This document shows, piece after piece, positions 1 to 32,867 of a stretch of DNA of 32,867 bases (position 1 is the stretch's first letter; the number at the start of each line of letters is the position of its first letter). Made by a program: the position numbers and the translations under genes. Under the pieces are notes generated by a model. It was not told the DNA's origin, made no database searches, and worked only from the letters and a program-made list of their open reading frames with translations. The stretch covers positions 1-32,867 of the IMG/VR virus record IMGVR_UViG_3300008261_000086. One strand, 5' to 3'. Source of the DNA: a virus.

Positions 1-1
1 G

Positions 2-238
2 GCGACGTTTAGCGAGGACAAGTTCTTTGAGAACCTCCGCGCATCGCATCCGTACCTTTTCGGTGAGACTGTGGTGCCTGCTACGACGGGTACTGGCGTG
101 GGCGCTGCCCCATCGGCACCCAAGGCCAGCACTGTGCAGGCAGCGCAAGGAGCGGCAGGCAAGGTTGATGCCCGTTCCTTGAGCGCAGATGAGTTCCAGA
201 AGCTGATGCGGGCACGCGGCTTGTCCGCGATTGCCTAA
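2..238 (+). CDS. C-terminal end of a scaffold-like head protein (5' partial)
   Basis: An open frame enters the window at base 2 and ends at TAA 236-238, giving the last 78 residues of a protein whose start lies outside. The visible part has a low-complexity Ala/Gly/Pro/Thr linker in the middle and a charged, helix-prone end with the segment SADEFQKLMRARGLSAIA. It sits directly upstream of the major capsid gene, the usual position of a scaffolding protein, or of a protease-scaffold fusion, in tailed phages. The linker followed by a short helical tail fits a scaffold C-terminus that contacts the coat protein, but no diagnostic motif is visible. The role is inferred from position. A capsid decoration protein is an alternative. 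Confidence 0.6.
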   Translation, partial: ATFSEDKFFENLRASHPYLFGETVVPATTGTGVGAAPSAPKASTVQAAQGAAGKVDARSLSADEFQKLMRARGLSAIA

Positions 239-248
239 AACGACTGAG

Positions 249-272
249 CGCCAGTTGAGTGGTCAATTGGCG
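249..272 (+). promoter_or_regulatory. Stem-loop in the leader of the major capsid gene
   Basis: Bases 249-258 (CGCCAGTTGA) pair with 263-272 (TCAATTGGCG) in a 10-bp stem with one G-U pair and a GTGG tetraloop. It lies between the upstream stop codon and the AAGGAG ribosome binding site of the capsid gene at about 277-282. There is no U-tract, so it is not a typical intrinsic terminator. It could protect a 5' end after mRNA processing or influence capsid translation. The function is inferred. Confidence 0.5.
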
Positions 273-290
273 AACCAAGGAGACTGACAG

Positions 291-1524
291 ATGGCAGATT
301 TTTCGACCATCCTGCAAACGCCTGAGATTCGGGCGCTTGTTCAGGAGAACATCCTTGAGCGTGCGTTCCACGACGCTCTCTTCCCCCGCCTGCTGTTCCG
401 TGGCGAGGCCACTGCCCAGATTTGGCCGGCCAACGTCGGTGACAGCATGGTCTTCACGGGCGTCGGCCTTGTGAAGCCCAAGATGAAGCCGCTGGTTCCG
501 GGTTCTGATCCGGCGCCTTCGACCTATCAGGCCGAGCAGTGGACCGCGACGCTTCAGCAGTACGCTGACAGCATCGACACCCACATGCCGACCAGCATCA
601 CGGCGATTGCGAACCTGTTCCTCCGCAATGCCGCGCAGCTTGGTATGTCGGCGGGTCAGGCTCTCAACCGCATCGTGCGCGATCGTATGTATAACGCGGC
701 TGAGTCGGGCTGGACCGTTGCCGATGGCAACCAGGCTGCGGTGACCGTGCTGCGCGTGAAGCGCCTCAACGGCTTCACCCGCGCTCGTCGCCCCGACCTG
801 CCGACCGGCAGCGCGGTGCGTTTCGACACCGTTTCGACCAACAACCCCCTGCCGATCACCATCTTCGACAGCGGTCTTGCGGCTCCTGTGACCCGTCAGG
901 TCATTGGTTACTCGCCGGACGCTCCGGGTGATGAGGTCGGCCCCGGCACCCTGACCCTGTCGGGCGGCGCCGTGACCGTGTCGGATCGTGACTACGTCTA
1001 CTCTGCTGACCGCACCTACATCGTGCGCGTTGGTGGCGGCAACAGCGTCAACGACATCGGCTCCAACGACACAGTTCGCCCTTGGCGAGTTGCTCAACAC
1101 CGTGTTCTTCCGTAACTCGGAGTGCCCGGTTCCTGAGACCGTTGATGGTGGCCAGACTGCGACCTTCTCGCAGGAAGACCCCTTCGCTGGCGAACTCTAC
1201 AACGACGGCACCACCGCTGGCGTGAAGGTTCACCGTGCGCTGTTCTCTGGCCAGGGTGGTATCTACGAGTACTATCAGGACATGGGCGGGCTGCTTACGG
1301 ACGCTGGCATCACCGGCAAGGTGGGCGAGCCCCGCGTCACGAACAACAGCATTGAGGTCTTCACCGACCGCATCCAGCTGATCCTCCGTTCGCCGCTGAA
1401 CCGCCTCCAGGATCTGGTTTCGACCAGCTGGAAGTTCATCGGTGATTGGCCGGTTCGCACCGACGCCACCACTGGCGACGCAGCGCGTTATAAGCGCTTC
1501 GCGGTTGTGATGTCGGGCGAGTAA
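291..1524 (+). CDS. Major capsid protein, reading frame disrupted near base 1071
   Basis: This is the main head shell protein, probably HK97-fold. The first part reads from ATG 291 (AAGGAG upstream) for about 260 residues, then continues in the +1 frame from about base 1072 to the stop at 1524. Reading through the switch gives about 410 residues, a normal coat size. Residues 1-150 form a charged helical N-arm and a region rich in Ala, Gln and Arg (for example TAIANLFLRNAAQLGMSAG). The second frame contains FALGELLNTVFFRN and ends in LQDLVSTSWKFIGDW and RYKRFAVVMSGE. Without the switch the first frame ends at 1115 with the unrelated tail VRPWRVAQHRVLP. No slippery sequence is seen at the junction, so a 1-base insertion or 2-base deletion (real or an assembly error) is more likely than programmed shifting. 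Position after the scaffold-like gene and before the neck genes supports the call. Confidence 0.75.
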
Positions 1525-1534
1525 AGCCTAGAGT

Positions 1535-1936
1535 GCAGGGCGCCTTGCTTGAAGTAGATGCGGGCGCCCTGCCTTACGCTTGACATCGTTTCACCTCACC
1601 CGCGATGCGGGTTTATGTATGGGACACGACCGTCCCGTCTTGAGGTGATCCCGGATACCTGGTCACCTGTGGTGGCCCTTGTCATGGTTCCGGGTTTTAC
1701 CGACCACATAGTGTGTCGGTGTATGGGGCAAACCCAGCGTTTTTACGCTTGGAACCGCCCCGCCTTGCGGTGATAGGACTCGCTCGCCTTCATGGCTCGT
1801 CGTTTGTCCTATCGGCTTTGTCTGCGGGGCCGGTCTTGTTCGGGCTGCTACCGCCGTCACGGGGTCGGATAACCCCGGTTAATCGCAGCCCTTCGTTATG
1901 ACCGGCCCCGCGCCGCGCTTTCCCTGACCCAAGGGA
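1535..1936 (+). ncRNA. Candidate structured RNA downstream of the major capsid gene
   Basis: About 400 nt without a convincing gene, filled with inverted repeats. Perfect or near-perfect stems seen by eye: 1535-1544/1563-1572 (10 bp); 1591-1598/1641-1648 (8 bp) enclosing 1599-1603/1607-1611 and 1619-1625/1632-1638, a three-way junction; 1650-1655/1689-1694 enclosing 1661-1667/1671-1677; 1699-1704/1715-1720; 1725-1729/1757-1761 enclosing 1736-1740/1745-1749; 1772-1779/1806-1813 (8 bp); 1824-1835/1900-1911 (12 bp) enclosing 1842-1848/1885-1891 (7 bp) and 1860-1865/1872-1877; and 1921-1925/1932-1936. Several stems contain G-U pairs, which is expected of RNA rather than of DNA-level palindromes. 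No tRNA or other RNA family is recognised. It may be part of the capsid mRNA 3' region or a separate transcript. Confidence 0.6.
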
Positions 1937-1948
1937 CGGAGATTTTCA

Positions 1949-2263
1949 ATGGCACGCAGGCGCAAGGATCAAGCATCGCTGGACATGGTGGAGGCTGTGG
2001 AGCCTGCCATTGTGGACGCTGCTGAAGTTGCTGCACCTTCGGTTGAGGCAGATGTGCTTCCCGGTGGCGTGGAGGATCAGGAGGAGGCTTCTGTTGAGAT
2101 TGCCAACCCCACTAAGTGGTTGGTGTTGGAAGACCAAACGGTTTCTCTGTTTGGTCAGATGACACTTTTGCCTGCCGGTACGGTTGTTTCCGTGGCCTCC
2201 TATGGTCCAAGCGGAATCAAGCGTATTATGGAGCAGGGTGTGCTGCTAGAGCCGGTGGCTTAA
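1949..2263 (+). CDS. Small acidic protein of the head region, function unknown
   Basis: A 104-residue protein starting at ATG 1949, preceded by a GGAG ribosome binding site at about 1938-1941. It begins with a basic stretch (MARRRKDQ), continues with a long acidic Ala/Val/Glu-rich segment likely to be disordered (residues 10-50), and ends in a compact part with WLVLEDQTVSLFGQMTLLPA and YGPSGIKRIMEQGV. The Gly/Pro-rich second half suggests a small beta fold. It is the first gene after the structured RNA stretch and lies between the capsid and neck genes, where head-completion or decoration proteins are often encoded. I do not recognise the family. A minor head protein or capsid accessory factor is an inference from position only. 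Confidence 0.65.
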   Translation: MARRRKDQASLDMVEAVEPAIVDAAEVAAPSVEADVLPGGVEDQEEASVEIANPTKWLVLEDQTVSLFGQMTLLPAGTVVSVASYGPSGIKRIMEQGVLLEPVA

Positions 2264-2288
2264 AGAGCAGACGCACCGGAGGCGGGCC

Positions 2289-2696
2289 ATGGCATTTACC
2301 GACGAGGAAAAGCAACGCATTCGCTATCACCTCGGCTTCAACTCTGTGGCACCTGCCAGCGGCATTTCGTTCGGCATCGCTCGTCCTATTCAGACACTGT
2401 TCTTGATTGAGCAGGCTATGAACCTCCTCTTGCCAGTGGCAGAGGACAAGGTTCGCTCCATCTTGGGTATTTTGGATGGTATTGAGTGTCGTCTTGTGGA
2501 CGCCCAAGACCGCTTGGCCGCTCAAAGCCTCGACAACCTGACCATGCGGCGGGACGAAACGGACGCACTGGAAGCAGAGTATTACCGTTGGGGCGGGCGT
2601 CTGGCCGACATCTTCGGTGTGCCTTTCTACGCCTACAGCAACCGCTACAAGCACCATGGCAAGAGCTACGCAGGCTCTATTCCGGTGAGGAACTAA
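2289..2696 (+). CDS. Putative head-tail connector (head completion) protein
   Basis: A 135-residue, mainly helical protein starting at ATG 2289 with GGAGG at 2278-2282. It opens with TDEEKQRIRYHLGF, followed by a hydrophobic helix around residues 30-45 (IQTLFLIEQAMNLLLPVAED), a long helix with ILDGIECRLVDAQDRLAAQ, and ends in Tyr-rich sequence (YYRWGGRLADIFGVPFYAYSNRY). Small, all-helical proteins encoded two or three genes after the coat protein are commonly adaptor proteins that extend the portal, such as the gp6/gp15-type connectors. The order capsid, small proteins, HK97 gp10-like, terminator-like, sheath supports this. The assignment rests on size, helical character and position, and no signature motif is seen. 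Confidence 0.6.
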   Translation: MAFTDEEKQRIRYHLGFNSVAPASGISFGIARPIQTLFLIEQAMNLLLPVAEDKVRSILGILDGIECRLVDAQDRLAAQSLDNLTMRRDETDALEAEYYRWGGRLADIFGVPFYAYSNRYKHHGKSYAGSIPVRN

Positions 2697-2699
2697 GCC

Positions 2700-3251
2700 A
2701 TGAGCGCGTGTGGTGGCGGTCCCCGCTTCACTCAGTTGAACGGGCTGGACCTGTCACGCACGCTGGCACGTCGTCTGATTTCTACCGTGGACACCCTGCG
2801 CGACTTGAGCACCCGCTTTGGCCTGCGGCCCTACGAAGTTCGCATGGTTCGCACCAAGTGGAGCGGTGGCGAGCGGGGCATTGGCCAAGAGTTTGTGGTC
2901 TTTGACGAGCCGATCCTGCCTACTCCACTCATTCTGGGGTTGGATGGTGTGACTCGTATCGTTCAGCCGGTGGGTTTGGACGAGATTGGTGGATGCCAGT
3001 TAACGCAGGTATCGGGCCGCTACGCAGAGGGGTTCCTGACCGGCAACGACTCAGACGGCAACCCGCTCGACCCAGACGTGCAGTACTACTTTGAGGTTGT
3101 GTTTCCGACACCTGGTAGCGTGTCGGATGGCGCTCCTCGTCGTCGTTTTTACGCTTCTAACGCGCCTACCTATGACGCGGGCAACTTTGAGTGGCGTGTG
3201 AACTTGCAGCGGTCGCACAGCGATAGGCGCAACGACGGGAGCCCCTACTAA
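2700..3251 (+). CDS. Neck-region virion protein of unknown function
   Basis: A 183-residue protein from ATG 2700. The GTGAGG used for ribosome binding lies inside the end of the upstream gene, so the two are translationally close. The N-terminus is helical (LDLSRTLARRLISTVDTLRDL), followed by beta-rich sequence with a repeated 'x-FDEPILPTPLILGLDGVTR' type pattern and PDVQYYFEVVFPTPGS. The C-terminus is basic and polar (NLQRSHSDRRNDGSPY). Its stop codon overlaps the next start (TAATG at 3248-3252), which suggests coupled translation. No family is recognised. Its place among the head-completion genes suggests a structural or assembly part of the neck. This is inference. Confidence 0.6.
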   Translation: MSACGGGPRFTQLNGLDLSRTLARRLISTVDTLRDLSTRFGLRPYEVRMVRTKWSGGERGIGQEFVVFDEPILPTPLILGLDGVTRIVQPVGLDEIGGCQLTQVSGRYAEGFLTGNDSDGNPLDPDVQYYFEVVFPTPGSVSDGAPRRRFYASNAPTYDAGNFEWRVNLQRSHSDRRNDGSPY

Positions 3252-3829
3252 TGGCTCGCCGCATCATCGACATGCGGACCGTTGAGCGGGTGCCCTCACA
3301 CTTGGAGCGGTATCAGCGCATTTTCATGCAAGAAGCCTATCGTGGACTGCGCGCGGTGGAGTTTTTTGCAGTAGCGACCATGCGTTATGCAGTCATGTCT
3401 GCACCGCCCACCAGCGTTGCGAACATGCAAAGCCGTCGCAAAAATGCTCCAGCAATTGTGGCTAAACCAGGTGCTATTGCCACAGGTGCGTATCGCGACG
3501 ATTGGCGAGCCAAGCGTAGAACACAGAACGGCTCAATTGGTGTTTTGGTTTACAACACCAAGATATACGCCCCTAACATTGAGTACGGACGTCGCCCAGG
3601 CCGAATGCCGCCTGTGACGGCTATTCGCAAGTGGTTGCAGGTGAAGTTCTCCCTTCCTTACCGACGCGCAAAGCGCCTTGCGTGGCCTATTGCGGGTGCT
3701 ATCAAGAAAAACGGCATTCGCGGTCGCAAGATTATGACCGCTGAACGCACAGAAGTCTCGTTTCGGTATCACATGGAAGAAACAGCCGTTAAGGCGCAGA
3801 CTCGCGCTCTTCGGAGGGCATTCCGATGA
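3251..3829 (+). CDS. HK97 gp10-like neck/tail completion protein
   Basis: A strongly basic 192-residue protein starting at ATG 3251, overlapping the previous stop by one base. It has an N-terminal helical part (VERYQ-type helices with residues HLERYQRIFMQEAYRGL), then APAIVAKPGAIATGAYRDDWRAK, and the segment YAPNIEYGRRPGRMPPVTAIR followed by KWLQVKF. A run ending in 'xYAPxIEyG' plus a Pro/Arg loop and a W-containing helix is typical of the HK97 gp10-like family, small proteins that help finish the head-tail joint or tail. It sits between the connector candidate and a tail-terminator-like gene, which fits. The C-terminal 40 residues are Arg/Lys rich. Confidence in the family is moderate since the call is from motif memory. 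Confidence 0.65.
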   Translation: MARRIIDMRTVERVPSHLERYQRIFMQEAYRGLRAVEFFAVATMRYAVMSAPPTSVANMQSRRKNAPAIVAKPGAIATGAYRDDWRAKRRTQNGSIGVLVYNTKIYAPNIEYGRRPGRMPPVTAIRKWLQVKFSLPYRRAKRLAWPIAGAIKKNGIRGRKIMTAERTEVSFRYHMEETAVKAQTRALRRAFR

Positions 3830-4545
3830 GTGTATGCTGCCCTACCTGTGGCGCTCCAGCCCCCAACCCTATTCAGTCGACACGCAATAGCGTTCAGTTG
3901 AAGCCAGGCGCCCGTTCCAGTGCAAGTCTTGTGAGAGAGCCTGATACGGCCCCACAACTGACCGGCTACCGTGAAACCGACGTACACACGGCCTTGGCGC
4001 GGGGATTGGCTGAGTACCTAGCCCAGCAGTCGATTGAGGTTAGCGGGCGTAAGTTGCAGCTAACCACCTACACGACTTGGGCAGAGCCAGAGGACGCCAT
4101 CCGTTATCCAGCGGCTGCGGTTGGAGCGGCTGCTGGAGCCTATGATCGTGGCTTTACGCCGCAGTTGATCCAGACCGTAGACAAGAAGACGCGGCTGGTG
4201 GCTTTTTCGGAGTTCGCACAAGAGTTGAACGTGGAGGTTTGGGCAACCGATCCAAGGGAGCGGTCCTACCTCACGGCTATGGTCGAAGAGGCCCTAAATC
4301 CTGTAGAATGGATGTACGGGATGCGGCTGCTTTTGCCGTTTTACCATGGGGCTTGTGCTACCTACGAGTTGTTGACAAGCCAGTACCTTGACAGTAGCGA
4401 AGACGCGATGGCGAAGTACCGTCGCGTACAGTTTACCCTCAACGGGAACGTAACGGCTTACAGGCTGCTTGACTTCCCTGACGCAAACCCACGGCTGCGG
4501 TTGGACGTTAACGACACTTCCGTGGTACTCACATCCGAAAGTTAG
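3826..4545 (+). CDS. Putative tail terminator / neck protein with N-terminal Cys motif
   Basis: A 239-residue protein that starts at ATG 3826 and overlaps the previous gene by four bases (ATGA), with GGAGG just upstream. Residues 5-8 are CPTC, preceded by another Cys, which could bind a metal. A polar linker follows to residue about 40. The main domain (about 45-200) contains the alternating strand-helix pattern LQLTTYTTWAEPEDAIRYP and TRLVAFSEFAQELNVEVWATD, then RSYLTAMVEEALNP. The pattern 'x-VEVWA-D-RER-x-MVEE-L-NP' resembles tail terminator proteins that cap the tail tube at the head end. It directly precedes the sheath gene, the usual place for a terminator in contractile phages. The Cys motif is not usual for that family. 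Confidence 0.55.
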   Translation: MSVCCPTCGAPAPNPIQSTRNSVQLKPGARSSASLVREPDTAPQLTGYRETDVHTALARGLAEYLAQQSIEVSGRKLQLTTYTTWAEPEDAIRYPAAAVGAAAGAYDRGFTPQLIQTVDKKTRLVAFSEFAQELNVEVWATDPRERSYLTAMVEEALNPVEWMYGMRLLLPFYHGACATYELLTSQYLDSSEDAMAKYRRVQFTLNGNVTAYRLLDFPDANPRLRLDVNDTSVVLTSES

Positions 4546-4557
4546 GAGGCATTCCTT

Positions 4558-6513
4558 ATGAGCTTCATTCGCCGTTACGGTTCCTTCCCGTCCTCGCAGG
4601 TCATCAACCAGATCGAGGGCGTTGTCATTGTTGACCTTCCGCCGCCGTCCACCATTGAAGGTGTGAGCACTGGCGTTGTGGGCGTTGTTGGCGAGTTCGC
4701 TGACTTTACCTATGCCGTGAACGTGGACGGTCAGGGCAACGTGACCACCAAGCCGCAGCCTGTCGAGGTGACCTCGGCGCAGGACATGGTCAACAAGGTG
4801 GGCGGGTTTGACGCCACTCTGGGTGACTTTGGCGGCGATGACGGTAGCGGTTTTGCCACTGTGGCGAACAAGCGGTTTAGCCGCCTTGTGATCTGTCCGG
4901 TGAACTTGGCCTCGTCCAAGGGCACGCGCTTGTGGCGCGAACTGCCCACCAACACTGTGAATGCCGCTCCTGTCGTGCCGATGCAGGCCGTTACTGTGGC
5001 TGCGGGCACTGAGTTCAAGAGTGGTGCCAACCGCGTGAAGCTGGGCAAGCAGTTCACCTTTACGGGTGACATTGCCTACCTGTCTCGCACCACCGGACAG
5101 CAGAACGCCAGTGGCTCTGGCGCACAGGCTGTGTTTCAAGATGCTGGTGGCGACTTCGTCAACAGGGGCGTTAAGGTTGGCGATGCGCTGGTTGTGGGCA
5201 TCATTGGCACCTCGACCGATCCCGGCACTTACCGCATCATCGGTGTGACGGCCACGACCCTGACCGTTGAGGCCCTTGACGGTGCTGATTTCACTTGGAC
5301 GGGAGAGTCTGCTCTTCCGTACCGCGTGCATCCCGCAGCCTCGTTTGACTCTGGCGACGGGTTGTACGATGACGTGACCAACTACCTCCTGCCTGCACGT
5401 CCCTTGGATGCGACGATTACGCAGGGTAGCGCGCTGGCTGCTACGGATGCAGCACCTGCGGCAACGGAAAACACTTGGAGCCCGCTCAGTGGCCTGACGC
5501 TGGCCATCATGCCTGGCGTGGGCAACGACCTTGTCTACACGGCAGCGGTGCAGGCCCCCAACGCCCTGACCAACTCCACGCTTGAGGCTCTGTACACGAC
5601 TGCATTTGAGTCGCTGCTGGCAGATGCCTACCCGGCACGGGACATCTCCATCCTTGTTGCTGCGCGTACCAGCAACAACATCCGGTCGGAGATGAAGCAG
5701 CACGTCCTGTCGGCCTCTTCGCAGGGCAAGGGGCGCATGGCAGTGCTCGCGCCTGCGGTGTCGATGGTGACTGAGTCCATCGCTCTGGGTGATGCAGCCC
5801 CGGGCGTTGGCGCTACCCGCGACGAGCGCGTCATCTACTGCTGGCCCGGTGTGCAGACCAGCATCACGGATACGGTGGGCACCTCGCTCAAGTTGGCCAA
5901 CGGTACTTACAACCGTGGCAGCGGTATTGTTGACGTGCGCGCTGATGCCTTCATGGCCAGCATTCTGAGCAACCTTGCCGCAGAGCGGAACCCCGGTCAG
6001 GCCACTGATCCGGTGCCGTTGTGCCTCTCGCCCGTCCTTGGGTTCCAATCGGGCCTGCCCAACGACTTCAGCATGACGGACTATATCCTGTTCCGTCAGA
6101 ATGGCATTGCGGCCATTCGCTTTGATCGGACGGCAGGAACCGTGTTCCAGAGCGGCATCACCACCGCACTGTCTTCGGGACAGAAGAACATCAACCGCCG
6201 CCGCATGGCTGACGAGATTCAAGACTCGCTGGCAGCGATCTATGAGCGGTTCAGCAAGCTCCCGCTGACCGTGGCGCTCAAGGACGCGATCAACGCTGAG
6301 ACTGTTGCCTACCTGAGCAACCTTGTGTCGCTCAACAACCCCGCAGCCCAGCGTATTGCGGCCTACAGCGTTGACAGCAAGAGCGGAAACACGCCGCAAC
6401 TGAACGCTGCTGGTATCTACGTTGTGATCGTTCGGGTGCAGATGCTGGCTACGGCAGACGTGATCGTCCTCCAAGCGGAGGTCGGTCCCAACGTCAACAT
6501 CTCGACCACCTAA
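4558..6513 (+). CDS. Tail sheath protein
   Basis: A 651-residue contractile tail sheath subunit, starting at ATG 4558 behind a strong AGGAGG. The N-terminus (residues 1-60) has the typical sheath arm with 'PSTIEGVSTGVVGVVGEFADF', which marks the first strand of the sheath core. The middle carries insert domains with long Ala/Thr/Gly beta-rich sequence (residues about 120-300). The C-terminal half contains FESLLADAYPARDISILVAAR, the MAVLAPAVS strand, and the end domain RQNGIAAIRFDRTAGTVFQSGITT, NINRRRMADEIQDSLAAIYERFSKLP and PQLNAAGIYVVIVRVQML. The C-terminal 'N-RR-xx-DxI-x-L' segment is a hallmark of sheath proteins. It is larger than many sheaths (about 400-500 residues), consistent with surface insertions. 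Unusually, the tail tube gene is not next to it but about 18 kb downstream. Confidence 0.92.
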   Translation: MSFIRRYGSFPSSQVINQIEGVVIVDLPPPSTIEGVSTGVVGVVGEFADFTYAVNVDGQGNVTTKPQPVEVTSAQDMVNKVGGFDATLGDFGGDDGSGFATVANKRFSRLVICPVNLASSKGTRLWRELPTNTVNAAPVVPMQAVTVAAGTEFKSGANRVKLGKQFTFTGDIAYLSRTTGQQNASGSGAQAVFQDAGGDFVNRGVKVGDALVVGIIGTSTDPGTYRIIGVTATTLTVEALDGADFTWTGESALPYRVHPAASFDSGDGLYDDVTNYLLPARPLDATITQGSALAATDAAPAATENTWSPLSGLTLAIMPGVGNDLVYTAAVQAPNALTNSTLEALYTTAFESLLADAYPARDISILVAARTSNNIRSEMKQHVLSASSQGKGRMAVLAPAVSMVTESIALGDAAPGVGATRDERVIYCWPGVQTSITDTVGTSLKLANGTYNRGSGIVDVRADAFMASILSNLAAERNPGQATDPVPLCLSPVLGFQSGLPNDFSMTDYILFRQNGIAAIRFDRTAGTVFQSGITTALSSGQKNINRRRMADEIQDSLAAIYERFSKLPLTVALKDAINAETVAYLSNLVSLNNPAAQRIAAYSVDSKSGNTPQLNAAGIYVVIVRVQMLATADVIVLQAEVGPNVNISTT

Positions 6514-6516
6514 CCG

Positions 6517-6559
6517 AAAGCCTGACTTCCGTTCAATCCGCAGCCTGTTGTGAGGCTTT
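6517..6559 (+). promoter_or_regulatory. Alternative hairpins covering the ribosome binding site of the giant fibre gene
   Basis: AAAGCCT at 6517-6523 can pair with AGGCTTT at 6553-6559. In competition, AGCCT at 6542-6546 pairs with AGGCT at 6553-6557 around a 6-nt loop. The right arm overlaps TGAGG (6551-6555), the only candidate Shine-Dalgarno sequence for ATG 6565. Both folds would hide it, so translation of the very large fibre protein may be damped. The pairing is seen and the effect is inferred. Confidence 0.4.
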
Positions 6560-6564
6560 AGAAA

Positions 6565-9500
6565 ATGGCAAAGACTCTTCTTCGCAACAACAGCCAGTCG
6601 CCCATCTCCCTTCCGCCTCCATACACGGGGATTTTGGCGCCTGGTGAAGCGTTCGTGATCGATGACTCTCCTGCGAACGTCATCGCGGCGCTGCGAATTG
6701 TGCCTGAGTTGATCAACTACCTGATCGTGACTCAGGTTCCCAACTCACAACAGCCAGACCCTGTGGGCAAAGAGCAGGCGGCAGCGCAGATTGCGGCTGC
6801 GTTGTCAGAGTTGAGCCAGCCTCTTGATTTGAACGGCCAGCGGATCATCAATCTGGCAGACCCGATCGGTCCGCAGGACGCAGCCACCAAGCAGTACGTT
6901 GACGCCCATGCGGGTGGCGGCGGGACGATTACCTCGGTGACCGGGACGGCACCTGTTGCAGTGTCCGGGTCTGCCGGTCCAGTGGCAACGGTAAGCCTCA
7001 ACACCACGGCAGACTTTGCGGTGTCGGCTGGTAACCTTGACCTGTCAACGACGGTTGGTCCTGCTGCTGGTGCTTACGGAAACAGCGGCACGGCTCTGAC
7101 TGAGTCGATGATGCCGGTCTTCTCGGTGGACGCTAAGGGGCGTCTAACGGGTGTGAACGAGTTCCCCGTTAACATCGGAGGAACGACTGCGAAGGTCTAT
7201 GTTGATAGCGGGGACGCTAACACCCTTGCGGCAGCAGAGGCTTACGCGCAGAGCCTTGCTTACGGTATCGCGACGAAGGCCCCTGCCCATGTGGCAACGA
7301 CGGTGGCGCTGCCTGCCTACAACGTTAGTGGCGACTACCTGACGCTGACGGGTGCTGTGAACGGCGCTTTCCCGCTGATCGATGGGGAAACTGTCAACAT
7401 CAACACTGAGCGGGTGTTGGTGAAGGACGAGGCTGGTGCGCTGGCTCCCAACAACGGTCTCTACATTCTGACCGATGCAGGCTCTGGCGCGACTCCGTGG
7501 GTGTTGACTCGCACTTCGGATGCCAACACGGGCGCGACGCTGTGTGGCTCGTTGGTGACTGTGCAGACGGGTGCTGCGAATGCTGGCACCGTTTGGATTT
7601 TTGCGGCCAACCCCAGCACGTTCACGCTTGGCATTAGCCCTGCTGGTGACGTTGAGTGGACCAGCCTTCAAGTTGCAGAGGCAACGCCAGCAACGCCGGG
7701 TACGATTCAGCTTGCGGGTGGACTTGGCGGAACTGGAACTACGGCAACCGCGCCCAAGCTGGACGTAAGCAGCGGCTCTGTCGGTTCCGGCACTTTGCCT
7801 GCCAACCACGGCGGCACCGGGCAGGACACCTACGCACAAGGTGATCTGCTGGTAGGCGACCTTGGCAATACGCTGTTGAAGTTGCCGGTGGGCGCGGATC
7901 GCACCTTCTTGAAGTCAAACGGGACGACTCCAAGCTGGGCCAGTGTGGACCTCGGAACCGCTGATGTCACGGGAGTGCTGCCCTACAACCACGGCGGCAC
8001 CGGACTTGCGGCCTCTGGTACGGATTCGTCACGGTTTTTGAAGTCGGATGGCGCAAACGGCTGGACTCTTGCTGTTGCTGCAACGCCAGGCCAGACGGAA
8101 ATCAAGAATGTCCTGTATGTGACGATGGCGGGTAACGATGTGACCGGCGACGGTTCCATCGCAAAGCCGTTCGCAACCATTCAAGCGGCGCACGATTACG
8201 CGGCCCTTGTGGCAAATTTCCCCGTACTCACGCCTGTGGTCATCTCGGTTGCTCCGGGTTCCTACGCTGGCGCGAACCTGTCGCGCCTCAACACGTTCAT
8301 TCAAGGCGCGGGCAGCAAGCCGGAAGAGAACGCGGCCACTAGGGTTAACGGTATTTTCAGTATCACTCCGGCAACGGGAGGATCAAAGTACAACACCCAG
8401 ATTGGTATTGCGGGCTTTTACATTGACGGTGGCGCTTCGTTGTCGGCTATCTCGGCAGTGGGCAGCGCCGACCCGTATAGCCTTGAGGTTGTTAATTGCT
8501 ACCTGACCAACTCCAGCAGCAGCGAGCCTGTAGTCAACCTCAACAACGCCAGCGCGAAGTTCTACTTCTACAGCAACATCGTCAACGCGCAGGCGTCTGG
8601 GGCCTACGGCATCAACACGTTCAACTTCGCTGCTGGCGACATCCGTGCCTCGGACAACTACCTCTTCCAGGGCAGCGGCATTACCAGCGGGTTGGGCAAC
8701 GTCCTGAGCGTGTCCGGCACGGCTTACGGCCTCTTTGATCGAACTATTGTTGAGAGCCGTCTGGCCCGTTGTGTTGAGGTGACGGGAACGACGCCGGTTG
8801 CGGTGCCTGCTGGGGGCTTCAAGTTTATCCTTGCAAACAGCAGCGTGACGAGCAGCGCGGTAGCAGCCAAGGGCGTTATTGTAACGGCAACCGCTGCCGG
8901 TGGTCGCCTTGCTGCTTTGGCCACTGACACTGCGTTTGGTGTGCTTGGCACGACTATTGATGCAAGCGGTACTACGCCTGCTCTGGTTGTCTACGCCAAT
9001 CTGTCCTGCCTGCCGGGAACGACGCCTTCGCTGACTGCTGGAATGACGCCGGCCAACGAGGCCCACGGCTCGGTGCAGATCCCCTCGCTGACGAGCGCGA
9101 GCGCACCGCTGCGGGCGAGCGCCACCAAGGTCATCGAGACGGGCGCCATCGGGCTGGCGAGCGCAGACGTGAGCGGCACCCTGCCGGTGGGTAACGGCGG
9201 CACGGGCCTGTCTACGGTCGCGCAGTACGGCATTCCCTACGGCAACACGGCAACTGCGCTGGCGGTGCTGGCACCGGACCCGGTTGCTGGCAAGGTGCTG
9301 ACGACGCAGGGTCTTGGATCGCCTCCGACGTGGACGACCAGTGCCGTTGGCACTGTTGTGAGCGTCACGCTGGATACGGGCGTTACTAACGCTACTGGCT
9401 TGACGGTCAACGGTCTTACGTCGGACACCATTACCAGCAGTGGCACGTTTGCGCTGGGTGGCAAGTTGGCGGTCGCATTTGGCGGCACCAACTCGACGGC

Positions 9501-12500
9501 GACTCCGGTGTCTGGTGGTGTGGCTTATGGCACTGGCACGGCTTATGCTTTCACGGCGGCGGGTACGGCTGGCAGCCTGCTTATCAGTGGCGGTGCAGGC
9601 GCTCCGACGTGGGCAACGACGCTGGCTGTGGCAAATGGCGGCACTGGTGCAACCTCTGTGGGCGCATCTGGCACCGTGGCTTATAGCGATGGCGCGGCTT
9701 ATGCCTTCTCAGCAGCGGGCTCTGATGGCCAAATCCTCAAGCTGGCCTCTGGCGTGCCGACGTGGAGCGCCAACACGGCAGACCCGACAGGCCCTGCAAC
9801 TGGCGACCTGAGTGGTAACTTCCCCTCGCCTACGGTCGCCAAGGTCAAGGGTACGTCGATCACGACTGCTGGTGGTGCGCTGACTGTTGGTCTGCCGCTG
9901 GTTACCACGGGCGTGGACTCGGCGGATTGGAGCGCGCTGAACCTTGGCGTTGCTGGCGCAGTCTCGGGCGTTTTGCCCAAGGCTAACCAGCAAGCTCAGG
10001 ACATGGGAACTGGTGGCGGCGATGTCACCGGCACCACGGCAAGCGCATCGGTCACCAAGGTGCAGGGCAATCTGTTTGATGCCTCGGTTCCGACTGTTGG
10101 CCAGGTCCCAACGTGGAACGGCACTAAGTTCGTTTACTCGGTGCCAAGCGGTGGCGGTGGTGGCGGTGGTGGTGGCGGTGGCGCCATCTACTACTTCGAC
10201 AGTTCGCAGGCTGGTGCAAACCCAATCGTGGGCCTTGACGCAGCCACCAAGAAGATGCTTCTGACGGAGCCTTTGGCTGGTGGCACGCTTGGCCCTACGG
10301 CACTCTCAGTCGGCAGCTATGTGAACGCCGCTGCGTTCGTTACGAACACCACGGTGCCTTCGTTGAGCAGCATTCCCGCAGGCTTGTGGGACTTCAACGT
10401 GTGGGCAGATGCCTCTGGCGCTGCTGGTGAAGTCTTCGTTCGTCCGTCGCTCTATAAGTACGATGGAACGTCGCCTACGCTCATCGCCTCGGGTGCGCCG
10501 GTTTACCTGCTCTCGCCTGCCGTTTCGACGCTGCTTGAAATGCAGATGCTGATCCCGGCAGGGACGACGCTTGCCGAATCGGATCGCCTCTACGTCGTCT
10601 TTGAGGCGCAGGCCACGACGGCGGGTCGCACCATCAACATGTCGTTTGGCGCCTCGACGCCATCCCACGTCCACACGACGCTGCCTGTTGTGTCGGGCAC
10701 GGGCTTTGTGCAGGTGGTCAACGACGAGGTCCAGCCGACTGCGGCAAAGATTCCGCTTGGCTCCTCGACCTACGTTGACGGCACGCTGACGACGGATCAC
10801 GGCGGCACGGGTATTGCTACTGGCACCTATACCGCTGGCGATATGCTCTACTACTCCAGCGGCACTGCGCTGACGCCGATTGCGTTGGGCAGCCCTGGCG
10901 ACTTCCTGACGGTGTCGGGCACGAACATCCCGACCTGGGTGCCGGTCACCTTCGGCAACGTCACCAGCATCACGGCGGGCACTGGCCTGACGGGTGGAAC
11001 CATCACCACGTCGGGAACCATTGCGGCAGATTTCGGAACCGTCAGCGGCAAGATCGCAGAAGGTAACGACAGCCGCTTCAACCCGGCACCTTCTGGCGCA
11101 GGGAAGATTCCCTACGATAACGGCAGCGGTGGCTACAGCGTCACGGGTGTTGGAGCGGCTACGGAGTTCCTCAAGGGTGGTACTGCGCCGACCTGGGGCA
11201 GCATCAACCTCAACACCGACACTTCGGGCGCTTTGAACATCGACCGTGGTGGTACGGGCCTTGCTAGTGCTGGTGTTGGCGACATGTTCTACTGGCCACC
11301 ATCAGGCACTGCGCTTGCCACGGTGACGTTTGAGACCACCTCTGGCGCAGTCTTGGCTTCGACGGGTTCTGAGCCTCAGTGGAGCACCTCGCTTTTGGTT
11401 CTGAGCGACGTGTTCGTCAACAACGGCTCGCGGTTTGTGACCAAGCCGCAGGCAGACGTGACTGTTACTAACGCGGCGTACGCATTCACGGCATCGTCGT
11501 CACTGATCAAGGTGACTGCGGCTCCTGCCGGCGTCACAACGTTCACGTCAACGCCAACGATTAGCAAGACGGGTGTCTCTGACGGCACGCGCCTCACCAT
11601 CGTCAACACGACCGACAAGGTCATCGTCTTCCAAGACGAGAGCGCGCTGAACTTTTCCGGCATTCAGCTTGGCGGAGTTGACTCGCGAGCTATTGGTCCG
11701 TGGCAGTCCATTGACTTCGTCTTTTCCATCAAGAGCCCTTCTGAGTCCTACTGGGTGGAATCGGCTGTTGGCGGCGCGGGTGTGGTGCAGTCGGTTGGCG
11801 CAACCAACGGCCTCATTGACATTAACGGCTCTGCGGCTGTTCCGACTGTTGGCATCAACGGCCTGACGGGTGCTTCGCCGGGCACGGCTAATGGCATCCC
11901 GTACTTCGACACGGCCACGTCGATGGCGTCGTCCGCAGCACTAGCAACCAATCGGCTGGTTGTGGGCACGGCGAGTGCTGGGCCGAAGTCGCTTGCAGCG
12001 GGCTTGAATAACCAAGTGCTTACTGGGGTTACCGGCGGCGAACCGACATGGTCTGCGGTCAACCTGGCGAATACTGTTACGGGCACCCTGCCCGTGGACA
12101 ACGGTGGCACTGGCGCCACGTCGTTCACTGCTAATGGTGTCCTGCTGGGTAATGGCACCAGCGCGGTGCAGGCGACTGCCGCAGGCTTGGCCAATACGGT
12201 CTTCCGTGTGCCTTCGGGTGGCGGCGCTCCTGCCTTTGGCTCCATCGACCTGTCGCAGTCGAACACCGTTGGCTCCAGCATCCTCGGCAAGGCCAATGGC
12301 GGCACGGGGATCAACAACGATACGTCGGCACAGCAGAACTACATCTTTGCGGGTCCAGCATCGGGTGGCATGGGTGCGGCCAGCTTCCGTCAGTTGGCAG
12401 CGGACGACATCCCAACGGGGATCATTGCGGCATCGAAGATCACCGGCATTCCCTATGACATCGCCGGCAGCGCAGCAGGAACGCCAGCCGCCGGCACCGC

Positions 12501-12774
12501 GATCTTCTACTTCAAGGCTGTCCGCGCCTGCACGATCCCCACAACGGGCCATCAGGCAGGAGCGAATGGGCTTCCCAGCCTCACCACGACGTTCAACGTC
12601 TTTCAGAACGTCACGCAGGTTGGTACGTTCACCATCGACAACACGGGCGTTGCGGTCTTCAGCATTGCCTCGCCTGTGTCGCTGGGGGTGGGCGATGTTC
12701 TGCGGGTGGTGACTGACGCAGCCGTCAACGGCATCGTGGACCCGTACTTCACCTTCGTTGCAACGGTGGCCTAA
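6565..12774 (+). CDS. Giant modular tail fibre protein (2069 aa)
   Basis: A very long fibre-type virion protein that probably binds the host surface. Modules in order: residues 1-40, an N-terminal segment (KTLLRNNSQSPISLPPPY) shared with the genes at 12896 and, more weakly, 15121; about 88-113, the fibre motif DLNGQRIINLADP followed by QDAATKQYVD; about 238-372, a beta domain with RVLVKDEAGALAPNNGLYIL also found in the gene at 20819; about 512-840, a right-handed beta-helix-like domain opening with TMAGNDVTGDGSIAKPFATI (resembling DUF1565/pectate-lyase-type repeats); about 1195-1207, a glycine run; about 1208-1375, a separate beta domain; and a C-terminal domain from about 1966. At least eight GGTG motifs (NHGGTG, NGGTG, DHGGTG) are spaced along the shaft. 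No enzymatic residues are identifiable. It follows the sheath gene after 51 bases. Confidence 0.85.
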   Translation: MAKTLLRNNSQSPISLPPPYTGILAPGEAFVIDDSPANVIAALRIVPELINYLIVTQVPNSQQPDPVGKEQAAAQIAAALSELSQPLDLNGQRIINLADPIGPQDAATKQYVDAHAGGGGTITSVTGTAPVAVSGSAGPVATVSLNTTADFAVSAGNLDLSTTVGPAAGAYGNSGTALTESMMPVFSVDAKGRLTGVNEFPVNIGGTTAKVYVDSGDANTLAAAEAYAQSLAYGIATKAPAHVATTVALPAYNVSGDYLTLTGAVNGAFPLIDGETVNINTERVLVKDEAGALAPNNGLYILTDAGSGATPWVLTRTSDANTGATLCGSLVTVQTGAANAGTVWIFAANPSTFTLGISPAGDVEWTSLQVAEATPATPGTIQLAGGLGGTGTTATAPKLDVSSGSVGSGTLPANHGGTGQDTYAQGDLLVGDLGNTLLKLPVGADRTFLKSNGTTPSWASVDLGTADVTGVLPYNHGGTGLAASGTDSSRFLKSDGANGWTLAVAATPGQTEIKNVLYVTMAGNDVTGDGSIAKPFATIQAAHDYAALVANFPVLTPVVISVAPGSYAGANLSRLNTFIQGAGSKPEENAATRVNGIFSITPATGGSKYNTQIGIAGFYIDGGASLSAISAVGSADPYSLEVVNCYLTNSSSSEPVVNLNNASAKFYFYSNIVNAQASGAYGINTFNFAAGDIRASDNYLFQGSGITSGLGNVLSVSGTAYGLFDRTIVESRLARCVEVTGTTPVAVPAGGFKFILANSSVTSSAVAAKGVIVTATAAGGRLAALATDTAFGVLGTTIDASGTTPALVVYANLSCLPGTTPSLTAGMTPANEAHGSVQIPSLTSASAPLRASATKVIETGAIGLASADVSGTLPVGNGGTGLSTVAQYGIPYGNTATALAVLAPDPVAGKVLTTQGLGSPPTWTTSAVGTVVSVTLDTGVTNATGLTVNGLTSDTITSSGTFALGGKLAVAFGGTNSTATPVSGGVAYGTGTAYAFTAAGTAGSLLISGGAGAPTWATTLAVANGGTGATSVGASGTVAYSDGAAYAFSAAGSDGQILKLASGVPTWSANTADPTGPATGDLSGNFPSPTVAKVKGTSITTAGGALTVGLPLVTTGVDSADWSALNLGVAGAVSGVLPKANQQAQDMGTGGGDVTGTTASASVTKVQGNLFDASVPTVGQVPTWNGTKFVYSVPSGGGGGGGGGGGAIYYFDSSQAGANPIVGLDAATKKMLLTEPLAGGTLGPTALSVGSYVNAAAFVTNTTVPSLSSIPAGLWDFNVWADASGAAGEVFVRPSLYKYDGTSPTLIASGAPVYLLSPAVSTLLEMQMLIPAGTTLAESDRLYVVFEAQATTAGRTINMSFGASTPSHVHTTLPVVSGTGFVQVVNDEVQPTAAKIPLGSSTYVDGTLTTDHGGTGIATGTYTAGDMLYYSSGTALTPIALGSPGDFLTVSGTNIPTWVPVTFGNVTSITAGTGLTGGTITTSGTIAADFGTVSGKIAEGNDSRFNPAPSGAGKIPYDNGSGGYSVTGVGAATEFLKGGTAPTWGSINLNTDTSGALNIDRGGTGLASAGVGDMFYWPPSGTALATVTFETTSGAVLASTGSEPQWSTSLLVLSDVFVNNGSRFVTKPQADVTVTNAAYAFTASSSLIKVTAAPAGVTTFTSTPTISKTGVSDGTRLTIVNTTDKVIVFQDESALNFSGIQLGGVDSRAIGPWQSIDFVFSIKSPSESYWVESAVGGAGVVQSVGATNGLIDINGSAAVPTVGINGLTGASPGTANGIPYFDTATSMASSAALATNRLVVGTASAGPKSLAAGLNNQVLTGVTGGEPTWSAVNLANTVTGTLPVDNGGTGATSFTANGVLLGNGTSAVQATAAGLANTVFRVPSGGGAPAFGSIDLSQSNTVGSSILGKANGGTGINNDTSAQQNYIFAGPASGGMGAASFRQLAADDIPTGIIAASKITGIPYDIAGSAAGTPAAGTAIFYFKAVRACTIPTTGHQAGANGLPSLTTTFNVFQNVTQVGTFTIDNTGVAVFSIASPVSLGVGDVLRVVTDAAVNGIVDPYFTFVATVA
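7804..12312 (+). repeat. Repeated GGTG shaft motifs in the giant fibre gene
   Basis: Codons for GGTG, each inside a similar context (LP-x-NHGGTG, V-NGGTGAT, TTDHGGTGI, NIDRGGTGLA), recur near 7807, 7990, 9193, 9634, 10797, 11242, 12100 and 12295. A degenerate copy, GGTN, lies near 9479. The phrase 'LKSNGTTPSWASV' or 'xPTWxTxx' tends to follow each copy about 40 residues later, so the repeat is a protein-level unit of a few dozen residues, not a short DNA repeat. Such GGTG units are common in phage fibre shafts and offer sites for recombination between fibre genes. Confidence 0.7.
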
Positions 12775-12843
12775 ACAGCCGTAGAGGTGTAAAAGGGCGC
12801 GTAAAAGTGGTAGTGAGGGGTGTGGGAAAAAGGTAATTGGCTG

Positions 12844-12874
12844 GGCACGGTGCGTCCGCACACCGTGGCGTGCC
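12844..12874 (+). other. Inverted repeat in the gap between two fibre genes
   Basis: The 121-base gap between the giant fibre gene and the next contains CACGGTG (12846-12852) and CACCGTG (12861-12867), a 7-bp stem with an 8-nt loop. An alternative outer pairing of GGCACG (12844-12849) with CGTGCC (12869-12874) exists. No U-tract follows. The preceding 12780-12840 is purine-rich on this strand. It may be an RNA stem separating the two messages or a relic of module exchange. Nothing else is seen in the gap except AAGGGG at about 12882, a possible ribosome binding site. Confidence 0.4.
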
Positions 12875-12895
12875 TAGCACTAAGGGGCTCGCCCG

Positions 12896-13810
12896 GTGTC
12901 TAAGACGCTGATACGCAATAACACCCAAAGCCCAGTTGCCCTGCCATTGCCCTACACCGGCATTCTTTCTGCCGGTGAGGGCATCGTGGTGGACGAGCCC
13001 ACCAACGAGGTTGTGTCTTCGCTGTTCGATGGGCAGAAGACAGAACTGACCAACATCTACACGGTTACCCAAGTCAGCCCTGGGGCCAAGTCTGGTCGCA
13101 TTTCGCGCAAGGAAACTGCGCGAAAGATCGGTCAAGCCCTAGCGCAGTCAGAAGTAGACATCTCGCTCAACGGGCGCAAGCTACGCAAGATCGCTGCCCC
13201 TGTTGCGGTAGATGACGCTGCCAACAAACTCTATGTAGATGCGGCAGATGCGCGCCTTGAAGGGCTGATCCACCAAATTCACGATTGGAAGTTCGGTGAG
13301 CGGTACTTTGAACTAGGGGATGCCTCTACTGGTGTTTGGTATGTGACAGTAGCGGCAAGGGCTGACTCAGAAGAGGCGATGGACGCCATTACGGCCATCA
13401 AGCACACCTCGTCGGTGGCTGGTGGCCTTGGTGCTTTTGCCATCCATCTCAACAACCCTGTGGGTGTGGCGTTGCAGTCGGTGACAGTGTTTACCTACAC
13501 GCGCCGTGAAACGCAGCCCAAGTTGGTGTTGGTGTTGAATAATCCTATTGGAGCGCGACCTGCCCACAGGTTTGTGCGCCCCAGTGTGATCCAATTTCCG
13601 CCAACAAACGCCCAGCAACTTATGCCCATGGTGTCTGTTGCGGATGCAGGTGGAGAAATTCCTTCGGCATATGGCGTACTTGGGCAGTTGGACCCTGCGG
13701 TTAGCTACCCAAAAATCCGTATCGTAGCGACGGGGTTTTTTGCCGCCGAAAGCAACTCAGTGGCAGATCGTTATTACAATAAGCCTCAGTCTATTGTGGT
13801 TCAATTCTAG
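12896..13810 (+). CDS. Short tail fibre-type protein sharing the giant fibre N-terminus
   Basis: A 304-residue protein starting with GTG at 12896, about 8 bases after AAGGGG. Its first 35 residues (KTLIRNNTQSPVALPLPY, then GEGIVVDEP) align with those of the giant fibre, and residues about 85-115 repeat the motif 'LNGRKLRKIAAPVAVDDAANKLYVD'-type in which the giant fibre has LNGQRIINLADP and QDAATKQYVD. The remainder (about 120-304) is a compact beta-rich domain without fibre repeats, containing YFELGDASTGVWYVTVAAR and PSVIQFPPTNAQQLMPMVS. This looks like the same virion docking module carrying a different, short head domain. It may be a second fibre, a fibre connector or a tip protein. The GTG start is chosen because the shared N-terminus begins exactly there. 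Confidence 0.7.
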   Translation: MSKTLIRNNTQSPVALPLPYTGILSAGEGIVVDEPTNEVVSSLFDGQKTELTNIYTVTQVSPGAKSGRISRKETARKIGQALAQSEVDISLNGRKLRKIAAPVAVDDAANKLYVDAADARLEGLIHQIHDWKFGERYFELGDASTGVWYVTVAARADSEEAMDAITAIKHTSSVAGGLGAFAIHLNNPVGVALQSVTVFTYTRRETQPKLVLVLNNPIGARPAHRFVRPSVIQFPPTNAQQLMPMVSVADAGGEIPSAYGVLGQLDPAVSYPKIRIVATGFFAAESNSVADRYYNKPQSIVVQF

Positions 13811-13821
13811 GGAGCGCACCA

Positions 13822-14607
13822 ATGATCGAACGTCCACTGATCCTTGGATGCACGCTAACTTCCTGCACGTCTTTGAGCGGTAGGGCGTGGGCAGTAACGG
13901 CTACAATCGATGACCCGCTAGAGATCAATGACGGCTGGGGCATTGCTCGCGGCGACATAGTATTTTTGGACTTTCGTGCCGTTACTACACCTCCTAGCGT
14001 CGGTCGTTATGTCATCTCGTCCATCACAACCAAGGCCAGCCGCTCTATTGGCATGGTGCTTGATTGGGCAAGTGCTATGCCTCCGCAGAGCCCCTCCACC
14101 TGCTTGAATGTGCGTGGCTACTTGGCGCAGCCAGTGGATGCAGCGGGAACAGTTCAGCACCCTACCCAACAAACGATCCTGATCCAGCAGGAGATGATTG
14201 ACCTTGCCAAGCAAGCGGACATCTTCGCCATTGGGGACGAGGCTAGCGAGGCAGAGCAGGTTCGGTCCTTTCCTGTCGGTGAGATGCTGGAGTCAGGGCA
14301 ATTTGCTCACATCCTGCCCAGTGGCGTGGCTGTGAAGGCGTTACCGCAGGACATGTCCCGTATGCCTGCCGCTGGGTTGGTGTTGGCAGTGCAGGGCGGT
14401 TTGGCGCGGGTACAGGTCAGCGGTATTGTACCTGGCGTCGCAAATGGCTTAGTTGCAGGCGCTCCTGTGTTTGTTGGCGACGGTGGTTTGCCTATTACCG
14501 ATCCTACGGGCATAACGTTGCCAGCGGCAATTCAGATCACTGGAGTGGCCTTGGATTCTTCGACCGTATCGCTCGCCATCAATGGGCAAGTGGTTAAACG
14601 TGCGTAG
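13822..14607 (+). CDS. Fibre-block virion protein of unknown function
   Basis: A 261-residue protein from ATG 13822 with GGGAG eight bases upstream. The N-terminal part (1-95) is beta-rich with three Cys residues (LGCTLTSCTSL and TCLNVRGYLAQ) and the strand DDPLEINDGWGIARGDIVFL. A central helix (PTQQTILIQQEMIDLAKQAD, about residues 113-135) leads to a C-terminal domain with MPAAGLVLAVQGGLARVQVSG and GLVAGAPVFVGDGGLP. The last domain resembles the small beta modules with the pattern 'LVxVxxGxAxVxxxG-x-GxPVFVGxxG-x-TxxP' often seen at the end of phage fibre or decoration proteins, where they describe a beta-sandwich or SH3-like fold. It is flanked by fibre genes and reads in the same direction, so a role in the adhesion apparatus is inferred. 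Confidence 0.6.
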   Translation: MIERPLILGCTLTSCTSLSGRAWAVTATIDDPLEINDGWGIARGDIVFLDFRAVTTPPSVGRYVISSITTKASRSIGMVLDWASAMPPQSPSTCLNVRGYLAQPVDAAGTVQHPTQQTILIQQEMIDLAKQADIFAIGDEASEAEQVRSFPVGEMLESGQFAHILPSGVAVKALPQDMSRMPAAGLVLAVQGGLARVQVSGIVPGVANGLVAGAPVFVGDGGLPITDPTGITLPAAIQITGVALDSSTVSLAINGQVVKRA

Positions 14608-14630
14608 AACGTAGTGGTTTGGGTACGTTG

Positions 14631-14660
14631 TTGGACTTGTGTTCGCGACGGTGTTAACAT
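14631..14660 (+). promoter_or_regulatory. Candidate sigma70-type promoter before the coiled-coil gene
   Basis: TTGGAC at 14631-14636 and TAACAT at 14655-14660 are separated by 18 bases and resemble -35 and -10 elements, in one of the few gaps (104 bases) inside the fibre block. A stem follows: AGTGCT 14665-14670 with AGCACT 14692-14697, just before GGAGG at 14699-14703 and the GTG start at 14712. Neither box is a perfect match. An internal promoter feeding the downstream fibre genes is a hypothesis. Confidence 0.35.
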
Positions 14661-14711
14661 CAAAAGTGCTCGCTGGGACTCCGCCCCCGGTCAGCACTGG
14701 AGGGCGGATAA

Positions 14712-15107
14712 GTGAGCGCAGCTACTACCAAGCAACGTCGAACCCGCAAGGCACCCGTTGAGGTTGTGCCTGAGGTAGCAGTTGTTGAGGAAGTTCCTGC
14801 TTCTGCGCCTGCCATGCGTGTCAAGCTCTCGGACTTGCACGATATGCGGGTGGCGCAACTTGAGAAGCGGGCCTTGAAGGCAGAGGCCGAAGTTGCGCGT
14901 ATGTCTAAGCTGTACGCTCTGGAAAAGTTGGACCGTAAGGGCATTGTGCTTGGACTTGAGAAGCGCATTGAGCAGGCCAACAAGCAGATTGAGGCAGCAG
15001 AGAACCGTGAATTGATTGCCCGCAAGCGGATGGAACACACCATCGGGCGGTCTTTGAGCAATGTCGCAATCGACCCGGACACGGGCGATGTTGTGATTCC
15101 TTCGTAG
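14712..15107 (+). CDS. Small coiled-coil protein in the fibre block
   Basis: A 131-residue protein, start GTG 14712 with GGAGG nine bases upstream. Residues 1-35 are basic then Pro/Val/Glu rich (TTKQRRTRKAPVEVVPEVAV) and probably disordered. Residues about 40-110 form a long charged helix with heptad character (MRVAQLEKRALKAEAEVARM, then LEKRIEQANKQIEAAENREL), a likely coiled coil. The end is a short polar tail (AIDPDTGDVVIPS). A short trimeric or dimeric coiled coil between fibre genes could be a fibre chaperone, a structural connector or an assembly factor. The family is not recognised. It is followed 13 bases later by the next fibre gene. Confidence 0.6.
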   Translation: MSAATTKQRRTRKAPVEVVPEVAVVEEVPASAPAMRVKLSDLHDMRVAQLEKRALKAEAEVARMSKLYALEKLDRKGIVLGLEKRIEQANKQIEAAENRELIARKRMEHTIGRSLSNVAIDPDTGDVVIPS

Positions 15108-15120
15108 GAGTAGAGACACC

Positions 15121-16080
15121 ATGGCACGCACACTCATTCTCAACATCAGCGCACAGGCACAGGCTTTGCCGGTTGCTTACGGCAGTTTTGTGGTTGCAGT
15201 TGGCCATGGGCGCGTTGTGGCTGACGAGTCCTCGCTTGTGGTGACGGGGCTTGGCGGTTTTGAAGCCATGGAAGGCAAGTGGGCTGTTTCGGCCATCTCC
15301 ACCGACACGGCACTTGGCGACTTCTCGATGTCTGAGAACGGCCTTGCTATGTTGGCGGAGTTCGTGTCGGAGGGCATCACGGCGCCTCCTGCGACGTGGG
15401 CCGACCTGTCGGGCAAGCCCTCGTTTGCCACTGTTGCGACCAGTGGCTCGTACAATGACCTCACCGACAAGCCGGTGCTGGCAGACGTGGCGACCACTGG
15501 CTCCTACGCCGACCTGAGCGGGACGCCGACGCTGCCCTCGGCCTCCAACGCGACTCCGCCTGACGTGGCGGCAACGGCTGCTGCGGGTGTGCAGGCGGGC
15601 TTTGCACGGGCCGACCACCAGCACGCCCACGGGAACCTGGCTGGCGGTTCGATGCACGCGAGCGCGACGACCCTGTCGGCTGGCTTCATGTCGGCGGCGG
15701 ACAAGGTCAAGGTGGACGGGCTGGCCACGGTGGCCACCAGCGGTTCCTATGCAGACCTGAGCGACAAGCCCTCGTTGGCTGATGTCGCCACCAGCGGTTC
15801 CTATGCCGACCTGAGTGGGAAGCCCACCAAGACCTATGACATCGCTTCTTACGTTTCGGGCGCGCAGTCGCTGGGTGCAGTTGTGGCTCAGGTGCTGGCA
15901 CCCAAGAACCTGACGCTGACGGCACTGGCCCAGACGGGCGGCGCGACGGTCAAGGTGCAGGTCGCTGGCGTGGACGTGGCCTCGTACCCCAAGTCAGTGA
16001 CTTCTGGCCAAGTCATCTCGGTGGTCGTTTCCGTGGCCGGAAATGGCTCCACCTTCACCATCTCGGCAGTGGAGGCGTAA
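15121..16080 (+). CDS. Tail fibre protein with 18-residue repeats
   Basis: A 319-residue fibre protein from ATG 15121 (GGAG upstream). Residues 1-40 (ARTLILNISAQAQALPVAY, then VVADE) resemble the docking segment of the two earlier fibre proteins. Residues about 101-137 and 201-236 hold four copies of an 18-residue unit, FATVATSGSYNDLTDKPV and variants LADVATSGSYADLSGKPT, a shaft motif common in phage fibres. Between them lies HQHAHGNLAGGSMHASATTL followed by GFMSAADKVKVDG. The His-rich 'H-x-H-x-HG' plus 'GFMS-DK-K-DG' pattern is found in fibres where His residues coordinate metal along the trimer axis. The C-terminal 75 residues form a beta domain. It overlaps the next start (TAATG). Confidence 0.8.
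   Translation: MARTLILNISAQAQALPVAYGSFVVAVGHGRVVADESSLVVTGLGGFEAMEGKWAVSAISTDTALGDFSMSENGLAMLAEFVSEGITAPPATWADLSGKPSFATVATSGSYNDLTDKPVLADVATTGSYADLSGTPTLPSASNATPPDVAATAAAGVQAGFARADHQHAHGNLAGGSMHASATTLSAGFMSAADKVKVDGLATVATSGSYADLSDKPSLADVATSGSYADLSGKPTKTYDIASYVSGAQSLGAVVAQVLAPKNLTLTALAQTGGATVKVQVAGVDVASYPKSVTSGQVISVVVSVAGNGSTFTISAVEA
15424..15828 (+). repeat. 54-bp direct repeats coding for VATSGSYADLSxKP
   Basis: Four 54-bp units at 15424-15477, 15478-15531, 15721-15774 and 15775-15828, in frame, each coding 18 residues. The last two share an identical 20-base block (15733-15752 and 15787-15806). The two pairs are separated by the His-rich segment. The near-identity of units 3 and 4 points to recent duplication or recombination. 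Confidence 0.85.
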
Positions 16081-16355
16081 TGCCGCTTCTTTACGTCCAA
16101 CGGTTTGGCACCGTCATCGTTTCGGGTGGCACCCAAGCAGTCTCTGGGACGCTGTCATTCGCAGGCCCCACGGTGGTCGAGTTGGACCCGGCGCTTTACA
16201 CGCAGCCGGGTACCTACGTCCTGTTCACCTACGGCTCGTTCAACAACGCCGAGATGGCGAACCTGACGGTGGATGACGACGACCTCATTGGCCTCACCGC
16301 AGGCTCGCCGGTCAACGACACCGCCAATTACCGCATCACCGTGACGTTGAGCTAA
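16080..16355 (+). CDS. Small beta-rich protein resembling the C-terminal domain of the adjacent passenger-like protein
   Basis: A 91-residue protein starting at ATG 16080, overlapping the upstream stop (TAATG) with GGAGG inside that gene. The sequence is entirely beta-prone: VIVSGGTQAVSGTLSFAGPT, then PGTYVLFTYGSFNNAEMANL and ending ANYRITVTLS. The order 'F-x-x-PGTY-L-x-x-GSxxx-xNLTV...ITVxL-S' matches the last about 75 residues of the 756-residue gene next door (PGTYTLVEFGPSGSMSG ... KTITVQIA). This suggests a paralogous capping domain present once as a free protein and once fused. It has no signal peptide or catalytic motif. A fibre tip or cap is a possible role, inferred from the domain's C-terminal position in the larger protein. 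Confidence 0.6.
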   Translation: MPLLYVQRFGTVIVSGGTQAVSGTLSFAGPTVVELDPALYTQPGTYVLFTYGSFNNAEMANLTVDDDDLIGLTAGSPVNDTANYRITVTLS

Positions 16356-16368
16356 GGGAGAATCCGCG

Positions 16369-18639
16369 ATGGCGACTTATTTTTTCGACAAGAACGGAGC
16401 CACGGCGGGCTTTGGCACGCTTACCGGCAACTGGGCCGACGTATCTTGGTCGCTCAGTGGTGCAGGAACCTCTGGCACGTTTGTTACTTGGCCCGGTGCC
16501 GGTAACGTCGCGTCGTTTGGCGGCACGTCAAACACGGCAACCGCAGGAACTATTACCGCTGCCGGGACAATCAACCTCGACGGCATCATCCAACAGAATC
16601 TCACGGGAAATCAGACATATAATGGTGGAACGCTTAACTTTGGTTCCGTAACAGGCACCATCAACCTGCTGACCGGCAATGCATCTATTAACTCAGCAAT
16701 CACGGGTACGAACGGCCTAACACATACAGGAAGCCAACTTCTCTTCCTTTACGGGAGTTTTGCTGGCCTTACAGGAACGGTCACCAACAATTCCAGCACG
16801 TTCCTTGTGCCGGTATTTAAGTCGTCATACACAACGACTGCGAACTTCACGAACTCTGGCACTGGGTTTCTTGGCTTCTACGTCGATACAGGCTTCACCG
16901 GAACGGTGTCTGGAACCATTACCAGTTCGGTCAACACAGTGAGCATTCGTGGCGATGCGCTCGGCGTTGCCGGCACACTGAAGCTAACCGGCGACATTAC
17001 TGGCATCAGCAACTTTGAGTTTTACAACGGTGGTGTGGTTTATAGCAGGACGCTTCCTGCTGTCCTGACGTTTTCGGGCTATGACCTCACCTATCCCAAC
17101 AGGCAGTTCTATATCAACGCCTCCACGACGCAGTCGCGTGCAATGAATGTGTCGTTAGAGGATTTGGCGAGCGTCACGAACACCATCGGCGCGGGCGCGT
17201 CTGCGGATGCGGCTGCTGCCGCTGCCACAATCTCTGGGACAATCGCCAAGGGCGGCACGAACGCAGTCACATTCTCGCTTGATGGCACCAGCACTTTTGA
17301 CAATACGCATAGCGGGAACGCTACGTTTACCGCTGCCAACAATGTCGCCTTTGAGAAGAACGGTGGCGGCAAGTGGATTGTTTCCGGCGATAAGACGGGG
17401 TTTAAGTCGAGTATCATTAAGGGCGGAACGCTTCGCGCAGCATCGTCAACTGCCATCGGTGGCGCGCTGACGATGAGCGCCAGCACGGTGTTTGAGGTGT
17501 CGGGCGGGATTACGCTTTCCAACGTAATCAACGCTATCGGCACGGTTCGCAATGTGTCGGGCAGCAACAGCCTGACGGGCACCTCGCTGGTGCTGGCTGG
17601 CTCGACCACCTTTGAGTCACTGGCCGATACGTTGACCGTGAACTTGGGTTCGGGTGCCAGCATTACCGGCGCAACACAGCCGCTCACCTTCTCTGGCGCA
17701 GGCAACCACACGGTCACGTCGGTCATCGCGACGACAACCGGCACGGTGACCAAAAACGGTGCAGGCACCACGACCTTTAATGGTGCCAACAGCTTCTCTG
17801 GCTCCATCGCGCACAACGCGGGCGTCATTGAGGCCAACACCATCACGTCGAGCGGCAACAACTCGCTGGGCACGGGCACTACTTTCACCTTCGGTGGCGC
17901 GGCGACCCTGCGGTACACGGGCAGCACGCCCGCTGAGTTGTCGAAGACGGTGGTGTCGGTGCCCGCCTCGGGCGCGGTGTTTGAGAACAACGGCACAAGC
18001 GCCTGGACGGTGTCCTCGCTGACCGCAGCCAACGCGGGCACGGTGCTGGGCCTTGCGGGCAGCAACGAGGGCTACAACAAGTTGTCGCCCGCCTCGACCC
18101 CGGCGAACCTCGTCGGTTTCACCAAGACGGGCGCAGGTCGCTGGATCAGCACGCTGAACGTGAACCCAGCCTCTGGCTCGACGGCAGTGAATGGCGGCAC
18201 GCTGGTGGCGTCGAACAGCAACGGCACCTCCAAGTTGTTCGGTTACGACGTGACGGTGGAGAGCGGCGCGAAGATTCAAACCGGTTCTGACGAGGTTGGG
18301 CAGGCAGGCAAGTGCGCCTACAACAACCTGACGTTCAATGGTGTGGCTGGCACTCCTGCCCGCATCCGCATTGGCGGCAGCGTCGTCAACCCGACTATCT
18401 ATATGACGGGTACACTGACCATTCCGGCTGGTGGCATGACATGGAACTTGGCTGGTGCGGACGTGTTCAAGACGCCTGGCACCTACACGCTGGTGGAGTT
18501 CGGGCCGAGCGGGTCAATGAGTGGGTCGGTGTCCAACATCACCGTCACCAATCCTCCGACGGGCCGCAGTGTGGTTCCGGGATCACTGACCTACAACTCT
18601 GGGACGACGCCCAAGACCATCACGGTGCAGATCGCCTAA
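16369..18639 (+). CDS. Large beta-helical protein with autotransporter-like strand repeats
   Basis: A 756-residue protein from ATG 16369 (GGGAG upstream). It is almost wholly Gly/Thr/Ser/Asn-rich beta sequence. Repeats of the type GTVTKNGAGTTTFNGANSFS and VGFTKTGAGRWISTLN resemble the autotransporter-associated beta-strand repeat (PATR, as in PF12951/TIGR02601), which forms parallel beta helices in secreted bacterial passengers. The N-terminus has the 'W-x-NW/GNW-D-V-x-F-x-GT' layout (GNWADVSWSLSG, GNVASFGGT) typical of such passengers. There is no signal peptide and no membrane barrel at the C-terminus, so it is not an autotransporter. In a phage it would be a fibre or tailspike-like adhesin. 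The last about 75 residues match the small upstream protein. Depolymerase activity is possible but no active site can be assigned. Confidence 0.7.
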   Translation: MATYFFDKNGATAGFGTLTGNWADVSWSLSGAGTSGTFVTWPGAGNVASFGGTSNTATAGTITAAGTINLDGIIQQNLTGNQTYNGGTLNFGSVTGTINLLTGNASINSAITGTNGLTHTGSQLLFLYGSFAGLTGTVTNNSSTFLVPVFKSSYTTTANFTNSGTGFLGFYVDTGFTGTVSGTITSSVNTVSIRGDALGVAGTLKLTGDITGISNFEFYNGGVVYSRTLPAVLTFSGYDLTYPNRQFYINASTTQSRAMNVSLEDLASVTNTIGAGASADAAAAAATISGTIAKGGTNAVTFSLDGTSTFDNTHSGNATFTAANNVAFEKNGGGKWIVSGDKTGFKSSIIKGGTLRAASSTAIGGALTMSASTVFEVSGGITLSNVINAIGTVRNVSGSNSLTGTSLVLAGSTTFESLADTLTVNLGSGASITGATQPLTFSGAGNHTVTSVIATTTGTVTKNGAGTTTFNGANSFSGSIAHNAGVIEANTITSSGNNSLGTGTTFTFGGAATLRYTGSTPAELSKTVVSVPASGAVFENNGTSAWTVSSLTAANAGTVLGLAGSNEGYNKLSPASTPANLVGFTKTGAGRWISTLNVNPASGSTAVNGGTLVASNSNGTSKLFGYDVTVESGAKIQTGSDEVGQAGKCAYNNLTFNGVAGTPARIRIGGSVVNPTIYMTGTLTIPAGGMTWNLAGADVFKTPGTYTLVEFGPSGSMSGSVSNITVTNPPTGRSVVPGSLTYNSGTTPKTITVQIA

Positions 18640-18654
18640 TCGGGAGACGCGAAC

Positions 18655-20412
18655 ATGGCATTGCAAACTTGGATTGGGTCAGTTGACACTACCCTTTCGA
18701 CAGGCGCCAACTGGCAGTCGGGAACTATTGCCAGTGCTGACTCCATGCAGTTCAACAGCCTTGCTGTTGGCATCAACAACAGCACGGGCGGATGGTCGTT
18801 TGGTACTCTGTCAACCATCGGCTGTATGTCTATCGAAGACAACTTCACAGGAGCCAAGATTTCAGCGTATGACGGCTCTGGTGGGACCAAGACTATCAGC
18901 GGGGCCGCGAGCCGCATTAACGGCTACGCAATGTACGTCGGCGCAAACAAGACCTTTGAGTACCCACGCATCAACTGGCCACGTCAGGACGCTTTTGGTG
19001 CCTCAGACGTTTACGTTGGCCTTAACGGGCTGCTCGTCCATTCTACCGACAACGTCGGCGCTGGTTTGGGTTCCGACAAGTCCACGTCCACTGCGTCTGC
19101 ATCCAACGCAGTTAAGTGGGGGCCTGGCACTTGGCGGATGGGACCTAACAGCACGGACACGTCTACCCTTGGGTCGGTCACCATTCGCGAAGGTGTCGTG
19201 CAGGCTGGGTTTAGCAGCGCCGCTGTTGGGCGTAACCCATTCGGCTACATCGGTACGTCGTACTCGCCCGTGTACTTCAACGGGACAGGCGTGGAACTTC
19301 AGTTCGGGGCTTTCGGTACGCTTACCTCGTTCACCATTCCCAACCAACTGATCTTTACGTCAGGCGGCATCGTTAAGTCGCTGCCAGGATTCTCAGCCAC
19401 GCTATCCGCGTCACCAAGCGGCAGCGGGACCATCACCATCGGGAACGGCGGCGGGTCGCTGACATGGTCGGCAACCATCGGCAACAACGTATCCGTTGAT
19501 GCTGGTGCCACCCTCACAATGGGCGCTGGCAGCAGCATCACTGGCACGCTGACCGGCACTGGCACCATCGCCATGAATGGCGGCACCCTCTCCGGTGACG
19601 CCTCTACGTCAAACAACACCATCACAGGCACGTTTACTGCTAATGGAGTCAGGACTTTCAACTTCATCAACGCTGGTATCTGCACTTCGGGTTCGGGGTA
19701 CCAGACGTTTACGGGTTCATCGCCAAACGGGCGTTTTGGCAACATCGCTTACTCGGTCGTCAAACTGTATCAGCCGTGGCTGGGTGGCGCAGGCACGACC
19801 ACCACTCAGGCTAGCGACGGAACCAACCCATCGTGGTTCTACTTTTATGGTGCGGGCAAGCTTAACACGACCTGCACTATTGCGATGTCTTCCAGCGCCG
19901 CAACGCTTGGCCTGTTTGAGGCGGCTAACGTAGACAGTCCACTCACGGCAAATGCGACCACTGCGTCCACCATTCTCTGCGGTGACGCAACCGTGACGAC
20001 GTACAGCGGCAACGTATCGACCAGCCAATCGTCGGGGCTACTGAAGGTCATGGCCGCAGTGGGCGGAACCTTGACGCTGTCTGGTTCGGTGACGAGTTCC
20101 AACGCAGGTCGCACGTTTGGCCTAAACGAGGACTCAACCTACAGCACGGCAGGCGATCCGTCGCAACCCACCGGCACCATCGGCGGCACCATCAAGGTGA
20201 CGGGCAGCGGTTTCTCTGGCTCACCCGCAACCCTCAAGCGCGGAACGCTGTACCTCAACAGCGCGTCGTCGGTTGGTGTCGGCACGACCCTCACCGTGAG
20301 CGGTTCTGGCACGACCGTCGCTTGCTCGTCCACTGGCCCTTACGCAGCCCAAATCACCGGCAACATGTCGTTCGGTGCTGGCACCGTCCTCCGCTTCGGC
20401 GCACCGGCCTAA
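18655..20412 (+). CDS. Second beta-helical autotransporter-like protein
   Basis: A 585-residue protein from ATG 18655, 15 bases after the previous stop, with GGGAG upstream. It opens with TWIGSVDTTLSTGANWQSGT and SADSMQFNS, the same 'W-x-G-x-LST-x-NW-x-G-x-D-x-F' layout seen at the start of PATR-type proteins. Later segments such as SITGTLTGTGTIAMNGGTLS and GTLTLSGSVTSSNAGRTFGL are strand repeats with about 20-residue spacing. The C-terminus (VLRFGAPA) lacks the capping domain of the preceding gene. No signal peptide or catalytic cluster is visible. Together with the previous gene it suggests two related beta-helix adhesins or spikes, perhaps products of duplication with strong divergence. 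Confidence 0.65.
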   Translation: MALQTWIGSVDTTLSTGANWQSGTIASADSMQFNSLAVGINNSTGGWSFGTLSTIGCMSIEDNFTGAKISAYDGSGGTKTISGAASRINGYAMYVGANKTFEYPRINWPRQDAFGASDVYVGLNGLLVHSTDNVGAGLGSDKSTSTASASNAVKWGPGTWRMGPNSTDTSTLGSVTIREGVVQAGFSSAAVGRNPFGYIGTSYSPVYFNGTGVELQFGAFGTLTSFTIPNQLIFTSGGIVKSLPGFSATLSASPSGSGTITIGNGGGSLTWSATIGNNVSVDAGATLTMGAGSSITGTLTGTGTIAMNGGTLSGDASTSNNTITGTFTANGVRTFNFINAGICTSGSGYQTFTGSSPNGRFGNIAYSVVKLYQPWLGGAGTTTTQASDGTNPSWFYFYGAGKLNTTCTIAMSSSAATLGLFEAANVDSPLTANATTASTILCGDATVTTYSGNVSTSQSSGLLKVMAAVGGTLTLSGSVTSSNAGRTFGLNEDSTYSTAGDPSQPTGTIGGTIKVTGSGFSGSPATLKRGTLYLNSASSVGVGTTLTVSGSGTTVACSSTGPYAAQITGNMSFGAGTVLRFGAPA

Positions 20413-20429
20413 CCCAAGGAGTCTTTCCA

Positions 20430-20804
20430 ATGGCCCTCGTTGTTTCTTTGACCCTTCCTGCGACCACCGCCCTCCAGAACGACCAGGTGGTCGAGGTTCC
20501 CGAAGTCACCTACCCGCAGGCATATGCGCGCCTCATCATGGCGCGGGCCTCGTCCACGGACACCTACCTCTTGGTGTGCTGGTACGCCGACGCGGATGCG
20601 CGGTTCGCCAACGCCGATCCGGTGAAGGTGTTTGAGTTCCCGCCGGTCCCGACCGCCGACCTCAAGGGCGACCTGTACCCGGCGGCGTACACCTACCTCA
20701 AGACCCTGTCCGACTTCGCAGGCGCGACGGACCACCCGCTGGTTGACCCAGCAGAGGTGGTGGAGCCCGCACCTGTGGAGCCAAGCCTGCGTAGGGCAGG
20801 CTGA
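20430..20804 (+). CDS. Small fibre-block protein, function unknown
   Basis: A 124-residue protein. ATG 20430 is chosen because AAGGAG lies nine bases upstream; a longer in-frame reading from 20322 would overlap the previous gene by 91 bases and is unlikely. The first 75 residues are beta-prone (ALVVSLTLPATTALQ, then VVEVPEVTYPQAYARL and STDTYLLVCWYADADARF), followed by a helix around YPAAYTYLKTLSDFAG and an acidic Pro/Glu tail (VDPAEVVEPAPVEPS). The layout looks like a small folded domain with a disordered acidic end. It could be a fibre-assembly chaperone or a minor virion protein. I do not recognise the family. Confidence 0.6.
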   Translation: MALVVSLTLPATTALQNDQVVEVPEVTYPQAYARLIMARASSTDTYLLVCWYADADARFANADPVKVFEFPPVPTADLKGDLYPAAYTYLKTLSDFAGATDHPLVDPAEVVEPAPVEPSLRRAG

Positions 20805-20818
20805 AGGAGAGCAAGACC

Positions 20819-22723
20819 ATGGCAGACGTGAAGAAATTTCTTTTCCTTGACCAAGATGGTCAGATGGCCGAGCAGAAGGCCACCGACACCATTCAGGTCG
20901 CAAACGGCGTCAACGCACTTGACGCAGTCAACAAGGGGCAGCTGGACGGTGCCGTTGGTTCGCTGACGGACCTGATCAATGCCGAGGCAGCACGCGCTGC
21001 ACAGGCAGAGGCGGCTCTTGGTGACAGCATCACCGCAGAGCAGACGGCTCGCATTGCGGCTGACGCTGCACTGTCGGCCTCGCTGACCAGCGAGACGAAC
21101 GCCCGCACGGCGGCTGACACCGCTCTGGGTGGCCGGATCGACGCTGAAGAGGCGGCGCGTATTGCCGCTGACAGCGCCGAGGCTTCTGCTCGCGCTGCGG
21201 CTGACACCGCACTGCGGAACGACCTTGACGCCGAGATCGCCCGTGCAACTGCGGCTGAGTCGGCAGAGGCCACTGCCCGCACCAACGCGGACGCAGCCCT
21301 CCAGGCAGCAATCGACGCGCTGTCGTCCAGCAGCAACTCCGCGCTGACCGCTGCGATCAACTCGCTGACGGCTGACCTTGAGGCGGAAGAGGCTGCGCGT
21401 ATCGCGGCTGATGCAGCCCTCCAGACCGAGCTTGACGCTGAAGAGGCTCGCGCTGCGGCTGCGGAGGCTGCGGAGGAGGCGGCTCGTATCGCTGCCGACA
21501 ACGCACTCCAGAGCGACATCGACGCCGAGGAAGCTGCCCGCATCGCTGCGGTTGCCGCGCTCCAGGCCGAGTTGGACGCCGAGGAGGCCCGTGCTGCCGC
21601 TGCCGAGCAGGACCTGGCAGACGACATCGCTGCCGAGCAGAGCCGCGCACAGACCGCCGAGGGCAACCTGACCTCTGCGCTGAACGCAGAGATCGCTCGC
21701 GCTCAGGCAGCCGAGGCCGTCCTGACCGCTGACCTCGCGGCCGAGATCGCCCGTGCGACCTCGACCGAGGCAGCGAACCTCCAAGAGGCGAAGGACTACG
21801 CAGATGCTCGCGTGCAGGGCCTGTCGTGGAAGGCGTCGGTTGACTACGCCTACCCGCGCACTGGCGCCCACACCCTGCCTGCTGACGCAGCAGCACTGAT
21901 CGCTGCGGATGGCCTGGCAGTTGGTAGCCGCGTGCTCGTCTACTCGGCTGATCAGAGCGCGCACGCCGACAACGGCATCTACGTTGTGTCGGGCACCTCC
22001 TTTGTCCGCGCTGCCGACATGGCCGCTGGCAAGGACGCCGCTGGCGCGACCGTGTACGTTGAGCGCGCAACCGACGCTGGTGCAGCACCGGGCACCTCGT
22101 TCGTGTGCGCCAACGCTGGTTCGGCCATCGTCGGCACCGACGCGCTGGAGTTCGTGATCTTCTCGCGTGCAGAGAACCTGTCGTTCGGTTCGGGCGTGCA
22201 GAAGATCGGCACCGCCGTTTCCGCAAATGTGGCTGAGTACCAGCCGATCTTTGTGGATGAGGCGGGTGCGCTGAACTTCCGCATTTCCGGGCCTGACCTT
22301 GGCGTGGATGGCCCTGGCAATCTCTTTGTGACTGGCGCCTTGGTTGCTGGCACCAAGTCGAATGCTGACCTGAAGCACACGCATCGCGCACTGACCGACC
22401 TTGTTGGCACTTCTGAGGCAGTTGGCGTTTTCGTGAAGAGCGACGGCACCGCTTGCACCTACGATGCTCCTGAGGTCTACGGGTGCGTGGACGAGGCTAA
22501 TGAGGGCAGTGGCGCTCGCGTGGTGATCGCAGGTGTGAGCAACACCGCCAGCGGCGCGCTGATGGCCTTCGGTACGGACCAGAAGGTGTATCTGGGTTCG
22601 GCCCCTGGCGTGTTCTGCACCTACGCAGACATTCCGTCGGGCAAGTGGGCAGTGCCGGTTGGTTATCGGTACGACAGCGCGATGATTCGCGTGCATCTTG
22701 GGCCTGCGACTCTGAAGGCGTAA
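20819..22723 (+). CDS. Ala/Glu-rich coiled-coil tail fibre protein
   Basis: A 634-residue protein from ATG 20819 (AAGGAG upstream). Residues 1-45 contain VANGVNALDAVNKGQLDGAV, the 'DAVNKGQLD' fibre motif. Residues about 50-325 form an extended Ala/Glu/Asp/Arg-rich region with repeated AEEAARIAADAALQTELDAE-type units, strongly predicted as coiled coil and likely a trimeric shaft. Residues about 330-450 hold the beta domain with VGSRVLVYSADQSAHADNGI and YVVSGTSFVRAADM, related to the domain at about 238-372 of the giant fibre. The last part has KSNADLKHTHRALTDLVGTS and a C-terminal beta domain. The high GC of the repeat region creates long antisense open frames that are shadows. A transcription terminator follows. 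Confidence 0.8.
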   Translation: MADVKKFLFLDQDGQMAEQKATDTIQVANGVNALDAVNKGQLDGAVGSLTDLINAEAARAAQAEAALGDSITAEQTARIAADAALSASLTSETNARTAADTALGGRIDAEEAARIAADSAEASARAAADTALRNDLDAEIARATAAESAEATARTNADAALQAAIDALSSSSNSALTAAINSLTADLEAEEAARIAADAALQTELDAEEARAAAAEAAEEAARIAADNALQSDIDAEEAARIAAVAALQAELDAEEARAAAAEQDLADDIAAEQSRAQTAEGNLTSALNAEIARAQAAEAVLTADLAAEIARATSTEAANLQEAKDYADARVQGLSWKASVDYAYPRTGAHTLPADAAALIAADGLAVGSRVLVYSADQSAHADNGIYVVSGTSFVRAADMAAGKDAAGATVYVERATDAGAAPGTSFVCANAGSAIVGTDALEFVIFSRAENLSFGSGVQKIGTAVSANVAEYQPIFVDEAGALNFRISGPDLGVDGPGNLFVTGALVAGTKSNADLKHTHRALTDLVGTSEAVGVFVKSDGTACTYDAPEVYGCVDEANEGSGARVVIAGVSNTASGALMAFGTDQKVYLGSAPGVFCTYADIPSGKWAVPVGYRYDSAMIRVHLGPATLKA

Positions 22724-22786
22724 TTGGCCTTCTGTAAGTTAGCCTGACACCGCCAGACGGCAGCGGAACCGGCTGGTAGGACAGGC

Positions 22787-22828
22787 GGGAGGGGTCACAC
22801 GGGACGCCGTGTGGCCCCTTCCTCTTTT
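22787..22828 (+). terminator. Intrinsic terminator after the fibre block
   Basis: A 14-bp stem pairs 22787-22800 with 22809-22822 (core GGGGTCACAC with GTGTGGCCCC, with G-U pairs) around an 8-nt loop, followed by TCTTTT at 22823-22828. It lies between the fibre gene and the endolysin gene. A further stem just upstream (GCCTG 22742-22746 with CAGGC 22782-22786) makes the whole gap structured. Strength is inferred from stem length and U-tract. Confidence 0.75.
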
Positions 22829-22869
22829 GTGCTATAGGCTTTCCACACCTTTTAAGGAGGAAACATACA

Positions 22870-23592
22870 GTGGCGCGCCTCTCACTCAACCTTGTGCGAG
22901 TTCCCAACGTGCTGGGCATCTATGGCCCCAAGAAGGATCAGTTCCCTGCGCGCATGAGTCTGTTGCACCCAGAGGCGGCTGCGGCCTTTGCTGCTGCCGA
23001 AAAGGGCATGGGCACACGCCTGCGGGTTAGTGACATGTTCCGCACCGCAGAGCAGAGCATGCAGGCCATGCAGGAAAAGTCTGGCGTGATGCCTCCTGGG
23101 TTTTCCTTGCATAACTACGGCATCGCCATCGACGTGGACATCGACTCCATGATGGCAGCAACCAAGCTCTCCAAGCCTTCCTTTGACCTGCTCATGCGCG
23201 AGCACGGCTGGTACTGCCACAGGAAGGACAACAAGCGTGGCAGCGAGGATTGGCACTACAACTTCCTTGGCGTAAAGGAGGCCGCAGAGCCGTTCCTTGC
23301 AGCCAGTGCCAAGAGCACCAACACCAGCGCAGCAGGGGACGCCAAAATTCTGTCACTCTACAAGGACGGGTTGGCACTGACTCCTGTGGAGGTGCAGGAG
23401 TGCCTTGCAGCCATCAAGATGTACTCAGGGGAGATTGATGGGCTGCTGGGGCCGCGCAGCCAACAGGCCATCATGGCGTTCCAGAGGGCCTGGCGTCTGC
23501 ATCCCAATGGGGTTGTGGATAGCAAGACGGAGCGCACGCTGGCCTATGTGAGTGCCGTTTTGAACATTGCAGAGAGCCAGCCTGCGGTGTAG
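22870..23592 (+). CDS. Endolysin: M15-type peptidase with C-terminal peptidoglycan-binding domain
   Basis: A 240-residue lysis enzyme, start GTG 22870 after the strong AAGGAGG. The catalytic domain (about 25-135) has the zinc peptidase signature of the M15 family: SLHNYGIAIDVD with His81 and Asp88, and EDWHYN with Asp127 and His129, plus RVSDMFRT upstream. These residues bind zinc and activate water in L-alanyl-D-glutamate or D-Ala-D-Ala type cleavage of peptidoglycan peptides; which bond is cut is not determined. Residues about 160-235 (EVQECLAAIKMYSGEIDGLL, then GPRSQQAIMAFQRAWRL) form a PG_binding_1-like domain. No signal peptide or membrane helix is present, so a holin is probably needed; none is recognised here. 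It is placed directly after a terminator, which suggests separate or read-through expression. Confidence 0.85.
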   Translation: MARLSLNLVRVPNVLGIYGPKKDQFPARMSLLHPEAAAAFAAAEKGMGTRLRVSDMFRTAEQSMQAMQEKSGVMPPGFSLHNYGIAIDVDIDSMMAATKLSKPSFDLLMREHGWYCHRKDNKRGSEDWHYNFLGVKEAAEPFLAASAKSTNTSAAGDAKILSLYKDGLALTPVEVQECLAAIKMYSGEIDGLLGPRSQQAIMAFQRAWRLHPNGVVDSKTERTLAYVSAVLNIAESQPAV

Positions 23593-23606
23593 GGTGCATC
23601 TCATAC

Positions 23607-23681
23607 GGGGCGCAGGTGTTGACGGTGGCATGCGGGCTTTGCAAGCCTGAGGGCGGGTTTCGATCACCCGGCGCTCCACCA
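23607..23681 (+). tRNA. tRNA-Ala (anticodon TGC) with encoded CCA
   Basis: A complete cloverleaf: acceptor GGGGCGC 23607-23613 with GCGCTCC 23671-23677, A73 then CCA at 23679-23681; anticodon stem 23633-23637/23645-23649 with loop TTTGCAA and anticodon TGC at 23640-23642; T stem 23654-23658/23666-23670 with loop TTCGATC. The D arm (from 23616) is weak with G-U pairs, and positions 8-9 read AG instead of the usual T-R. The third acceptor pair is G-U (G3-U70), the alanine identity element, which supports the anticodon-based call. Confidence 0.88.
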
Positions 23682-23686
23682 CCTAA

Positions 23687-23719
23687 AAGAGGTCATAGGG
23701 CAAACCCCTGTGGCCTCTT
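23687..23719 (+). terminator. Hairpin directly after the tRNA, possible terminator or processing site
   Basis: AAGAGGTCA (23687-23695) pairs with TGGCCTCTT (23711-23719) with one G-U, continued inward by GGG (23698-23700) with CCC (23705-23707) and a CAAA loop. It begins six bases after the CCA end. Only a weak U-rich tail (TTGGTGCGTTT) follows, so termination is uncertain; it could define the 3' boundary for tRNA processing. Confidence 0.5.
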
Positions 23720-23737
23720 GGTGCGTTTGGGGCTAGG

Positions 23738-23959
23738 ATGCGTTCCATGCGTTGCACGACTTGCGACAGCGTAGAAACGGTCCTTTGGGCACACAATGGG
23801 GGTGTTAGCACCCACCATTGGGGTGACGGTGAAGAAAAGGACTGCGGCTGCGGCCCACAGCTGATCTGCGTAGTCTGCGACGCACCCCTTTTGAGCCACC
23901 ATGGGTTTGTCGTGCTGGACGCCGTCTGTTTCGGCTTTACCAACGACACCCTCCAGTGA
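23738..23959 (+). CDS. Small Cys-rich protein, probable zinc ribbon
   Basis: A 73-residue protein from ATG 23738 (a second ATG at 23747 is also possible). It carries Cys6-x2-Cys9, Cys36-x-Cys38 and Cys44-x2-Cys47, with paired His26/His27 between, a spacing compatible with a zinc ribbon in which CxxC knuckles (CTTC, CVVC) coordinate one metal. The C-terminus is hydrophobic (LLSHHGFVVLDAVCFGF). The ribosome binding site is poor, and the gene lies between the tRNA hairpin and a well-supported small gene whose start is seven bases beyond its stop. Phages often encode such small zinc proteins of unknown role. Function not assigned. Confidence 0.55.
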   Translation: MRSMRCTTCDSVETVLWAHNGGVSTHHWGDGEEKDCGCGPQLICVVCDAPLLSHHGFVVLDAVCFGFTNDTLQ

Positions 23960-23966
23960 GGTAAAA

Positions 23967-24152
23967 ATGCCATTGAAGAGCAAGGCGCAGCAGAGGTTTC
24001 TATTCGCAGCAGAGGCTAGAGGGGAAATCCCCAAGGGCACTGCCAAGAAGTTCGTGAAGGAAACGCCCAAGAGCAAGCTGGCTAAGCTGCCTGAGTACAA
24101 GAAGCAGGACGAGAAGACCCTGCGGAAGTACAAAAAGGCCAAGGGTCGCTAA
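23967..24152 (+). CDS. Small basic phage protein resembling DUF3008-type proteins
   Basis: A 61-residue, highly basic protein. ATG 23967 is chosen because GAGG lies a few bases upstream and the conserved sequence begins exactly there; the in-frame ATG at 23901 would overlap the Cys-rich gene. It contains KSKAQQRFLFAAEARGEIPK, then GTAKKFVKETPKSKLAKLPE, and ends in a Lys-rich tail. Very similar short proteins starting 'M-x-KSKAQQRFM/LxAA-x-G' are widespread in tailed phages and are annotated as conserved proteins of unknown function. It sits in the lysis/tRNA segment rather than with head genes. A nucleic-acid binding or virion-internal role would fit the charge but is only an inference. Confidence 0.75.
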   Translation: MPLKSKAQQRFLFAAEARGEIPKGTAKKFVKETPKSKLAKLPEYKKQDEKTLRKYKKAKGR

Positions 24153-24158
24153 GGAGTT

Positions 24159-24430
24159 GGGGCAGGATAGGCTAAGATGAGGTGTGCAGAGCACCCTTGA
24201 GCAGGGGCGAGACATCTCTTTCTGGCTGGCGCACCACCCATCCCACCAGCGCCCCCTTCCTGCCGGAATAGTCCTTGCTTGGGTGCCGCACATCTTTCTG
24301 CCTTAACCTTGACCAGGTCCTTTTCTTGGTCTAGTTTCAGCACATGCCCTCATGGGGCGGCACGCTTCACGGCAGCATGACGCTGCTGGATAGGGCGCGC
24401 AGGAGAGCCGAAAGGCACCTGCGCGTTTTT
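24159..24430 (+). ncRNA. Candidate structured RNA or leader upstream of the tail tube gene
   Basis: The 297-base gap between 24152 and the tail tube start has no convincing gene but many stems: GGCAGGA 24161-24167 with TCCTGCC 24258-24264, closing a domain that contains GGTGT/GCACC (24181-24185/24191-24195), GGGGCG/CGCCCC (24204-24209/24250-24255) and GCTGG/CCAGC (24225-24229/24246-24250, sharing one base with the former); then GACCAGG/CTTGGTC (24311-24317/24325-24331), GCCCT/GGGGC (24346-24350/24354-24358), GCAGC/GCTGC (24372-24376/24382-24386), and the terminator at 24396-24430. The ending at an intrinsic terminator suggests a short independent transcript or an attenuated 5' leader. No RNA family recognised. 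Confidence 0.5.
24396..24430 (+). terminator. Intrinsic terminator just upstream of the tail tube gene
   Basis: CGCGCAGG (24396-24403) pairs with CCTGCGCG (24418-24425); inside, GCC/GGC close a GAAA tetraloop (24410-24413). Five T bases follow at 24426-24430. The GGAGG ribosome binding site of the tail tube gene begins only six bases later (24436), so transcription from upstream must pass this stop, or the site acts as an attenuator. The stem and U-tract are clearly visible. Confidence 0.8.
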
Positions 24431-24449
24431 GCTTTGGAGGAAAATAGCC

Positions 24450-24896
24450 ATGGCTCAAAGAATTAAAGGGCAAGACACAACCGTTGAAGTGCTTGTGAAT
24501 GGGCAGGCTGTCATTGTGGCTGGCTCGCCCATCCGTAACTTTGAACTGACCCCCAAGTTCAGCAAACTTGAGGAGCAGTACCTTGGCGATCCGTCCAAGC
24601 GTTATGACGAGATTTTTGATGGTGTTGACTTCAAGATGGACATGAACTTTGAGGACGACAGCGTCATTCGGTTGATTGAGGTGATCCGCAACCGCGCTAT
24701 TGGCCAGACCAATGCCGGTTACACCGCAGCCACAATCAACATCAGGACCACGCTGAACTTCCCGGGCGGGGCTCGTCCTGTGATTGTCTTGCAAGACTGC
24801 TTCTTTGAGAACCTGCCGATCACGTTCGGTGGGCGTGAGCAGTACGGCCAGTTCACCCTGTCGGGTAGCTGCTCTAACTTTACCCGCATCACCTAA
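24450..24896 (+). CDS. Tail tube protein
   Basis: A 148-residue inner tube subunit of the contractile tail. ATG 24450 is chosen over an in-frame TTG at 24429 because GGAGG at 24436-24440 is correctly spaced for it and the TTG lies in the terminator U-tract. The protein is beta-rich: a first part AQRIKGQDTTVEVLVNGQAV and IRNFELTPKFSKLEEQYLGD, then KRYDEIFDGVDFKMDMNFED and the end strand VIVLQDCFFENLPITFGGRE followed by YGQFTLSGSC. The E-x-YLGD-x-KRYDE-x-DGV-D-x-xMDM pattern and the length match XkdM/Mu gpM-like tail tubes. It is followed by the chaperone and tape measure genes as expected, but separated from the sheath gene by about 18 kb. Confidence 0.82.
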   Translation: MAQRIKGQDTTVEVLVNGQAVIVAGSPIRNFELTPKFSKLEEQYLGDPSKRYDEIFDGVDFKMDMNFEDDSVIRLIEVIRNRAIGQTNAGYTAATINIRTTLNFPGGARPVIVLQDCFFENLPITFGGREQYGQFTLSGSCSNFTRIT

Positions 24897-24923
24897 CCCA
24901 ACCTCACTCCGCAGAGGGCACAC

Positions 24924-25292
24924 ATGAACGCTTTTGAGCAGAAGTTGTTTGGCAACCAGCCGGATCGCGTGATCCATCGGTTCACGGTTCCAGAGTCCAT
25001 CCCTGGGGAAGTCCGCTCCCTTGGGCTGGTCGAGATCACGGCAGATGAGGAACTCAAGGCAGAGGCGCGGTGCAGGGGCGCCTCTGACAAGCGGGCCTCT
25101 GAGATGGCCAAGCAAGCACTGGTCGAGGTGAATGGGGAGCCTGTTGGGTTTGCGGATGCGTCCGTGGACAAGGCATGGAACAACATGCACCCCAAGGTCC
25201 GCACCTTGCTGGCTTCTGCATGGGTGCGGCTGCACCTCGCCAATGATGACGAGGTGGAGAGTTTTTTCGCCTCGCGCATGAGCAGCGTTTAG
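24924..25292 (+). CDS. Tail assembly chaperone, short (unshifted) form
   Basis: A 122-residue protein from ATG 24924 with GAGG upstream, lying between the tube and tape measure genes, the invariant position of lambda G-type chaperones that coat the tape measure during tail assembly. The N-terminus is FEQKLFGNQPDRVIHRFTVP, and a helical part follows (ELKAEARCRGASDKRASEMA, then AWNNMHPKVRTLLASAWVRL). The sequence ends DEVESFFASRMSSV. The Phe-Phe codons are part of a slippery heptamer that gives access to the extension in the -1 frame. Mostly helical, cytoplasmic and not expected in virions. The assignment rests on position, size and the frameshift signal. Confidence 0.78.
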   Translation: MNAFEQKLFGNQPDRVIHRFTVPESIPGEVRSLGLVEITADEELKAEARCRGASDKRASEMAKQALVEVNGEPVGFADASVDKAWNNMHPKVRTLLASAWVRLHLANDDEVESFFASRMSSV

Positions 25293-25537
25293 CGCCAAAG
25301 GGGCGACTGCGGTATTCCCAAGCCGTATCCATTGGGGAGATCGCAGTCGCCTACAAACGGGCTGGCAGTGTGGATGACCGCATCTGGCGTATTCTGGCCT
25401 ATGTCGGTCGCTATGGGCACCAGCCAGTGGACGTGGCGCGAAAGCTGACCGTGCGAGAACTCAACAAGCTGTCAGAGAAGATCGCAGAGATTGTTGAGAA
25501 GGAAAACGCGGCCAATAAGGGGCCGCTGAGTGAGTAG
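24924..25537 (+). CDS. Tail assembly chaperone, long form made by -1 ribosomal frameshift (GT-type)
   Basis: Slippage at T TTT TTC (25262-25268) joins the first 115 codons to a -1 frame that stays open from CGC 25268 to TAG 25535-25537, giving about 204 residues. The extension has no start codon of its own, is not explained by any other gene, and encodes a sensible domain: LRYSQAVSIGEIAVAYKRAG, then IWRILAYVGRYGHQPVDVAR and LNKLSEKIAEIVEKENAANK. In lambda, the equivalent T domain recruits the tail tube protein to the chaperone-coated tape measure. A nested stem (GCAG 25282-25285 with CTGC 25307-25310, enclosing CGCC/GGCG) lies downstream and may stimulate slippage, though it is further away than usual. 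The tape measure gene starts eight bases after the stop. Confidence 0.82.
25262..25268 (+). other. Programmed -1 frameshift site (T TTT TTC)
   Basis: The heptamer T TTT TTC is in the correct phase of the X XXY YYZ rule: frame-0 codons AGT TTT TTC occupy 25260-25268. It is located eight codons before the frame-0 stop, and the -1 frame has no stop through the junction. This is the standard arrangement for tail assembly chaperone genes of long-tailed phages. Confidence 0.88.
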
Positions 25538-25545
25538 GACACACC

Positions 25546-27243
25546 ATGGCTGCTGCGGGAAATCCTACAATCTCAACATTCTTGGAACTCCGCGACAACA
25601 TGAGCGCGGGGGTCAAGTCGGTTGCATCGGAGATCGATCGGCTTAGGGACGCAGCGAAGGCGGCAGAAGATGCCATCATTCGTATGAAGCAGGCGCAGGC
25701 TATGCGCCCCCCTAAGCCACCTCCTCCTCCCAAGCCGCCTCGTATGCCAGGTGCTCCCGGCGCTCCGGGTGGTGGGCGTCCCGACGAGATGTTTCGGTTC
25801 ACGGGTGGCATCTTCAATGCCGTCACCCGCGCCAATCTGCTGGTAGACGCGATTGAGAATGCGGTTATGGGCGCTACTCACGCGGTCACGGGACTGCTGA
25901 AGTACACCATCAAGGTGGGCGAGGAATACGAAAACACACAACTTCGTATCGCCAATACGCTCACCAGCATGAGTTTGGCGCCTTCTGTTAAAACCGCATC
26001 TGAGGGGGCTCTTGAGATTATGTCCACGCTTCGTACCATGGCAGCAAAGCTGCCTGGCGAGGCTAAGGACTACTACAACGTGTTTGCTGCCGCACTGCCC
26101 GACGCAATTGCGGCAGGCATGACGGACATCAAGAAGTACACAGAATTTGCGGGCAAGTACACGGCTGCGGCTATGAGCCGCATGGTGGATGCGCCACAGG
26201 CCGGTCGCGACTTGCAGGAAATGCTGCAAGGTCGTGCTCACCTCCGCACCAAGACCTACCAAGAACTACGCACCTACATTGGCATGTCGGCCAAGGAGTT
26301 CAATAAACTGGCTCCTGAGAAGCGTATGTCTTTGCTGATGGATGCCGTGGCCAAGGCAAGCGGCGGCATGGCTATGGCAGCAGAAACGGCGAATGCCAAG
26401 TTTGGTGAGTTGAAGTCTCGCATTGAAGAGATTTTTGCTATTGGCGGACAACCATTTTTTGAAGCCGTAAAAACAGGTGTAACTGAAATCAACCAGTGGC
26501 TTGAGAAAAACAAGGTCGCCGTCATGGATTTGGCGCGATCCGTAGCAACTGGCTTGGGTGACGCATTTGTTGGCGTATTGTCTACTGTCAAAACAATAGC
26601 AGACAAAATTGCAGAATTGAAAGGTGAAGGAACAACTACTGCCGCCAAGACCCGCTCTGAGCGCCTCAAGGAATTGGAGGCTGCTTATATGGAACGCTCA
26701 ACCTTTGAGTCTTTGACTTCTTTTGTTCCTGGGGTTGGGCTCTATTACGCCATGCGTGACCTTGGCGAAATTGAGCGCCTCTCAAAAGAAACTGAAGCAG
26801 ACTACAAGAAGTTCCTTGAACAGCAGGCGACAATTCAAAGTCGTGCAGGTGCGGCAGCACAGATTAAGCCGAAAGCCTATACGCCTGGCATTTTGGAGCA
26901 ACTTGCGGCGGAAACTCGCCTCAAGGAATTGGCCCCTGTTAAGGGCGTAAAGAGTATGTTTGGCACGCAGGCAGAGTGGGCGGCATTTGTTGAGGCTAGA
27001 GGATACGATCCTAAGGCACTGTGGGATCAGTTAATAAAAGAGGGCAAGGTCGAAATGCCCAAGGCTCCCACCTCGGTTCGCGAACTCAAGGTCGAGTTCA
27101 ACAACAACCGCTTCGACATTCGGCAGGAGTTCGCGGAGGGGTTCGACCCTGATCGCATCGCAGTGGCGTTTGCCTCGGACCTTGCCCGTGCGGGTGAGAT
27201 GAAGTTGGGTGCCGTGACCGCCCCGACGTTTAGCGCCCACTAA
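25546..27243 (+). CDS. Tape measure protein
   Basis: A 565-residue tail length-determining protein, from ATG 25546 directly after the chaperone extension. Residues 1-50 are helical (ISTFLELRDNMSAGVKSVAS, EIDRLRDAAKAAEDAIIRMK). Residues 55-85 are a striking proline-rich linker (PPKPPPPPKPPRMPGAPGAP). The centre is long amphipathic helix with hydrophobic stretches (GGIFNAVTRANLLVDAIENA, AVTGLLKYTIKVGEEYENTQ, VAVMDLARSVATGLGDAFVG), and the C-terminal third has LKELEAAYMERSTFESLTSF. The 'xxG-x-EYE-x-Q-x-RIANTLTS' portion resembles the tape measure/minor tail domain around the first coiled region. By the usual 1.5 angstrom per residue rule the tail would be about 85 nm, relatively short. The neighbours agree with the call. 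Confidence 0.85.
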   Translation: MAAAGNPTISTFLELRDNMSAGVKSVASEIDRLRDAAKAAEDAIIRMKQAQAMRPPKPPPPPKPPRMPGAPGAPGGGRPDEMFRFTGGIFNAVTRANLLVDAIENAVMGATHAVTGLLKYTIKVGEEYENTQLRIANTLTSMSLAPSVKTASEGALEIMSTLRTMAAKLPGEAKDYYNVFAAALPDAIAAGMTDIKKYTEFAGKYTAAAMSRMVDAPQAGRDLQEMLQGRAHLRTKTYQELRTYIGMSAKEFNKLAPEKRMSLLMDAVAKASGGMAMAAETANAKFGELKSRIEEIFAIGGQPFFEAVKTGVTEINQWLEKNKVAVMDLARSVATGLGDAFVGVLSTVKTIADKIAELKGEGTTTAAKTRSERLKELEAAYMERSTFESLTSFVPGVGLYYAMRDLGEIERLSKETEADYKKFLEQQATIQSRAGAAAQIKPKAYTPGILEQLAAETRLKELAPVKGVKSMFGTQAEWAAFVEARGYDPKALWDQLIKEGKVEMPKAPTSVRELKVEFNNNRFDIRQEFAEGFDPDRIAVAFASDLARAGEMKLGAVTAPTFSAH

Positions 27244-27255
27244 GGACTCCTCGCC

Positions 27256-28482
27256 ATGGCCAACGCACCCCCTAACGAGTCATCCTCCCTCACGCTGGCC
27301 GAAGAAGGTGGCGGCACGCTTAAACTGACTAAACGCGCCCTGCCTTATATGCCTCTGTCCATTGGCGGCAAGCAGCGGGCAGAGTTCGTGTGGTACCCCG
27401 GTAGCCCGCAGGCCACGGTGCAGATGCTTGGGCCAGAGGAGGACGTTATCGTCCTCAAGGGGTTCTGGAAGGACAAGTTCATTGAGGGAACTGGCGCGGC
27501 TAAGTATGTGTCAGCAGAAGTAAACCTTGTTCGTTCAGCTTTGAACAGCGGGCTGAACACTGCCGCTAATGTTGCCAACGTCGTTGAGTTGGTCAAGATT
27601 GTGGACACCATGCGCCGCATGGGGAAGCGGATCACCCTGTCTTGGGATCGGCTCCAGCGCATTGGCCACATCACCGCCTTTACGCAGACGTGGCAGACCA
27701 CGCATTACTGCGAGTGGGAACTTGAGTTCTCGGTGGTGGCACAGGAAGCAACTACGATTCCTGCCGCTGTCGCCAACAAGCCCACCCTGACGGATATTGC
27801 GACCCAAGCAGCCAGCAATCGCAGTGGTGTGCAGAACGCATGGCTGGCTCCTAAGCCCCTTGCCATCACTCCGCTTGGTCCTTTTGAGGAAGCACTGCGA
27901 AACTTTGACGACTCCGCTCGGTCGTGGACTAACTACATCGCAGCCACGGCGCAGAGCCTGGCTAACGGCATCTACATGGTGCCTAACGTTGTGCGGTCAG
28001 TGATTGCCACCAGCACTGGAGCAGTCAATGCCTGCAATGCCGTCATTGGCACGTTTATCGACCGCTCTCTAACGGAGGTTTACGCTTTTGGCTCTGGTGT
28101 AGGAGCGGCAGTAGAAGCGGTCACGGGTGAGCAGAACATGCTGCGCGAGGACTCCTTGCCCTACGGCATCCAGCTTGGGGCGGCGAGTTACACGCGGGGC
28201 GTTCGTAGTTCTATCGTCCAAGTTCGCAACAATAACGCCATCTGGCGCTATGAGTACCAGCGGCAGATGACGCAGGGTAGCCAAGCAGTTTCTGTGCTTG
28301 CCAAGCAAGCCATGGACCTGCGGGCTATTAGCGAGCAGTATTACGGCACCCAAGACTACTGGAAGCAACTGATGCTCTACAACGGCCTTACGTCGAGTCG
28401 TCTGGAGGCAGGCATGTTGGTCTTTGTGCCGCAGAACTCGTCTGCCTTGGTGGCAGGGCTGATTGAGGGAGGAGGCTACTGA
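27256..28482 (+). CDS. LysM-containing baseplate/tail protein (XkdP-like)
   Basis: A 408-residue protein from ATG 27256 (AAGGA upstream). Residues 1-165 form a beta-rich domain with LPYMPLSIGGKQRAEFVWYP, then EEDVIVLKGFWKDKFIEGTG and the segment ITLSWDRLQRIGHITAFTQT followed by YCEWELEFSVV, which matches tail proteins that sit between tape measure and hub. A central helical part follows (about 190-290). Residues about 345-395 (AMDLRAISEQYYGTQDYWKQ, LMLYNGLTSSRLEAGMLVFV) are a LysM-like carbohydrate-binding fold that could bind peptidoglycan during injection. In Bacillus PBSX the equivalent XkdP is encoded at the same place between the tape measure and the hub. It ends in TGATG with the next gene. 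Confidence 0.75.
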   Translation: MANAPPNESSSLTLAEEGGGTLKLTKRALPYMPLSIGGKQRAEFVWYPGSPQATVQMLGPEEDVIVLKGFWKDKFIEGTGAAKYVSAEVNLVRSALNSGLNTAANVANVVELVKIVDTMRRMGKRITLSWDRLQRIGHITAFTQTWQTTHYCEWELEFSVVAQEATTIPAAVANKPTLTDIATQAASNRSGVQNAWLAPKPLAITPLGPFEEALRNFDDSARSWTNYIAATAQSLANGIYMVPNVVRSVIATSTGAVNACNAVIGTFIDRSLTEVYAFGSGVGAAVEAVTGEQNMLREDSLPYGIQLGAASYTRGVRSSIVQVRNNNAIWRYEYQRQMTQGSQAVSVLAKQAMDLRAISEQYYGTQDYWKQLMLYNGLTSSRLEAGMLVFVPQNSSALVAGLIEGGGY

Positions 28483-29105
28483 TGGCTGGCTCCCCGCTAG
28501 GTGTGACCTACTACCCTTCATGCGTGGTCAACATGCGCGTGAAGTTTGATGAGGCGTACCAGGCTGGTGCGGGGCGGTCTATTACCTCCTACACCAAAGA
28601 GGAACTTTCCAAGGGCGGCATCATCCTCGACTTGGAGGAGCAAGGTGCCGGCATGGCACTTGACCTCAACGCTAATGCAGAGGGGAGCCACATCACGGCG
28701 CGCATTCCGATCAAGGCCAGCGTGGAGTTGGCCGGGATGCGAAAGCCGGGGAAGTTCTCGCTGACGTTTGACTATCGGGTGCTGCCGATTGATCCACGGC
28801 TGGTGCGATCTGCGGCAGTCGAAATCTACATGGACTCGGTGCCTGCTGGTGACTTTGCCCAAGGTGTGCTGCAAACGGCAGGTGAGGAGCGAGTCTCGCA
28901 GATCACGACGGCGCGTCGGAAGTCGGCTCTGATGCCATCTGTGGACAACCTTGTCTTGCAAGGGCTAATGGACAGTTGGCGGGTCCAGCACACGTCTAGT
29001 GGCAGTCTGGTACACATTGAAGGTCGGGACATGACGGGGCTGTTTCTCAACACGCCCATCACAACGGAGATGGTCAACACTGAATGGCTGGTTAGGAAAG
29101 ATTGA
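28482..29105 (+). CDS. Baseplate hub protein, N-terminal part (gpD/XkdQ-like)
   Basis: A 207-residue protein from ATG 28482, overlapping the preceding stop by one base (TGATG) with GGAGG upstream. It is beta-rich, with YYPSCVVNMRVKFDEAYQAG, ITARIPIKASVELAGMRKPG and KFSLTFDYRVLPIDPRLVRS. The end, SSGSLVHIEGRDMTGLFLNT, is the strand-turn 'xGRDxTGLFLxTPI' typical of the centre of gpD/XkdQ-like hub proteins, which form the axial end of the tail tube. In many phages this and the following gene are one polypeptide; here the open frame ends with TGA at 29103-29105 and the next gene starts two bases on in another frame. A natural split or a sequence error are both possible. Confidence 0.65.
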   Translation: MAGSPLGVTYYPSCVVNMRVKFDEAYQAGAGRSITSYTKEELSKGGIILDLEEQGAGMALDLNANAEGSHITARIPIKASVELAGMRKPGKFSLTFDYRVLPIDPRLVRSAAVEIYMDSVPAGDFAQGVLQTAGEERVSQITTARRKSALMPSVDNLVLQGLMDSWRVQHTSSGSLVHIEGRDMTGLFLNTPITTEMVNTEWLVRKD

Positions 29106-29106
29106 T

Positions 29107-30285
29107 GTGGTTCCAGCACCTGCCGACCAGTGGCCCGACAAGGAAATTCCCTATCTGGCTAAGTTGGAGCAGTTGGACGCCAGCGTGCAGCGGGTGAGGA
29201 GGAGCGCATCTGGCCGAAAGTTGCGCCGCTCCCCTGGGTCTCGGACTGATAAACTCAACTTCTGGGACTTGATCACGCGCTACTGCGGGTTTGTGGGAGC
29301 GGTGCCGTACTTTACGGTGCAGCCGGTGCCCAATAGCGATCCTAGCGGCCAGCAGTACATGCCGTGCATTATGATCATTCCCCAACGGAACCTGTACGAT
29401 CAGTTGTGGCTGTCGGATCGCAACACGCCCTCGCCGTTCTTGAATGGCGTAACACGCACTGATGACCAAGGCACGCAGTTCAAGGTGAGGCGCCTGCTGT
29501 TTGGGCGCAACATTGAGGAACTGAACGTAGAGCGGAAGTTCATGGGCATTACGGCACGGGCTGTGCGGGCCGTGTGTTACGACACCAGCAGTAACGACCG
29601 TGGCGCAGGGCGCCTGCTTGAGGCCACTTCTACGGCACGCAAGACCTATGCCCAGATACAAGGTGCCGCTCCGATAGCAACGGACACGGATGCGGCAGGT
29701 CGCTCTGGTGTGACTCCCAATGGCGAGTTGGGGGCCAAGGACGTGCTGACCATACAGGTCTACGGCATCAAGAAGCAGTCGGACCTACAAAACATCGCAG
29801 ATGGCCTCTACAACGAGATCATGCGCGGAGAGACCGGCGGCAACGTCAAGACGCGCAGCTTATCGTCCTTTGGGGCAGGCAACGAAGACCCGGACCTTAT
29901 CCGCATTCGTCCAATGGATGGCATTGCCATCATGGTGGACTCGCGGGAACTTTCGGCACGGGCGCCCAGTGTTAGCCCTCTCAACTCTGCTGCCCAACTC
30001 AGCGATGCGGCACTGATTGAGGAAGTGACCAAGCAGGTGGGGGACAAAAACCTAGCCAGCGCAATCGTGACCACCTCACGCAACAACCTTGACCAGTACC
30101 ACACGACCTATCGGGTCAATGCAGTCAAGTTCGATTGGGACGTGAAGTCGGGCATCAGCGTGGCGCTGGACTTCCACAACTACGTCATTCCGCGCAACAG
30201 CATCTACCCAACGGCTCCTGTGGCTACCCCAGCGCAGACAAGGGCGCAGGCAGTCAAGGTGCCTACAGCCAAGAGGAGTCCATAA
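29107..30285 (+). CDS. Baseplate hub protein, C-terminal part (gpD/XkdQ-like)
   Basis: A 392-residue protein. The GTG at 29107 (AGGA upstream) is the first plausible start after the previous stop. Segments include NFWDLITRYCGFVGAVPYFT, FKVRRLLFGRNIEELNVERK, and TARAVRAVCYDTSSNDRGAG. The C-terminal third contains ADGLYNEIMRGETGGNVKTR, RIRPMDGIAIMVDSREL, and HTTYRVNAVKFDWDVKSGIS followed by VALDFHNYV. 'Y-V-x-V-x-F-x-WD-x-xG-x-x-x-xxF-NY' is the closing strand pair of hub proteins of the gpD type. Bases 29095-29106 upstream of the GTG stay open in the same frame (coding GKID), consistent with a former fusion to the preceding gene. It precedes a gpV-like spike gene. Confidence 0.65.
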   Translation: MVPAPADQWPDKEIPYLAKLEQLDASVQRVRRSASGRKLRRSPGSRTDKLNFWDLITRYCGFVGAVPYFTVQPVPNSDPSGQQYMPCIMIIPQRNLYDQLWLSDRNTPSPFLNGVTRTDDQGTQFKVRRLLFGRNIEELNVERKFMGITARAVRAVCYDTSSNDRGAGRLLEATSTARKTYAQIQGAAPIATDTDAAGRSGVTPNGELGAKDVLTIQVYGIKKQSDLQNIADGLYNEIMRGETGGNVKTRSLSSFGAGNEDPDLIRIRPMDGIAIMVDSRELSARAPSVSPLNSAAQLSDAALIEEVTKQVGDKNLASAIVTTSRNNLDQYHTTYRVNAVKFDWDVKSGISVALDFHNYVIPRNSIYPTAPVATPAQTRAQAVKVPTAKRSP

Positions 30286-30288
30286 GCC

Positions 30289-31032
30289 ATGCTACGCTCC
30301 CGTGTCTCTACAGGCATCGACGTGGCGCGGTTGTCCAATGCCGTGTCCCGCCCTGGCATCGATCCTCGGGTCTGGGTGAGTTACGCCGTGCTGATTAGTG
30401 AGCCGTACATTGAGTCACAGGAAGGCCAGCAGGATGTGGTGGTAGACATCCAGCTAATGCCCACGGGAGAGGAAGAGACTGCACGGGTAGGGGCCATTTA
30501 CGCCGGCAACGGGTTTGGCTTTTACGCGCCCCTGCATGAGGGGGACGAGGTGCTGGTGTGCGCCCCATCGGGTGATCCCGATGAGGGGTTGGTGGTCATG
30601 CAGCGCCTCTGGTCCCCGGCTGACCCGCCTCCGCAGGCAGTCTACGAAAACCCAGAGGACATGACGCTGGTGGTGGAGTCAGGCAAGAACCTGCGAATGA
30701 AGATGCTGGGGTCTGGGACGGCCTACATCACGGCAGAGGACGGCAAGGTCGTGCTGGGTGACGAGGCGGCAACGCGGGGCGTGGCGCGTGTGGATGACAC
30801 TACAGCCAATGGCACCTTTATGGTTGACGTGATTCCGCCTATTCCGCCTGCGGCATTGTTCACCATGACCTTTACCTATACGCCTCCGGGTGGAGTGCCG
30901 CAGGTGCAGGCGGTGACGTTCCTGCCAGCGGCTGGGCCGATTGCAGTGCCTACGGTGCCGCCTATTCCCCGCCAGCCTATGACTTTGTCGGGCAAGATCG
31001 ACTCGGCCTCTGAGAAGGTGGTGGCATCGTGA
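30289..31032 (+). CDS. Baseplate spike protein (gpV/gp45-like)
   Basis: A 247-residue protein from ATG 30289 (GAGGA upstream). Residues about 20-120 contain an OB-fold-like beta domain: RVWVSYAVLISEPYIESQEG, then ARVGAIYAGNGFGFYAPLHE and GDEVLVCAPSGDPDEGLVVM, with the pattern 'x-G-GFYAPL-x-GDEVLV-x-x-G-DP' that is the hallmark of gpV-like spike OB domains. Residues 120-165 have ESGKNLRMKMLGSGTAYITA, repeated strands of a triple-stranded beta helix seen in spike needles. The C-terminus is Pro/Val rich and does not show the classic H-x-H iron-binding tip. It follows the hub genes, as in Mu gp45 and P2 gpV. It probably caps the tail tube and pierces the outer surface. Confidence 0.75.
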   Translation: MLRSRVSTGIDVARLSNAVSRPGIDPRVWVSYAVLISEPYIESQEGQQDVVVDIQLMPTGEEETARVGAIYAGNGFGFYAPLHEGDEVLVCAPSGDPDEGLVVMQRLWSPADPPPQAVYENPEDMTLVVESGKNLRMKMLGSGTAYITAEDGKVVLGDEAATRGVARVDDTTANGTFMVDVIPPIPPAALFTMTFTYTPPGGVPQVQAVTFLPAAGPIAVPTVPPIPRQPMTLSGKIDSASEKVVAS

Positions 31033-31487
31033 GTGGCTACGGCATACTGCCTTATGGCTCTGGCTACTGGGGCACGGGCGTTACCATTGTGCCCACGGCA
31101 GAGGCAAACGCCTTTGCTGTTGGGGATCGCAAGGTGCGGATCGTGCTGACCTACGAGCCTTTGCATGAGTCGTCAACCGACACGGGTGACGCACTCAACC
31201 CACGGACATGGGCCATTACAGACGTGGAGTCAGGCAAGGTCTACACCATCATGGTGGTCAACATGGTGGACGCCTTCACCTATGACCTAGTGACGCTGGA
31301 GGTCTTTCCCAATCACTATGGCTCATTGCAGTTGAAGACCACTACGCTGATTTCCGCAAACGGCATTCCGTTCCCGACGATTGAGGAAGTGTTTAGCGGT
31401 GTTTACCTAGCAGCCGCAAGCACGAACGAGCGGCGTGCCGCTTCCACGGGATTTGGTGTAAAGGATATTGCCAATGGCGCAAACTGA
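31029..31487 (+). CDS. Baseplate-associated protein of unknown function
   Basis: A 152-residue protein starting with GTG 31029, overlapping the end of the spike gene by four bases (GTGA). The N-terminus is Gly/Tyr rich, SGYGILPYGSGYWGTGVTIV, a repeat-like sequence found at the start of some phage tail proteins. The rest is beta-rich with KVRIVLTYEPLHESSTDTGD, then VYTIMVVNMVDAFTYDLVTL and GIPFPTIEEVFSGVYLAAAS. It sits between the spike and the gp25-like wedge gene, where phages of the Mu/PBSX type encode small baseplate proteins of variable sequence. The family is not recognised. It may be a baseplate wedge accessory protein. Confidence 0.6.
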   Translation: MSGYGILPYGSGYWGTGVTIVPTAEANAFAVGDRKVRIVLTYEPLHESSTDTGDALNPRTWAITDVESGKVYTIMVVNMVDAFTYDLVTLEVFPNHYGSLQLKTTTLISANGIPFPTIEEVFSGVYLAAASTNERRAASTGFGVKDIANGAN

Positions 31488-31851
31488 GACATCGGCAGGC
31501 AGCACGCTGGTTATCTCTAGCGGGGACTACGCCTCGCAGAGTGGACCAGACCTGATAATGAAACTGGTTAAGCGCCGACTAATTTCTAACACAGGCGACT
31601 TTTTTCACCTGCCCAACTACGGTCTGGGCCTGCGGATCAAGGAGCCGATTCCCAACGTGGACCTGCGGAAGTTGGCTGTGCAGATTGAGCAGCAGGTGAA
31701 CCTAGAGCCAGAGGTTGCGGAATCACGCGCCAGCCTGTCTTATGCAGCCGGCACTGGCACGCTTCTCATCAACCTCAAGGTGCGGCTCAAGGCGACCGGG
31801 GACGTGATTCAAACGGACATGACCATTCCGACCGGAGCGGTCCAGTTTTAG
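31474..31851 (+). CDS. Baseplate wedge protein, GPW/gp25 family
   Basis: A 125-residue protein. ATG 31474 is preferred over TTG 31468 since AAGGA lies eight bases upstream; the gene overlaps the end of the previous one by 14 bases. It contains LIMKLVKRRLISNTGDFFHL, then YGLGLRIKEPIPNVDLRKLA, VQIEQQVNLEPEVAESRASL and TGTLLINLKVRLKATGDVIQ. The 'L-x-x-x-x-G-x-x-xxP-YG-G-xx-x-x-N-x-L' pattern with a final 'I-LxV' strand defines the GPW/gp25 (lysozyme-like fold) wedge proteins that initiate sheath assembly at the baseplate. It lies before the baseplate J-like gene as in P2, Mu and PBSX. Confidence 0.78.
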   Translation: MAQTETSAGSTLVISSGDYASQSGPDLIMKLVKRRLISNTGDFFHLPNYGLGLRIKEPIPNVDLRKLAVQIEQQVNLEPEVAESRASLSYAAGTGTLLINLKVRLKATGDVIQTDMTIPTGAVQF

Positions 31852-31860
31852 GGGTGAGCA

Positions 31861-32034
31861 GTGGACTTTCCGAATTTCCCAACACTGTTCCAGATCGCCC
31901 GAAACGAGGCGCTTGTACGGAACTCCTCGCTGACGGTGGACGCTATTGACCGTGAGGGTAGCGATGCCAACATCCTCGTCGCCACGGCATGCGCTGCCGC
32001 TCGGCCTTTAACATCCCCGTGGGCACGCAGTTGA
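31861..32034 (+). pseudogene. Baseplate J-like protein, N-terminal fragment (frame broken)
   Basis: From GTG 31861 (GGGG upstream) the frame encodes DFPNFPTLFQIARNEALVRN and VDAIDREGSDANILVATACA, the beginning typical of Mu gp47/baseplate J-like proteins, but it then reads into unrelated sequence and ends at TGA 32032-32034 after 57 codons. The continuation of the family sequence is found in another frame from about 31989. The middle part expected here, the 'LD-L-x-x-x-RYGL-R' region, is not present in either frame. A deletion whose length is 1 mod 3 (likely over 100 bases) or an assembly fault near 31985-32005 would explain both observations. Confidence 0.6.
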
Positions 32035-32867
32035 CCTCGACGGAGGGGCTGAAGTTTGAGACTACGGCACCTACGCTGTTTCCCGCAGGATCAGCAGGGC
32101 CTGTGTACGTTGCGGTGCGGAGCCAGTTGGCAGGAGCCAACCAGCAAGCCAAGGCTGGCACTATCACCAACATCACGGGCACTATTCCGTTCTCGCCATC
32201 TGGGCTGACTGTTACCAATCCCATCGCAACGGCAGGGGCATCGGATCGCGAGAGCGATACGGACTTCCGTGAGCGTGGGCGGGCCTTCTTCACGACTGTG
32301 CAGCGTGGCACGCTCTCTGCCATTACGCAGGGCGCGTTGGCGGTGCCTGGCGTTGTGAGTGCCTCGACCTACGAGACCTACGATAGCGCGGGCGGTCCCA
32401 ACAAGCGGGTGATCTGCGTTATTGCCGACAAGTACACGGACACGCTGGCGAACTACTCTGTGGTGCCGCCGACCTACGAGGCCCAGAGCAAGGTGCTGGC
32501 CCAGAACGTGTTCAATGCCCTAGAGGCGTACCGTCCTGCTGGTGTGTTTGTGCAGGTGCAGTTGGCACAGGTGGTGCCGCAGCCCATCGTGATGTCGCTG
32601 TCATTCCAAGCGGGAGTGGACATCAACGCAGTGGCCACAGCAGCACGGGCAGCTGTGGCGAACTACATCAACTCGCTCCAGCCGGGACAGTCGCTGTACC
32701 TGTCGGCGCTTATTCAAGTGCTACAGGGTACTAGCGGGCTGATCGTGACGGGGGACGAGATCGTTAGCCCCGCCAACGTCATTGTGTCTACGGACCCGCT
32801 GGTGTACGTCCAGCCGTTGCAGGTGCTGCGAACCACGCTGGCGCTTGTGCGGGCCTCTAGTAGCAAC
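31989..32867 (+). CDS. Baseplate J-like protein, main C-terminal part (3' partial)
   Basis: Open from ATG 31989 to the window end (293 codons visible). It contains SAFNIPVGTQLTSTEGLKFE, then VYVAVRSQLAGANQQAKAGT, ASDRESDTDFRERGRAFFTT and QGALAVPGVVSASTYETYDS. These match the conserved centre of Mu gp47/baseplate J-like (PF04865) proteins: 'xIP-GT-x-x-G-x-F', 'G-x-N-x-x-x-G-I', 'G-D-ES-D-x-R-R' and 'AL-x-VPGV'. The latter half (VIADKYTDTLANYSVVPPTY, RPAGVFVQVQLAQVVPQPI) also fits. The ATG at 31989 has no good ribosome binding site and is probably not a true start: the protein is likely continuous with the preceding fragment in an intact gene. It forms the baseplate wedge plate that links hub and fibres. 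Confidence 0.75.
   Translation, partial: MRCRSAFNIPVGTQLTSTEGLKFETTAPTLFPAGSAGPVYVAVRSQLAGANQQAKAGTITNITGTIPFSPSGLTVTNPIATAGASDRESDTDFRERGRAFFTTVQRGTLSAITQGALAVPGVVSASTYETYDSAGGPNKRVICVIADKYTDTLANYSVVPPTYEAQSKVLAQNVFNALEAYRPAGVFVQVQLAQVVPQPIVMSLSFQAGVDINAVATAARAAVANYINSLQPGQSLYLSALIQVLQGTSGLIVTGDEIVSPANVIVSTDPLVYVQPLQVLRTTLALVRASSSN

Follow-up and report, generated by a model that had tools for sequence, protein, structure and literature searches.

A conserved, pseudoknotted RNA structure downstream of the major capsid gene in a family of uncultured phages

Phages pack their genes tightly, so 400 conserved non-coding bases beside a major capsid gene must pay their way, and the locus analysed here raises the question of what such a stretch does. 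The window, which is the whole stretch of 32,867 nucleotides analysed (IMG/VR record IMGVR_UViG_3300008261_000086), is the first half of a 64.8-kb contig from an uncultured virus of bacteria, and the region in question (1525–1948) is flanked on one side by the stop of mcp, the gene of the major capsid protein, and on the other by a gene for a 104-aa protein. A sequence-only reading of the window had placed a chain of strong stem-loops directly behind the major capsid gene. The identity of that gene holds, its product being a phrog_1357 major head protein (E 1.9e-6), but its frame is broken in the window: 175 nt are missing at 1072–1073 in comparison with the almost identical contig L026, with an identity of 98.9% before the gap and 100% over 5.8 kb after it, and the gap probably reflects faulty assembly or a copy that is defective. 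Elsewhere in the window, a tRNA-Ala (TGC) gene stands alone at 23607–23681, and a 756-aa ORF at 16369–18639 with one passenger-associated-transport repeat (PF12951, E 1.5e-6) is possibly a tail or fibre protein. The features of the locus are given below, with helices numbered as in A2, an alignment of six close relatives made from sequence only.

291..1524, + strand: major capsid protein gene (mcp); phrog_1357 match, tblastn to relatives; frame broken near 1072
1535..1572, + strand: P1, 10-bp hairpin right behind the mcp stop (1535-1544/1563-1572); peripheral
1591..1648, + strand: P2, three-way junction with an 8-bp closing stem and inner hairpins at 1599-1611 and 1621-1636; peripheral
1650..1694, + strand: P3, stem around the CACCUGUGGUGG hairpin (1661-1677); helices 6 and 7 of A2
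1699..1720, + strand: P4, 6-bp hairpin; weakly supported (helix 8, 69% of cells paired)
1725..1761, + strand: P5, core hairpin of stem, AAA-AACC internal loop, CC-GG and stem; covariance model R1
1767..1916, + strand: P6, proposed closing stem of the 3′ domain (1767-1771/1912-1916); in the MFE fold
1772..1813, + strand: P6a, 8-bp hairpin (1772-1779/1806-1813); close to invariant in close relatives (helix 11)
1824..1911, + strand: P7, 12-bp stem (1824-1835/1900-1911) with an inner 7-bp stem (1842-1848/1885-1891), closing the pseudoknot; helices 13 and 14
1854..1877, + strand: H-type pseudoknot, S1 1854-1856/1866-1868 and S2 1860-1865/1872-1877; helices 15 and 16
1917..1924, + strand: tail GCUUUCCC; a longer U-run at the same place in some relatives
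1949..2263, + strand: next gene, 104-aa protein of unknown function; far-side anchor of the spacer

The MFE of 1525–1948 was −202.8 kcal/mol, against −163.8 ± 5.95 kcal/mol in dinucleotide shuffles (z −6.56), and none of 100 shuffles folded as low, so the folding-energy comparison suggested by the sequence-only reading came out in favour of a structure; the 3′ core (1725–1924) gave a folding z of −5.11. The stems named in that reading were found, namely the 10-bp P1, the three-way junction at 1591–1648, the 8-bp P6a and the 12-bp P7, with a 7-bp and a 6-bp stem nested inside it. The 6-bp stem exists, but it forms S2 (CGGGGU/ACCCCG) of an H-type pseudoknot that had been overlooked, whose other stem, S1, is CCG/CGG. 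The 5′ part of the element is variable and consists of highly stable hairpins in a chain, and the 3′ core is made up of P5, then P7 with the pseudoknot. P1 is poorly preserved in close relatives (helices 1 and 2, with 74% and 43% of cells paired), and two-sided changes among close relatives were observed in the P2 closing stem and second inner hairpin (helices 3–5). P6-like pairings were seen by eye in relatives; P6 is only proposed, because an unconstrained search did no better than shuffled tails.

Relatives were gathered by IMG/VR capsid searches (27 and then 80 loci, partly overlapping), and the length of the spacer between mcp and the next gene was found to be bimodal, with 61 of 85 distinct spacers being ≥300 nt and 21 being <200 nt. 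A z below −3 was obtained for 51 of the 61 long spacers (median −5.4), and the median of the short spacers reaches −3.1 because many of them contain one strong hairpin.

Across the whole structure, 90% of the cells in A2 pair, and two-sided changes were observed in 30 of the 96 pairs, compared with 14.3 in shuffles and 6–10 in shifted pairings, though the structure was taken from the window's own fold, which biases the comparison in favour of true over shifted pairings. Both S1 and S2 pair in every A2 sequence with two-sided changes, and this is the independent evidence for the predicted pseudoknot. A strict form (S2 starting with CG, then G) occurs in the last 130 nt of 22 of the 61 long spacers, against 0.66% of shuffles. 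The 39 pseudoknots that were parsed show many pair types at the S2 positions, with an A preceding S2 in 30 of them, and S2 pairing drops from 100% to 64% when partners are swapped between sequences, the 100% being built in because the examples were selected by pairing. The model R2, built on the 200-nt core of five close relatives, also picked up remote members, four of them (L164, L111, L151, L166) with approximate E-values between 4e-7 and 1e-5 and others more weakly; only these four count, since from 1e-4 on R2 gives some antisense self-hits too. The compensatory changes contradict a chance folding of GC-rich sequence, and a fast-evolving small gene, for which the region offers ORFs of 62–71 aa, meets the difficulty that no ORF is shared among the relatives beyond local DNA similarity; this pair of readings is extremely improbable. 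The protein-coding reading of 1525–1948 was thus rejected, in keeping with the earlier statement that no convincing protein is encoded.

The family signature, GCAAACCC...UGGAACCGC, is contributed by P5. Viral contigs were scanned with a DNA pattern in which only GCAAACCC...TGGAACCGC was fixed, with 10–16 free bases between, and after de-duplication 37 matches were obtained in the family, 36 within 1 kb behind mcp and one on the fragment L143. A 4–6 bp stem was present in the free bases of all 37, although the pattern did not demand one; among 12 other matches only L144 has the stem, and its RNA also lies downstream of mcp, 2.5 kb off, behind inserted genes. Three matches of a looser pattern were not accepted by the P5 model. 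The P5 covariation score over 34 aligned sequences was 0.512, compared with 0.153 in shuffles and 0.08–0.13 in shifted pairings, and both stems flanking the AAA/AACC loop contain many pair types, so the covariation that had been put forward as a check was found in P5 as well as in A2. The loop itself is constant in most sequences and altered (e.g., AACUCC / UGGAUC) in the window's closest relatives. The covariance model R1, built from these 34 sequences, recovered members outside its training set, namely L059 (44.5 bits), L046 (41.9), L102 (37.0), L144 (34.6), L099 (30.4), L085 (26.5) and L041 (23.3). Its matches are always behind mcp and on the same strand, one per phage record in the records having P5, with no confident match elsewhere in about 1.08 Mb and none in 289 bacterial genomes (one class, no positive control). 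The RNA is a single-copy element of defined fold, strand and place, and it is deeply conserved. Several other long spacers (L043, L044, L068, L088, L092, L097, L098 and others) were observed in which P5 was not found, with the strict pseudoknot absent or of another type in this group; what they contain may be a core that has diverged, or another feature altogether.

Folding energy gives no strand, because the antisense folds as low as the sense, and the counts of G-U against A-C pairs (27 to 11 in A2, 14 to 19 in A3) are too mixed to settle it alone. Hairpins of at least 4 bp capped by CUUCGG were found 72 times on the mcp strand and once antisense in 28.7 kb of spacers, and 4 times in 170 kb of flanking genes. 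Because these loops are one-stranded and the UUCG tetraloop is known to be stable in RNA, the sense RNA is the selected form, and it is an exceptionally stable RNA under selection. A DNA-level element, for example a packaging or replication site folding as hairpins, would agree with inverted repeats that fold well on both strands, but it is very unlikely given the one-stranded UUCG loops, the covarying pseudoknot and the excess of G-U pairs in A2, the last being reversed in A3.

About a quarter of the family has no RNA and a short spacer, and the gene after the spacer is the same in members with and without the RNA. The RNA-less members have spacers of 65–180 nt, with a hairpin and T run in several (L042, L058, L067, L093); a terminator in place of the RNA is not general, as a run of four T occurs in only 8 of the 21 short spacers. 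Of the 82 rows of a capsid tree, 48 carry P5, the pseudoknot or both, some of them on deep branches (L107, the L112 group, L109 and L113); a further 20 have a short spacer and neither feature, and 14 are unclear. The short spacers need 5 changes on this tree, 4 of them forced by well-supported branches, which suggests from sequence comparison that the element is likely old and was lost several times; repeated gain may be the alternative, given that the tree was built quickly, is rooted arbitrarily and has some long branches. In L041, a reduced spacer of about 220 nt retains P5 and the pseudoknot only, both within roughly 130 nt, and is a natural minimal form of the RNA. Cultured phages showed no DNA similarity to the window; the closest cultured capsids are 27–31% identical, with 0–58 nt at the RNA site and the element absent, and in Kromp and phiKX1, distant relatives in culture, there is no space for the RNA behind mcp.

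Free-standing HNH-endonuclease-like genes, called from translations, have entered the interval between mcp and the next gene repeatedly (L103, L104, L106, L115, L144). In the first four, spacers near 1000 nt hold such a gene behind mcp. These genes precede the RNA where the RNA is found, and in L002 and L041 they lie after the next gene. In L144, an ORF resembling a dCTP deaminase by eye was also observed about 764–1358 nt past the mcp stop, before the RNA.

With respect to known families, Rfam 15, with its ornate phage RNAs, riboswitches and ribozymes, gave no match at the gathering cut-off for the window and 15 relatives, and permissive thresholds gave only chance-level matches for the window and 6 relatives. 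Mu-gpT-DE RNA (RF03012), which the sequence-only reading had offered as a possible precedent, is, to judge by its name and that reading, likewise structured and located behind the major head gene of a phage, with 53 model positions against about 200 in the core of the window RNA. The element is no member of it: RF03012 had no match in the window's record at E ≤ 10 and none over the cut-off in 5 relatives. The phi29 pRNA is a phage RNA linked to the head, as is the RNA described here, which differs in having no Rfam match. GOLLD and ROOL are large ornate phage RNAs with pseudoknots (PMC12286853); they are longer and often, not universally, near tRNA islands, whereas the window RNA is about 400 nt, is tied to mcp, matches no Rfam model and lies 22 kb from the sole tRNA of the window at 23607. 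The L17 downstream element (RF01708), whose strand was inferred from G-U pairs and stable tetraloops, is likewise structured and lies in what may be the 3′ UTR of a structural gene, but that gene encodes a bacterial ribosomal protein (PMC2864571), and no match to it was found in the Rfam scan. No report of a comparable structured RNA was found in the open-access papers searched, an earlier listing in a viral structured-RNA catalogue being possible. The RNA family, fold and signature appear new, and the general kind has a precedent in Mu-gpT-DE. Covariation, deep conservation, strand-specific UUCG loops and the absence of an Rfam match thus strongly support the earlier proposal of an undescribed structured RNA.

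As to function, the best explanation, suggested by sequence comparison and held at somewhat less than even confidence, is a cis-acting 3′-UTR element that would mark or protect the 3′ end of the mcp mRNA. No sigma-70-like promoter was found in 1–3300 of the window, and as no separate promoter is seen the RNA is read as part of the mcp transcript, with which it would be co-transcribed as the 3′ untranslated region. The 3′ core (P5, P7 with the pseudoknot, and the U-rich tail) would form a compact domain immediately 5′ of the next gene's Shine-Dalgarno, and this domain would form or protect the 3′ end of the capsid message, slowing 3′-to-5′ decay and/or terminating most transcripts, with the result that capsid protein would be made in large excess over the products of the following genes. 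A protein, or a different segment of the RNA, would probably dock at the invariant P5 internal loop. The constant position downstream of mcp, on the same strand and in one copy per phage record, agrees with this role, as do the 72:1 ratio of sense to antisense UUCG hairpins, the terminator-like hairpins with T runs in several RNA-less members, the retention of P5 and the pseudoknot in L041, and the bacterial precedent of the L17 downstream element (PMC2864571). A run of at least four T was observed in the tails of 21 out of 54 relatives; among other stretches of the spacers the share is 13%. The position, extreme stability, partial U-rich tails and terminator-like hairpins thus fit a 3′-UTR element. 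Nevertheless, with three U only in its tail, GCUUUCCC, the window itself makes a weak case for termination; 33 of the 54 relatives lack a run of four, terminator replacement is not general, and a terminator scan of the window listed none at P7. The RNA resembles intrinsic terminators and 3′ hairpins that block decay in its place after a presumably highly expressed gene, in its strong stem and, for part of the family, in its U-rich tail. It departs from them in having several domains, an internal loop that does not vary and a stem capped by a pseudoknot. The invariant loop and pseudoknot exceed the needs of a plain decay barrier.

The near-invariant P5 loop suggests a bound partner, which keeps two further readings alive. 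By analogy with phi29 pRNA or the ornate RNAs ROOL and GOLLD, a separate trans-acting RNA might be cut from the capsid transcript for head assembly, DNA packaging or an RNA-only particle; its size, its ornate fold with a pseudoknot, the conservation of the P5 loop and pseudoknot across deeply diverged capsids and the strict tie to the capsid gene are in line with this. It is nonetheless rather unlikely, since short spacers arising at least 4–5 times on the capsid tree are hard to reconcile with an essential assembly part, and neither a promoter nor an Rfam match was seen. Unlikely too is a late-transcript regulatory switch, in which the capsid protein or RNA polymerase (put-like) would bind P5 or the pseudoknot and control downstream read-through: the invariant internal loop inside variable stems speaks for it, as does the U-rich tail that some members have immediately upstream of the next gene, but neither a partner gene nor a second binding site was identified, and the next gene is of identical kind with and without the RNA. 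No test here favours the packaging RNA or host-acting RNA entertained in the sequence-only reading over a cis role. More speculatively, and decidedly unlikely, the element could represent an unknown class of phage RNA that contributes directly to building or filling the capsid, pseudoknotted, co-expressed with mcp and with its P5 loop bound by a head or packaging protein.

If its role were in assembly or packaging, the RNA would count as a rare working RNA part of a tailed phage. The finding adds an RNA family that is clearly marked by its signature, contains a pseudoknot and has a natural minimal version in L041, and its apparent repeated loss offers natural comparisons for the function of the RNA.
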